64,000 nucleotides of DNA from an uncultured Pelagibacteraceae bacterium (lineage in GTDB: Bacteria; Pseudomonadota; Alphaproteobacteria; Pelagibacterales; Pelagibacteraceae): the NCBI GenBank assembly GCA_902538885.1, contig CACBGU010000003.1, forward strand, positions 34,752-98,751, written 5' to 3'. Below the pieces are notes generated by a model. It was not told the DNA's origin and ran no database searches. It saw only the letters and a list, made by a program, of their open reading frames with translations. The position numbers were made by a program, and so were the translations under genes. Shown in pieces: positions 1-64,000 of this stretch. Every line of letters begins with the position of its first letter. Position 1 is the first letter of the stretch.

Positions 1-1668
1 GAAGCTGCTCCATTTAAAATAGTTAATTCCGAAAAAGGTGACGCTTGGATTGAAGCTAAGGGCGAAAAATATTCACCTTCTCAAATATCTGCATTCATTT
101 TACAAAAAATGAAAGAGACAGCAGAAAAATATTTAGGTCAAGCTGTAACAAAAGCTGTTATCACAGTACCAGCATACTTTAACGATGCTCAAAGACAAGC
201 AACTAAAGATGCAGGTAAAATTGCTGGGCTAGAAGTTTTAAGAATTATCAATGAACCAACAGCTGCATCATTAGCTTATGGTTTAGATAAAAAACAAAAT
301 AAAAAAATAGCTGTATATGATTTAGGTGGAGGAACATTTGATGTATCCATCTTAGAATTGGGTGATGGTGTTTTCGAAGTTAAATCAACCAATGGTGATA
401 CTTTTTTAGGTGGTGAAGATTTTGATAATGCTATTGTTGATTATTTAATTTCTGAATTTAAAAAAGATAATGGAATCGATCTTAAGTCAGATAAACTTGC
501 TTTACAAAGATTAAAAGAGGCTGCTGAAAAAGCAAAAATAGAATTATCATCTGCTGAACAAACGGACATAAATTTACCTTTCATTACAGCAGATAAAACA
601 GGTCCAAAACATATTAATCTAAAAATGACTAGAGCAAAACTTGAAGCTTTGGTTGAAGATTTAATTGCTAGAACGATGCCTCCATGCAAGACAGCTCTAA
701 AAGATGCTGGGATTTCTGCAAGTGAAATTGATGAAGTGGTTATGGTAGGTGGTATGACTAGAATGCCAAAAGTAATTGAAGAAGTAAAAAACTTTTTTGG
801 AAAGGATCCCAATAAGAGTGTAAACCCTGACGAGGTAGTTGCAATGGGTGCTGCTATTCAAGCTGGTGTGTTACAAGGTGACGTTAAAGATGTACTTCTA
901 TTAGATGTAACACCACTATCACTTGGTATCGAAACACTTGGAGGAGTATCTACAAAACTAATAGAAAAAAACACAACAATACCAACTAAAAAAAGTCAGG
1001 TGTTTTCAACTGCAGAAGATAATCAGCCAGCTGTATCTATTAGAGTTCTACAGGGTGAAAGAGAAATGGCTGCTGACAATAAAGCCTTAGGAAATTTTGA
1101 GTTAGTAGGTATTGCACCGGCACCAAGAGGAGTACCTCAAATTGAAGTTACATTTGATATTGATGCTAATGGTATCGTTAATGTTTCAGCAAAAGATAAA
1201 GGAACTGGTAAAGAACAAAAAATTCAAATCCAAGCTTCAGGTGGACTAAGTGATGAAGAAATTGAAAAAATGGTTAAAGATGCAGAAGCTAATAAAGAAG
1301 CTGACAAAAAGAAAAGAGAGTCTGTTGATGTAAGAAACCAAGCAGATACTTTAATTCACTCTACTGAAAAAAATTTAAAAGAGCACGGCTCTAAAGTTTC
1401 TGATGCAGAGAAAAAAGCTATTGAAGATGCATCATCTGCTGTAAAAGAAGCTTTAAAAGGTGAAGATATTGAAGATATTAAGAAAAAAACTGAAGCTTTA
1501 GTTCAAGCTTCGATGAAACTTGGAGAAGCAATCTATAAATCACAACAAAGTGCAAAACCTGAGTCTGGAAAAGATGATGGTGGAGATGATGCGGGTAAAA
1601 AAGACGAGAATGTTGTTGATGCTGATTTCGAAGAAGTAAAAGACGAGAATAAAGAAAAAAGCGCTTAA
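1..1668 (+). CDS. dnaK: Molecular chaperone DnaK (5' truncated by window edge)
   Basis: Listed ORF starts at 109, but the frame is open back to base 1 ([21 protein letters not shown]...). Hsp70 motifs [13 protein letters not shown] and [13 protein letters not shown]. Confidence 0.97.
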
Positions 1669-1697
1669 ACTGACATTTAATTGTCTGGGGTAATTTG

Positions 1698-2825
1698 ATG
1701 GCTAAAAGAGACTATTACGATGTCCTAGGCGTTAATAAAAGCGCAAGTCCTGAAGAATTAAAATCAGCTTACAGAAAATTAGCTGTCAAATATCATCCTG
1801 ATAAAAATCCAGGAGATTCCAAAGCAGAAGAAAAATTCAAAGAAGCCAGTGAGGCTTACGGAATACTTTCAGATAAAGAAAAAAAGCAAAACTACGATAA
1901 TTTTGGTCACGCTGCATTTGAAAACGGTGGTGGTAGACCAGGTGGTGGCTTTGGCGGTTTCAGTGGAGCGGATTTCTCAGATATTTTCGAGGATTTCTTT
2001 GGTGATTTTGGAGGAGGTGGAAGATCAAGAAGTAGAAAATCTAATAATAGAGGTTCTGATTTAAGATATGATTTATCTATTTCTCTAGAAGAGGCTTATC
2101 ACGGAAAAAAACAAGATATTAAATTTTCTACATCCGAACAATGTGGGACTTGTAAAGGAAATGGATCAAAACCGGGTTATTCCCCAGACAGATGCTCATA
2201 TTGTGGTGGGAGTGGTAGAATAAGATCCAATCAAGGATTTTTTACTGTTCAACAAACATGCCCTCAATGTAATGGAAATGGTGAGGAAATTACTAATCCC
2301 TGTAATGATTGTAATGGTCAGGGTAAAAAACAAGCTTCAAAAAGAATATCTGTAACAATTCCAAAAGGTGTAGATGATGGTACAAGAATAAGACTTGCTG
2401 GAAAAGGTGAGGCGGGAACCAGAGGTGGAGCAACGGGTGATCTTTATTTATTTATCAATGTTAACTCTCATAACTTATTCAAGAGATCAGATGAAAATTT
2501 ATTTTTTGAATTTCCACTTTCTTTTGCTGATGCTGCTTTGGGTACAACAATTGAAATACCTACCATTGACGGGGGAAAAGCGAAAATAAAAATTCCTGAT
2601 GGTACTCAAAATGGAAAACAATTTAGATTAAAAGGTAAAGGAATGCCGTTTATGAGAAGAGGTGATTTCGGAGACTTATATGTTCAAGTTAAAACAGAGG
2701 TACCTGTATATTTAAATAAAAAACAAAAAGATTTATTAGAACAATTTAGAGAAATTGAAAACGATAAGTCAAATCCAAGCATTAAGAAATTTTTTCAAAA
2801 AGCTAAAGATTTCTGGAAAAATTAA
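1698..2825 (+). CDS. dnaJ: Chaperone DnaJ
   Basis: J-domain with HPD, G/F-rich stretch, four CxxCxG zinc repeats. ATG at 1698 preferred to the TTG at 1695. Confidence 0.96.
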
Positions 2826-2835
2826 TTAACGTCAG

Positions 2836-3687
2836 ATGATTATATGGCTAGCTTCTTATCCTAAAAGTGGAAATACTTGGATAAGATCATTTATCAGTGC
2901 GTTATTGTATACAAATGAGGGCCAAAATGACTTTTCTAATTTAAAAAAAATAAGACAATTTCCTGCTAGATCACAATTTAAAGATTTTGTTAAAGATTTA
3001 CAAGATCCAGAACAAATTTTCATGAACTGGACTATAGTCCAAAATTTTTTAAATCTTGATAAAAAAATTAAATTTTTAAAAACTCACCAAGTAAATTGTA
3101 TAATTGGAAAATATGAATTCACTAATGATGAAAATACCTTAGGGGTAATTCATGTAGTTAGGGACCCTAGGAACGTATTATTATCAATAAAAAATCACTT
3201 TTCATTAAATAATCATAATGAAGCTCTAGAATTTATTTCCAAAGAAAAACATTGGATTGGTATAGAGAATAGTGAAGACGATAAATTCAGAGATAACATG
3301 ATACCAACCTTAATAAGTTCGTGGAATATTCACTATCAAACCTGGAAAAATAAAACTAAAAATTATCTTTTAATTAAATATGAGGATCTACAAGAGAATC
3401 CAAAGAAAGAGTTTAAGAAAATAGTAAATTATCTGGAAAAATTAACAAAAAATAAATTTGATGAAAAAAAGATAAATAGAGCAATTGAATCAACTTCTTT
3501 TGAATACATGCAAAATTTAGAGGATAAAGGTTATTTTTCAGAAAATGCAAGAGGTCACAATGAAAATAAAGTAAAATTTTTCAACTTAGGTCCAAAAAAT
3601 GATTGGAAAAAACTTTTAAACAATGAAATTATTGAAAAGATGAATTTAAAATTTAATAAAGAAATGAAAGAGTTGGGATATTTATAA
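2836..3687 (+). CDS. Sulfotransferase domain protein
   Basis: N-terminal PAPS-binding motif YPKSGNTWIRSFI; later VRDPRNVLLS (3'-phosphate-binding-like). Confidence 0.85.
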   Translation: MIIWLASYPKSGNTWIRSFISALLYTNEGQNDFSNLKKIRQFPARSQFKDFVKDLQDPEQIFMNWTIVQNFLNLDKKIKFLKTHQVNCIIGKYEFTNDENTLGVIHVVRDPRNVLLSIKNHFSLNNHNEALEFISKEKHWIGIENSEDDKFRDNMIPTLISSWNIHYQTWKNKTKNYLLIKYEDLQENPKKEFKKIVNYLEKLTKNKFDEKKINRAIESTSFEYMQNLEDKGYFSENARGHNENKVKFFNLGPKNDWKKLLNNEIIEKMNLKFNKEMKELGYL

Positions 3688-3691
3688 TTGA

Positions 3692-4468
3692 ATGAAAAAA
3701 ATTAACTTAGCTATTTCAGGATGTATGGGAAGAATGGGCCAACAACTAATTAGTTCGTCTAAAAAAAATAAAAATTTTAAATTGGTAGCGCTTACAGAAA
3801 ATAGACAAATTAATAAAAAATTTATTGGAATAAAGCCTGAGTTAAACTCAGATAAGGCCTTTAAAAAAGCTGATTTGATTATTGATTTTACTGTTCCTAA
3901 TTGCACGCTGGAGATATTAAAAATTGCATCCAAACTAAAAAAAAGGGTCGTAATTGGTACAACTGGCTTTAATAGAAACCAAGAAAATCAAATTAAAAAA
4001 TATTCGAAAAAAATACCCATTTTAAAAGCTGGAAATATGAGCTTAGGTGTAAATTTATTGATGTATTTAACTGAAATAGCATCAAAGTCATTAAATGAGC
4101 AATACTTAAGCAAAATATTTGAAGTACATCATAAACATAAAAAAGACTATCCATCAGGCACAGCTTTAATGCTTGGAAAAGGAATCGCAGATGGAAAGAA
4201 TAAAAATTTATATAATATGATTGGAAAAAAATTTTTAAATAAAAAAACCTTTCCTTATGGAAAAAAAATTAATTTTAATTCAATTAGAAAAGGTGAAATT
4301 ATTGGAGAGCATGAAGTAAAATTCTCAAGTGGAAAAGAAATAATTACATTAAATCATGAAGCTTTTGATAGAGCTCTTTATTCCGATGGAGCATTAACTG
4401 CATCCAAATGGTTGATGAAAAAAAAAGCTGGCCTGTACTCCATGAGAGATTTGCTTAACTTTTCGTAA
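3692..4468 (+). CDS. dapB: 4-hydroxy-tetrahydrodipicolinate reductase
   Basis: AISGCMGRMGQ nucleotide-binding start; EVHHKHKKDYPSGTA catalytic motif. Confidence 0.95.
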   Translation: MKKINLAISGCMGRMGQQLISSSKKNKNFKLVALTENRQINKKFIGIKPELNSDKAFKKADLIIDFTVPNCTLEILKIASKLKKRVVIGTTGFNRNQENQIKKYSKKIPILKAGNMSLGVNLLMYLTEIASKSLNEQYLSKIFEVHHKHKKDYPSGTALMLGKGIADGKNKNLYNMIGKKFLNKKTFPYGKKINFNSIRKGEIIGEHEVKFSSGKEIITLNHEAFDRALYSDGALTASKWLMKKKAGLYSMRDLLNFS

Positions 4469-5121
4469 TGAATGAAAAACAAAAAGCAAAAATAATTATT
4501 AAAATACTTAATAAAATATATCCTAAAGCACCAGTGCCTCTTAAAAGTAAAAATACTTTTACACTATTAATATCTGTACTTCTTTCAGCTCAATGCACAG
4601 ATGTAAATGTTAACAATGTAACAAAAAATATATATCCAAAATTTTACAAACCGGAACACTTTGTAAAATTAGGAAGAAAGAAAATTGAAAAACTGATTAA
4701 AAAAATTGGTATTTTTAGGGTTAAAGCCAAAAGTATTTATTTAATGTCAAAGCAGATTATGGAAAAACATAACGGAAAAGTACCTAGAACTTTTGAAGAC
4801 CTGGAAAACCTACAGGGTGTAGGTCATAAAACAGCTAGTGTTGTGATGTCTCAAGGTTTTGGTTATCCAGCATTTGCAGTTGATACCCATATTCACAGAC
4901 TCGCACAAAGATGGGGTTTAACTAATGGGATAAATGTAATTCAAACTGAGAAAGATTTAAAACGAATATTTCCCAAAAAAACATGGTCTAAACTTCACTT
5001 GCAAATAATTTTCTATGGCAGAGAATATTGTAAAGCAAGAGACTGTTATGGTTTAAAATGCAAAATATGTACTACTTGCTACCCAAAAAGAAAAAAACCT
5101 GTTATTACAAAAAAAGCTTAA
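4468..5121 (+). CDS. nth: Endonuclease III
   Basis: LLSAQCTD, LQGVGHKTASVV (HhH), VDTHIHRLAQR and C-terminal Cys cluster (C..C..C) of the FeS loop. Confidence 0.95.
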   Translation: MNEKQKAKIIIKILNKIYPKAPVPLKSKNTFTLLISVLLSAQCTDVNVNNVTKNIYPKFYKPEHFVKLGRKKIEKLIKKIGIFRVKAKSIYLMSKQIMEKHNGKVPRTFEDLENLQGVGHKTASVVMSQGFGYPAFAVDTHIHRLAQRWGLTNGINVIQTEKDLKRIFPKKTWSKLHLQIIFYGREYCKARDCYGLKCKICTTCYPKRKKPVITKKA

Positions 5122-5122
5122 T

Positions 5123-6052
5123 ATGAAAATTTTAGGAATAGGAAACGCTATAGTTGATGTCATTTGTAAAGTGGATGACAGTTTTATTAAAAAAAATAAA
5201 CTTACGAAGAGCACAATGAAATTATTTTTTGACAATGAAGAATTTGAGAAATTATTTTCAAGTCTTAAAATTGAAAAAACTGTTTCGGGAGGATCCGTAG
5301 CAAACTCTATAGTTGGTATATCTCAGCTTGGTGATAAAGCTGGTTTTATAGGTAAAATTTCAGATGATGAATTTGGAAGCAATTACGAAGAAGGTTTAAA
5401 AAAAGAAAATGTAGAATATTTTTATTTAAAAAAGAAAGAGAAGCTACCAACTGGCACTTGTTTAATATTAGTTACACCAGACTCTGAGAGAACAATGTGT
5501 ACTTTTCTTGGAACTGCAGGAAAAATTAATGAAAATGATGTTAATATAGATGCGGTAAAAAAAAGTGAGATAATATTTTTAGAGGGTTATTTATGGGACG
5601 AAGGAGAACCAAAAAAAGCTTTTGAAAAGGCCATAAACAACGCAAACAAAGTAGCTATGTCACTTTCTGATCAGTTTTGTGTAGAAAGACATAAGCCCCA
5701 TTTCCTAGAATTAGTAAAAAATAAAATAGATATAACCTTTGCTAATGAACAGGAAATTACTTCTCTAATAGAAGCAAAAAATTTTAAAGAAGTTATCAAT
5801 TTTTCAAAACAACTTAATAAATTAATAATAATAACTAGAGGCGAGAAAGGTGCTATTGCGGTGAAAGGTGAAGAGATTTCGGAATGTGGAGTTGAACCGA
5901 ATCTTAATATAATTGATCTAACTGGGGCTGGGGATCTTTTTGCTGCTGGTTTTTTAAATGGTTACATCAATAACTTATCTATTAAAGAAAGTTTGGAAAA
6001 AGGCACAGAGATGTCATCAAAAGTAATTCAGCAAATTGGTGCTAGACTTTAA
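5123..6052 (+). CDS. PfkB-family kinase, adenosine kinase-like
   Basis: GGSVANSIVGISQLG, and C-terminal DLTGAGDLFAAGFL PfkB signature. Confidence 0.85.
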   Translation: MKILGIGNAIVDVICKVDDSFIKKNKLTKSTMKLFFDNEEFEKLFSSLKIEKTVSGGSVANSIVGISQLGDKAGFIGKISDDEFGSNYEEGLKKENVEYFYLKKKEKLPTGTCLILVTPDSERTMCTFLGTAGKINENDVNIDAVKKSEIIFLEGYLWDEGEPKKAFEKAINNANKVAMSLSDQFCVERHKPHFLELVKNKIDITFANEQEITSLIEAKNFKEVINFSKQLNKLIIITRGEKGAIAVKGEEISECGVEPNLNIIDLTGAGDLFAAGFLNGYINNLSIKESLEKGTEMSSKVIQQIGARL

Positions 6053-6054
6053 AA

Positions 6055-6171
6055 TTATTTTTTTTTCCTTTTAAAGCTTCCTTTTCCTTTCTTGGGCTTA
6101 ACTATTTTAGGTTTATATATTTTTGTAAAAAGTTTTTCTAAATATGGATTTTTTTTTTTTAAAATTTTCAT
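6055..6171 (-). CDS. Small basic ORF resembling alternative ribosome-rescue factor ArfA
   Basis: Hand translation: MKILKKKNPYLEKLFTKIYKPKIVKPKKGKGSFKRKKK*. Matches the ArfA core pattern (P-L/Y-hydrophobic ... V-x-x-KKGKGS-[YF]-x-RK). Not in the supplied ORF track because of its size. Confidence 0.6.
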   Translation of the reverse strand: MKILKKKNPYLEKLFTKIYKPKIVKPKKGKGSFKRKKK

Positions 6172-6258
6172 ATATCTAAATATTTACTTTTATAATATTA
6201 AAAAAAATTAATCTGATATTGTAATTTTTAATACTGTAAGATAACATTAAAAATAGAA

Positions 6259-6873
6259 ATGATAGACAATAAAGAAACATTAAATTTTTTTCCTCAACCT
6301 GTATTCAAGTATAAAGTTGATGATTTTAAAGAATATAATAAGAAACTGTCTAAATATATATACGATTTGAAGGAAGAAGATAAAAGCGGCATATTGAGGT
6401 CAAATAGAGGTGGTTGGCACTCAAAACCGTTTAGCTTAAAAGATACAAATTCTATACAACATAAATTTCTATTAGAGACGACTAAATATGTTTTTGATTG
6501 TATTAAAACTCTTGGTTGGAAACTAGAACCTAATAAAGTTATTTGTACAGAAATGTGGGCTATAATTAATAAAAAAGACGATTTCAACATAATACACACC
6601 CACCCAAATTCCTACCTCAGCGCAGCATATTATGTTAAAGCTCCAAAAGATTGTGGTCAATTTACTATTGAAAATCCACACTCTATAAGCAGACATAGTT
6701 ATCCTGCATTAGAAAGAAAGACGGAATTTAATTTAAAAGTTGAAAGAATAGAAATTGAAGAAGGAGACTTATTGCTTTTTCCAGCTTATCTTCCACACGG
6801 AGTACAAGAAAATAAATCTAATGAAGATAGGATAGTTATAAGTTTTAATATTAATATTAACAACTTTAAATAA
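6259..6873 (+). CDS. Putative 2OG-Fe(II) oxygenase family protein (TIGR02466-like)
   Basis: HTHPNSYLSAAYYVKAP ... GDLLLFPAYLPHGVQENKSNEDRIVISFNI; HxH...H spacing and C-terminal R typical of small cupin-like oxygenases. Confidence 0.7.
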   Translation: MIDNKETLNFFPQPVFKYKVDDFKEYNKKLSKYIYDLKEEDKSGILRSNRGGWHSKPFSLKDTNSIQHKFLLETTKYVFDCIKTLGWKLEPNKVICTEMWAIINKKDDFNIIHTHPNSYLSAAYYVKAPKDCGQFTIENPHSISRHSYPALERKTEFNLKVERIEIEEGDLLLFPAYLPHGVQENKSNEDRIVISFNININNFK

Positions 6874-7449
6874 TTACGATTTTTTTAAATTTATTAAATA
6901 CCCCTCTTTTTTACTAATTAAAAAATTTTGATCACTAAAAATATTAAAAATTTTTTTTCTCAATCTATAAATATGAGTTTCAACTGTATGAGTCTCTATT
7001 TCAGATTGGTATTCCCAAACAGCTTTCTCTAATTCTTTAATACTTATAGGCTCTTTTTTTTTGGATAAATATAAAATTGTATTTATCTCCTTTTCAGTCA
7101 ATTTTAACTCTAAGTTATTAGATGAAATTTTCCTAGAATTTAAATCAATTATGTAATTGTTCAAATTGATTTTTGATTGTTGGTTAAATTTGATTTTCAA
7201 AAACTCAATGTTTAATTTTTCAATCAATTTATTTAATTTTAATGGAAATCTTTCTAAAAAAACCGAATTCTTTAAATTTGAATTATTATTTTTTGTAATA
7301 ATTAAATAATTCTCTAATTTTTTTATTTCTGAATTTAAAACTTTATCGTCTTTTATCTGCAATACTTTAAAATTTAAATCTTCATCAAGTTCTTTTAAAA
7401 TATGGTATAAAACATCAAATTTATAAATAATTAAATTTTGAATATGCAT
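6874..7449 (-). CDS. Winged-helix (OmpR/PhoB-type) transcriptional regulator with divergent N-terminal domain
   Basis: C-terminal LKLTEKEINTILYLSKKKEPISIKELEKAVWEYQSEIETHTVETHIYRLRKKI is a Trans_reg_C domain. Confidence 0.75.
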   Translation of the reverse strand: MHIQNLIIYKFDVLYHILKELDEDLNFKVLQIKDDKVLNSEIKKLENYLIITKNNNSNLKNSVFLERFPLKLNKLIEKLNIEFLKIKFNQQSKINLNNYIIDLNSRKISSNNLELKLTEKEINTILYLSKKKEPISIKELEKAVWEYQSEIETHTVETHIYRLRKKIFNIFSDQNFLISKKEGYLINLKKS

Positions 7450-7461
7450 TAGCTTTAGATT

Positions 7462-7956
7462 ATGACACTTTTATTAAAAAATAAACATTCTCTTAAAATA
7501 GATGATTTTAATTTTAGATGCTGCATTGGGAAAAATGGCGTAACAGCATTTAAAAAAGAAGGTGATTATAAGACACCTAAAGGGATTTTTGAAATCGGAA
7601 ATCTATACTATAGAAAAGATAGAATAAAAAAACCCAAAACAAAATTAAAGTGTATTGAAATTAAAAATAATATGGGTTGGTGTAATGATGTTAATCAACT
7701 GAAAAATTATAATAGATTAATTAATACTAAAAAAAATTTTAGGCACGAAAAACTTAAAAGAAAAGATTACAAATATGATTTATTAATACCTATTAAATAT
7801 AATTTCAAAAAACCTATCAAAAATAAAGGAAGCTGTATTTTTATTCATTTAACAAAACATTATAAACCTACCGCTGGGTGCATTGCTTTGAGTAAAAAGG
7901 ATTTTTTAATAATGTTAAAATTAATTAAAAAAAACTCTAAAATAAAAATAAATTAA
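7462..7956 (+). CDS. L,D-transpeptidase-like (YkuD) protein
   Basis: GDYKTPKGIFEIG near N-terminus and IFIHLTKHYKPTAGCIALS catalytic H/C motif. Confidence 0.8.
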   Translation: MTLLLKNKHSLKIDDFNFRCCIGKNGVTAFKKEGDYKTPKGIFEIGNLYYRKDRIKKPKTKLKCIEIKNNMGWCNDVNQLKNYNRLINTKKNFRHEKLKRKDYKYDLLIPIKYNFKKPIKNKGSCIFIHLTKHYKPTAGCIALSKKDFLIMLKLIKKNSKIKIN

Positions 7957-8612
7957 ACTCTTTTTCCAAAAATATTTGAACCAATTCTTAAAAAAGTTGC
8001 ATGATTTTTTGTTGCTTCTAAAAAATCAGCAGACATACCCATGCTTAACTCTTCTAAATTTAAAGATTTATTTAATTCTAACATCTCTTTGAAATAATAC
8101 TCGGTATTCTGGTTAATAGGTGGAATACACATCAAACCAATTACATCTAAATTTATGCGTTTGCAATAATCGAACAGATCTAAGAGCTCATTTTTCTTTA
8201 CTCCAGATTTCTGTAATTCATCACCTATATTTACTTGTAAAAATATTTTTATTTTTTTATTTAGTTTAAATTGCTCATCAGAAATTTTCTTTGCTAATTT
8301 AGCATTATCAACAGAATGAATATAATCAAATATCTTTACTGCTAATTTAACTTTATTAGTTTGAAGTTTACCAATCATATGAAGTTTTAAATCTAAAAAT
8401 TTATCTTTAACACTAGACCACTTTTCGAATGCTTCTTGCACCTTGTTCTCTCCGAAATGAATGTGCCCATATTTAATTAAAGGCATTATTTTTTCTATTC
8501 CAAAAGTTTTTGAAACTGCAATAATAATTGGACTTTTATTAATTTTTAAATTTATTACATTTAAATCAATATTATTTTTAATATTAATAAGATTTTGTAC
8601 AGTATGATCCAT
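7953..8612 (-). CDS. YggS family PLP-binding protein (PLPBP/PROSC)
   Basis: IIAVSKTFG (PLP Lys), HFGENKVQEA, GLMCIPP, LSMGMSADFLEA, LRIGSNIFGKR. Confidence 0.92.
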   Translation of the reverse strand: MDHTVQNLINIKNNIDLNVINLKINKSPIIIAVSKTFGIEKIMPLIKYGHIHFGENKVQEAFEKWSSVKDKFLDLKLHMIGKLQTNKVKLAVKIFDYIHSVDNAKLAKKISDEQFKLNKKIKIFLQVNIGDELQKSGVKKNELLDLFDYCKRINLDVIGLMCIPPINQNTEYYFKEMLELNKSLNLEELSMGMSADFLEATKNHATFLRIGSNIFGKRV

Positions 8613-9134
8613 AATAAATTATACAAGAAGTATTACTTTATAAATAATTTTGATGCAAAAAATTTAAAAAAAATTGATAAAAACACATGTATTATTTATA
8701 GAAATTATAAGGATAAAATTGAAGAAAAAAAAATACGTGTTTTACAAACTTTTTGTAAAAAAAATCATTTCAAATTGTTTATTTCTAATAATATTAAGTT
8801 GGCAATGAAGTTAGATTTAGATGGAGCGTATATTCCATCATTTAATAAAAGTTTTGAACATTTATCTTTTAGTTTTAAAAAAAATTTTATCTTATTAGGA
8901 TCAGCACATAATCATAAAGAAATTAAAATAAAAGAGAGTCAGAAAATCAAATTAATATTTTTATCATCTTTATTTAAGTTAAATAAAAATTTTTTAGGGA
9001 TTAATAAATTTAATAAACTATCCACCCATACTTATTTAAATGTTATTGCCTTGGGCGGAATAAATAAACAAAATCGAAAAAAACTAAAATTAACTAAATG
9101 TTTAGGATTTGCTGGAATTTCATATTTTGAATAA
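8604..9134 (+). CDS. Thiamine phosphate synthase/TenI-like protein (divergent)
   Basis: Barrel-like pattern with DGAYIPS, ILLGSAHN, and C-terminal VIALGGINKQN ... GFAGISYF. ATG 8604 chosen over TTG 8595. Confidence 0.55.
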   Translation: MIHNKLYKKYYFINNFDAKNLKKIDKNTCIIYRNYKDKIEEKKIRVLQTFCKKNHFKLFISNNIKLAMKLDLDGAYIPSFNKSFEHLSFSFKKNFILLGSAHNHKEIKIKESQKIKLIFLSSLFKLNKNFLGINKFNKLSTHTYLNVIALGGINKQNRKKLKLTKCLGFAGISYFE

Positions 9135-9166
9135 AAAAAAGGCCCCATAATTATGGGGCCCTTTTT
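9133..9166. terminator. Bidirectional Rho-independent terminator
   Basis: Perfect 20-bp palindrome GGCCCCATAATTATGGGGCC (9141-9160), preceded by A8 and followed by CTTTTT; lies between the convergent 8604 ORF and porin. Confidence 0.9.
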
Positions 9167-9188
9167 ATAATATTTGTATCTAAATTAA

Positions 9189-10151
9189 TTAGAATGCAAA
9201 TGAGATATTGAACTCGTAACCATCTCTATCAGCAGATGCATCATAACCAACGTTATCTACTGAGTTCATAGAACCAGCTACAGTAATACCACCTGAAGTG
9301 TATGAAGCACCAATTGCAGTTGCTTCTTGTACATCAGAGTCTGAAGCTTTGTCTGATTCAGAAGTACTGTAACCAATAGTGAAATCATCAGTTACTGCGT
9401 ATGTAATACCAGCAGCTGTGAAATCAATATCAGTTGCAGAAGTTGGTCCATCTGATTCGTTCATTTGGTAACCAACAGTTACTGAACCGTATGTGTACTT
9501 CACGTATAAAGCACTGTCATCGATCGCTGTACCATGAGTTTCCTCAGTTTCACCGAAACCATAACCGATTTCTAAACCTTCAACCATTTCTGGCTTAGCA
9601 ACAATTGAGAAGTCCATGTAAGACTTATCAGTTACAGCATCAGAAGCGTTTAGGTAAGCAACAGTTACAGTAGCACCACCTAGATCTGGAGATTTGTAAG
9701 TAAACATGTTGTCACCAGAAGAACCACCTACTAGTGTACCAGTTTCAGCACCTGTTACTACATCCCAAGACTCTTGGTAAGCATTTGGAGTTACGTCATC
9801 TAACGCACTCATTGCAGAACTTCCACCATGACCAGCGAACGTAATTGTTCCGAAGCCATTAGTGTCTAAAGTCATGCTGTGAGAGTCGTAAACATCTCCA
9901 CCACCTGTGTCATCGTTATCGATTTCGTAAGACACACTGATAGTCATTCCGTTGTCCATCTCACCAGAACCAGTCATAGTGATTGAATCACCCATAGTCC
10001 ACTGGTTACCTTCGTGAGTTAAACTTTTGTCATCACCATTAGAGAATGTTAAAGAAGCACCACCAGTTGCTGATAAAGAACCAGCATGTGCAGAGAATGC
10101 TACTAAAGATCCAGCTAATGCAGATAAACCTACTTTAGTAAATTTGTTCAT
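9189..10151 (-). CDS. Outer-membrane porin
   Basis: Signal peptide (MNKFTKVGLSALAGSLVAFSAHA), alternating beta-strand pattern, C-terminal aromatic F (YEFNISFAF); strong SD AAGGAG upstream. Confidence 0.85.
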   Translation of the reverse strand: MNKFTKVGLSALAGSLVAFSAHAGSLSATGGASLTFSNGDDKSLTHEGNQWTMGDSITMTGSGEMDNGMTISVSYEIDNDDTGGGDVYDSHSMTLDTNGFGTITFAGHGGSSAMSALDDVTPNAYQESWDVVTGAETGTLVGGSSGDNMFTYKSPDLGGATVTVAYLNASDAVTDKSYMDFSIVAKPEMVEGLEIGYGFGETEETHGTAIDDSALYVKYTYGSVTVGYQMNESDGPTSATDIDFTAAGITYAVTDDFTIGYSTSESDKASDSDVQEATAIGASYTSGGITVAGSMNSVDNVGYDASADRDGYEFNISFAF

Positions 10152-10370
10152 ATTAATTACTCCTTATTTTAGTTGTTAATTATTAATAATAAACAGAGCT
10201 TAATTATCAGATTTTGCATCAAAAATAGGATAATTTAGTGCATTTTTTCTAAATTCTGAAAAATTGTTGTATTTTTGCAACATCAATATAATCGTTTAAA
10301 ATAAAGATTTTTTCACCATTTTATAGATATAATATATAAGAAATTTCGACTTTTATTAAACAGACAAAAT

Positions 10371-10928
10371 ATGAAAAGCACAAAAACAATTTATATAATT
10401 TTATTTTTATCCTTTTTTCTAGCTTCATGTCAGCTAGCAAAAATGGGTGGTGATGCAAAAGAAAACCCACCTGATCCTCAACAACGTGTCAAAAAAAATC
10501 TCGAAGAAGGAAAGGGATTTAGACTCATGGATATGACAAAAAAAGGTGGTAGTGGCAAATTTGAGTTTGCTAGTTCAAACGAATTATGGAGGGCTTCATT
10601 AGATACTATTGATTTTATACCTTTAGCGTCTGTCAATTATAGTGGTGGTATAATAATTACGGATTGGTATTCAAGTGATAGTGAGTCAAATGAAGTCATT
10701 AAAATTTCAATAAGATTTTTAACAAACGAAATAAGATCCGATGCGCTTGATATTAAAATATTCACAAAAAAATGTGACTTACAAAATAAATGTACAATCT
10801 ATGAAAAAAGTGAAAATTTAATAATTGAGCTAAAAAAAGAAATATTAAAAAAAGCTGTTATTTATGAAAAAGATAACCCAGATAAAAAAATAGAACCTTA
10901 CGTACTTTCTGTTCCAGGTGACGGCTAA
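10371..10928 (+). CDS. DUF3576-like lipoprotein
   Basis: Lipobox LASC; body resembles the alphaproteobacterial DUF3576 family encoded beside leuS. Confidence 0.7.
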   Translation: MKSTKTIYIILFLSFFLASCQLAKMGGDAKENPPDPQQRVKKNLEEGKGFRLMDMTKKGGSGKFEFASSNELWRASLDTIDFIPLASVNYSGGIIITDWYSSDSESNEVIKISIRFLTNEIRSDALDIKIFTKKCDLQNKCTIYEKSENLIIELKKEILKKAVIYEKDNPDKKIEPYVLSVPGDG

Positions 10929-10947
10929 ATAAAAAATAAATATTTTT

Positions 10948-13485
10948 GTGGATAGATATAATTTTAAATCTGTAGAAAGTAAATGGCAGAAATTTTGGGA
11001 TGAAAATAAAATATTTTCAACCAAAGTAGATAAAAATAAAAAAAAATTTTATTGTTTGGAAATGTTTCCATACCCATCTGGAAAAATTCATATGGGGCAT
11101 GTAAGAAATTATGCGATTGGAGATGTTCTAGCTAGATATAAATTGCTTCAAGGTTTTAATGTACTTCATCCTATGGGCTGGGACTCTTTTGGAATGCCTG
11201 CAGAAAACGCTGCAAAACAAAATAATCTTGATCCAAAAACATGGACCGAAAAAAATATATCTAAAATGAAATCGCAACTTAAGAAGCTTGGACTTTCAAT
11301 TGATTGGGATAGAGAAATTTCTACTTGTTCTGAAGAATATTATAAACACCAACAAGCCTTTTTTCTTGAACTTCTAGAAAAAAAGTTAGTCTACAGAAAA
11401 GAAAATTATGTAAACTGGGACCCTGTAGATGAGACTGTTCTCGCAAATGAGCAAGTCATAGATGGCAAAGGTTGGAGATCAGGTGCTGTTGTGGAAAGAA
11501 AAAAGCTAAGTCAGTGGTTTTTTAACATTTCAAAATTTTCTCAAGATCTTCTAGATGGCCTTGAAACTCTGGATTCATGGCCAAACAAAGTAAAAACAAT
11601 GCAAAAAAATTGGATTGGGAAATCATTTGGGAGTGAAATAAACTTTGAAATTGAAGGTGATTTATCTGTACGCAGCATAAAATGTTTTACAACAAGACCT
11701 GATACTCTTTTTGGTTTTTCATTTTTAGCTTTATCTCCTGATCATGAAATTTCAAAATTCTATAATCAAAATATTGATTTTATAAAGTTTAAAGAAGAGT
11801 GTTCAAAAACAGGCACAACTGAAGAAGCCATAGCAGTTGGTGAAAAAATTGGTTTTAAAACAAATCTTATTGCAATAAACCCACTAAACCCAAACCATAA
11901 AGTTCCTGTATATTTTGCTAATTTTGTTTTAATGGATTACGGTTTTGGAGCAGTATTTGGTTGTCCAGCACATGATCAAAGAGATTTTGATTTTGCAAAA
12001 AAATATAATTTAGATATTAAAACAGTTGTTAAACCTCACAATGAAAATGATAATTTTATTGTAAAAAATGAAGCTTATTCAGGACCAGGTAAAATAATTA
12101 ACTCTGATTTTCTAAATGGTCTTGATGCTCCAGAAAATTCAGTTTTTGAAACAATTAAAATTCTAGAAAAAAAGAAGCTTGGTCAAAGGCAAATTAATTA
12201 CAGATTAAAAGATTGGGGTGTTTCAAGACAAAGATATTGGGGGTGTCCAATACCAGTTGCTTATGATGAAGATGGAAAAGTTCATCCAATCCCAAAATCA
12301 ATGTTACCAGTAAAGCTTCCACAAAATATTGATCTAAAAGTTAAAGGTAACCCTTTGGATAGTCAAAAAAATTGGAAGGAAATTACGATTGATGGAAGAA
12401 AAATGATAAGAGAAACTGATACTCTTGACACTTTTGTCTGCTCTTCCTGGTATTTTTTAAGATTTTGTTCTCCTAAAGAAGATCAATATGCTTTCAAACA
12501 AAATGATATTGATTACTGGATGCCTGTAGATCAATATATTGGTGGTGTTGAACATGCAATTTTACACCTGCTCTATTCAAGGTTTTTTATGAGAGCAATT
12601 TCTTACGAAAATAAAAATTTTAAACTAGATGAACCATTTAATGGTCTTTTTACTCAAGGAATGGTTTGTCACGAAACATATAAAGATCCAGAAAATAATT
12701 GGGTAAGCCCAGAGGAAATAGAAACGGTAGAAGGAAAAAAATACCTTAAAAAAGATAAATCTAAACTAATCACTGTAGGACCATCAGAATCAATGTCTAA
12801 ATCAAAGAAAAATACAGTAGATCCAGAAAATATTATTTCAAATTATGGAGCAGATGCAGCGAGATTATTCATATTGTCTGATAGTCCACCTGAAAAAGAT
12901 GTACAATGGTCTGAAGAGGGTATTCTCTCTTCTTTTAAATTTGTGCAAAAATTATGGAATTTAAATTCTAAGATCTTAGAAGAGATAAAAAAAAATCATG
13001 AAAAGGATAGTGATGATGAGATTACTAAATATACGAATAAACTTATCAAAAAGGTGACAGAAAACTTAGAAGATTTTAGTTATAACAAAATTGTAGCCAA
13101 CTTACATGAAATGTACTCGTTTTTGTTTAAAAAATTGAACAATAAATATTCAAAAAAAACATTAGTTGAAAATTATCAAAAAATATTAATCTTAATGAGT
13201 CCAGTAATACCTCATTTTACGAATGAGTGTTTAGAAATTATCAAAATAAAAGATAAAATAATTTGGCCAAAATACAATGAAAACTTGATACAGGAAAATG
13301 AGGTTAATATTGTAGTTCAAGTTAATGGTAAAAAAAGAGGACTAATTAGATGTAAAAGAGATATAGACGAAAAAAATTTATTTGAGATAATTAAACAAGA
13401 AAAAAATATATATAAACACTTAGAAGGAAAAGAAATACGTAAAAAAATATTTGTATTAAATAAACTTATAAATCTACTTGTATAA
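10948..13485 (+). CDS. leuS: Leucyl-tRNA synthetase
   Basis: GTG start; [16 protein letters not shown] (HIGH), [12 protein letters not shown] (KMSKS). Confidence 0.97.
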
Positions 13486-13490
13486 AATAC

Positions 13491-13943
13491 ATGATTAAAA
13501 AATTTATTTTAAAAATAATTCTAATATTAATATTAACAGCTTGTGATTATACACCTATTTATTCAGCGAAAGATGGTCAATTAAATATTGAAATTTTAAG
13601 CTATGAGGGTGATAGGGAAATTAATTCAAAAATTCTTTCAAAATTTAGAATACATAAAAATACAAACTCTGAGTTAATTCAAATAAAGTTTAGTTCAACT
13701 TACCAAAAAAATGATGTTTCTAAGAACCTTGCTGGAAAAGCAGAAGAATATCTGCTCGAAGCAACAACAAATTATACGATAATTACTAGCAATTTAGAAA
13801 AAAATTTTATTATTAAAGAAAGTTTTAAAATGAAGAATTTTGAAGATGATTTTGAAGAAAGAAATTATGAACAGAGAATAAAAGAAAATATAGCTGACGT
13901 AAATTATGAAAAAGTAATTTTACAAATAAAAAAAATTAAATGA
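13491..13943 (+). CDS. lptE: LPS-assembly lipoprotein LptE
   Basis: Lipobox LTACDYTPIY; size and position between leuS and holA. Confidence 0.8.
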   Translation: MIKKFILKIILILILTACDYTPIYSAKDGQLNIEILSYEGDREINSKILSKFRIHKNTNSELIQIKFSSTYQKNDVSKNLAGKAEEYLLEATTNYTIITSNLEKNFIIKESFKMKNFEDDFEERNYEQRIKENIADVNYEKVILQIKKIK

Positions 13944-14940
13944 TCTTAAAAAATTATGAAATAAATAAAATCAAATTAAATTCAAATCAACATTTATTGT
14001 TTTATGGAAATAATGAAGGTTTTAAAGATTAACACTGGAAATAATAAATAATTTAATTAAAAGTAAAAAATATATAAATAAATACGAAGAAAAGGAAGTT
14101 TTAACAAATCTTGAAAAATTTGTAGAAAATTTATTAAATAAATCACTTTTTGAGGATGAAAAAATAATTTTAATCAGAAGATCGACCGAAAAAATATTCA
14201 AAGTAATTGCGGAAATATTTGAAAAAAATTTGGATGGTGTGACAATTATAATTGAATCTGAAAATTTAGACAAAAAATCTAAACTTAGATCTTACTTTGA
14301 AAAAAGTAAAAGAGATATTGCTATGGCATTTTACCCAGACAACGAGCAAACTCTCGCAAGAATAGCTTATAACATTTTAAATACAAAAAAAATTTCAATT
14401 TCACCAAGCAACATAAATTTAATTGTTAATAAATGTGGTGGGGATAGAAAAAATTTAATTAATGAACTTGAAAAAATTGAATTTTACTCAAAAAGTGTAA
14501 AAAAAATAACTCAAGAAAATATAGCTAAATTGACCAATTTAAGCGAAAACCATAATATAGCAGAACTTATAGATAATTGTTTGGCAAAAAATAAAAGTAA
14601 AACAATTTACATATTAAATGAAAATAATTATACTAATGAGGATTGCATCCTAATATTAAGAACCTTCTTAAGCAAATCTAAAAAAATTCTTAAACTCTCA
14701 AATGAATACAAATTTAATAAAGATATAAATTTAACGATTTCATCAGCCAAACCTCCAATATTTTGGAAAGACAAAGAAATTATAAAAAAGCAATTAATGA
14801 ATTGGAGTCCCAGCAATATTAAAGAATTAATTTATAAACTAAATAATATTGAGCTGAATTTAAAAAAAAACATTAATAACTCTTTAAATTTAGTTTCAGA
14901 TTTTTTACTTGAGCAAGCGTCTTTAAGAACTAATAATTAG
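13940..14940 (+). pseudogene. holA: DNA polymerase III delta subunit, disrupted by an apparent 1-nt deletion near 14030
   Basis: ATGA overlap with lptE stop; frame 2 reads MILKNYEINKIKLNSNQHLLFYGNNEGFKD*, frame 1 continues LTLEIINNLIKSKKYINKYEEKEVL... into the listed 14230 ORF. Adding one T near 14029-14030 restores one ORF. Confidence 0.8.
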
Positions 14941-15772
14941 ATTTTATAATATCAATAATTTTATTTAATTGGTCTAAATCTTTATATTCAAAACTTATCG
15001 TACCTTTATTTCTTTTGTTATTTTTTATATCAACATTTAAACCAATCTTATTAGAAATAGATAATTCAAGAGCAGTGATATTTGTGTCTTTAGAAATTTT
15101 TGATTTTTGTTTTTTATTTTTAAATATTTTAACAAAATTTTCTGCTTGCCTAACAGACAGTTTCTTTTCAATAATTTTTGATGCTACAAAACTTGCATTT
15201 GTAAGACCGACCAAAACTTTTGCATGACCAGCAGTTAATTTTTGGGTTTCAATTAATTTGATTACATCATCTGGCAAAGTAAGTAGTCGCAAAGAATTAG
15301 TTATGTGGCTCCTGCTCTTTCCAATGAATTTTGACACTTTTTCTTGATCATAAGAAAATTCATCTATTAATCTTTTATATCCTTGTGCTTCTTCAAGAGG
15401 ATTTAGATCATGCCTTTGAACGTTTTCTACAATAGCAAATTCTAAAGATTTCAAGTCATCAGCTTCCGTTATAACAACAGGTACATTATGAAGGCCAGCT
15501 CTTTGTGCTGCTAACCATCTTCTCTCTCCAGCAATTATTTCAAACTTTGATCTATCATTATTTGAATTTCTAACGATTATAGGCTGTATCATTCCTCTTT
15601 CTTTAATTGAATTGGTTAGATCCTCTAAATTAGCTTCGTCAAATATTTTCCTTGGTTGATACTTATTTGGGACAAGATCACTAATTGATACTTGATTCTT
15701 TTGAGGTTCAATTTTTGTCTCACCAATCAGCGATGAAAGTCCTCTTCCTAATCCTTTTTTGATTTTATCCAT
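14930..15772 (-). CDS. parB: Chromosome partitioning protein ParB
   Basis: KKGLGRGLSSLIG, NKYQPRKIFDE, FEIIAGERRWLAAQRAG, VENVQRHDLNPLEEA. Confidence 0.97.
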   Translation of the reverse strand: MDKIKKGLGRGLSSLIGETKIEPQKNQVSISDLVPNKYQPRKIFDEANLEDLTNSIKERGMIQPIIVRNSNNDRSKFEIIAGERRWLAAQRAGLHNVPVVITEADDLKSLEFAIVENVQRHDLNPLEEAQGYKRLIDEFSYDQEKVSKFIGKSRSHITNSLRLLTLPDDVIKLIETQKLTAGHAKVLVGLTNASFVASKIIEKKLSVRQAENFVKIFKNKKQKSKISKDTNITALELSISNKIGLNVDIKNNKRNKGTISFEYKDLDQLNKIIDIIKSNY

Positions 15773-16566
15773 TAAGCTGCACTTCCTATTGTTGACTCTT
15801 GATGAATAAATTCATCAGTGAAACTAAAGTAAGATTTGCTACCAGGACATGTTTTATCATAGATCAATACTGGCATTCCGTGTGATGGGGCTTCTGACAA
15901 TCTGACATTTCTTGGTATGACAGTTGAGTAAACTTTTTCACTAAAATAATCTCTAGCTTCTTTCTCAACTTGTGACGAAAGCTTATTTCTTTTATCATAC
16001 ATAGTTAAAAGTATGCCCCTGATTTTTAAATCTGGATTTAAACTTACTTTTATCCTTTCGATTGTTTTCATTAGCTGCGTTAAACCCTCTAAAGCAAAAA
16101 ATTCAGTCTGAAGTGGTACCAATAGTGATTTTGAGCTTACAAGTGCCATTACTGTCAATAAGCTTAATGAAGGTGGGCAATCGATCAAGACATAATCATA
16201 TAATCTTCTAGAATCATTTAAATATGCGGTTAATTTTGTCTTTAGTATAAAAGCCCTATTACTGTCATCAGCTGTCTCAACTTCTAAGCCCGATAAATCT
16301 ACATTAGATGTTATAACATCTAAATTTTCAAACTGTGTTTTTTTGATCACGTCACTAATTTCTCTAGTTCCATTCAAAACTCCATAAATTGTATCACTTG
16401 AGTTATCCATATTAGATAATCCTAGACCTGTGGTAGCATTACCTTGTGGATCTAGGTCAATTACTAAAATTTTTTTATCTATTTGAGATAAACCTGCTGC
16501 AAGATTTATCACCGTAGTAGTTTTTCCAACCCCACCCTTTTGATTTATTACTGAAATAATTTGCAT
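15772..16566 (-). CDS. parA: Chromosome partitioning ATPase ParA
   Basis: NQKGGVGKTTT deviant Walker A; DYVLIDCPPSLSLLT. Confidence 0.97.
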   Translation of the reverse strand: MQIISVINQKGGVGKTTTVINLAAGLSQIDKKILVIDLDPQGNATTGLGLSNMDNSSDTIYGVLNGTREISDVIKKTQFENLDVITSNVDLSGLEVETADDSNRAFILKTKLTAYLNDSRRLYDYVLIDCPPSLSLLTVMALVSSKSLLVPLQTEFFALEGLTQLMKTIERIKVSLNPDLKIRGILLTMYDKRNKLSSQVEKEARDYFSEKVYSTVIPRNVRLSEAPSHGMPVLIYDKTCPGSKSYFSFTDEFIHQESTIGSAA

Positions 16567-17211
16567 TTAATTTTTTTTTTTAATTTTTTTAATATTTATT
16601 AAAAATGAGTCTTCACTTGTTAAACTTTTTTTTTCTATATACTCCAACTCCCAATTTTTTTTGGAATTTTCAAAAATTTTTTTTCCACTCTTCCCCATAA
16701 AAAAAATTAAATTTTTATATTTTGAAAAATTTTCATATACTAATTCTAAAACTACTGGCATTGGTTTAAATGCTCTGGACATTATCGTTCCTGTTTCTAA
16801 ATTTTTTATTTCAAAAATATTTTTTTGAAAAACCTTTGTGTTTAAATTTAATTTTTTTGAAACTTCCTTTAAAAAATGGCTTTTATGGTAACTTTTTTCA
16901 TAAAGGTGTACATTCATATTATTTTTCATATTTTTTAGTATAATTGCCACGATTATACCTGGCATACCCCCTCCTGAACCTATATCTGTGGTTGTATTGC
17001 TATTTAAGTCAACAAAATCAATTATTTGTGCAGAATCTATAATATGACGCTCAATTATAGCCTTTTTTGATGCTGTATTTTGGCTAATTATGTTGATTTT
17101 TTTATTTTTTTCAAGAATCATAGATATATAGTTTTCAAAGTCCAAAAATGTTTCACGTGAAACATTTAAGTGATTGATTCTTGAATAAGAATTTAAAATT
17201 TCCTGATCCAT
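16567..17211 (-). CDS. rsmG: 16S rRNA (guanine527-N7)-methyltransferase
   Basis: NVSRETF motif, IERHIIDSAQI, DIGSGGGMPGIIVAI. Confidence 0.95.
   Translation of the reverse strand: MDQEILNSYSRINHLNVSRETFLDFENYISMILEKNKKINIISQNTASKKAIIERHIIDSAQIIDFVDLNSNTTTDIGSGGGMPGIIVAIILKNMKNNMNVHLYEKSYHKSHFLKEVSKKLNLNTKVFQKNIFEIKNLETGTIMSRAFKPMPVVLELVYENFSKYKNLIFFMGKSGKKIFENSKKNWELEYIEKKSLTSEDSFLINIKKIKKKN
17146..17167. promoter_or_regulatory. parS: parS centromere site (ParB-binding)
   Basis: Perfect palindrome AAATGTTTCACGTGAAACATTT containing the 16-bp consensus TGTTTCACGTGAAACA (17149-17164). Confidence 0.95.
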
Positions 17212-19082
17212 TAAGCTATATGCTTAATAGACTTTCTTTTGACATGTGACAACAAAATATATACAGCTGCAGGAGTTATTCCGTCAATTCTTAGGGCTTG
17301 ACCCATTGTTTTAGGCTTTATTTCTTTAAATTTTGCTTTTACCTCATTAGATAAACCTGATAGCCCGTCATAATTGATTTTATCTGGAATAATTAGGTTT
17401 TCGTCCCTCTTAAATGCTAAAATATCTGCTTTTTGTTTCTTTAAATATCCTCTGTAATGAGCGTTAATTTCCACCTGTTCATCAATTTCTTTGCTAAAAA
17501 AAGGTATATCGGACCATATTTCCCTAATTTTACTCATATTTACCCCTTTTTGAGTTAAAACTTCGCTAGATGATCTCAATATTCCATCTTTAGCTATTTT
17601 TATTCCAAATTTTTCGGCTTTTGATGGTGAAATCTTGGATACGCCCATTTTTATATTAATTTGGCTTATTTGTTCAAATTTCCTTAAATATATATCTTTT
17701 CTCTGATCACCAATTAAACCAATGTCTATTCCCTTAGCAGTTAATCTTTGATCAGCATTATCTGATCTCAAGCTCAATCTATATTCAGCTCTTGATGTAA
17801 ACATTCTATATGGCTCAGCTACCCCTTTGGTCACCAAATCATCAATCATTACTCCAATGTAGGCGTCAGATCTATCAAGTATAAATGGTTCTAATTTTTT
17901 AACGGACAAAGCAGCATTTATTCCTGCTATAAGGCCTTGCGCAGCAGCTTCCTCATATCCTGTTGTCCCGTTAATCTGACCGGCAAGATAAAGGTTACTT
18001 ATCTTCTTAGTTTCAAGGGTTAAAAATAGTTCACGTGGATCTACATAGTCATATTCTATTGCATATCCTGGTCTTAATATAGTAACATTTTCTAAACCAT
18101 TGATATTATTACATATTTCTTGCTGAACCCCGGCCGGAAGTGATGTTGAGATACCATTTGGGTAAATTGTGTGATCATTTAGACCCTCAGGTTCTAAAAA
18201 TATCTGGTGACGAACTTTATCTGCAAATTTTACTATTTTATCTTCTATTGATGGACAGTATCTTGGGCCTACTCCTTTTATACTGCCCGAGTACATAGCG
18301 CTCTTTGATAAATTCTTTTCTATAATTTTATGAACCTTGTCATTTGTATATGTCATTCTACATGACACTTGTTTATTTAAATTTTTTTTTGTTAAGAATG
18401 AAAAAAAATAAGGATCGTCATCTGCGAATTGTTCTTCTAAGTTTTCAAAATTAATTGTTCTTGAATCTAACCTTGGTGGTGTTCCCGTTTTTAATCTTCC
18501 AATTTTGAAATTATATTTTGCTAATTGTTCACTCAAACCTGTGGATGGTTTTTCGTCGTATCTACCTGCTGGAGTTCTTTCATCACCTATATGTATCAAA
18601 CCATTCAAAAAAGTCCCTGTTGTAAGTATTATCTTATTTGATAGAACTTTCTTTCCTTCTTTAGTTTGAAATCCACTTATTGAATTTTTATTAAAAATAA
18701 ACTTTATGACAGGATCAGAAAAAACGCTTAAATTACAGTAGTTTAGCAATATTTCTTGCATATATTTCCGATAAAGTGATCTGTCTGATTGAGTTCGTGG
18801 TCCCCTAACTGCCGGCCCTCTACTTCTATTTAACAATCTAAATTGTATACCTGATTTGTCTGCTACATCTCCCATAACACCATCAAGGGCATCTATTTCT
18901 CTAACCAAATGACCTTTACCCAAACCTCCTATTGCCGGGTTACAGGACATCTCACCGATAGTTTCTATTTTATGAGTAAATAGGGCAGTGTTCACTCCAA
19001 GACGAGCAGAAGCTGCTGCAGCTTCACATCCAGCATGGCCTCCTCCAATTACAACTACATCAAATGACAAATCATTTTTCAT
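17211..19082 (-). CDS. mnmG: tRNA uridine-5-carboxymethylaminomethyl synthesis enzyme MnmG
   Basis: [55 protein letters not shown]. Confidence 0.98.
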
Positions 19083-19108
19083 AATCCAAATCTATATGTG
19101 ATTATATA

Positions 19109-19144
19109 ATTTACAAGATAGGCTTAATTTTTTGTAAATAAGCC
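19109..19144 (-). promoter_or_regulatory. Candidate H-type pseudoknot in mnmG leader
   Basis: Minus strand GGCTTA-TTTACAA-AAAAT-TAAGCC-TATC-TTGTAAAT: two interleaved complementary arm pairs. Confidence 0.35.
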
Positions 19145-19199
19145 ATATTTATCAACGTTTTTCGGTAAAAAAAGTGCAAAAAACCAGCAAAATAGGGTA

Positions 19200-20531
19200 T
19201 TACTTGCCTATACAAAAATCGTTGAAAATACTACCTAATATCTCCTCTACATCAACTTTTCCAACTATCATACCTAAATGTCTAGTAGCTAATCTTAAAT
19301 CTTCTGCAGCTTTATCAAAATCTTCGATTTCCTTTTTTTGATTAAAGTTATTTAGATTATCCAAACACTGTTGCAAATGTTGTCTGTGTCTCTCTCTTGT
19401 AATTAAAATATCATCACTTGTAATAAATTTATTTTTTAAATTATTTTTTATTTTTAATATTAATTCTTCAATGTTTTTATTTTCTTTAATAGAAATTAAA
19501 ACATGATTTGTTTTTTTAATTTCTGGATCAATATTTTTTTCTAAAAGATCAGATTTATTTATAACTAAAATTGCATTTTCATGTAACAAATCCTTCAAAA
19601 CATCAGTAAAATCAAGGCTTTTTGCATCAACCACAACAAGCTTTAAATCTGCTTCCTCAGCTTTATTTAGAGATAATTTAATTCCTTTTTTTTCTATCTC
19701 ATCTTGAGAATCTCTTATACCGGCTGTATCAGAGATTATAACTGGATAACCGTCTATATTCAAATGGGTTTCAATCACGTCTCTAGTTGTACCTGCAATT
19801 TCAGAAACGATTGCGACATCACGATTAGATAAGTGATTCATCAAACTAGATTTGCCAGCATTAGTTGGTCCTAAGATAGCAATTTTAAAACCTTCTCTAA
19901 TTCTTTCTCCAACTTTTTGATCGTTTAATATTTTTTTAATTTTAGTTATAACTTCATCTGAACTACTTTTGATTTCATCTAAAATATTATTAGGCAGATC
20001 TTCCTCTGGGAAATCAATTTTCGCCTCAACATGTGATAAAATTTTTAAAAGTTTTTCTCTTAGAAAATTAAATTGATCAGATGATTTTCCATTCATGATT
20101 TTGATTGCTTGTTGTCTTTGAATTTCTGTTTCTGACGAAATTAAATCTGCGATACTTTCTGCTTTAAGTAAATTTATTTTTCCATTTTGAAATGCTAGTT
20201 TTGTAAATTCACCAGGCTCAGCTAATCTACAATTTTCTATATCTGAAAGAGAGGAGTGCAGGGCATCCACAACGGCTTTACTGCCATGAACTTGAATTTC
20301 AGCCATATCTTCGCCTGTGTAGCTCTCAGGGCCAGGAAACCAAAGAATTAGTCCCTCATCAATCAGCTCAGAAGTGTTGATTTTATTAATTTTTCTTAAT
20401 GTTGCTACTCTTGGCTTTGGTGGTTCTTTGCCAGTTAAAAGCTTAATTGCTTTTGAGGTGCCTTGTCCTGAAAGTCTTATAACAGCAACACCTGATATTC
20501 CAGGACCAGTCGATAAAGCATAAATTGTCAT
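19200..20531 (-). CDS. mnmE: tRNA modification GTPase MnmE
   Basis: GPTNAGKSSLMN, DTAGIRDSQDEIEKKGI, C-terminal CIGK. Confidence 0.97.
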   Translation of the reverse strand: MTIYALSTGPGISGVAVIRLSGQGTSKAIKLLTGKEPPKPRVATLRKINKINTSELIDEGLILWFPGPESYTGEDMAEIQVHGSKAVVDALHSSLSDIENCRLAEPGEFTKLAFQNGKINLLKAESIADLISSETEIQRQQAIKIMNGKSSDQFNFLREKLLKILSHVEAKIDFPEEDLPNNILDEIKSSSDEVITKIKKILNDQKVGERIREGFKIAILGPTNAGKSSLMNHLSNRDVAIVSEIAGTTRDVIETHLNIDGYPVIISDTAGIRDSQDEIEKKGIKLSLNKAEEADLKLVVVDAKSLDFTDVLKDLLHENAILVINKSDLLEKNIDPEIKKTNHVLISIKENKNIEELILKIKNNLKNKFITSDDILITRERHRQHLQQCLDNLNNFNQKKEIEDFDKAAEDLRLATRHLGMIVGKVDVEEILGSIFNDFCIGK

Positions 20532-20591
20532 TCAAAGATTATATCTTCAAATTTATGTCTCTGTAAAACTTAAAATTATAATGAAATAATT

Positions 20592-21860
20592 TTAGGCAGG
20601 CTTGTTCATTGAGTTAAAAAACTCAGCATTATTTTTTGTATCTTTTAATTTTGAGTTAATAAACTCTATAGCATCCATCGTTCCCATTGGAGCAATTATT
20701 CTTCTTAGCACGTTCATTTTTTGTAAATCATTTTTGTCAAATAATAATTCTTCTCTTCTTGTACCTGATTTTGTTATGTCAATTGCTGGATAAATTCTTT
20801 TGTCTGCAATTTTTCTGTCTAGTATTGTTTCACTATTACCTGTCCCTTTGAATTCTTCAAATATTACTTCATCCATCCTACTTCCTGTATCAATTAAAGC
20901 TGTAGAAATAATCGTTAATGAACCACCTTCTTCAATATTTCTTGCTGCTCCAAAAAACCTTTTAGGTCTCTGAAGTGCATTTGCATCAACACCTCCTGTT
21001 AAAACTTTACCTGAACTTGGTATTACAGCATTATAAGCTCTTCCTAGTCGTGTTATAGAATCTAACAAAATAATAACATCTTTTTTATGTTCGGTTAGTC
21101 TTTTGGCTTTTTCAATAACCATTTCGGCCACTGCTACATGCCTCTGAGCTGGTTCGTCGAAAGTAGAGCTAATTACTTCACCTTTTACTGTTCTTTGCAT
21201 ATCAGTTACCTCTTCTGGACGCTCATCAATCAGCAGCACCATAAGATAACACTCTGGATAATTTTTTGCTATTGAGTTTGCTATACTTTGCAAAATCATT
21301 GTTTTTCCAGCCTTGGGTGGAGAAATAATTATAGATCTTTGTCCTTTGCCAATTGGGCTAACTAAATCAATAAGTCTTGGAGTTAAATCTTGTTTTTTTT
21401 CAACTTTTGTAGTTTCTACTTCCATCACCAGCTGCTTATCTGGATATAGTGGTGTCAAGTTGTCAAATGCAATCTTATGTCTAGCCTTTTCTGGCTCTTC
21501 AAAATTTATTTTACTCACTTGCAATAATGCAAAATATCTTTCTCCTTCTTTAGGTGCTCTCACTGGTCCTTCAACTGTATCTCCTGTTCTCAAACCAAAT
21601 TTTCTAATTTGACTCGGACTCACATAAATATCATCTGGTCCTGGAAGGTAGTTTGACTCCATTGCTCTTAAAAAACCAAAGCCATCTTGTAATAACTGTA
21701 AAACACCTACACCAGTAATTTCCTCTTTTTCGGCAACCTTTTTTAGAATTGCAAAAAGTATTTCCTGCTTTCTTAGTGTGCTAGCATTTTCTATACCAAG
21801 CTCTTCTGCTTGAGTAATAAGTTGTTCAGATGATTTTAGTTTTAATTCTTGAATATTCAT
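20592..21860 (-). CDS. rho: Transcription termination factor Rho
   Basis: [47 protein letters not shown]. Confidence 0.98.
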
Positions 21861-21926
21861 GATTAATTTTTTGATAAGGACTTATCAGATGTGATTAATA
21901 TATATACTACTGCTATTATTTCAACC

Positions 21927-22361
21927 CTAGATTGGCTTAAAAATAGCTAAAAATACAACGATAATTAAGATAACCGTTGGTATTTCGTTAATAATCCTAA
22001 AAAATTTTGCAGATCTTGTATTTGTTGAATCTTTTAAAGTAGCAAGGCATTTTCCTAAAAAATCATTATAGGCTGATAACAAGATTACTAGAACGATCTT
22101 TATTTGAAACCATAATTGAGAGAAAATGTCTATTCCATTGATATAAATTAATACTAATCCGAAAACCCAAGTAAAAATCATTGCAGGACGCATAATGTAA
22201 AAAAATAATCTTTTTTCCATCACTTCAAATATATCGGTTGCTTCTTTTTTTTCTTTATTTTCAACATGGTAAACGAAAATTCTAGGAAGATATAAAAGGC
22301 CAGCCATCCAAGAAACAACAGCGATTAAATGTAAAGATTTAAATAATAAATACGAATTCAT
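21927..22361 (-). CDS. hemJ: Protoporphyrinogen oxidase HemJ
   Basis: FKSLHLIAVVSWMAGLLYLPRIFVYHVEN, TWVFGLVLI; adjacent to hemH/hemE. Confidence 0.88.
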   Translation of the reverse strand: MNSYLLFKSLHLIAVVSWMAGLLYLPRIFVYHVENKEKKEATDIFEVMEKRLFFYIMRPAMIFTWVFGLVLIYINGIDIFSQLWFQIKIVLVILLSAYNDFLGKCLATLKDSTNTRSAKFFRIINEIPTVILIIVVFLAIFKPI

Positions 22362-22364
22362 ATA

Positions 22365-23360
22365 TTAGATATTTCTTTCAATTAAGGATTTTAATAAAAT
22401 TATATGATCACTATTATCATTTAAACACGAGACCATATCAAAATTTTCTCCTCCTGAATTTAAAAAAATTTCTTTAGCTTGAATTTGTATTTCCTCTAAA
22501 GTCTCTACACAATCAGATGCAAACCCTGGACAAATTGTAAGCACATTTTTAGCACCCTCTTTAGGTAAATTTTCTAAAGTCTTGTCAGTATATGGTTGAA
22601 GCCATTCTTGTGGGCCAAATCTTGACTGAAATGTAGTTTTAATTTTAACTGAACTAAATTTTTCCGAAATTAGTCTTGTCGTTTTGTGACAGTAACAATG
22701 ATAAGGATCACCTTTATCAAAATATTTTTTTGGTATCCCATGATAAGAAGCTATCATTAGATCTGGTTTCCAACTGATTTCATTTATTTTTTTATTAATC
22801 GAATTCACAAGTGCATCAATATAAAGTGGGTCAGATTCGTAATGAGGGATTATTTTTAAAGAGGGTTGCCACCTCATTTTCATTAAAGTTCTGTATACCT
22901 CATCGCAAACTGTTGCTGTTGTAGCTGCTGCATATTGGGGATAAAGAGGAAGTATCACCAAATTTTCGCAACCCATTTTATGCAATTTATGAATTTTGCT
23001 TTTGATGCTCGGATTTCCATATCTCATGGCAAAATCTATGATGATATTTTCTTTTGATAGTAAATTTGAAATTTTCTCACTTTGCTTTTTTGTATAATAA
23101 AGAAGTGGCGATATATTTTCGTCCTTCATCCAAATCTCTTTATAAGCTTTAGCGGTTTTAGAGGGTCTAAAATTTAAAATGAACAAATTCAAAATTATTT
23201 GCCAAACTAAAGGATTTACCTCAATTACTCTTCTGTCAGAGAGAAATTCTTTTAAATATTTTCTTATATCAAACCAATTAGTAGAATCAGGTGTACCTAA
23301 ATTAACGATAAGTACTCCTGTGTTACCGTATTTTATGGGTGGGTGATTTTTTTCAATCAT
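22365..23360 (-). CDS. hemH: Ferrochelatase
   Basis: GVLIVNLGTPDS, ASYHGIPKKYFDKGDPYHCYCHKT, FQSRFGPQEWLQPYT, CPGFASDCVETLEE. Confidence 0.96.
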   Translation of the reverse strand: MIEKNHPPIKYGNTGVLIVNLGTPDSTNWFDIRKYLKEFLSDRRVIEVNPLVWQIILNLFILNFRPSKTAKAYKEIWMKDENISPLLYYTKKQSEKISNLLSKENIIIDFAMRYGNPSIKSKIHKLHKMGCENLVILPLYPQYAAATTATVCDEVYRTLMKMRWQPSLKIIPHYESDPLYIDALVNSINKKINEISWKPDLMIASYHGIPKKYFDKGDPYHCYCHKTTRLISEKFSSVKIKTTFQSRFGPQEWLQPYTDKTLENLPKEGAKNVLTICPGFASDCVETLEEIQIQAKEIFLNSGGENFDMVSCLNDNSDHIILLKSLIERNI

Positions 23361-24361
23361 TTAAAATCTTTTACAATTTGAATTAAATTTTCAACCATTT
23401 CTGGATTTGTTTCAGGCAAAATACCATGACCGAGATTAAATATATACGGGTGATCTCGAAAAATTTCTAAATAATTAAAGGCTTCTTTTTTTAATGTTTC
23501 TTTATCTGTTAACAAAATTTTTGGGTCTAATCCTCCTTGTATGGGTATACTTATATCTCTAAGTATTTTTTTTGGATCAACATTGTAATCGATACTAACA
23601 GCATCAGGTTTGACAATATCACAAAACTCTTTATAATTTTTGATTTCTCTGGGAAAACATATAACTGGCACATTCAAAGATTTTACATAATTTACTAAAT
23701 TTAAAGTCGGAGAATAAACATAATTGGGTAAATCTTTTTCCTCTAATAAACCTGCCCAACTATCAAAAATTTGAATTACATTCGCACCGTTGTCAATTTG
23801 ATTTTTTATATGAACTTTTAAAAATTTTTCAATAATTAATAATATTCTGTTTATTAAAAACTCATCTTTAAAAAAATCTTTTTTCAAATTTTTTTTAGGT
23901 GATTGTTGATTAATCATATAAACTAGTAATGTCCATGGAGCACCGACAAATCCAATAGTATTTTTATTTTTTAAACTAAAGTCTGAGCTAACCTTTTTTA
24001 ATGCTTTGTACACGCGATGTATCTTTTCTACAAAGTCAATTTCATCAGTTTTAGCAATTTCATTTAGATTTAGTTCCCCTAATTTTGGCCCAAAATTTTT
24101 TTTAAATTCTACTTTTTGACCCAATCCATAAGGAAGCATTAAGATATCTGAAAATATTATTGCAGCATCTAGATCAAATCTTTTTAATGGTTGTAGAGTT
24201 ATTTCTGAAGACAAATCATCATTTAAACATAAATTAATAAAATTAGGATTTTCTTTTCTTATTTCTCTAAATTCTGGTAAATATCTACCAGCCTGTCTCA
24301 TAATCCATATAGGATTGAACGAAGTATCTTTGTTAATTATTACTTTGTTTAAAGGCTTCAT
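23357..24361 (-). CDS. hemE: Uroporphyrinogen decarboxylase
   Basis: PIWIMRQAGRYLPEFRE, FSDILMLPYGLG, GFVGAPWTLL, FNLGHGILPET. Confidence 0.97.
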   Translation of the reverse strand: MKPLNKVIINKDTSFNPIWIMRQAGRYLPEFREIRKENPNFINLCLNDDLSSEITLQPLKRFDLDAAIIFSDILMLPYGLGQKVEFKKNFGPKLGELNLNEIAKTDEIDFVEKIHRVYKALKKVSSDFSLKNKNTIGFVGAPWTLLVYMINQQSPKKNLKKDFFKDEFLINRILLIIEKFLKVHIKNQIDNGANVIQIFDSWAGLLEEKDLPNYVYSPTLNLVNYVKSLNVPVICFPREIKNYKEFCDIVKPDAVSIDYNVDPKKILRDISIPIQGGLDPKILLTDKETLKKEAFNYLEIFRDHPYIFNLGHGILPETNPEMVENLIQIVKDFK

Positions 24362-24627
24362 AAATAAGTATTATTAATTATTGTAGTTGTAATATATCTT
24401 GTGAATAAAGGTGATTAATTTTTATAAACATTATATTCACAATTTACCAACAAGTTATTTAAATAAAATTGTTTAAAATGAAGCTTTTTAACCATATTAA
24501 TTTTTGTGGATTGTTTTACCCTATTTATTATTAATGTTAATAAATAGTAGTTTTTACAAGGTTAATTTAAAAAATTTTAAATTGTGTAATTTGATAAAAA
24601 TATTACAAATTTATTAACAATTTATTC
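24362..24627. other. oriC: Putative chromosomal replication origin (oriC)
   Basis: AT-rich gap between divergent hemE and ppsR; consensus DnaA box TTATTCACA (minus, 24400-24408), one-mismatch box ATATTCACA (24433-24441), nearby parAB/parS. Confidence 0.7.
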
Positions 24628-25455
24628 ATGAGTAATACATATCAAATATATTTAATTTCTGATTCAACAGGCGAGACTTTAGATAGAATATTTTTAGCCC
24701 TGAAAGCTCAATTTTTAAATATAGAATATAAGGTTCATTCTTACTCTTTTACAAGGACAGAAAATCAAATTTTAAAAATTCTAGAGGATGCAAAAAAAAA
24801 TGAAAATTCAATAATCTTGTATACAATCGTGGATAACAATTTAGCCAAATATCTTGCGAACGCGAGCGAAGATAAAAACATTCCATGTTTTGGCGTTTTA
24901 GGAAATTTAATTCTGAATTTTTCAAAAATATTAAATCAAAAAGCAACACATGAGCCAAGTGGTCAACATATGTTGAATGAAGAATATTATGACAGAATTG
25001 AAGCAATTCAATTTACAATGAATCATGATGATGGAAATTTAATAAACGAGGTAAACAAATCTGATATTATTCTTGTAGGCGTAAGTAGAACAAGTAAAAC
25101 ACCAACATCTATTTACTTAGCTAACAAAGGTTTTAAAACGTCAAACATTCCGTTAGTAAATGAAAATTCTTTGCCAGAGTCCCTTAAAAAAAATCCAAAA
25201 ATGACTTGTGTTGTTGGATTAAGCACAGAGCCAGAAAGGTTGGTTGATTTAAGAAAAAATAGAATGACTTCTTTAAAAGAAACAGAAAACATTCAATACA
25301 CAGATTTAGAAAATATAAAAAAAGAGGTGTTAGAGGCGAAAAAAACATTTCAAAAATATAAATGGCCGCTTATAGATGTAACGAGAAAGTCTGTTGAAGA
25401 AACAGCCGCTTCCATAATTAAAATTCGCGAAATATATTTAAACAATGCTAAATAA
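24628..25455 (+). CDS. ppsR: Pyruvate, phosphate dikinase regulatory protein-like kinase/phosphorylase (DUF299)
   Basis: YLISDSTGETLDRI, DIILVGVSRTSKTPTSIYLANKGFKTSNIPLV. Confidence 0.92.
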   Translation: MSNTYQIYLISDSTGETLDRIFLALKAQFLNIEYKVHSYSFTRTENQILKILEDAKKNENSIILYTIVDNNLAKYLANASEDKNIPCFGVLGNLILNFSKILNQKATHEPSGQHMLNEEYYDRIEAIQFTMNHDDGNLINEVNKSDIILVGVSRTSKTPTSIYLANKGFKTSNIPLVNENSLPESLKKNPKMTCVVGLSTEPERLVDLRKNRMTSLKETENIQYTDLENIKKEVLEAKKTFQKYKWPLIDVTRKSVEETAASIIKIREIYLNNAK

Positions 25456-26029
25456 AATTATTCTTGCTTCAAAAAGCAAGGTTAGAAAAGATATTTTAGA
25501 TAAAAATAATATCGAATGCATTGTTAAACAATCAAACGTAGATGAAGACCCTGTTAAAGAAAGCCTATTAAAAGAACATGCAAGCTCAGAAATAATTTCA
25601 AAAAATCTAGCAGAATTAAAAGCAAATAAAGTTAGCATGAAAAAGACTGAGGAAATAGTCTTAGGAGCAGATAGTGTAATAGATTTGGAAGGTGAACTAA
25701 TATCTAAACCAAAAAGTAGAAAAGAAGCCATGGGAATATTAAAAAAACTAAATGGTAAATCACATTTTTTAATAAGCTCTGTGTGTATATCAAAAAATGG
25801 TTCTATGATTTGGAACTATACTGATAAGGCAAAATTAACTATGAAAAATTTTTCTGATGATGAATTAAAAAATTACTTATCCAAAATATCTGATGAAACT
25901 CTTTATGCATATAATGTATACCAAATAGAAGGAGAGGGCAGAAGGTTGTTTGAAAGCATAGAAGGCGATGAGGACACTATTATGGGGCTACCTGTTAAAA
26001 AAATAAAGGAGTATCTAGAATCATTATAA
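25445..26029 (+). CDS. maf: Maf family nucleotide pyrophosphatase
   Basis: IILASKSKVRKDIL, VLGADSVIDLEGELISKPKSRKEA. Confidence 0.92.
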   Translation: MLNKIILASKSKVRKDILDKNNIECIVKQSNVDEDPVKESLLKEHASSEIISKNLAELKANKVSMKKTEEIVLGADSVIDLEGELISKPKSRKEAMGILKKLNGKSHFLISSVCISKNGSMIWNYTDKAKLTMKNFSDDELKNYLSKISDETLYAYNVYQIEGEGRRLFESIEGDEDTIMGLPVKKIKEYLESL

Positions 26030-26823
26030 TGAAAAAATATTTAGTTATTGGAAATCCGATTAGTCATTCACTATCACCAAAACTCCATAATTATTGGCTA
26101 AAACAAAATAATATTGATGCTATTTATGATAAAATAAAGTTAGAGGAAGATGGAATTAATGCAATTATACAAGATATAAAAAAACAAAAAATTGCTGGTT
26201 GTAATGTTACCGTTCCATTTAAAAAAAAAATAATTCCTTTCTTAGATACATTAAGTTTTGAAGCAGAAAAAACTCAGTCGGTAAATACAATTATTTTTGA
26301 AAAAGGTAATTTGATTGGACACAATACAGATATTGTGGGTTTTCATAAAGCAATTAAAGCTTTAAATTTTAACATGAAAGATAAAAAAATTTTAATTTTA
26401 GGAGCTGGCGGTGTGGTTCCATCAATAATTTTTGCTCTTAAAAAAATGGATGTTTTAGAAATTACTATTAGCAATAGAACCAAAAAAAAAGCAGAAAATT
26501 TAAAAATTTTATTTAAAAACTTGAATGTTATAGAATGGGGAAATTTGTCTGAATTTGATGTAGTTATAAATGCCACAAGTCTAGGCCTGAATAATGAAAA
26601 AATAGATTTAAATTTTTCAAATGCTGGCACAAACAAATTATTTTATGATGTTATTTATAATCCATCTGAGACAATTTTTTTAAAAGAAGCAAAAAAATTG
26701 GGAAATAAAACTGAAAATGGGGGGTCAATGTTTATTTACCAGGCTTTCGAAGCATTTAAATTATGGCATGGTATAGAACCAAAAGTTAATTTTGAAACCT
26801 TAAAACTTTTAAAAAATGATTAG
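26029..26823 (+). CDS. aroE: Shikimate dehydrogenase
   Basis: VIGNPISHSLSPKLHN, GCNVTVPFKK, GHNTDIVGF, ILGAGGVVPSI. Confidence 0.96.
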   Translation: MKKYLVIGNPISHSLSPKLHNYWLKQNNIDAIYDKIKLEEDGINAIIQDIKKQKIAGCNVTVPFKKKIIPFLDTLSFEAEKTQSVNTIIFEKGNLIGHNTDIVGFHKAIKALNFNMKDKKILILGAGGVVPSIIFALKKMDVLEITISNRTKKKAENLKILFKNLNVIEWGNLSEFDVVINATSLGLNNEKIDLNFSNAGTNKLFYDVIYNPSETIFLKEAKKLGNKTENGGSMFIYQAFEAFKLWHGIEPKVNFETLKLLKND

Positions 26824-27388
26824 AATTGGGATTTTAGGCAATATTGGTTCGGGCAAGAGCTATGTTGCAAAAAATTTAGGCTACCCAGTGTTTGATGCAG
26901 ATTATGAAGTGACAAAACTTTATAAAAAAAACAAAAAAATTTTTTCAAAATTAAAAAAAATATTACCTCAAAACATAAAAACATTTCCTATAGAAAAAAA
27001 AGAGATTACTGAAGCAATATTACAAAAAAAAAATAATTTAAAAAAAATAATTAAGATAGTCCACGTAGAAGTAAGAAAAAAAATGAGTTTTTTCTTAAAA
27101 AAAAATAAAAATAAAAAATTTGTAGTATTAGATGTGCCCTTATTATTAGAGAATAAGCTTAATAAAAAAGGAGATGTTTTAATATTTGTAGATTCAAAAA
27201 AATCAGATATCTTAAAAAAATTAACAAAAAGAAAAAATTTTAATAAAAAATTATTTAATAAATTTAAAAAAATTCAACTTTCATCACAATATAAAATGAA
27301 GAAATCTCATTTTATAATTAAAAATGATTTTACCAAAAAAACAATTAATACTAATATCAAAGATATTCTTCAAAAGATAAAGCAATGA
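26816..27388 (+). CDS. coaE: Dephospho-CoA kinase
   Basis: IGILGNIGSGKS P-loop, PVFDADYEV, VVLDVPLLLENKL; very Lys-rich. Confidence 0.93.
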   Translation: MIRIGILGNIGSGKSYVAKNLGYPVFDADYEVTKLYKKNKKIFSKLKKILPQNIKTFPIEKKEITEAILQKKNNLKKIIKIVHVEVRKKMSFFLKKNKNKKFVVLDVPLLLENKLNKKGDVLIFVDSKKSDILKKLTKRKNFNKKLFNKFKKIQLSSQYKMKKSHFIIKNDFTKKTINTNIKDILQKIKQ

Positions 27389-28047
27389 AAGAAATAGTTC
27401 TTGATACTGAAACAACAGGTATATCCACTAAAGAAGGTCATAGAATAGTTGAAATTGGATGTATCGAATTAGACAATTTAATACCGACTAAAAATAAATT
27501 TCATTACTATTTTAATCCAGAAAGAAAAGTTTCAGACAAAGCATTTGAAATCCATGGTTATACAGATGAATTTTTAGCTAAACAAAAAAAATTTTATGAA
27601 GTTGTTGATGAATTTATTGAATTTGTTAAGAATAAAAGACTCATTATTCATAATGCTGAGTTTGATTTAGCACATTTAAATAATGAATTATCTTTAGTAG
27701 GTAAGGAAAAAATTCAAAATGAAATAATTGATACACTTCAAATAGCCAGAGATAAATATCCAGGCTCTTCCGCAAGCCTTGATGCTTTGTGTAAACGTTT
27801 CAGAATTGATAATTCAAAAAGAGTTAAACATACTGCTTTAATTGATTGCGATTTATTAGCTCGAGTTTATATTAATTTAATTGATCAAAAGGAACCCACT
27901 TTTGATTTAAACAACGTTATTGAACAAGATCTTTCATTGAATAATAAAACTAATCACTACTTTAAAAAAGTAATAAAACCATCTACTGAGGAATTAAAAC
28001 AACATAGTGATTATTTAAAACAGAACCTTAAAAAAAATTTTTTTTAA
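27385..28047 (+). CDS. dnaQ: DNA polymerase III epsilon subunit
   Basis: IVLDTETTGIS ExoI, IIHNAEFDLAHLN ExoII, HTALIDCDLLARVY ExoIII. Confidence 0.96.
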   Translation: MKEIVLDTETTGISTKEGHRIVEIGCIELDNLIPTKNKFHYYFNPERKVSDKAFEIHGYTDEFLAKQKKFYEVVDEFIEFVKNKRLIIHNAEFDLAHLNNELSLVGKEKIQNEIIDTLQIARDKYPGSSASLDALCKRFRIDNSKRVKHTALIDCDLLARVYINLIDQKEPTFDLNNVIEQDLSLNNKTNHYFKKVIKPSTEELKQHSDYLKQNLKKNFF

Positions 28048-28472
28048 TTAAATTTTTGTTTATATAATTCTTCAAAATTTACTTTTTTTTCAAATTTTAT
28101 TCCTGGGTATCCTGAATTATGCAAAAGATCTAAGAGAGACTTCTCTAAATTTGGATATATTTCATTTTGAACATCAACTAATATGATTTTTTCTAATTCT
28201 TTTCTCTCTTTTATTTCGTCATTTACTCGAATTACTGTTGAATACAAAATTTCAAAATATGATTTTTTTTCGTTATTCTCTTTGTCAAGAAATTTAAATG
28301 TTGTAAAAATTTCTATCATTTTATTTTTTAATGCTTTTGATGTTATATCAATATCAAGCTGATATGATGAAATACGATCTCTAACAAATAAATATGTTTC
28401 TATATCTTTTGTTTCACTTGAAAGATCTTTTATATATTTACCTAGTATTTTATATTTTTCTGTCATTGTCAT
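28044..28472 (-). CDS. secB: SecB-like export chaperone (divergent)
   Basis: YIKDLSSETKDIETYL...; LLHNSGYPGIKFEKKVNFEELYKQK C-terminus; position next to dnaQ/fxsA as in other alphaproteobacteria. Confidence 0.65.
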   Translation of the reverse strand: MTMTEKYKILGKYIKDLSSETKDIETYLFVRDRISSYQLDIDITSKALKNKMIEIFTTFKFLDKENNEKKSYFEILYSTVIRVNDEIKERKELEKIILVDVQNEIYPNLEKSLLDLLHNSGYPGIKFEKKVNFEELYKQKFN

Positions 28473-28875
28473 CTTCTATATCCTCAAATTCTCCATCGAT
28501 AAAATTATTTTTTTTATTTTCTTTTTTTACAAATCTTTTTGCAAATAAGTTAAAAATAATTTTCCGACTTATTGGAAAAATTAATAAAAATCCTAAAATA
28601 TCTGTTGCAAAACCAGGTATTATTAACAACAGCGCTGCAAACGCAATTACTGTCCCAGATAAAACTTGATAAGTTGGAGTTTCATTTCTGCTTAATTGAA
28701 CAATTGCAGATTTAAGTGTGTTTAACCCTTCATATTTTGCATAATAAATTCCTACAATTGCAGTGGTAAAAATGAGTAAAATAGTCGTCATTGCTCCAAT
28801 TTGAGAGCCAATTTTAATTAAAAGATAGATTTCAATAATGGGTATTAAAATTATTGATAATAATATTGAGTTCAT
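28450..28875 (-). CDS. fxsA: FxsA family membrane protein
   Basis: IPIIEIYLLIKIGSQIGAMTTILLIFTTAIVGIYYAKYEG, LLIIPGFATDILGFLLIFP. Confidence 0.85.
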   Translation of the reverse strand: MNSILLSIILIPIIEIYLLIKIGSQIGAMTTILLIFTTAIVGIYYAKYEGLNTLKSAIVQLSRNETPTYQVLSGTVIAFAALLLIIPGFATDILGFLLIFPISRKIIFNLFAKRFVKKENKKNNFIDGEFEDIEDDNDRKI

Positions 28876-28933
28876 TTGTCCTCAATCTAAATTGCTAGTT
28901 GAAATTAATCAACATAGTAATTACTATTAGAAT

Positions 28934-29530
28934 ATGAATTACAGTTTTGAGTATATCGATATTATTTTGCTAGCAATGATTGCTGGGTTTATTTTTTTAA
29001 GATTAAGAGGAATTCTTGGAAAAAGAACAGGCTTTGAGGGAAAATCACCAACTCAATTTAAAGAAGTTTTAAAAAATATTAAAGTAAATCAAGCGACCAA
29101 ACCAAAAGAGAAGTTTGATGATGAGGCCCAGAAAGAATTTTTAAAAGGTGCAAAAATTGCTTATGAAACAATTATTACAGATTTCAGTGATAATGATAAT
29201 AAAATCACAAATGCAAAACCTTTATTAAATAATGATATATATAATCAATTTGATGATGCGTTGAAAGAAAGAGTAAAAAGGGGTCATTTTGCAGAAATAA
29301 CATTTATTGGAATTAATAAAGCCGAAATTAAAGAGCATAAAAAAATTGGAAATATTTTAAACGTAACAGTGGATTTTATAGCAGAGGTTATAACTTGTAT
29401 AAGAGATAAAGATAAAAAAATTGTTTCTGGAGATCCTGAAAAGATTAAAAAAATTTATGATACGTGGATTTTTTCAAGAGATACTACGTCGGCAAATCCT
29501 AATTGGCAGCTAGTAAATATATTAACATAA
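28934..29530 (+). CDS. Tim44-like domain protein
   Basis: N-terminal TM anchor then FLRLRGILGKRTGFE and C-terminal Tim44-like region. Confidence 0.75.
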   Translation: MNYSFEYIDIILLAMIAGFIFLRLRGILGKRTGFEGKSPTQFKEVLKNIKVNQATKPKEKFDDEAQKEFLKGAKIAYETIITDFSDNDNKITNAKPLLNNDIYNQFDDALKERVKRGHFAEITFIGINKAEIKEHKKIGNILNVTVDFIAEVITCIRDKDKKIVSGDPEKIKKIYDTWIFSRDTTSANPNWQLVNILT

Positions 29531-29953
29531 TTGAACGATAACATTTCAGATAAAGATAAAAAAGATTGGCACAAATTTATAAATAGTACTGAAAAATTAC
29601 CAAACAAAGATTTTAAATATCAAAAAAATAAAAATCTAAAAGTAAGATCAATAGATTTGCATGGTTATACTTTAGATGAAGCAAATAAAACTATAGAAGA
29701 TTTTATAAACAAAGCTTTTTCTGAAAATATCAATAAACTAATTATTGTTACAGGAAAAGGTCTTCATTCCGACAATGAAAAAGATCCATATGTTTCAAAA
29801 GACTTTGGTATCTTAAAATATTCTGTTCCAGAATTTATTACTAATAATGCCAGTTTAATGAATATGATAAATGAAATCACAGATGCTAAAATAGAAGATG
29901 GTGGTACAGGTGCATTTTATGTTTTTTTAAAAAAAAATAAAATTATAAGATAA
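29531..29953 (+). CDS. Smr/MutS2-type domain protein
   Basis: [20 protein letters not shown] ... [14 protein letters not shown] start. Confidence 0.88.
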
Positions 29954-31316
29954 ACTTAGAGAGATCTGTATCTTTTACTAAATTATCTAAGTTTTTATTA
30001 ATATATTCCTTATTAATAATTATTTTTTCGCCTGCTCTGTCAGTAGCTGTAAAGCTTATTTCATCTAAAATTTTCTCAATAATCGTATGCAATCTTCTGG
30101 CTCCAATATTTTCAACAGTTGCATTTACTTCAGAAGCTATATTGGCTATGGAGTCTATTCCATCATCTGAAAATTCAAGATCAACATTTTCCGTTTTTAA
30201 TAAAGCCACATACTGTTTAATTAAACTAAAATCTGGTTCTCTTAAAATTCTTTTAAAATCTTCACTAGTTAAAGCCTCTAGTTCTACTCTGATCGGCAAC
30301 CTTCCTTGTAACTCAGGTAGTAAATCCGATGGCTTCGCCAGTTGGAAAGCTCCTGATGCAATAAATAATATGTGATCTGTTTTTATTGGACCATGTTTTG
30401 TATTAACTGTTGTTCCTTCTATTAAAGGTAGCAAGTCTCTTTGAACTCCTTCTCTTGATACATCGCCTCCAACTCTGTCAGTTCTTGCTGAAATTTTATC
30501 TATTTCATCTAAAAATACTATACCGTTATTTTCTGTAGAAAGTTTTGCAGCTTTAATAATTTTATCTTGTTCAATTAATTTATCTGACTCATCATTTATC
30601 AAAATCTCATGAGATTCTTTTACTGTCATTTTTTTCTTTTTTTCTTTATTTCCCATTGATTTGCCAATCATTTCACCAATATTGATCATTCCAACATTTG
30701 CACCAGGCATTCCAGGTATTTCAAAAGAAGCACCACTAGAACCACTATCGCTTACAGCTATTTCAATTTCATTGTCATCTAAATCACCATTTCTTAATCT
30801 TTTTCTAAAACTTTCCCTTGTTGCCAGACTTGCTTTTTTCCCAACTAAAGCATCTAAAACTTTCTCCTCCGCAGCTTTTTGAGCTTGAGCAAAAACTTCT
30901 TTTCTTTTTTTAACTTTTTCCATTGAGATAGCTATTTCAATTAAATCTCTTACTATTTGTTCAACATCTCTTCCAACATAACCAACTTCTGTAAATCTAG
31001 TAGCTTCAACTTTTACAAAAGGTGCTTCTGCTAATTTTGATAATCTTCTAGAAATTTCAGTTTTACCAACACCAGTTGGCCCAATCATTAAAATATTTTT
31101 GGGCAAAACTTCATTTTTCATTTCACCTTTTAGAGCTTGACGTCTCCATCTGTTTCTTAATGCAACAGCAACAGCTCTTTTGGCTTTATTTTGTCCAACT
31201 ACAAATCTATCTAGTTCTGAAACTATTTCTCTCGGAGATAAAGAACTCACCAAAGAAGCTTCTTCTTTTTGATTTTTATCCTTTGGGTGTAGTTTTGTTA
31301 CGTTTGAATTATCCAT
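29943..31316 (-). CDS. hslU: ATP-dependent protease ATPase subunit HslU
   Basis: [54 protein letters not shown]. Confidence 0.98.
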
Positions 31317-31831
31317 TATATTTTTTCAATTTTAACATTATCGTTTGTAAACACACATATATCAGCGGCAACTTTAATCGCTTTTTTAGCAACTTCCTCG
31401 GCAGACATGTTACCTTCCATTAAAACTTTTCCAGCAGCTAGTGCATAATTACCACCCGAGCCTATTCCAATAACATCTCCTTCAGGTTCTAGAACATCAC
31501 CAGTTCCAGAAATAATGTAACTATTATTTTTATCACCTACTGCCATTAGCGCCTCTAATCTTCGTAAATATTTATCTGTTCGCCAATCTTTAGCTAATTC
31601 AACAGCAGCTCTAGATAAATTTCCTGCATGTTTTTCTAATTTACCCTCTAATCTTTCGAATAACGTTAATGCGTCAGCAGTCGATCCTGCAAACCCAGCT
31701 ACCACATCTCTTTTTTCAATTTTTCTGACTTTTGAAGCTGTGCTTTTAACAACAGTATTTCCCATACTGACTTGTCCATCACCAGCAACTACTACTTCGT
31801 TATTTTTTCTAACTAGTACAATTGTTGTCAT
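31316..31831 (-). CDS. hslV: ATP-dependent protease subunit HslV
   Basis: [40 protein letters not shown]. Confidence 0.97.
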
Positions 31832-31920
31832 ACCTAATAAATGGTAACTATTTTTGATACTTCAAGTGTTCAGACTGATATTGATATAGTGGGATTATGT
31901 ATGTATACCATTAAAAATAT

Positions 31921-32511
31921 ATGGCTAGAAAAGGAAAAGTATCTCGAAAAACAAAAGAAACCAGCATCAATGTTGAAGTAAATATTGATGGCAAGGGAAA
32001 ATACCTAATTGACACTGGCATAGGTTTTTTAGATCACATGCTTGAGCAATTATCAAAGCATTCATTGATTGATTTAAAAGTTAAAGCTAAAGGAGATACT
32101 CATATCGATCTTCACCACACAACTGAAGATACTGGAATTGCAATTGGAGAAGCTTTAAAAAAAGCAGCAAAAAAATTTGTGGGAATAAAAAGATATGCAC
32201 ATACAGTTATTCCGATGGATGAAACATTAACAAGAGTTGCTATCGATGTTTCAAACAGACCTTACTTGATTTGGAAAGTAAAATTAAAAGTTGAGAAACT
32301 TGGTGAGATGGATACAGAGCTGTTTAAAGAATGGTTCCAAGCTTTCTCTCAATCTGCGGGTATTACAATGCACGTTGAAAATATTTATGGTGATAATAGT
32401 CACCACATAATTGAATCTTGTTACAAAGCATTAGCAAGATCGTTAAGAGCTGCATTAGAGATGGATCCAAGAAATAAAAAAAGCATTCCATCCACTAAAG
32501 GCTCATTATAA
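31921..32511 (+). CDS. hisB: Imidazoleglycerol-phosphate dehydratase
   Basis: [52 protein letters not shown]. Confidence 0.97.
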
Positions 32512-32516
32512 GATTA

Positions 32517-33143
32517 ATGAACGTCACAATTGTTGATTATAATTCGGGCAATATAAGCTCGGTAATAAACTCTTTTAAGGAAGTTGCTAAAGATAAGGTA
32601 AAAATCGAGGTAACATCAGATTTAAATAAGATCAAATCATCTGATAAAGTAGTTTTACCAGGGCAGGGTTCGTTCAAGAGTTGTGTAGATGCCTTAAATA
32701 ATATCAGTGGTCTGGTAGATACTTTAAATGAGTTTGCCATAAATAATAAAAAGCCACTTCTAGGTATTTGTGTTGGTTTGCAAATGTTTGCAGATGTTGG
32801 TTATGAGGAGACTGAAACTAAGGGTCTTGGTTGGATATCTGGTAAAGTATCAAAAATAGATAACCAAAATGGAAAATATAAACTTCCTCATATTGGCTGG
32901 AACCAAATTGACATTATTAAGGATAGTAAAATTTTTAAAGGTATAGAAAATAATTCTCACATGTATTTTGTACATAGTTATAAATTTATACCTGAAGATA
33001 AATCTATAATTTCAGCAACAACAGATTATTCTTCAAATATTGTTTGTTCTGTTGAAAAAGAAAATATTTTTGGGACTCAATTTCATCCTGAAAAGAGTGA
33101 TAAAATTGGATTACAAATCATTAAAAATTTTATAAATTTATAA
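32517..33143 (+). CDS. hisH: Imidazole glycerol phosphate synthase, glutamine amidotransferase subunit
   Basis: PLLGICVGLQMF nucleophile elbow, FGTQFHPEKS. Confidence 0.96.
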   Translation: MNVTIVDYNSGNISSVINSFKEVAKDKVKIEVTSDLNKIKSSDKVVLPGQGSFKSCVDALNNISGLVDTLNEFAINNKKPLLGICVGLQMFADVGYEETETKGLGWISGKVSKIDNQNGKYKLPHIGWNQIDIIKDSKIFKGIENNSHMYFVHSYKFIPEDKSIISATTDYSSNIVCSVEKENIFGTQFHPEKSDKIGLQIIKNFINL

Positions 33144-33161
33144 CTTAATATTGATAGAAAA

Positions 33162-33239
33162 ATGAAAGTAAACTTTACAAAAAGAATCAAAAGAATTTAT
33201 TTTTTAATTATCTTTATTTTGGATGGTTTTAAGGATTAA
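33162..33239 (+). other. Possible 25-aa ORF between hisH and hisA
   Basis: MKVNFTKRIKRIYFLIIFILDGFKD*: basic then hydrophobic; coding status unproven. Confidence 0.2.
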
Positions 33240-33266
33240 TATATTTATCAAATCTTTCAAAAAAAT

Positions 33267-33992
33267 ATGAAAATATTTCCTGCAATAGATATTAAAGATA
33301 AAAAGTGTGTGAGATTAGTTAAAGGAGACTTTGATAATAAAACTGAATACGGAATGTCACCTGTTGAACAAGCAGGCAAATACAAAGATCACGGTTTTAA
33401 AAACCTACACATAGTTGATTTAGATGGAGCTTTAACTGGTGAAACAGTTAATTTGGATATTATTCAAGAAATAGTCACAAAATTTGATCTTAAAATTGAA
33501 ATTGGTGGAGGTATCAGAAATTTTGAAAGTATTCAGAAATATACCGATGCTGGTGTTGAAAAAGTTATTTTAGGAAGTGCTGCCATAAAAGATAAAAATT
33601 TTTTAAAAGAAGCTTGTGAAAAATTTCCAAATAAAATTGCCCTAGGGTTAGATGCTAAAGATGGATATTTATCGGTTTCAGGTTGGAAGGAAAATTCCAA
33701 TCAATTGACTTTAGATTATTTGAAAGAAGTTAATGATTATGGTGCAAGCAGATTAATTTACACTGATATAAATAGAGATGGGATGAAGCAAAGTCCAAAT
33801 TTCGATGAGACAACAAGGGTTGCAGATACTTCTAATTGCCCGGTAATTATATCTGGTGGAGTTTCTTCAATTGATGACATTAAAAAGGCCAAAGAATTAA
33901 ATAATAATAACATTGAAGGTATTATAGTTGGAAAAGCTATCTATGATGGTGATATTAAATTAGAAGAATTATTGAAAGAATTAGATGCTTAA
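33267..33992 (+). CDS. hisA: Phosphoribosylformimino-5-aminoimidazole carboxamide ribotide isomerase
   Basis: [38 protein letters not shown]. Confidence 0.96.
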
Positions 33993-34740
33993 AAACAGAA
34001 TTATACCATGTTTAGACGTTAAAAATGGACGTGTTGTAAAAGGAATTAACTTTGTTGATTTACAGGACGCAGGTGATCCCGTCGAACAAGCTAAAATTTA
34101 TTCAGACGGTGGAGCAGATGAAATTTGTTTTTTAGATATTACTGCATCAAATGAAAATAGAGATACTATTTACGATGTAGTAGAGAAAACGTCGAAGAAA
34201 TGTTTTGTTCCTTTGACAGTTGGAGGTGGTGTTAGAAGTGTTGAGGATATCAACAAACTACTTAACTGTGGTGCAGACAAAGTATCAATTAATACTGCTG
34301 CAGTTCAAAATCCAGAAGTAGTAATAGAAAGTTCCAAAAAATTTGGGTCACAATGTATTGTGGTAGCGATAGATGCTAAAAAAAGTGGGGACAAATGGGA
34401 AATATTTACCCATGGTGGAAGAAACAATACTGGAATTGATACCATAGAATTTGCAAAAAAAATGGAAGATAGTGGAGCAGGCGAGCTTCTAGTTACTTCT
34501 ATGGATCGGGATGGTACCCAAGTTGGTTATGATATAGAGCTTATGTCTAAGATATCTTCTATGGTAAATATTCCAGTTATTGCTTCTGGTGGCGTTGGAA
34601 ATTTGGATCATTTGGTAGATGGAATTAAATTAGGAAATGCTAGTGCAGTTTTAGCAGCATCAATATTTCACTATGGCAAACATTCTGTAAAAGAAGCTAA
34701 GGAGTATTTGGATTCAAAAGGAATTCCTGTTAGAATTTAA
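33985..34740 (+). CDS. hisF: Imidazole glycerol phosphate synthase, cyclase subunit
   Basis: [44 protein letters not shown]. Confidence 0.98.
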
Positions 34741-34741
34741 T

Positions 34742-35014
34742 ATGCTTAACACATTAGAAAACCTAATCAAACTTGCAAGAGATAGAAAGTCTTCACCTGT
34801 TGAAGGTTCGTATACTAATAAGTTGCTTACAGATAAATCACTAAGTAAAGCAAAAGTTTTAGAAGAAGTTGATGAATTAATTGAGGCTGTAGAAAAAAAT
34901 TCTAATAAAATTCATGAAGCTGCAGATGTATTTTACCACTTGCTAATGTATTTAGAGGCTAATGATGTAAAAATTGAAGAAGTAATGTCAGAGCTAGAAA
35001 AAAGAAAAAAATGA
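34742..35014 (+). CDS. hisE: Phosphoribosyl-ATP pyrophosphatase
   Basis: KVLEEVDELIEA...HEAADVFYHLLMYL. Confidence 0.92.
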   Translation: MLNTLENLIKLARDRKSSPVEGSYTNKLLTDKSLSKAKVLEEVDELIEAVEKNSNKIHEAADVFYHLLMYLEANDVKIEEVMSELEKRKK

Positions 35015-35376
35015 GTTACGACGATAATAACATTTTTGCAAAAATTTTACGTGGAGAGATCTCTTGTAATAAAATTTATGAGGACGATTTTGTTTTATCA
35101 TTTCATGACATTAATCCTCAAAAAAAAATTCATGCACTAGTAATTCCTAAAGGAAAATATGTTGACTTAGATGATTTTAGTTTAAACGCTTCTTCTGAGG
35201 AAATGGTTGGTTTGATAAAAGGGATTAATATAGTTGCTAAAAAGCTTGGTATTTCAACAGAAGTAGGTAAGGGATATAGAGCTTTAGCAAATATAAGTGA
35301 TTACGGTGGCCAAGAGGTTCCTCATTTACACTTTCATCTGTTTGGAGGTGAAAGAGTAGGAAAAATGGTGGTGTGA
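35011..35376 (+). CDS. HIT family (HinT-like) nucleotide-binding protein
   Basis: IFAKILRGEISCNKIYEDD, QEVPHLHFHLFGG histidine triad. Confidence 0.95.
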   Translation: MSYDDNNIFAKILRGEISCNKIYEDDFVLSFHDINPQKKIHALVIPKGKYVDLDDFSLNASSEEMVGLIKGINIVAKKLGISTEVGKGYRALANISDYGGQEVPHLHFHLFGGERVGKMVV

Positions 35377-35876
35377 CCGAGGAAGTTAAAAGAAGTTATC
35401 TCGAAATAAACTCACTTCAAGACCTTAAAGAGGGGGACAAACCCTCAGAAGATTATTCCTTAAATTTAATTGATCCAATAAATTTTCAATTGAACAAATT
35501 TTTTTATAAGAATATCGGAAAAAAACATAAATGGATAGACAGACTGTCGTGGTCAGAAGAAAAATGGATAAATTATGTTTCGTCAGAAAAAGTTAAGACA
35601 TATGTATTTAAATTTAAAGATGATTTGGTAGGTTTTTTTGAATTAATCTTACATCCAGAAAAAAATGAAACTGAAATTGCTTATTTTGGAATATTGGAAG
35701 AATATCAAAATAAAAAATTAGGCTCTTATTTATTAACTGAAGCAATTAAAAAATCTTTTCAAAATAATGTTAGTCGAGTTTGGGTTCACACCTGCTCATT
35801 AGATCACAAAAATGCTTTAAATAATTATGTTTCGAGAGGAATGAAAGTATTTAAAACTGAAATTTTAAATATTTAG
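35373..35876 (+). CDS. GNAT family N-acetyltransferase
   Basis: IAYFGILEEYQNKKLGSYLLTEAIKKSF acetyl-CoA-binding motif; GTG start overlapping upstream stop. Confidence 0.85.
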   Translation: MTEEVKRSYLEINSLQDLKEGDKPSEDYSLNLIDPINFQLNKFFYKNIGKKHKWIDRLSWSEEKWINYVSSEKVKTYVFKFKDDLVGFFELILHPEKNETEIAYFGILEEYQNKKLGSYLLTEAIKKSFQNNVSRVWVHTCSLDHKNALNNYVSRGMKVFKTEILNI

Positions 35877-36424
35877 TTTTGAGAAGGAATTTTAAATAGG
35901 TTTTTTGGAAGAATACGATTTTTTCTTATTGAACTAAGAAAAGTTATGTTAAAATTTTGGTAAATATCTGTATTTTGCCAACCAATTAAATCATATGTCT
36001 CATTATTAAAAAAAATTTCTATTTCATTATCTTTCTCAATAATTGTGAAATTTACCAAATTATTGTCAATTATCCTTTCATTTAGACTTTTAATTTTATC
36101 AATAAGATAATTTTTATCTAAAATTAAATTTAATGGAGTTTTTTCTAACGGATATCGATAATAGCTAGTTCTAGTTTTGATAACAAGTGATCTGCCATTT
36201 GACACTAAGATTTTATTATTGCTTCTTGCATATTCACAAAAAATTTTTTTTGGGTACTCAACGGTACAATTTCCATTTTCAATTTTCCCATTTATGTTCT
36301 GTTCAAATTTAAAGTCTAAATTATTTGTATTTATTAAATTTTCTATAACTTTATTTTTTATGTCAGCATTACTATTAGAAATAAGTATATATAAAAAAAA
36401 AATTGTTAAATATTTTAACATCAA
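35873..36424 (-). CDS. lolA: LolA-like outer-membrane lipoprotein carrier
   Basis: Signal peptide; GNCTVEYPKKIFCEY, position directly downstream of ftsK. Confidence 0.7.
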   Translation of the reverse strand: MMLKYLTIFFLYILISNSNADIKNKVIENLINTNNLDFKFEQNINGKIENGNCTVEYPKKIFCEYARSNNKILVSNGRSLVIKTRTSYYRYPLEKTPLNLILDKNYLIDKIKSLNERIIDNNLVNFTIIEKDNEIEIFFNNETYDLIGWQNTDIYQNFNITFLSSIRKNRILPKNLFKIPSQN

Positions 36425-38517
36425 AGAACTTCTCGTTTACCAACATGATTTGCCTTACTTACCACTCCATCAGCTTCCATCATATCTATTATTCTAGCAG
36501 CTCTATTGTAGCCAATTTGTAGCTTTCTTTGTAAAAAAGATGTTGATGCTTTACCTTCAGATCTAATTATCTCTAAAGCTTGTTGATACAATTCATCTTT
36601 TTCTCCTTGGTCTGGGTTGTCTCCAATTTCTTTTTCATCTGTAAAGTTTAATATCTCATCTACATAATCAGGTTCTGCTTGAGATCTCAGAAAATTATTT
36701 ATTTTTTCAATTTCAGTATCTGAAACAAAAGGGGCATGTATTCTTATTATTCGGTTAGCTGACGACATATATAGCATATCTCCCTTACCAAGTAATTGCT
36801 CAGCGCCTTGTTCTCCTAGAATAGTTCTACTATCTATTTTGGATGTAACTTGAAAAGAAATTCTGGTTGGAAAGTTTGCTTTAATCGTCCCCGTAATTAC
36901 GTCAACGCTAGGTCTTTGAGTTGCCATAATAATATGAATTCCAGCTGCTCTGGCCATTTGAGAGAGTTTTTGAATGTAATTTTCAATTTCTTTACCAGCC
37001 ACAAGCATTAAATCAGACATTTCATCAACAACTACAACAATGTAAGGCATTGGAAGTTTATGTTTAGCATTGTAGCTATCTATATTTCTAACCCCCTCTT
37101 TAGTCATCAATCTATATCTGCTCTCCATTTCTTTAACTACCCAACCTAGTACAGATGCAGCCTTTTTTGCTTCAGTTATTACTGGGCAGAGTAAATGCGG
37201 AATACCTTCATAAGTTGAAAGCTCAAGCATTTTTGGATCAATTAAAATAAATTTACATTTATCTGGTGTGTGTCTATAGAGCAGAGATAAAATGATGGTA
37301 TTTATACAAACTGACTTTCCAGATCCAGTTGTTCCTGCGATAAGCAAATGGGGCATGGAGGAAAGATCTCCAACTATAGGTTTACCAGAAATACTTTTTC
37401 CTAAAGCAATTGGTAGTTTGATTTCCTTTTTTCTAAAATCAGGATTATTCAATATCTCACCAAGGTAAACATTTTCTCTAATATCATTAGGAAGTTCAAT
37501 TCCAATAGTGTTGCTACCAGGTATAGTAGCTATTCTAGCAGACTCCGAGCTAGTATTTCTTGCAATATCGTCTGATAAATTAATTATTTTTGATACCTTA
37601 ACTCCAGCAGCTGGTTCGAATTCGTTTAGTGTAACGACGGGCCCATGACTAACTTTTTTAATATTTCCATTGACACCAAAATCTAGCAATATTTTCTCTA
37701 AAAACTCTGGATCATGACTTTCACTTTTGTCCAAATTTTCTTTTTCTTTTTTTGTAGGTAATTCAAGTAATTCTAGAGAAGGTAGTTTAAATTTAATTTT
37801 ATTGTCAGATTTATTTTCTGCTTTTATAAATGGTAAATCTTCTTGAATAAGATTTTTAATTTCTTCTTGAGGAATATATTCGTTGATAACTTCACTTTTG
37901 TCTGTGTAATTTTTACTGTTTCTTTTAATAAATACATAAAAAATTTTTTTAAATTTTTTATAAAAATTAGTTGGATGAAAATTAATACTTAATAAAAATA
38001 ATAATAATATAATAACAATCAGAGTATAATAAGACAGTATTTCATTAAATTTAATTATAGAACTTATAAACGTGCCGCTTAAGTAAGATCCAACAAAGCC
38101 ACCATTACCATTAATAAATAAAGTAAAATCATCTGGGTAAAAATAAGATAGAAATAAAGTACCAAAAACTGTGTAGATTGTAGCAAAAAAAATATTTTCT
38201 ATAATAAGAAAAATTTCTTTATTTCTTAATATATTCATACCTGTAATAATTAATGTAAAAGAGATTAAAAAAGAAACCAAACCCACTGACTGAAAAAATA
38301 AGTCTGAAACAAAACTTCCTTTAAATCCTAAAATATTATTTATCTTAACATTATCAGGAAAAATAAAATTTGGGTCATCAGGCGAGTAGGTAAATAATGA
38401 AATAAATAATAAAACACCTGATAGAAATACTATCAATCCAAAAGTTTCAGCAATTCTTTTAATTGTGAAATTTAGAAGTAAATTTGATACTTTTTTAATA
38501 TCCATTATATGAATCAA
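36421..38517 (-). CDS. ftsK: DNA translocase FtsK
   Basis: 4-TM N-terminus, IAGTTGSGKSVCINTII, VDEMSDLM, C-terminal gamma winged helix (STSFLQRKLQIGYNRAARIIDMME). Confidence 0.97.
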   Translation of the reverse strand: MIHIMDIKKVSNLLLNFTIKRIAETFGLIVFLSGVLLFISLFTYSPDDPNFIFPDNVKINNILGFKGSFVSDLFFQSVGLVSFLISFTLIITGMNILRNKEIFLIIENIFFATIYTVFGTLFLSYFYPDDFTLFINGNGGFVGSYLSGTFISSIIKFNEILSYYTLIVIILLLFLLSINFHPTNFYKKFKKIFYVFIKRNSKNYTDKSEVINEYIPQEEIKNLIQEDLPFIKAENKSDNKIKFKLPSLELLELPTKKEKENLDKSESHDPEFLEKILLDFGVNGNIKKVSHGPVVTLNEFEPAAGVKVSKIINLSDDIARNTSSESARIATIPGSNTIGIELPNDIRENVYLGEILNNPDFRKKEIKLPIALGKSISGKPIVGDLSSMPHLLIAGTTGSGKSVCINTIILSLLYRHTPDKCKFILIDPKMLELSTYEGIPHLLCPVITEAKKAASVLGWVVKEMESRYRLMTKEGVRNIDSYNAKHKLPMPYIVVVVDEMSDLMLVAGKEIENYIQKLSQMARAAGIHIIMATQRPSVDVITGTIKANFPTRISFQVTSKIDSRTILGEQGAEQLLGKGDMLYMSSANRIIRIHAPFVSDTEIEKINNFLRSQAEPDYVDEILNFTDEKEIGDNPDQGEKDELYQQALEIIRSEGKASTSFLQRKLQIGYNRAARIIDMMEADGVVSKANHVGKREVL

Positions 38518-38562
38518 TTATATCACTTTGTATCATCTAATTTTTGTTGTTAAAATTAAAAT

Positions 38563-39633
38563 ATGAGAGTTTGTATTTTAGGTAATGGTTTGTCTAGTCT
38601 AGCATTAAGTAAAGCCTTGGTTAATGAAAAAATCTATGTTGATCTTTTTTATACAAAAAAAATTCAAAAAATAAGTCAATCAAGAACGATTGGTATTTCA
38701 AAAAAAAATATAAATTTTTTTAATAAACATATAATAAATATTGATAATTTTATTTGGAAACTAAACGAAATACATATTTTTTCTGATAATTTGAAAAATG
38801 AAAAATTACTTAATTTTAAAAATAATAATGATCAACTTTTTTCCGTTATAAGAAACCATCAATTACACGAAATTTTAGAAAAAAATTTAAAAAAAAATAA
38901 ATATTTTAAAAAACTAAAATTTAAAGAAAAATCCAATTTTTTTGATAAATACAATATTGTAATCAATACTGATCATTTTAATTTAATTACTAAAAAACAC
39001 TTTAATAAAAAAATTATAAAAAAATATAACAGTTTCGCATATACTTGCATTTTAGATCATCAAACTATTTCAAATAATATTGCAACTCAAATATTTACAA
39101 AAAAAGGACCATTAGCTTTTTTACCCATATCAAATGAAAAAACTTCAGTGGTATACTCATTTAAAAATTATAAAAAAAAAGAAGATCAAGTAATTATTGA
39201 TTTAATTAATCAATATAATTTTATGTATAAAATAAACAAAATAAACAAAATTGAATCTTTTGAACTAAAGTCGTTAAATTTAAGATCCTATTATCACAAT
39301 AAATTTTTAGCGTTTGGTGATTTGCTACACAGAATACATCCTCTTGCTGGACAAGGTTTTAACATGACTCTTCGTGATATAAAAATTTTTTTGAATATTA
39401 TAAAAAAAAAGAAGGAATTAGGACTACCAATAGATAATTCAGTTAATAGGGAATTTGAAGAAAAAATTAGACATAAGAATTTTATTTTCTCTAATGGAAT
39501 AGATTTGATTTATGAATTTTTCAATTTAGAAAGTAAACTTAAAAGTACTTTTTTAAGTAAATCAATACAGTTTGTCGGAAGTAACCCAAAACTAAATAAA
39601 TTTTTTTCTAATATAGCTGATAAAGGTTTTTAG
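38563..39633 (+). CDS. FAD-dependent UbiH-type monooxygenase (divergent)
   Basis: CILGNGLSSLALSKAL; LAFGDLLHRIHPLAGQGFNMTLRDI. Confidence 0.75.
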   Translation: MRVCILGNGLSSLALSKALVNEKIYVDLFYTKKIQKISQSRTIGISKKNINFFNKHIINIDNFIWKLNEIHIFSDNLKNEKLLNFKNNNDQLFSVIRNHQLHEILEKNLKKNKYFKKLKFKEKSNFFDKYNIVINTDHFNLITKKHFNKKIIKKYNSFAYTCILDHQTISNNIATQIFTKKGPLAFLPISNEKTSVVYSFKNYKKKEDQVIIDLINQYNFMYKINKINKIESFELKSLNLRSYYHNKFLAFGDLLHRIHPLAGQGFNMTLRDIKIFLNIIKKKKELGLPIDNSVNREFEEKIRHKNFIFSNGIDLIYEFFNLESKLKSTFLSKSIQFVGSNPKLNKFFSNIADKGF

Positions 39634-39640
39634 ATTCAAT

Positions 39641-40285
39641 TTACTGAAGTGTATTGTTATCAAATACATCGTATGTATAAGTTTTTAATATTTCTGAAAT
39701 TTTATTTTTCCTAACATCAAGATTTTTTGTTTCCAATAAAATTTGTTTTTCTTCTAATGTAAATGGGGATGCCATAGCTAAAGCATTTATAGTTTCATCT
39801 AGACTTTGTTTTTCTAAAGCTTTCCAATTGATTATAAATCCTTTTTTTTCAAACAGTGATTTTAAATCCTTAAAAATAAGTTCTAGATCACTAAATTTCA
39901 AATCCTCTTTTTCATTATTTAGGTCATGATAATAGTTATTATAATCTACTTCTAAAGACCTATATTTTTTATCAGAGTTTATCTCTATTATTTTTTTAAA
40001 TCTTAAAATTCCTTTTAATTCTATCAAAAATCTTCCGTCCTCTGTTTCCTTAAAGCTTGTAATTTTTCCTAAACATCCAACTTCATGTAGGTCGGATTTA
40101 GTTTTTTTAATATTTGATGCTTTAGGCTGTATCATTCCAATTATTTTATTTGATTTCATGCTGTCATTAATCATATCTATGTATCGTGGTTCAAATATAT
40201 TCAGTGGAACTGTAGTTTTTGGAAATAATATAAAGTTGCTTAAAGGAAAGATTGGAATAGTTTTTGGTAATTCTTCTTTTTTCAT
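39641..40285 (-). CDS. LON substrate-binding (N-terminal) domain protein
   Basis: TIPIFPLSNFILFPKTTVPLNIFEPRYIDMI ... GMIQP. Confidence 0.88.
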   Translation of the reverse strand: MKKEELPKTIPIFPLSNFILFPKTTVPLNIFEPRYIDMINDSMKSNKIIGMIQPKASNIKKTKSDLHEVGCLGKITSFKETEDGRFLIELKGILRFKKIIEINSDKKYRSLEVDYNNYYHDLNNEKEDLKFSDLELIFKDLKSLFEKKGFIINWKALEKQSLDETINALAMASPFTLEEKQILLETKNLDVRKNKISEILKTYTYDVFDNNTLQ

Positions 40286-40334
40286 TATTATTAAGATAGT
40301 AATAAATTTAAAAATAACAATATGTTAAATATCA

Positions 40335-41702
40335 ATGAATTTGAATGAAGGTAGAAATCTTATAAAGCAAAAAAAATTCAGTGAAGCTTTGGTCGTTTTT
40401 TTAAATTTAAAAAAACAAAAAAATTTTGATTATAAAATTTATTTTTATTTAGGATTAGCTAATTTTGAGCTAAATAATTTTAATAATAGTATAAACTATT
40501 ATGAAAAATTTTTAAAAAAAGAACCTCATTCAATAAGTACTCTTATAAATTTAGCAATTGTTAAGCAGACAATAGGGGATTTAAATTCTGCAAAAAAAAT
40601 TTATAAAAAAATTATTCAAATTAATAAATTTAATTTAAGAGCATATTATGGACTTTATTTGTTAGATGAAAAGAATTTTTCTAACAAAATTTTTGACACT
40701 CTGTTAGAAATTGAGAAAAACCAAAAGTTAACATTGTATGACAAAGGAATTTTAAATTTTTTATTATCCAAAAAAGAAAAAAGAAAAGGTGATCTTAAAA
40801 ATGAAATTTATTATCTTGATAAATTTCATTCAAATATTTTTGACTCAAACAAGCAATATAATAACTCTTCACAATTTTATTATAATGAAATAGCTAGTAA
40901 TTTTTTTGATAAAGTAAAAATTATTCATGATAAAAAAAATTTTATAAAAAATAATGATATTAACCCAATATTTATTATAGGTTTACCCAGATCAGGTTCA
41001 ACTCTAGTAGAATCAATTTTAACTTCAGGATCTCAAGAAATTACCTCCTTTGGTGAAAGTCATATAGTCAATGTTTCTATACTTGATGAAATTGGTCCCA
41101 AAATTTATAAGAATGATTTTAATATTGGTGAATTTAAATTTGAATTGAATTTAGAAAATATAAATGAAAAAGTTATTAATAAATATTCTCAGCTTTTAAA
41201 AAATGGCAAAAAAAAAAATCAAATATTTATTGATAAATCCCTAGAAAATTTCTTCAACATTGAAACTATAATCTATCTTTTTCCTAAAGCAAAATTTTTA
41301 CACACATTTAGAAATACACAAGATTCTATAATTTCCATTTATCAATCTATGCTACCCGAATTATCTTGGGCTCATGATATCAATGATATACTAGAATACA
41401 TTAATAATTATCTTAATATTATTAATCATTTTAAAGTTAAGTATCCTAACTTTATTTTTGATATAAGTTTGGAGCATTTGACAAAAGACACTGAAAAAAT
41501 AACAAAAAAAATTTTTGAGTTTTGTGATTTAACTTGGGAAGCACAAATTTTAAATTTTTATCAAAGAAAAAATTTATTTAGCAAAACGCTGAGTTTTAAT
41601 CAAATTAGATCGAAAGTAGTAAAGTATAATTTTAATAAATATAAACCATACTATAGTTTATTGGATAGACACAAAAGCAATTATAAATGGTTAAATATTT
41701 AG
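40335..41702 (+). CDS. TPR-containing sulfotransferase
   Basis: N-terminal TPR repeats; IFIIGLPRSGSTLVESILTS PAPS motif; FLHTFRNTQDSIISIYQ. Confidence 0.85.
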   Translation: MNLNEGRNLIKQKKFSEALVVFLNLKKQKNFDYKIYFYLGLANFELNNFNNSINYYEKFLKKEPHSISTLINLAIVKQTIGDLNSAKKIYKKIIQINKFNLRAYYGLYLLDEKNFSNKIFDTLLEIEKNQKLTLYDKGILNFLLSKKEKRKGDLKNEIYYLDKFHSNIFDSNKQYNNSSQFYYNEIASNFFDKVKIIHDKKNFIKNNDINPIFIIGLPRSGSTLVESILTSGSQEITSFGESHIVNVSILDEIGPKIYKNDFNIGEFKFELNLENINEKVINKYSQLLKNGKKKNQIFIDKSLENFFNIETIIYLFPKAKFLHTFRNTQDSIISIYQSMLPELSWAHDINDILEYINNYLNIINHFKVKYPNFIFDISLEHLTKDTEKITKKIFEFCDLTWEAQILNFYQRKNLFSKTLSFNQIRSKVVKYNFNKYKPYYSLLDRHKSNYKWLNI

Positions 41703-41712
41703 CGTTATTAAT

Positions 41713-42987
41713 TTAAAAATTATTCTTCCTGAATTCGATTTGATTCTCTAAGGCCTTTTTTAAAAAATTGGTTTGAATTTTTTTCTCAAAAATTTCCTTA
41801 TAACTAAAATCTCCAATTATATCTGCATAGTTTATCCAATTATTTATAATCAAAATATCGGAAAGGTTTATACCTTTTACATATTTGCCCCAAACTTTTT
41901 TATCATTATCATTTCTTTTAGGAACTCTTTCATCGATTAACTTTTCTTTTGTTGACCATTTTTCATTATATTTCATGACTTGTTCTCCATCAAAATTTAT
42001 TTTTTCATATTCAGGATATAATTGATAAAATTCTGAACAACCATGTTTAATTATAATTTTAAACCTACTTAAGTTTGCAATTTTAATTTCCTGATTGATT
42101 ACTTCTAGAATATTTTTTGCCTCTTCTATCCCTGTACAATAAATATATCCCTTGTAATTTCCTTTAATTTGATTTCTGGTCTCGACCATACATTTTCTCA
42201 TATTATTTTTTGTTAAACTGATATTATCGAAAATAAAATATAACTTAATTAAATCTATAACAGTAAATAAATTTATTTGTATTTTGTAACAACCGAAGCA
42301 GAATTTTGGTATAATATTAAACTCATTAAACACTTTAAAATGTCTTAAACAATTTAAGTTGTTAGAATTTTTTCTAAAAATTTGAGTTTCATTAAAAATC
42401 AAATCATTTTTAAAATTTTCAATTAGATTATTACATAAATATAAAATTTCCTTAATATTTTTTGAATCAAAATAATTTTTTATATTAAGTTTCTTAATTT
42501 CCGAATTAATTCTGTAATTTAAGTTAATTATACTTTCATTATTGTTATATTTTGGCTGTATTAAATTTAATATATTAATTAAATGTTTTTGTGCATTAAG
42601 ATCGTTTTTATCTAATTTAAAAGCTATTTCAAAATTTTCTGCTGCTTTTTCAAACATACCTATTTCAAAGTACGAAATAGCAAGATTATTATAAGCTAAA
42701 CTAAAGTTTGGATTATCTTGGATTGAAAACTTATAAAAATTTATAGATTTAGTTATTTTTCCTAATTTAAAAAAAATTACACCAATATTTGTGAATAGTT
42801 TAAATTTATTTATTTTTATTTGAAAATTATTTTCATAAATATCAATTTGTTTTTTCCAAAATTCAAAATTTAAATATATTTTTTCTTCAGAGATAAATTT
42901 AAGCTTTTTTGTTACTTTCTCAAAATTTTTGTTATTTAAATCATTTATGATTTCCTGAATATTTTTAGCATTATGTATTTCGTTCAT
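41713..42987 (-). CDS. TPR protein with uncharacterised Cys-containing C-terminal region
   Basis: TPRs (NFSLAYNNLAISYFEIGMFEKAAENFEIAFKLDKNDLNAQ) followed by IPKFCFGCYKIQ ... RKCMVETR ... GYIYCTG ... IIKHGCSEF. Confidence 0.65.
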   Translation of the reverse strand: MNEIHNAKNIQEIINDLNNKNFEKVTKKLKFISEEKIYLNFEFWKKQIDIYENNFQIKINKFKLFTNIGVIFFKLGKITKSINFYKFSIQDNPNFSLAYNNLAISYFEIGMFEKAAENFEIAFKLDKNDLNAQKHLINILNLIQPKYNNNESIINLNYRINSEIKKLNIKNYFDSKNIKEILYLCNNLIENFKNDLIFNETQIFRKNSNNLNCLRHFKVFNEFNIIPKFCFGCYKIQINLFTVIDLIKLYFIFDNISLTKNNMRKCMVETRNQIKGNYKGYIYCTGIEEAKNILEVINQEIKIANLSRFKIIIKHGCSEFYQLYPEYEKINFDGEQVMKYNEKWSTKEKLIDERVPKRNDNDKKVWGKYVKGINLSDILIINNWINYADIIGDFSYKEIFEKKIQTNFLKKALENQIEFRKNNF

Positions 42988-43147
42988 TAAAATTATATTA
43001 ATTTATTTTAGCATTTTGTCTTTAATTTTACTCTATAAAGCTATTTACATCTTAAGATATGATATCACTAATTATTTGTAATATTTTTCATCAATTTAAT
43101 TATTGCTTACAATTTAAAAACTAGTTATCTATATTATTTAATTAAAA

Positions 43148-43222
43148 GCGGGCATAGCTCAGTGGTAGAGCGTCTCGTTGCCAACGAGAAGGTCGAGGGT
43201 TCGACCCCCTTTGCCCGCTCCA
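43148..43222 (+). tRNA. tRNA-Gly(GCC), CCA encoded
   Basis: Cloverleaf by eye: GCGGGCA/TGCCCGC acceptor, GCTC-AGTGGTA-GAGC D-arm, TCTCG-TTGCCAA-CGAGA anticodon arm (GCC), TTCGACC T-loop, T+CCA 3' end. Confidence 0.97.
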
Positions 43223-43229
43223 AAAAATA

Positions 43230-44144
43230 GTGATTAAATCAGATTATTTAACTTTCATTTTTCAAAAATATTTAAAAAAAAAAGATATTAGAGAGTTAAA
43301 AAATAATTTTTTTTATTATTTCATTTTTAGAATTGTTAGAAATTTTTTATCTAGAGATTTAATTATTCAAATATATGATTTTAAAGTCTATGGAAGTATT
43401 AAAAAAAATAAAACTTCACATTTTTTACTAAAAAAATGTGAGTTTGGTGATTATCATGAATTAAGTATAATCAAGAAATTCTCCAAGAATAAAAAAATAT
43501 TATTTATTGATTGTGGATGCAATTATGGATTTTATTCTCTTTATACAGCTTCTTTATCTGAAAAAAATAAAATCATATCTATTGAAGCATCAAAAAATAC
43601 TTCAGGTGAATTTTTTAAAAACTTAAATTTAAACAACTTTAAAAATGTTGATTTTTATAATAATGCAGTATCAAATTCTAGTGGTGAAAATATTTCATTC
43701 AATGAAAGTACAAACGATTGGGAGAGCTCTCAAACACACAGTAGTTTTAAATTAAGCAGTAAATTAAAAATTAAATCAATTAGAATTGATAGTTTATTAG
43801 AGAATTATTTTTTAAAAGAATATCTTGTAATTATTAAGTTAGATATAGAAGGCAATGAAGTTAATGCTATTAAAGGTGCCTTAGAAACAATAAACAAATC
43901 AAAACCTCTTATTATAATAGAGTTTTCAAAATATATTTTTGAAAATATGGACAATATTTACTATTTAAAAGAATTTTTAATTAAATATGATTATTCTATT
44001 TATGATACTAATTATAAAAAAAAAAATATTGAAGATATTTTAAGTATGTTAAAAAACTTAAAAAAAAGATACAAAACAATTGGCAATTTTTATTTAATTA
44101 AAAATAATTCAAATAACTTAAAAATTTTTCTTTCTAATGAGTGA
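43230..44144 (+). CDS. FkbM family methyltransferase
   Basis: ILFIDCGCNYGFYSLYTA, ISIEASKNTSGEFFKNLNLN, IKLDIEGNEVNAIKGA. Confidence 0.88.
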   Translation: MIKSDYLTFIFQKYLKKKDIRELKNNFFYYFIFRIVRNFLSRDLIIQIYDFKVYGSIKKNKTSHFLLKKCEFGDYHELSIIKKFSKNKKILFIDCGCNYGFYSLYTASLSEKNKIISIEASKNTSGEFFKNLNLNNFKNVDFYNNAVSNSSGENISFNESTNDWESSQTHSSFKLSSKLKIKSIRIDSLLENYFLKEYLVIIKLDIEGNEVNAIKGALETINKSKPLIIIEFSKYIFENMDNIYYLKEFLIKYDYSIYDTNYKKKNIEDILSMLKNLKKRYKTIGNFYLIKNNSNNLKIFLSNE

Positions 44145-44481
44145 TCTAGTAAATAAAAAGTGTGTTCCTTGTGAAGGCAATATTCCTCCATTTAATGCGG
44201 AGGAGATACATAAATATCTTAAAAAAGTTGATGGTTGGGAAGTTTTAGAAGATAAAATTGATGGTTTTCATTTAATAAAAAGTTTTAAATTTGATAACTT
44301 TTTAAAAAGTCAGGAATTTGTAAATAAAGTTGGAGAAATAGCTGAGTCCGAAGGTCATCACCCTGACCTATGGTTTGGATGGGGTTATGCTAGAATTAAA
44401 ATATTCACACATGCAATTAAAGGTCTAGCAGAAAGTGATTTTATTCTTGCCGCAAAAATAGATCAAATACCTAATGCCTAA
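44137..44481 (+). CDS. phhB: 4a-hydroxytetrahydrobiopterin dehydratase
   Basis: SFKFDNFLKSQEFVNKVGEIAESEGHHPDLWFGWGYARIKIFTHAIKGL. Confidence 0.93.
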   Translation: MSDLVNKKCVPCEGNIPPFNAEEIHKYLKKVDGWEVLEDKIDGFHLIKSFKFDNFLKSQEFVNKVGEIAESEGHHPDLWFGWGYARIKIFTHAIKGLAESDFILAAKIDQIPNA

Positions 44482-46009
44482 AGTGTCTTGTATTTGAGAA
44501 AAGAAGCACGGTATCTGTTTCATTTGCAAAGTTAATTATTTCTTTATCTCTTATTGATCCAGAGGGCTGAACTACTGCTCTAACACCAGATTGGACTAAT
44601 TTTTCAATACCATCTACAAAAGGAAAGAATGCATCAGAGGCAGCAACTAAATTATCATTCTGAAGATTAAATTTTTTCATTTTATTTATTGCTATTCGAC
44701 AACTATCTAATCTGCTTGGTTGACCAGAACCAATACCAACAGTTGTTTCGTTTGATGCTAAGACTATTGCGTTTGATTTGACATACCTGCATACATTGAA
44801 AGCAAAAATAAGATCTTTAAGTTGTTTTGATGTTGGTTTTCGTTTTGAAACAATTTTAAAATTTTTAGTTGAAAATAAATTTAAGTCCTCTGATTGTATC
44901 ATTATATTTTGGTTGAATGATACAAATTTAAGAAGTTCTTCAGATGAGTAATTTGTTCCATCAATTAGTCTTAAGTTTTTTTTAGCTTTTAATATTTTGA
45001 TAGCACTACTTTCAAATCCATTTGCGATAATCACTTCTAAAAATAATTTATTTAGTTCTAAAGCTAAATTTTTAGTAATTTTAAAATTACAAGAAACTAT
45101 TCCACCAAAAGCACTTATGGGATCACAAGAAAGAGCAGATTTATAGCTTTCTAAATGATCATTTTTAGTAGAAACACCACATGGGTTTGCATGTTTAACT
45201 ATGACTGTTCCTTTACCTTTTGGTAAAGATCTTGAAATAGTTAAAGCGCTAAATATATCATTATAATTGTTGTAACTAAGTTGTTTTCCATGAATTTGTT
45301 TTAAATTTGTATTCAAATTACTCGAATAAATTGCACTTAGTTGATGAGGATTTTCTCCATATCTAAGTTGTTCTTTAAGATTTCCATGCAAAATTTTTTT
45401 CTTAGGGAAAATAGTATTTGTTTTTTTATTAAAATAGTCAGAAATAACGGAGTCATAATAAGCTGTTTCAGTAAAAGCTATCCTTGATAGCTTTTCCCTA
45501 AAACTTAAGGAAGTAGATCCTTTGAACTTTTTTAATTCTTCAATTAATTCCTCATACTGATCTGAAGAAGTTATTACAGTCACATCATTATAGTTTTTAG
45601 CTGCAGACCTAACCATTGTGGGACCACCTACATCAATATTTTCTATAATTTTTTTATGGTCTTTTGTTTTTTTAAGAGTGTTCTCAAATGGATAAAAATT
45701 AACTATGACTAAATCAATATTCTCAAAACCATTATCTTTTAAATCTTTTAAGTGAGATTTTTTCTCTCTCTTATTTAAAATTCCCGCATGGATTTTTGGA
45801 TGAAGAGTTTTTACTCTACCCTCCAAAATCTCAGGTGAATTGGTAAAATCAGACACTTCTAAACAATTAAATTTTAATCTTTTAATTTCTTTATAAGTAC
45901 CACCCGAGCTAATGATTTTAATTTTGTTTTTTTTTAAAATATTTAATAATGGTTTTAAGTTATTTTTATCAGATACAGAAATGAGAGCTGTTTTGATTTT
46001 TTTCTTCAT
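44471..46009 (-). CDS. purH: Bifunctional AICAR formyltransferase/IMP cyclohydrolase
   Basis: ALISVSDKNNLKPL, GRVKTLHPKIHAGIL, LRYGENPHQLSA, KHANPCGVS, ASDAFFPF. Confidence 0.97.
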   Translation of the reverse strand: MKKKIKTALISVSDKNNLKPLLNILKKNKIKIISSGGTYKEIKRLKFNCLEVSDFTNSPEILEGRVKTLHPKIHAGILNKREKKSHLKDLKDNGFENIDLVIVNFYPFENTLKKTKDHKKIIENIDVGGPTMVRSAAKNYNDVTVITSSDQYEELIEELKKFKGSTSLSFREKLSRIAFTETAYYDSVISDYFNKKTNTIFPKKKILHGNLKEQLRYGENPHQLSAIYSSNLNTNLKQIHGKQLSYNNYNDIFSALTISRSLPKGKGTVIVKHANPCGVSTKNDHLESYKSALSCDPISAFGGIVSCNFKITKNLALELNKLFLEVIIANGFESSAIKILKAKKNLRLIDGTNYSSEELLKFVSFNQNIMIQSEDLNLFSTKNFKIVSKRKPTSKQLKDLIFAFNVCRYVKSNAIVLASNETTVGIGSGQPSRLDSCRIAINKMKKFNLQNDNLVAASDAFFPFVDGIEKLVQSGVRAVVQPSGSIRDKEIINFANETDTVLLFSNTRHFRH

Positions 46010-47634
46010 TATAATTTACTTATCTCCCACTTAATTATCTGTTCTTTTTCATTATTTATACCTGAGATAAAAATATTTTGGTTTTCTTTATATGAATTTT
46101 TATTACCGAAATATAAACCATTATCAATATCAATTTCAAAGTTATCACAACTAAATTTCCAACCTTCATCATCTAATTCAATTAGTATAGATTTATTATC
46201 TTGTGTTTTCATCACTTTTGAGTTTGGATCTAGATGAAATCTAATATCAAATTTAATTTCTCTATTTGAATTTTTTCTAAATAACTTATCATAGCCAATA
46301 AATTTCATTTGTTCTGGGTAGAACTCAATTTCTCTCTCATAAATGGTTCCAAATTTAATTAAATATCCATCATGTGTACCTGATATTTTCCAATAATTAT
46401 TTTCAAAAACTACATTTTTTTTTGATATTTTTAGTCCTTTATCAGTAATCAAATTTTGTTGATGCTTAACAAAATTACAAGAAGAATAATCCTCAATTGT
46501 TAAAGCACAATGAAGAGATGTGCTTCTTGATAATTTATTAAATTTATTATTTCTATCTGAGTAATAACCAGCATTTGAAATTAATTTTTTATCATTTGAA
46601 AAAATTTCAAATGATAAAGCTCCTGCTTGATAGTCGTTGGAAAAAGTTTTATTAGGACTAGAACCTATGTCAGCAGCGAGAATTATTTTTTTATTTTTAA
46701 GAATTGCATATCCACCAAGTTCATTAATTTGGTTTTTGAAAGTATAACCAAACCTTTTTAAATATTGATCAAATTCTTTATTTTCAGAGGAAAAATTACC
46801 ATTAAAAAAAATATCTTGCTTTATATTTTGCCAAACAAAAGCATAACTTGATCCTAAATAATAAATGGTCTCATCAATATACTCAGGAATTAAACTTTGA
46901 GATTCTTTAAACCACTCCCTAATAATTATAAAATATTTTAAATAAAATATAAGTTGTCGAATATTTCTTGATTTTGGAAAGCCTTGATTATCAATTGAGG
47001 ATTTAATAATATTTTTTAATAAATTCAATCCATTTAAAAGATATTGTTTTTCATTTTTGTAAGCTAATCCAGTTAAAATTATTGCAGCGCACCCAATCAA
47101 CTTATTTTCTACTTCTTTTGAGTTTTTGATTTCATTTAATAAATGATTAGTTTGTTTTTGAATCATATGATCAAAAGTAGATCTGTATGCTTGGTCGCTG
47201 TCCTCGTAAGTAAGTTGATGATTTGATAACCATGAAATAATTCTTTTTGCTGTCAAATCAAACTCCCAGCTTTTTTTTTGAAATTTATTGTTATTTGAAA
47301 TCCAATTTTTAATGACAGTTTGTGTAGTTTTTTTTGAGGATTTTAAATCTAAGCTGAAAAACCAAAAAAAATTATTTAATTTTTCGTAATCTTTAGGATT
47401 TAAATTATTTTGCCAAATTGACTCAATAGCAAAATCTTCAATTTTATATTTTTTATTTTGATATTTAATTATAGATGAAAGTAAGTGAGGACTAGGTTTG
47501 TATTCAAAACTATTTTCAAAAGTTTTTGATATTTTTTTTTCGTAAAAATTTGAATTTTGATAAATTGATTTAAAGCTATCTTTTACATTAAAATAAAATT
47601 GACCTAAAATGCCTAAGGAACTTGTGTTAATCAT
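46009..47634 (-). CDS. Heparinase II/III family protein
   Basis: ADIGSSPNKTFSNDYQAGALSFEIFSNDKKLISNAGYYSD...RSTSLHCALTIEDYSS; beside purH/rpe. Confidence 0.82.
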   Translation of the reverse strand: MINTSSLGILGQFYFNVKDSFKSIYQNSNFYEKKISKTFENSFEYKPSPHLLSSIIKYQNKKYKIEDFAIESIWQNNLNPKDYEKLNNFFWFFSLDLKSSKKTTQTVIKNWISNNNKFQKKSWEFDLTAKRIISWLSNHQLTYEDSDQAYRSTFDHMIQKQTNHLLNEIKNSKEVENKLIGCAAIILTGLAYKNEKQYLLNGLNLLKNIIKSSIDNQGFPKSRNIRQLIFYLKYFIIIREWFKESQSLIPEYIDETIYYLGSSYAFVWQNIKQDIFFNGNFSSENKEFDQYLKRFGYTFKNQINELGGYAILKNKKIILAADIGSSPNKTFSNDYQAGALSFEIFSNDKKLISNAGYYSDRNNKFNKLSRSTSLHCALTIEDYSSCNFVKHQQNLITDKGLKISKKNVVFENNYWKISGTHDGYLIKFGTIYEREIEFYPEQMKFIGYDKLFRKNSNREIKFDIRFHLDPNSKVMKTQDNKSILIELDDEGWKFSCDNFEIDIDNGLYFGNKNSYKENQNIFISGINNEKEQIIKWEISKL

Positions 47635-47638
47635 TAAC

Positions 47639-48298
47639 TTATTTTAATTTTAATAAATTAATATTTTTTTTAATATCTCCATCATTACTTTTGAATACCG
47701 TAGTACCAGATACAAGAATGTTAGCGCCGGCATCAATTGCACTTTTGCAGTTATCAAAATTGATTCCACCATCAATTTCAATGTCAAAATCTAACTTCTT
47801 TTGCTCTCTTATTTTTATTAATTCTTTAATTTTATCTAAAACTTCTGGCATAAATTTTTGCCCTCCAAATCCAGGATTTACACTCATAATTAGGACTAAA
47901 TCTATTTGATCTAATAAATCTAATATTAAATCAATTTTAGATTCAGGATTAAGCGAAACTCCAACTTTTTTATTTTTTTCTTTTATTTTTTTAATTGAAT
48001 TTTCTAAATTATCGGTTGCCTCAGGATGAATAGTAATAATATCTGCTCCTGCATCAGCATAAGCATCTATATATTTATGCACTGGTGATATCATCAAGTG
48101 TACATCAAATTTTAATGAACAATGCTTTCTAAGAGCTTTAATTACAGGAGGACCTATTGTTAAGTTAGGAACAAAATGACCATCCATTACATCTACATGA
48201 ATCATATCAGCCCCACCTGCTTCAAGTCTTTTTATTTCTGAGCCTAACTGACTGAAGTCAGCTGATAAAATTGATGGAGAAATTTGTATATTTTTCAT
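47639..48298 (-). CDS. rpe: Ribulose-phosphate 3-epimerase
   Basis: ISPSILSADFSQLG, HVDVMDGHFVPNLTIG, MSVNPGFGGQKFM, EIDGGIN. Confidence 0.97.
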   Translation of the reverse strand: MKNIQISPSILSADFSQLGSEIKRLEAGGADMIHVDVMDGHFVPNLTIGPPVIKALRKHCSLKFDVHLMISPVHKYIDAYADAGADIITIHPEATDNLENSIKKIKEKNKKVGVSLNPESKIDLILDLLDQIDLVLIMSVNPGFGGQKFMPEVLDKIKELIKIREQKKLDFDIEIDGGINFDNCKSAIDAGANILVSGTTVFKSNDGDIKKNINLLKLK

Positions 48299-48326
48299 TG
48301 ATTACTAGATTAACTAGTATCAATTT

Positions 48327-48683
48327 TTAAAATCTAAATGAATTAAAAAATTGATAAATTTGTCTAGAAATTTCACTCTCGAGAGGAAATGATAACATTC
48401 CCATGACTGAATAACCTAAGATCCAAGGCATCAGATAAAATCTGATCATGTAGAAAAACCAAGCAACATATAAAGGCACTAATGGCCCAATAATAAAAGA
48501 TGGAGTTATTGGTTTAAATAATTTTATTAAAGGATTGGTGTATTTTACAAATACTCTCATGAAAAAGAATTGAGAATCTTCTCTTTGAAAAATATTCATT
48601 GCCACCCTTCCAATCAGAGTCCACATTATTACTCCAAGTACATAATCTATAAAATAAACTAAAGGATGAAAATTTGCTGACAT
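48327..48683 (-). CDS. Small membrane protein, YggT-like
   Basis: Repeated hydrophobic segments; WTLIGRVAMNIF...VFVKYTNPLIKLFKPITP resembles YggT topology. Confidence 0.5.
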   Translation of the reverse strand: MSANFHPLVYFIDYVLGVIMWTLIGRVAMNIFQREDSQFFFMRVFVKYTNPLIKLFKPITPSFIIGPLVPLYVAWFFYMIRFYLMPWILGYSVMGMLSFPLESEISRQIYQFFNSFRF

Positions 48684-48715
48684 TCAAAATTTATATTGGA
48701 AAATGTATTGAAATA

Positions 48716-48741
48716 AAAGGGGCGAAATTAATCGCCCCTTT
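48716..48741. terminator. Rho-independent terminator downstream of the symporter operon
   Basis: AAAGGGGCGA-aattaa-TCGCCCCTTT hairpin with flanking A/T runs. Confidence 0.85.
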
Positions 48742-48751
48742 AAAAGATTAT

Positions 48752-50566
48752 TTAGTGTGATTTACCAAGAATTGTTTTACCACTTGGTACACGTACTTCA
48801 TCAACCATTTTTTGAGTAGCTTTATCTGGTTCTGCAGTCATTAAACTAACTACTACCATTAAAACTAAACTAACAGCTGATCCGAAGATACCAAATGTTA
48901 ACTGAGTAATTCCTAAGAATCCACTTCCACCAGTTCGTACCCAAACTAAGTACCAAGCACCGGCGATTAGACCTCCTAGCATACCAGCAATCGCACCTTG
49001 TCTATTAGCTCTCTTCCACCATACACCAAGTACAAGTGGGAAGAACAATCCAGACATCGCAAAATCAAAAGCCCATATAACCGAACCTAAGATTCCTTGA
49101 ATCTCCATTGCTGCAATAGTTGCTCCAGCAAAACCAATTACTACAAGTAATACCCTTGCAACAAGTAGTCGTTTTGCAGTTTCCGCTTTTGGATCAATGA
49201 TCTTATAGTAAACATCATGTGATATAGCGTTTGCAATCGCTAGAATCAAACCATCTGCAGTAGACATGGCAGCTGCCATACCTCCAGCAGCAACTAGACC
49301 TGAAATTACATAAGGTAATCCAGCTATCTCTGGTGTTGCTAATACAACGGCTTTACCACCCATGAAGAACTCATTTAATTCAACAGTTCCATTTCCGTTA
49401 AAGTCGCTGATAAACAATAGGTTTGCTTGGTTCCAGTTTTGGTACCAATCTATCGCTTCCACTTCTGCAAATGTCTTACCGATAATACCAGTTGGTAAAT
49501 TCGGGTCGATCAATGATAACTTAGATAATGTAGCTAACATTGGAGCAGAAGAGTAAAGTAGGAAGATAAAGAATAATGACCAACCTACTGATTTTCTAGC
49601 TGCTTTTACACTTGGAGTAGTAAAGTATCTCATCATCACGTGCGGTAATGAAGCTGTTCCCATCATCATCGCTAATGCTAATGAAATAAATGCCCAAGGT
49701 GTAGCGTTAACTGCAGAGTGAGCTTTAGTTATTCCTGCTAAGCCTTTAGGTACGTTTGCTAGATCCGCAGCAGAATTTTTAACAAATCCATACTGTTGTT
49801 CTAACTCAGCAATTCTAGCTACTTCATCAGCTAACATAAAGTGAGGAAAGAAACCTGCGCCTATTTTGTTACTGATCCAGAATACTGGAAGTAAGTAAGC
49901 TATAATTAGTACGATATATTGTGCAACCTGTGTCCAAGTTACCCCTCTCATACCACCTAACATCGAACATAATAAGATACTTATTAGTCCAATATAAACT
50001 GCGTATTGGAATGGGATATCTAGTGCAACAGATGCAATAGTACCTGTAGCGTTAATTTGTGCAGTCACATAAGTAAATGAAGCAACAGTTAAAACTACCA
50101 CTGCGCTAAATCTAGCTAAATTACCACCGTATCTAGTACCTATAAAATCTGGAACTGTATAACAGCCAAATTTTCTTAAGTATGGTGCTAATAAAGATGC
50201 AACAAGCACGTAACCACCAGTCCAACCTACAAGTAGCGCCATATATCCGTAACCTTTAAAGTAAATACCACCTGCCATTGCAACGAATGAAGCACCAGAC
50301 ATCCAGTCTGCTGCAGTCGCCATTCCGTTGAAGACTGTTGGTACTTGCCTTCCAGCTACGTAATACGCATCTGCTTGGGCTGTACGTGATAGGTAACCAA
50401 TTAATGCATAGATGAATACAGTAAATGCAACGAAAGCAATACCTATTGCTTTTGCAGACATACCCATCTGTTCAGCAATTGCCATGATGATTATGAAACC
50501 TATAAATCCTCCTGTATAGATCCCGTAAACTCTAGGCAAGTTGTCTATAAAATTACCTTTAATCAT
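48752..50566 (-). CDS. Sodium:solute symporter (SSS family, ActP/VC_2705-like)
   Basis: Multiple TMs; AATADWMSGASFVAMAGGIYFKGYGYMALLVGWTGGYVLVASLLAPYLRKFG; MSTADGLILAIANAISHD. Confidence 0.9.
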   Translation of the reverse strand: MIKGNFIDNLPRVYGIYTGGFIGFIIIMAIAEQMGMSAKAIGIAFVAFTVFIYALIGYLSRTAQADAYYVAGRQVPTVFNGMATAADWMSGASFVAMAGGIYFKGYGYMALLVGWTGGYVLVASLLAPYLRKFGCYTVPDFIGTRYGGNLARFSAVVVLTVASFTYVTAQINATGTIASVALDIPFQYAVYIGLISILLCSMLGGMRGVTWTQVAQYIVLIIAYLLPVFWISNKIGAGFFPHFMLADEVARIAELEQQYGFVKNSAADLANVPKGLAGITKAHSAVNATPWAFISLALAMMMGTASLPHVMMRYFTTPSVKAARKSVGWSLFFIFLLYSSAPMLATLSKLSLIDPNLPTGIIGKTFAEVEAIDWYQNWNQANLLFISDFNGNGTVELNEFFMGGKAVVLATPEIAGLPYVISGLVAAGGMAAAMSTADGLILAIANAISHDVYYKIIDPKAETAKRLLVARVLLVVIGFAGATIAAMEIQGILGSVIWAFDFAMSGLFFPLVLGVWWKRANRQGAIAGMLGGLIAGAWYLVWVRTGGSGFLGITQLTFGIFGSAVSLVLMVVVSLMTAEPDKATQKMVDEVRVPSGKTILGKSH

Positions 50567-50826
50567 TAGTCGTCCTCTCTTTCGCTAAAGCCGAACTCTT
50601 CATCGATTTTTTCTTGCCTATTCGCAAACCAGAAAATTAGGATTACGAAAGCGCCAAGAGATCCCTGACATGTAAACCAATATGTCCATGGATAACCGAA
50701 AGGTCCTGTGACCTCGTTCATTTCAGCTCCAAAGAGAAAGATGCCAATTGAGAAAACAAACCAAATTGCCAATGTTATAAATAACAATGACCTAGTTTTT
50801 TCCCAGTGTTTTTGTTGATTTGACAT
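50566..50826 (-). CDS. DUF4212 small subunit of the sodium/solute symporter
   Basis: KHWEKTRSLLFITLAIWFVFSIGIFLFGAEMNE..GYPWTYWFTCQGSLGAFVILIFWFANRQEKIDEEFG; start overlaps symporter start region (ATGA). Confidence 0.88.
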   Translation of the reverse strand: MSNQQKHWEKTRSLLFITLAIWFVFSIGIFLFGAEMNEVTGPFGYPWTYWFTCQGSLGAFVILIFWFANRQEKIDEEFGFSEREDD

Positions 50827-50880
50827 TTATACCTCTCTATTTAGTTATAACTGGGTAAAACCATAACCATTATGAGAGGT
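50827..50880 (-). promoter_or_regulatory. Structured 5' leader with potential Shine-Dalgarno sequestration
   Basis: Minus strand ACCTCTC-...-GAGAGGTATAAATG: SD GAGAGG immediately upstream of the ATG at 50826 is complementary to ACCTCTC at 50880-50874, with an inner GTTATGG/CC..ATAAC pairing. Confidence 0.5.
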
Positions 50881-50961
50881 TTGAAAACCCTTAAAATTGA
50901 TCATATTAGGTACTTATTTACTTACTTTTTTAAGATATAATTGGCGCAGTCAATAAAAATC

Positions 50962-51585
50962 ATGGCAAAATACAAATTAACTTGGAGAGATTTAAAACTT
51001 GAAGATTTAAAAACATATTTGTTCGCTATGTTTAAGGTGTTCATTCCAAAGAAAAAAATTAAAAATTTAGATGAATTAGAACGCTTTATTCAAACTAAAT
51101 CTGCTTGGGTCACTCAAGTTACTTTATATAATTATTTAAAAACTCGTATGGGAACAAGATATGTTCTTCATTTTGATAATGATGTGTTTATGTCCTCTGT
51201 TAATCTTGCGAAATGGAATATCTATTCCGTCTCATTACAAGATTTAACATTTTATACATTTTCAAATTTAAAAGTAAATTTTAATTTTCAAGATATAGAA
51301 AAAGCAAGAGAGATTTTTAATAAAATATTAGATGATGAGATCTCAAATAAGATGCCTTTAGATATTATAGAGGAAGCTAGAAAAAATTTTGATGAAAGAT
51401 TAGAGAAAATTAATTGGGATATTTATTATCAAGACTTGCCTTTTAATCCTAGTGCACTTTCATTATATAAGTGGGCTCCTATAGCTGAAGAATTAAAAAC
51501 TTTAGATCGGAAGATTGTTTTAAACTCTATGATTTTAAAGTGGGATGTTATTAAACAAGAGTTTAATGATTTAATTCAGTTTTAA
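50962..51585 (+). CDS. Conserved-looking hypothetical protein
   Basis: Long ORF; ATG at 50962 preferred to TTG 50941; no family recognised. Confidence 0.7.
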
Positions 51586-53678
51586 ATATTTTTTCTATTT
51601 TCAACTAAACTATCTACAACACTTGGGTCAGCTAGAGTTGTGGTATCACCTAATTGACCATGTTCATTTGCTGCAATTTTTCTTAAAATTCTTCTCATTA
51701 TTTTTCCAGATCTTGTTTTTGGAAGTCCTGGAGTGAAATGAATTAGATCTGGAGTTGCTAGAGGTCCTATTTGTTTTCTTACCCAAAGCTTAAGATCTCT
51801 CTCGAGTTCTCCAGTTTCGGTTTCTCCAGCATTTAAAGTAACATAACAATATAAACCATTACCTTTAATATCATGAGGGTAACCAACTACAGCGGCCTCA
51901 GCTACTTTTGGATGAGCAACAAATGCACTCTCGATTTCAGCTGTTCCAAGATTATGTCCTGAAACAATAATTACATCATCTACACGACCTGTGATCCAGT
52001 AATAACCATCTTTATCTCTTTTACATCCATCACCGGTAAAATATTTTCCGTTGAATTGAGAAAAATATGTATCGATAAATCTTTGATGATCTCCATATAC
52101 TGTTCTCATCTGGCCAGGCCAAGATTGAGCTATACAAAGTCTTCCTTCACCAGCACCTTTTATCTCTTTGCCGTTTTTATCAACAAGGACAGGCTTAATT
52201 CCGTAGAAAGGTTTTGTTGCAGAACCAGGTTTTAGAGGAATAGCCCCTGTTTGAGGAGCAATCATTATTCCTCCAGTTTCTGTCTGCCACCAAGTATCTA
52301 CAATTGGGCATTTAGAATTACCTACAGTTTTGTAATACCACATCCAAGCCTCTGGATTTATGGGTTCTCCCACCGTTCCTAAAAGCTTAAGTGATTTTCT
52401 AGAAGTTTTTTTAACAGGCTTATCTCCTTCACGCATCAAAGCTCTTATCGCAGTCGGAGCTGTATAGAAAGTATTTACTTTATATTTGTCAACTATCTGC
52501 CACCATCTAGAACTATCAGGATAATTTGGAATTCCTTCAAACATGATAGTAGTAGCACCATTCGCTAGGGGTCCATAAATAATATAACTATGTCCAGTTA
52601 CCCATCCAATATCTGCTGTACACCAATAAATATCTTTTGGTTTGTAGTTGAAAATATATTGATGGGTCATTGATGCGTAAACCATATAACCACCAGTCGT
52701 GTGAAGAACTCCTTTTGGTTTACCTGTAGAACCTGATGTATATAAAATAAACAAAGGATCTTCAGCGTTCATTTCCTCTGGTTCACAGTGACTAGGAACA
52801 TCATTAATTAAATCATGGTACCAAACATCTCTACTTTGATCCCAGTTGATATAATTACCTGTTCGTTTAACAACTATACATTTTTTGACGTTTGGACAAC
52901 TCATAAGAGCTTCATCAACAGTATCTTTAAGAGGAATCATTTTTCCACCTCTAACGCCTTCATCAGCGGTTATGATGTATTCAGACTCGCAATCATTAAC
53001 TCTTCCAGAAATAGAGTCTGCTGAAAAACCTCCAAAAATAATTGAATGCACCGCACCAATTCTTACACAAGCTAACATTAAAATTGCTAACTCTGGTATC
53101 ATTGTTAAATAAATTGTTACTCGATCTCCTTTTTTAATTCCTAATTTTTTTAAACCATTTGCTGCTTTTGAAACTTTTTGGTGAAGTTGTTTATAAGAAA
53201 TTTTTTGACTATCTTTTGGATCATCTCCTACCCAAATAATTGCAGTTTTATCTTTTTTATCTTTTAAATGTCTATCAATACAATTTGCTGAAGCATTTAA
53301 AGTACCATCTTCAAACCATTTAATTTTGACTTCTTTAGTACTGTATTTTACATCTTTAATTTTTTTATAAGGTTTGATCCAAGTAATTCTTTTTCCTTCT
53401 TTTCTCCAAAACTCATCATTACTCTTTATAGATTGAGAATATTTTTGTTGGTACTTACTTTTGTTTGCTAAGCTGCTTTTAATCCATTCTGGTTTTGTTT
53501 TAATAACAATTTCAGGAGGCGTATTTCCATTTTCTTTTATTGCTTTAGATCTTTTTTTTACCTTTTTAGAGGACTTTTTTCTGACTTTAGATCTTTTCTT
53601 AACTTTTTTTGAGGTTTTTTTTCTAACCTTTGTTCTTTTTTTTCTTACTTTGCTTTTTTTCTTTTTTTTCTTTGGCAT
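51582..53678 (-). CDS. acs: Acetyl-CoA synthetase with repetitive basic N-terminal extension
   Basis: [73 protein letters not shown]. Confidence 0.96.
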
Positions 53679-53693
53679 GAGATAATTTTTTTT

Positions 53694-54107
53694 TTAAATC
53701 TTACTCATGTTATTTATAATTTTCCAGCTTTTATAATCAACTGGCATTACAGAAAGCCTACTTTGCTTTATCAGAGCTAAATGGCTTAAATCCTTATTTT
53801 TTTTAATATTTTCGAGCGTTATAGGCTTTGAAAATTTAGACTTAAATTGAACAGTAACCGCAACAAATCTCCCTGTCTTGTCTGTTTTATCTATATAAGA
53901 TTCTTTAATAACTTTTACTATTCCAACTATCTCTTTTCCTATGTTTGAATGATAAAAAAAACATAAATCTCCTTTCCTCATACTTTTTAAATTTTTTGCA
54001 GCTTGATAATTTCTGACACCATCCCAAGGTGCACCTTTAATCCCAGCTTTTTTTTGCTGATCAATCGACCAAACATCTGGTTCAGATTTCATTAACCAAT
54101 ATTGCAT
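53694..54107 (-). CDS. EVE domain protein
   Basis: YWLMKSEPDVWSIDQ, APWDGVRNYQAAKNLKSMRKGDLCFFYHS. Confidence 0.94.
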   Translation of the reverse strand: MQYWLMKSEPDVWSIDQQKKAGIKGAPWDGVRNYQAAKNLKSMRKGDLCFFYHSNIGKEIVGIVKVIKESYIDKTDKTGRFVAVTVQFKSKFSKPITLENIKKNKDLSHLALIKQSRLSVMPVDYKSWKIINNMSKI

Positions 54108-55180
54108 TATAATTGAACTCCAGCACCTTTGAGAAAAGCTGCATCTTCATCTAAAGGCCATCTAGGTTTTGCTGGATAATCTAAATTATTAAATTGATTT
54201 ATTTTAAATTTTTCCAAACCTACCATTGCAATCATTGCTGCATTATCTCCACAAAACTCTATAGGAGGAAAAATACTTTTATAATTATTTTCTTCACATA
54301 GATTAATTAACATTGACCTAATTTTTTTATTTGCCGCAACCCCTCCAGCAACAACGAAAATTTTTTCATTTAATTTATTTATTTTTTCAAATTCAGTAAA
54401 GGCAATCTTAGTTTTTTTATATAAAATTTCCTCAATTGTTTTTTGAAAAGATGCTGCAAGATCATATTTATCTTGATCTGATTTAATTGTTTTGCTTATT
54501 TTCAATACAGCAGTTTTTAAACCTGCAAAAGAAAGATTGCATCCTCCTTTACTGAAAATTGGTTTTGGTAAATCATATTTTTCTGGATCACCTTTTTTAG
54601 CTAAAATTTCAATTTGAGGTCCACCTGGAAATTCTACTCCTAAAAGTTTTGCTGTTTTGTCAAATGCCTCACCTAATGCATCGTCAATAGTTGTTCCTAA
54701 TCTTTTATATTTTCCAAGATTTTGAACACTTAAATATTGTGAGTGCCCACCTGAAATCAAAAGAAGCAAATATGGATAATTTAAATTTGAATTTAGTTTT
54801 GGACTTAAAGCATGTCCCTCTAAATGATTAATAGCAATAAAAGGTTTATTCATTGCTGTTGCAAAAGCTTTACCAAAACTTAATCCAACTGATAGACAAA
54901 CAATTAATCCAGGACCAGCGGTAGAAGCAACCGCATCTATTTCTTCAATTTTTCTTCCACTCTCATCAATAGCTTTTTTGACAATCCAATCAATTTTTTC
55001 AATGTGTGAACGAGCTGCTAGTTCTGGAACTACACCACCAAACTCCTTATGAACCTCCACTTGACTAGAAACAATATTAGACAAAACTACTGGGAATCCT
55101 TCTTCATTTTCAGTTATTAAAGAAGCTGCAGTTTCATCACAGCTAGATTCTATTCCAAGAATTAAGGGTTTTTTGCTCAT
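54107..55180 (-). CDS. tsaD: tRNA N6-adenosine threonylcarbamoyltransferase TsaD
   Basis: ILGIESSCDETAASL, NHLEGHALSP, LLISGGHSQYL, CGDNAAMIA. Confidence 0.98.
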   Translation of the reverse strand: MSKKPLILGIESSCDETAASLITENEEGFPVVLSNIVSSQVEVHKEFGGVVPELAARSHIEKIDWIVKKAIDESGRKIEEIDAVASTAGPGLIVCLSVGLSFGKAFATAMNKPFIAINHLEGHALSPKLNSNLNYPYLLLLISGGHSQYLSVQNLGKYKRLGTTIDDALGEAFDKTAKLLGVEFPGGPQIEILAKKGDPEKYDLPKPIFSKGGCNLSFAGLKTAVLKISKTIKSDQDKYDLAASFQKTIEEILYKKTKIAFTEFEKINKLNEKIFVVAGGVAANKKIRSMLINLCEENNYKSIFPPIEFCGDNAAMIAMVGLEKFKINQFNNLDYPAKPRWPLDEDAAFLKGAGVQL

Positions 55181-55234
55181 TAAAATAGTTTTTAATAATT
55201 GTACAATCTTAATACAAGTAAGAAATAAATTTTT

Positions 55235-56152
55235 ATGAATAAAAAAATAATAATTGGATCTAGAGGTAGCAAGCTTGCCTTACTTTATGCTCAACAAGCT
55301 AAAGATAAAATTATCAAAAATACCGACCTTGGTAATGATGATATTTTAATTAAATCAATTACAACTAAAGGTGATGAGGTGCAGAATATAAGATTATCTG
55401 AGGTTGGTGGTAAAGGTTTGTTTTCAAGCAATATTGAAAAGGAACTTCAGTTAAAAAATATTGATATTGCAGTTCATGCACTGAAAGATATGCCCGCTAA
55501 CGAGACAGAAGGATTAAGGACAGATTCTTTTCTTGAAAGAAATGACCCTAGGGAAATTTTAATTACAAAGGATAAAAAGAAACTTAAAGACTTAGATGAA
55601 AAGTCAATTGTTGGAACCTCATCATACAGAAGAGAATTTCAAATAAAAAAAATTAGACAAGATTTAAACTGCAAATTAATTAGAGGAAATGTAGATACTA
55701 GAATTAGAAAATTAAATGAAGGAATGTATGATGCAATTATACTATCTTATGCAGGTATTAAATTTTTAAGTTTTGAAAATGAAATCTCTGAAATTTTTTC
55801 TGCTGAAGAAATAATTCCTAGCGCAGGACAGGGTGTAATTGCTCTTCAGTGCAGAGAGAATGATGAGGAGACGATTTCTATTTTAAATAAAATTAACCAT
55901 GAGGAAACATATAAAAGAGCTCACCTTGAGAGAAATATTTTAAAAGTTTTAGATGGAGATTGTGAAACAGCAATTGGTGCTCATTCAGTGGTTGATGGAG
56001 AGAAGATTATAGTAGAGGCTGAACTTTTTTCTTTAGATGGTAAACAAAGGTTTTATGAAAAAAAAGTTGGTAATTTGAATGAATTTAAAGAACTTGGTAA
56101 AGAAGTTGGGATACTTTTAAAAACAAAATCAAATAATTCATATAAAAGATAG
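55235..56152 (+). CDS. hemC: Hydroxymethylbilane synthase
   Basis: IIGSRGSKLALLYAQQ, AVHALKDMPA, VGTSSYRREFQI, GDCETAIGAH. Confidence 0.97.
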   Translation: MNKKIIIGSRGSKLALLYAQQAKDKIIKNTDLGNDDILIKSITTKGDEVQNIRLSEVGGKGLFSSNIEKELQLKNIDIAVHALKDMPANETEGLRTDSFLERNDPREILITKDKKKLKDLDEKSIVGTSSYRREFQIKKIRQDLNCKLIRGNVDTRIRKLNEGMYDAIILSYAGIKFLSFENEISEIFSAEEIIPSAGQGVIALQCRENDEETISILNKINHEETYKRAHLERNILKVLDGDCETAIGAHSVVDGEKIIVEAELFSLDGKQRFYEKKVGNLNEFKELGKEVGILLKTKSNNSYKR

Positions 56153-56153
56153 T

Positions 56154-56852
56154 ATGCATATTTTATTAACTAGACCATTGGAAGATTGTTCAGAAATGAT
56201 ATTGAAATTTCAATCGTTAGGACATCAGATATCTCATCTTCCATTAATAAGAATTGAAAAAGTTAATTATGAAGAAATTAACTTTTCTGAATATGATGGA
56301 ATTGTTTTTACTAGTGCAAATGCAGTAAAATTTTTAAGCACAGAAAGATTAGATAAAAATATTAAATGCTTTTGTGTTGGTAACGCTACAGAAAAAAAAG
56401 TAAGAAGTGTTGGCTTTCAAAATACAATTGCAGCTGAAGGAAATGTTGCAAACTTAAAGGAGTTAATAATACAAAGTTATGATTCTAAAAATAAAGAATT
56501 ACTTTACGTTAGTGGTGAAACAATATCAGTTGATTTAGATCAAAAGTTATTAAGTGAAGGTTTTAACGTAAAAAGAATTATTAATTATAGAGTAGATCAT
56601 AACCAAAAGTTTGATGACAAATTTGTTAATGAATTAAAATTAAATATGCCTGATATTGTCTATGTTTACTCTCAAAATAGTGCATCAAGTTTCTTAAATT
56701 TCATAAAGATTTACCAAACTGAAAATTTATGGATGAATACAAATTTGATGTGTATAGGCGAAAAAACCTCGTCAATATTGAACGAAATCAAATGGAAAAA
56801 GATTTTTCTTTTTAATCCTGGAGAAGAAGAGTTTTTGTTATATAAAATTTAA
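56154..56852 (+). CDS. hemD: Uroporphyrinogen-III synthase
   Basis: ILLTRPLEDCSEM, GIVFTSANAVKFL; directly after hemC. Confidence 0.88.
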   Translation: MHILLTRPLEDCSEMILKFQSLGHQISHLPLIRIEKVNYEEINFSEYDGIVFTSANAVKFLSTERLDKNIKCFCVGNATEKKVRSVGFQNTIAAEGNVANLKELIIQSYDSKNKELLYVSGETISVDLDQKLLSEGFNVKRIINYRVDHNQKFDDKFVNELKLNMPDIVYVYSQNSASSFLNFIKIYQTENLWMNTNLMCIGEKTSSILNEIKWKKIFLFNPGEEEFLLYKI

Positions 56853-56855
56853 AAA

Positions 56856-57941
56856 ATGGAATTAATTAATAATTTTTCTGAGATATTTTTATCAGTATGG
56901 AATAAAGGAATTCTTGGTGTTGATATTTTTCAAATATTAATTGGTATTGGAATATTTTTACTATTCTTAATTTTTAGAGGTCTAATAAGCAAATTAGTTA
57001 TTAAAAAATTAGAAATCATCTCGAAAAGAACAACTAATAAATTAGATGATACTTTTGTTCAATCACTTGTAGGCCCAGCAAGATTTTTACCTATTGTATT
57101 AGGATTTTTTATTGCAAGCTACTACATGACTTTCTCAATAGAAGGAAGAGAAGTGGTAGATACAATTAATAGAACTTTGATCACTATATTGATTTTTTGG
57201 GTAATTCACCAAATCATAGAACCAATCTCATACATACTTAGTGGTTTAGATAAATTATTAACAAGAGAACTTATTGGCTGGATAATTAAATCATTAAAAA
57301 TTTTAATTTTTATTTTAGGTTTAGCAGCAGTTTTAGAATTGTGGGGAATTAAAATAGGTCCAATTATTGCAGGTCTTGGACTGTTTGGTGTTGCTGTTGC
57401 ATTAGGCGCACAAGATTTATTTAAAAATCTAATTTCAGGAATTTTAGTTTTAGTTGAAAAGAGATTTAAAATTGGAGACTGGATTGCAGTTGAGGGGATT
57501 ATTGAAGGTATAGTAGAAAAGATTGGATTTAGATCAACAACGATTAGAAAGTTTGATAAGTCTCTTGCAATTATCCCAAATTTTCAGTTTGCAGAAAATG
57601 CAGTAGTAAACGTAAGTGAAACTTCCAATTGGTTGATTAGTTGGATTATCACACTTCAATATGACACTACAGTAGATCAATTGAAAAAGATTAGAGATGA
57701 AATAGAAAATCACATTAACTCAAGTGAAGATTATAATACTTCAATTGGAGTTGCGGTAAGAGTTGATAAATTTTCTGATAGTTCGATAGATATGTATGTT
57801 AGGTGTTTCACAAAATCAGGAAGTTGGAATAATTGGCTAGATGTTAAAGAAAGGTTAGCAATTGCGATTAAAGAAATCGTAGAAAAAAATGGTGCTTCAT
57901 TTGCGTTCCCAAGTCAGTCGATTTATGTTGAGAAAAAATGA
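56856..57941 (+). CDS. MscS-type mechanosensitive channel
   Basis: IIAGLGLFGVAVALGAQDLFKNLISGILVLVEKRFKIGDWIAVEGIIEGIVEKIGFRSTTIR. Confidence 0.93.
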   Translation: MELINNFSEIFLSVWNKGILGVDIFQILIGIGIFLLFLIFRGLISKLVIKKLEIISKRTTNKLDDTFVQSLVGPARFLPIVLGFFIASYYMTFSIEGREVVDTINRTLITILIFWVIHQIIEPISYILSGLDKLLTRELIGWIIKSLKILIFILGLAAVLELWGIKIGPIIAGLGLFGVAVALGAQDLFKNLISGILVLVEKRFKIGDWIAVEGIIEGIVEKIGFRSTTIRKFDKSLAIIPNFQFAENAVVNVSETSNWLISWIITLQYDTTVDQLKKIRDEIENHINSSEDYNTSIGVAVRVDKFSDSSIDMYVRCFTKSGSWNNWLDVKERLAIAIKEIVEKNGASFAFPSQSIYVEKK

Positions 57942-58228
57942 TAGCTATTTTTTATTTAGTTTTACAAATTTTAAAATTGTATTCTTACGTAGTGATTGCC
58001 AATGTTATTGTAAGTTGGCTAATTGCATTTAATGTTCTTAATACTCAAAATAGATTTGTTTATGCAATTTTAGAGTTGAGTTACAAATTAACTGAACCTT
58101 TCCTGAATAAAATAAGACATTTTTTGCCAAATTTAGGCTCACTAGATATTTCTCCAATCATTCTTCTTTTATTGATTTGGTTTATCGAAATGTGTATGAA
58201 GCTGTACATTGCACCAATGATTTTTTAG
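57938..58228 (+). CDS. YggT family membrane protein
   Basis: YVVIANVIVSWLIAFNVLNTQNRFVYAILELSYKLTEPFLNKIRHFLPNLGSLDISPIILLLLI. Confidence 0.9.
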   Translation: MIAIFYLVLQILKLYSYVVIANVIVSWLIAFNVLNTQNRFVYAILELSYKLTEPFLNKIRHFLPNLGSLDISPIILLLLIWFIEMCMKLYIAPMIF

Positions 58229-58237
58229 AAAAGAAAT

Positions 58238-59083
58238 ATGATTTTAATTGATGGAAAAAAAGCAGCTGCAGAATTAAGAGCAGAGTTAAAGGAAGAAGTC
58301 GCAGGGTTAAAATCAAAACATAATAAAGTACCAGGTTTAACAGTTATACTTATTGGTGATTTAACACCTAGTCAGATTTATGTGAGAAACAAAGAGAAAT
58401 CAGCAAATGAGGTAGGATTAAAATCTGAAGTTATAAAATATCCAGATTCAGTTGAAGAAAAGACGGTTCTAGAAAAAATTAAAGAACTTAACAGTGATGA
58501 AACCGTTTCAGGAATTTTAGTTCAACTTCCTTTACCTAAGCATATTGATAAACAGAAAGTTATTGAAGCTATTAATCCTTCAAAAGATGTGGATGGATTT
58601 CATCCAATGAATGTAGGCAATCTTTCATCTGGTTATGAAAGTTCAATACCTTGTACGCCACTTGGTTGTTATTTATTAATAAAAAAAATTGAACCTAATT
58701 TAAGTGGCAAAAAAGCTGTAGTTGTGGGTAGATCGAATTTAAATGGTAAACCAATGACACAACTTCTTTTAAAAGAAAATTGCACTGTAACTATAACTCA
58801 TTCAAAAACTAAAGATTTAAAAGCTGAATGTTTAGAGGCAGATATAATTGTTGCAGCTGTAGGTATACCCGAACTTGTTAGAGGAGACTGGGTAAAGAAA
58901 GATGCTATTGTTATTGACGTTGGTATAAATAAAACTGATAACGGTATAGTTGGTGATGTTCATTTTGATGAAGTTTCAAAAAATGCAAAAGCACTTACCC
59001 CAGTTCCTGGCGGTGTAGGTCCAATGACAATTGCTTGTTTATTAAAAAATACTATTGAGTGTTTTAAAAGATCACAAAAATAA
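58238..59083 (+). CDS. folD: Methylenetetrahydrofolate dehydrogenase/cyclohydrolase
   Basis: GDLTPSQIYVRNKEKSANEVG, ILVQLPLPKHID, VVGRSNLNGKPM, PVPGGVGPMTIACL. Confidence 0.98.
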   Translation: MILIDGKKAAAELRAELKEEVAGLKSKHNKVPGLTVILIGDLTPSQIYVRNKEKSANEVGLKSEVIKYPDSVEEKTVLEKIKELNSDETVSGILVQLPLPKHIDKQKVIEAINPSKDVDGFHPMNVGNLSSGYESSIPCTPLGCYLLIKKIEPNLSGKKAVVVGRSNLNGKPMTQLLLKENCTVTITHSKTKDLKAECLEADIIVAAVGIPELVRGDWVKKDAIVIDVGINKTDNGIVGDVHFDEVSKNAKALTPVPGGVGPMTIACLLKNTIECFKRSQK

Positions 59084-59162
59084 ACACTTTTTCTTATAAG
59101 TTTAATTGTCTCAAGGTTATTTAAATCAATTTAATTTTAATTGTATTTGATAAGCTTAACTA

Positions 59163-59378
59163 ATGAAAAAACCGAAATATGAATACAGGATTGCAATAAT
59201 AATGATTTTGTTAACTGCAATACCAATTGGTGCGACCCAATTAGGGTGGTATTTATATGGTAAACAAGTTGGTTTTGATTATGGTATGATTGCAGGAATT
59301 TTTTCTGTTATCCTAGCAGGGTATTTAATGTACAGAAAAGGTTGGAGAAACGAAGAAGAGGACGAGGACGAGGATTAA
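59163..59378 (+). CDS. Small two-TM protein with acidic tail
   Basis: Two hydrophobic segments, C-terminal EEEDEDED. Confidence 0.6.
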   Translation: MKKPKYEYRIAIIMILLTAIPIGATQLGWYLYGKQVGFDYGMIAGIFSVILAGYLMYRKGWRNEEEDEDED

Positions 59379-59379
59379 T

Positions 59380-59652
59380 ATGGAAAAAGTAATTTTTTTT
59401 GCACTTGCTGTACCAATACTAGGTTTTGTATTTTACTTAGGTGGCACAGCTATAATGAAAGGTTTCAAAGCAAAAGTTGAAAACAAACCATCCAAACCAG
59501 AAGAAAAAGAAGAAGAAAATGAAACTCAAGTTTCTTCATCAAGCAGTAATGATCTTAGCAGCGAAATTACAAAATTAAACGAACTACACAAAAGTGGAGT
59601 TTTAACCCAAGAAGAGTTCGAAAAGGCAAAAAATAAACTATTAAATAATTAA
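59380..59652 (+). CDS. SHOCT domain small membrane protein
   Basis: N-terminal TM; C-terminal ITKLNELHKSGVLTQEEFEKAKNKLL. Confidence 0.85.
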   Translation: MEKVIFFALAVPILGFVFYLGGTAIMKGFKAKVENKPSKPEEKEEENETQVSSSSSNDLSSEITKLNELHKSGVLTQEEFEKAKNKLLNN

Positions 59653-59662
59653 TAGTTTAATC

Positions 59663-60550
59663 ATGTTCAGTGGATTTAAAAAAAAATTTATAAAAGTAAA
59701 TAAAGGGAAAATTTTTTGTAGATTTAAAGGGAATGGTCCTCCCTTATTGCTTCTTCATGGATACCCTCAAACCCATGTAATGTGGCACAAAACTGCCCCA
59801 GAGCTTAGTAAATATTTTACTGTAGTTGTCGCTGATCTAAGGGGGTATGGAGATAGTTTTGTTTTACCTGGTGGAATTAATCATAAAAATTATTCTAAAA
59901 AAGAAATGGCCAAAGATATGGTTCAGCTAATGAGTAAACTGAAATTTAAAAAGTTTTGTGTTGCAGGTCATGATAGGGGTGGGAGAGTAGCTCACCGAAT
60001 GGCAAGAGATTATAGAAATAAAATTATGGCTTTAAGTGTATTAGATATTTGTCCAACTCTGGATATGTACGAGCATACAGATATGAAATTTGCAAAAGGC
60101 TATTTTCATTGGTTTTATTTAATACAGCCAGCACCTCTTCCAGAGAAAATGATAATGTCAGATCCTAAAAGATGGTTAAAAAGCCGTTTTAACAGGTCAT
60201 CCAAACTTGCGGTTGGAAGAGTTGAGGAAGAGTATTTTAGAGCCTTTAAACAAAAAAAAAGAATTCATGCAACCTGTGAAGATTATAGGGCTGCGGCTAC
60301 CATAGATTTAAAGCACGATAAAAAAGATCGGAAAAAAAAATTAAATATTCCAATACAAGTTTTGTGGGGAAAAAGAGGAGTTGTTGGAACGCAATTTAAA
60401 TCAGTTAAAATTTGGCAAAAATACACAAACAAAAAAGTTTATGGAGCAGAAATTAATTCAGATCATTTCATTCCGGAGGAAAGTCCAAAACAAACGATAA
60501 ATCACTTAAAAAAATTTTTTTTAAAAAATGCTAAAAATAATACCAAATAA
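59663..60550 (+). CDS. Alpha/beta hydrolase, haloacetate dehalogenase-like
   Basis: LLLLHGYPQTHVMWHKTAPELSKYFTVVVADLRGYGDS, AGHDRGGRVAHRMARDY. Confidence 0.82.
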   Translation: MFSGFKKKFIKVNKGKIFCRFKGNGPPLLLLHGYPQTHVMWHKTAPELSKYFTVVVADLRGYGDSFVLPGGINHKNYSKKEMAKDMVQLMSKLKFKKFCVAGHDRGGRVAHRMARDYRNKIMALSVLDICPTLDMYEHTDMKFAKGYFHWFYLIQPAPLPEKMIMSDPKRWLKSRFNRSSKLAVGRVEEEYFRAFKQKKRIHATCEDYRAAATIDLKHDKKDRKKKLNIPIQVLWGKRGVVGTQFKSVKIWQKYTNKKVYGAEINSDHFIPEESPKQTINHLKKFFLKNAKNNTK

Positions 60551-61319
60551 AAAAAATATTGGCGCAGAAATAAATGTAAATTTAAAAGAAATTACAAATA
60601 AAGATATTTTTAAAATTAAAAAAGCACTTAATAAATATGGAATGCTATATTTTAAAAAACAAAAATTAACTCCTAAACTTTATATAAAGTTTGCAAAGTA
60701 TTTTGGAAAATTAGCCAACTATCCAAGATTGAAAGGTTTAAATAAAAAATTTCCTCAAATTACTGTAGTGCAAAGAAAATCAACTGATAAAGGACCAAGT
60801 TTTGGTGAGCAATTTCATACCGACTCAATTTATACAAAAAAGCCACCAAGATTTACAATGTTGCTTTCAAAACTTGTACCAAAAAAAGGAAAGGCTAACA
60901 CAGAATTTTGTTCTCAATACCTTGCTTATAAAGAATTACCAAATTCAATAAAAAGAAAATTTAGAAATATTAAAGCTAAATATTCTTCTGAGGGTCCAAT
61001 TTCGGTTACAACAAAAGAAAGAGTAAAAGAAAAAGGAAAAAATATTAAAGAACTTAAATCTTCACATAAAATAATTAGAAAAATTAGTACAAATTATTCG
61101 ATTTATTGTAGCCCAGGACATTTTGTTGGTCTTAGTTCAAAAATAAAAAATGAGGAAAAATTAAAAAAATTTTTATTTAACCATCAAATTAAGAAGAAGT
61201 TTAAATTTTCATTGCCTTGGGAAAAAAACCAATTGGCTATATGGGATAACAGATCTATGCTTCATCAGGCAACACCTTTCAAAGGAAATAGAATTATGCA
61301 TAGAATAACAATTAAATAA
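60528..61319 (+). CDS. TauD/TfdA-type 2OG-Fe(II) dioxygenase
   Basis: FGEQFHTDSIYTKKPPRFTML (HxD) and WDNRSMLHQATPF (distal His). Confidence 0.85.
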   Translation: MLKIIPNKKNIGAEINVNLKEITNKDIFKIKKALNKYGMLYFKKQKLTPKLYIKFAKYFGKLANYPRLKGLNKKFPQITVVQRKSTDKGPSFGEQFHTDSIYTKKPPRFTMLLSKLVPKKGKANTEFCSQYLAYKELPNSIKRKFRNIKAKYSSEGPISVTTKERVKEKGKNIKELKSSHKIIRKISTNYSIYCSPGHFVGLSSKIKNEEKLKKFLFNHQIKKKFKFSLPWEKNQLAIWDNRSMLHQATPFKGNRIMHRITIK

Positions 61320-61322
61320 TTT

Positions 61323-62249
61323 ATGTTCACAATTTTTTTAGGACTTACTCCATTTATATTTATTACTTTTTTAGGGTTTGTATTTGGTAAGTTGAAAGTC
61401 TTAGACCTTAGTCATGCTAAAATTTTAAATCTTTTCTTGTTCTATATCGCAGTCCCAGCATTGATAATTAAGCTAATAGCACAAAATGAAATTGGACAAG
61501 TGGATTTCAAACAAATTTTCTCTTATTTAATTATGCAATCGATATGTGGAATTATTGCTTACTTAATTACTTCAAAATATTTTAAAAGATCAATCCCAGA
61601 GTCAATTATTTGGGCTTTAACAGTCGCATTATCAAACCACGTGACTTTGCTTTTGCCAATAACAGAAATTTATTTTCAACAAAATGTAATTACACAAGTT
61701 GCAAGTATTATATTAATGGATGGGATAATTTTATTATCTGTAATCGCTTTTTTTCTCGAATTATCTACAAAAAAAAATGTAAATTTATTTAATTTTATTA
61801 AAAATTTATTTTTAAACCCATTTATTCTTTCAATAATTATAGGTCTATTATTTTTATTATTAAATTTTAATATTGATCAAACTCCGATCGAATACACTTT
61901 GTCTAAACTTGCGGCATGTGTTTCGCCAGTTGGATTGTTTGCAATTGGTATAACTCTTTCATTTTATACTAAAAATGTAATTAACAAATTATCCGTATCT
62001 ATTTCAGTTTTAAAATTAGTTATTTCCCCGATAATTTTATTGTTAATTGGATTAGTGTTTTTTAATGCAGGATTGCCAGCAGAAATACCAGGTGCTTTCT
62101 TTGTGAGTGTTGCACCTTGCGGAGTTACTTCTATAGTTTTATGTGCTGCTTATAATGTAAGTCCCGAAAATATAATTAAAGCAATTTTTGTTTCTACATT
62201 TGCATCAATAGGGACTATATTTTTTGCAATTAAGTATTTAACTCTATAA
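61323..62249 (+). CDS. AEC family transporter
   Basis: About 10 TM segments; YIAVPALIIKLIA, SPVGLFAIGITLSF. Confidence 0.85.
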   Translation: MFTIFLGLTPFIFITFLGFVFGKLKVLDLSHAKILNLFLFYIAVPALIIKLIAQNEIGQVDFKQIFSYLIMQSICGIIAYLITSKYFKRSIPESIIWALTVALSNHVTLLLPITEIYFQQNVITQVASIILMDGIILLSVIAFFLELSTKKNVNLFNFIKNLFLNPFILSIIIGLLFLLLNFNIDQTPIEYTLSKLAACVSPVGLFAIGITLSFYTKNVINKLSVSISVLKLVISPIILLLIGLVFFNAGLPAEIPGAFFVSVAPCGVTSIVLCAAYNVSPENIIKAIFVSTFASIGTIFFAIKYLTL

Positions 62250-63227
62250 CAATTTATCTAGAGGACTAATTTCTCCAATTTTAAAAATAATTGCATCTTC
62301 TTTATCAAATCCATATTTCTCAGCACTATCTTTAAATCTAACTGGAGGTTCCATAATCGGCTCTAATGACAAAACAAATGTTCCCCAATGCATTCCTAAT
62401 ACTTTTTTACTTTTTAGGTCTTGTGCAACATTCAAGGCTTCTTCTGGTGTAGTATGATAAATAGTTTTATCAAACATTGGTTTGAAATTATAAGCCCCAA
62501 TATTAATCATCGTCAGATCTATAGGACCATATTTTTCACCTAGTTCTTTGTAGACTTTCCCATATCCAGTGTCACATGCGAATAAAATTTTTTTATTCTT
62601 ATATTCTATAAGAAAATTACCCCACAAAGTTTTATTAGTGTCTGTTAAACTTCTCTTTGACCAATGAACTGCAGGAAGTAAAGAAATTTTCAAATCATCA
62701 TTTATAATTATTTGATCATACCAATCCATTTCGTTTACATCTTTATATCCTTTAAAATATTTACCAAGGTTTAGTGGTGTTAATACTTTTGCACTCTTAA
62801 AAGGAAAATTTCTAATTGTTGACATGTCCTGATGATCGTAATGATTATGAGTGAGTAAAAATATATCCGTTTTAGGTATCTCATTTAATTTTATTGCAGG
62901 ATTAGTAAATCTTTTTGGACCAAAGATTAGTGGTCCAGCGTTCTTTGAAAATACAGGATCTGTTATAATTGTAGTTTCACCTAATTTTATAAGATATGTC
63001 GCGTGACCTATCCAAGCAATATAATCATTATCTTTATATTTTTCTAAATCAGCTAATACTTTTTGTTTTTCAATAACATGTTCTTTTGGATAAGATAAAT
63101 CAACTTTTTTTCTCAATTTACTAAAAGTTCTATAAGAAAATTTTCCTGACTTAGATATTATTACTGGAGATCCTTTTGGATTTCTGAAAGTGCCATCAGG
63201 CAAATGATGATAAGGTCTTTCTTTCAT
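62244..63227 (-). CDS. MBL-fold metallohydrolase (UlaG/NAPE-PLD-like)
   Basis: WIGHATYLIKLGETTIITDPVFS, LTHNHYDHQDMSTI, GMHWGTFVLSLEPIMEPP. Confidence 0.92.
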   Translation of the reverse strand: MKERPYHHLPDGTFRNPKGSPVIISKSGKFSYRTFSKLRKKVDLSYPKEHVIEKQKVLADLEKYKDNDYIAWIGHATYLIKLGETTIITDPVFSKNAGPLIFGPKRFTNPAIKLNEIPKTDIFLLTHNHYDHQDMSTIRNFPFKSAKVLTPLNLGKYFKGYKDVNEMDWYDQIIINDDLKISLLPAVHWSKRSLTDTNKTLWGNFLIEYKNKKILFACDTGYGKVYKELGEKYGPIDLTMINIGAYNFKPMFDKTIYHTTPEEALNVAQDLKSKKVLGMHWGTFVLSLEPIMEPPVRFKDSAEKYGFDKEDAIIFKIGEISPLDKLL

Positions 63228-63228
63228 A

Positions 63229-64000
63229 TTATTTTTTTTTCTCCATTAACCATAAGCTATTTCCTGCAAGAAAATATATTTTTCCATTAATAGGGTGAAC
63301 TTGTATATCTCTTATTCTTCCAATTTTATCTTTGAAAATAATTGTTTCTTCTATCTTGGATAAATTTTGAAATTTTAATTTTCTCATTGATTTATCTTTT
63401 AAAGAAGTAATTAGCGCCTCGCCGTTCCACTCTTTAAATTCATTTCCCTTATAAATAGTTATGGCACTTGCAGCTATTGAAGGTACCCAGTATTGGATTG
63501 CCTTTGTAAAACTTGGTTTCCATTTAGGTCCGATCTTTGAGCCTGAATAATTTGTTCCACCCCAACCTAAAATTTTCCAACCATAATTTTCTCCCTTTTT
63601 AATCTCACCAAACCAATCACCACCTTTTGCACCATGGTTGCTAGCATAAATTTTTCCATCAAAAGAGGAATAGGTTAGACCTTGCGGATTACGAACACCA
63701 ATTTGATAAATTTCTGGTAACCAATTTGATTTTCCTTTAAACTTAGGGTTATCTTCTGGAATACTACCGTCTAAATAAATTCTGATAATACTTCCAGGAT
63801 GGTTTGTTGGATCTTGAGCAATCATACCACCACCTCTTTCACCAGCAGATGCAAAAAGATAATTGTCTTTTATAGCCAGTCTTGAACCGAAATGATAACC
63901 AGATTCTATTGGTGGTTCAGCTTGAAATATATTTTCGAAATTTAAATTTTTTTTATTCAATTTAGCTTTTGCAATCGAGGTGCTTGTTTTCCAATTCCCT
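63229..64000 (-). CDS. PQQ-dependent aldose sugar dehydrogenase-like (5' truncated by window edge)
   Basis: Frame open to window end (GNWKTSTSIAKAKLNKKNLNFENIFQAEPP...). SGYHFGSRLAIKDNYLFASAGERG, GVRNPQGLTYSSFDGKIYASNHGAKGGDWFGEIKKGENYGW. Confidence 0.9.
   Translation of the reverse strand, partial: GNWKTSTSIAKAKLNKKNLNFENIFQAEPPIESGYHFGSRLAIKDNYLFASAGERGGGMIAQDPTNHPGSIIRIYLDGSIPEDNPKFKGKSNWLPEIYQIGVRNPQGLTYSSFDGKIYASNHGAKGGDWFGEIKKGENYGWKILGWGGTNYSGSKIGPKWKPSFTKAIQYWVPSIAASAITIYKGNEFKEWNGEALITSLKDKSMRKLKFQNLSKIEETIIFKDKIGRIRDIQVHPINGKIYFLAGNSLWLMEKKK

Follow-up and report, generated by a model that had tools for sequence, protein, structure and literature searches.

A 38-codon SAR11 gene, almost certainly of the ArfA family, at a conserved chromosomal locus

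The locus considered here raises the question of whether SAR11 bacteria carry a chromosomal gene for the ribosome-rescue factor ArfA and, if so, whether that gene shares the non-stop control seen in the ArfAs studied so far. The window that we analyzed is a stretch of 64,000 nucleotides from an uncultured Pelagibacteraceae bacterium, in which the original prediction had placed a 38-aa minus-strand ORF. This ORF is present at 6055..6171 (minus strand), runs for 38 codons from ATG to TAA and encodes MKILKKKNPYLEKLFTKIYKPKIVKPKKGKGSFKRKKK, identical to the peptide first quoted. As had also been stated, it ends 2 bp away from the stop of a convergent gene, which encodes a PfkB-family kinase (5123..6052, plus strand; PF00294, E = 1.5e-46). 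On its other side, a gap of 87 bp (6172..6258) separates it from a divergent 2OG-Fe(II) oxygenase gene (6259..6873, plus strand; PF13759, E = 2.9e-25), which lies between arfA and the gene for a winged-helix (Trans_reg_C) regulator (6874..7449, minus strand; PF00486, E = 1.8e-11).

Judged from its Pfam match, in-frame selection and conserved locus, the 38-codon ORF almost certainly encodes a member of the ArfA family. The Pfam ArfA model, PF03889, scores the peptide at 29.9 bits (E = 3.9e-7), above the curated cut-off of 25.5 bits, and in a whole-genome search of the draft assembly, which is ~74% complete, this ORF is the single match. Full shuffles of the residues (n=5) gave no PF03889 match, and shuffles in which the KKGKGSFKRKKK tail was retained (n=5) reached 9.9-16.6 bits, all under the cut-off; thus the KKGKGS block alone is insufficient and the front half of the peptide contributes. 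All 26 aligned SAR11 members match PF03889, and a profile built from 26 SAR11 homologues, searched against all PDB sequences with E up to 10, returned six sequences, every one of them an ArfA chain of a ribosome rescue complex (best E 7e-8). The alignment of this profile with E. coli ArfA has no gaps over 32 residues, from about Lys12 to Gly43, and places the KKGKGS block of the window (6076..6093, minus strand) opposite E. coli residues 33-38, which lie in the mRNA channel. In the aligned SAR11 set the block has the form KKGKGS[YF]xRK, with GKGS invariant and KK nearly so. The likeness to ArfA that was originally proposed is thus borne out by the Pfam score, the PDB matches and the conserved locus, and by a gene complement with tmRNA but without ArfB. 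No NCBIfam model fires on the SAR11 ArfA proteins. An identity as ArfB was rejected, since the ORF has no GGQ-bearing PF00472 domain.

The gene is widespread in SAR11. At a threshold of E <= 1e-3, an order-wide Pfam search found PF03889 in 278 of 398 genomes. In a set of 63 Pelagibacterales genomes, consisting of the window's own genome plus genomes at least 95% complete, the SAR11 profile matched 53, of which 50 strongly; the three weak matches are DUF7230-like proteins located elsewhere in the genome. Across 140 SAR11 loci, with start codons assigned by rule and mostly ATG, the reading frame and the natural stop are kept. Purifying selection acts on the frame. Its pN/pS is 0.22, a rough figure in that synonymous sites are near saturation, whereas the two remaining forward frames give 1.13 and 1.53 and the reverse-strand frames 0.42 to 1.76. 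Among the high-completeness genomes, 60 are from Pelagibacteraceae and eight of these have no ArfA match at all, so the gene is dispensable. Nine genomes that gave no match (G003, G005, G011, G013, G024, G040, G084, G096, G138) all belong to the window's genus, and in them the regulator gene abuts the kinase gene, with no ArfA-like frame in between. ArfB is also absent from those ArfA-less genomes in which it was sought, and DUF7230 was not found as a substitute in SAR11 genomes without ArfA.

We considered how such a protein might act among the rescue genes of its host. The window's genome has an alpha-type tmRNA and SmpB, together with exactly two PF00472 proteins, RF1 and RF2 (open frames of 351 and 362 codons); the draft holds no third PF00472 gene, hence no ArfB. 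Two PF00472 proteins are likewise present in 61 of the 63 Pelagibacterales genomes and one in the other two, and with no third such protein ArfB is found in 0/63. Matches to tmRNA were obtained in 59 of the 63, the remaining four being multi-contig drafts in a scan with stricter filters. Complementary loss of tmRNA and ArfA was sought among the genomes, and no pattern emerged.

In E. coli, ArfA occupies the mRNA channel of the complex with its C-terminal part, and its Leu19, Leu24 and Phe25 contact Trp319, Val198 and Phe217 of RF2 (PMC5378476). The RF2 of the window's genome retains Trp319 and Phe217 as well as SPF and GGQ, with Val198 replaced by Ile. On the ArfA side, Asp and Lys predominate at positions 19 and 24 in SAR11, and position 25 remains aromatic, as Tyr or Phe; the window's protein has Lys, Ile and Tyr at the three positions. 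With two positions of the patch changed and Trp319 and Phe217 of RF2 kept, these residues point best to RF2 recruitment through altered contacts, and SAR11 ArfA most likely recruits RF2 to stalled ribosomes as a partner of tmRNA. We infer the following course of ribosome binding and RF2 recruitment. ArfA would bind ribosomes that have run to the 3' end of a stop-less message and stalled there. Its basic KKGKGSFKRKKK tail would insert into the vacant mRNA channel, and the front part of the protein would recruit and open RF2, whose GGQ loop would then release the peptide. Its physiological role would be that of a back-up or partner to tmRNA/SmpB in an order without ArfB. As to regulation, the protein would be translated from an ordinary stop-bearing gene, usually overlapping the upstream regulator gene, and the presence of that stop codon implies that arfA would not be repressed by tmRNA via a non-stop message. 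We regard this account as a whole as highly probable.

The changed patch would also suit an RF-dependent rescue factor of ArfA ancestry with a different choice of partner, for example RF1 as well as RF2. Most SAR11 have non-hydrophobic residues at two of the three positions through which E. coli ArfA contacts RF2, and ArfT, which uses RF1 or RF2 and is described as independent of ArfA, is likewise about 40 aa long, with a natural stop and no preceding terminator (PMC6299226). The SAR11 protein nevertheless passes the ArfA cut-off with KKGKGS intact, where ArfT has only KKGGSTNKK (PMC6299226), and SAR11 RF2 retains the Trp319 contact; we consider such a broadened partnership unlikely. Control through non-stop messages made by slippage on the A-runs, as the original prediction had speculated, fares worse. 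The E. coli arfA mRNA is cut or terminated at a hairpin within its 3' end and so becomes a tmRNA target, and full-length E. coli ArfA has a hydrophobic, unstable tail, the truncated form being the active one (PMC3989581). The window's protein, as was correctly foreseen, ends naturally just after the basic block without a hydrophobic extension, a trait common to most SAR11 copies, which stop no more than 5 to 8 residues after GKGS. Both of the T/A runs on which the speculation was based are there, one of 9 bp in the Lys codons ahead of the stop (6058..6066) and one of 12 bp near the start (6149..6160), but the tail is not enriched in AAA, which accounts for 385 of 478 Lys codons (80.5%) in the 3' tail and 898 of 1119 (80.2%) in the rest of the gene; an A-run of 10 occurs in only 25 of 140 loci, and this window holds 36 A/T runs of 9 or more. 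Nor is there a 3' hairpin like that of E. coli: the last 100 nt of 47 SAR11 loci have a mean folding z of -1.25, computed against mononucleotide shuffles, and the E. coli arfA reference has a z of -7.2 in the best of 16 windows along the gene. A terminator-like site was sought for SAR11 arfA, and none was found. Slippage as a means of non-stop control is therefore unsupported, and we would be very surprised to see it confirmed. Because the non-stop control of the studied ArfAs is missing, we file SAR11 arfA as a variant of ArfA.

Two further readings deny the window's copy a function, either altogether or in the making. The ORF is short and AT-rich and its peptide very basic, as a chance Lys-rich ORF or some other basic peptide from AT-rich DNA would be; this reading is refuted by the failed shuffles, the in-frame selection, the conserved locus and a PDB profile that matches ArfA only, and we give it next to no weight. 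Alternatively, arfA might be decaying in the window's sub-clade, uncoupled from the regulator by the oxygenase gene. The regulator gene is found upstream of arfA in 115 of the 133 loci with enough upstream sequence, its 3' end reaching 1 to 29 bases into arfA in most relatives, and in the 113 of 140 loci where the kinase end was located the distance from arfA stop to kinase stop is -14 to +31 bp. Insertion of the oxygenase gene between regulator and arfA is also seen in several close relatives. In the window, where arfA and the oxygenase gene diverge across 87 bp, this separation means that the gap would have to carry the copy's own promoter; a consensus scan of the gap gave no excess of promoter-like sites. 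All six insertion loci scored by script have Leu, Ile, Val or Lys in place of a common alanine, which is present in 105 of the 127 loci without the insertion and missing in 22 (P = 5e-5, overstated because the sequences are related). The variable position aligns, ungapped, with Glu17 of E. coli ArfA, not with Ala18, whose change to Thr inactivates that protein (PMC3989581), and the association may be one of shared ancestry only. Against decay, every locus read that bears the insertion has an intact frame, GKGS and stop, and comparison with the nearest relative shows six synonymous and six non-synonymous changes, though non-synonymous sites are far more numerous. Ongoing decay strikes us as distinctly improbable.

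ArfA is encoded in viral DNA as well. With the SAR11 profile, 184 relatives were detected in viral contigs, and those that were read have short, intact ArfA frames. Seven viral peptides, of which six come from these contigs and the seventh from a cultured phage, score above the PF03889 cut-off (25.7 to 42.3 bits). Some of the arfA-bearing viral contigs have surrounding regions similar to cultured pelagiphages, among them HTVC010P, HTVC008M and Mosig. One of six cultured pelagiphage records has an ArfA gene by profile search, HTVC034P gp63 (MW273922, 35184-35309), annotated as hypothetical; tblastn of SAR11 ArfA against the phage records gave no match, perhaps owing to the BLAST low-complexity filter. 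Short ArfA proteins are encoded by many contigs among the viral loci L171-L250, and several of these contigs have cultured pelagiphages as relatives. Two phage PHROGs of unknown function, phrog_20887 and phrog_37108, match SAR11 ArfA (best E 9e-6 and 5e-4) and are probably phage ArfA. An ArfA was reported earlier from a Citromicrobium phage (PMC8953757) and, in December 2025, from pelagiphage HTVC027P, where it is highly expressed (PMC12753301).

For bacteria themselves, reviews confine ArfA to beta- and gamma-proteobacteria (PMC8012679; PMC6881298), and a survey of 2,376 Alphaproteobacteria recorded arfB in 2,022 and arfA in 0 (PMC11633108). We found no report of ArfA in SAR11 cells in the open-access literature, and the chromosomal arfA of SAR11 is apparently an undescribed gene. 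A class-wide sample yielded PF03889 matches in six genomes from outside SAR11; one of these matches falls slightly short of the cut-off, and another is embedded in a long open frame. ORFs resembling ArfA, for example RNPVAARLSKSRFKPKTVLARKGKGSYRRRSKH, are present in a few Alphaproteobacteria other than SAR11 (L036, L038-L041). The presence of ArfA in most SAR11 and the lack of ArfB there would redraw the ribosome rescue map of a bacterial group that is among the most abundant. SAR11 arfA would be both a natural ArfA free of the tmRNA feedback loop and the host counterpart of the ArfA genes on pelagiphages. A more ambitious proposal, which we put forward tentatively and with some doubt, is that SAR11 and phage ArfA is no tmRNA-repressed back-up; it might instead be a stop-bearing, constantly available factor that replaces ArfB, is shared or traded with pelagiphages and is one of a wider group of tiny rescue factors, DUF7230 among them.

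Several known systems invite comparison with SAR11 ArfA. DUF7230 (PF23876), a family without known function, is likewise a small basic protein, with an NPxAxxLRTPxF start, but it has KKKYNRK where ArfA has KKGKGS. A profile comparison of DUF7230-like proteins with SAR11 ArfA gives a probability of 96%, and there is a hint that DUF7230, too, may be a rescue factor family. Small proteins of the form NPxAxxLRTPxF...KK in outlying Pelagibacterales genera (L087, L088, L089) match DUF7230, one at the cut-off and two below it. BrfA of Bacillus recruits RF2 to non-stop ribosomes, as SAR11 ArfA is predicted to do, but has an internal terminator and a different sequence (PMC6881298), and it is not among the PDB matches of the SAR11 profile (E up to 10). 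Rescue factors perform poorly when paired with components of another species (PMC6881298). ArfT of Francisella shares with SAR11 ArfA its size of about 40 aa, a basic tail, a natural stop and, presumably, dependence on a release factor; it differs in lacking KKGKGS, its tail being KKGGSTNKK in contrast to KKGKGSFKRKKK in SAR11. The ArfA of pelagiphage HTVC027P, gp30 (PMC12753301), belongs to the same Pfam family and the same host group, but is a phage gene, whereas the SAR11 gene is chromosomal and sits at a conserved locus. The central comparison is with E. coli ArfA (YhdL, PF03889), with which the SAR11 protein shares the KKGKGS[FY]xRK channel block, an ungapped alignment of the stretch that precedes it, and a genome with tmRNA and RF2. 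The SAR11 copy differs in its natural stop soon after the block, its lack of a hydrophobic tail, its partly changed RF2-contact residues, and a gene that lies at a different locus without a terminator or RNase III hairpin. The non-stop mRNA, 3' hairpin and hydrophobic tail are regulatory traits of the studied ArfAs and are not required for rescue activity.
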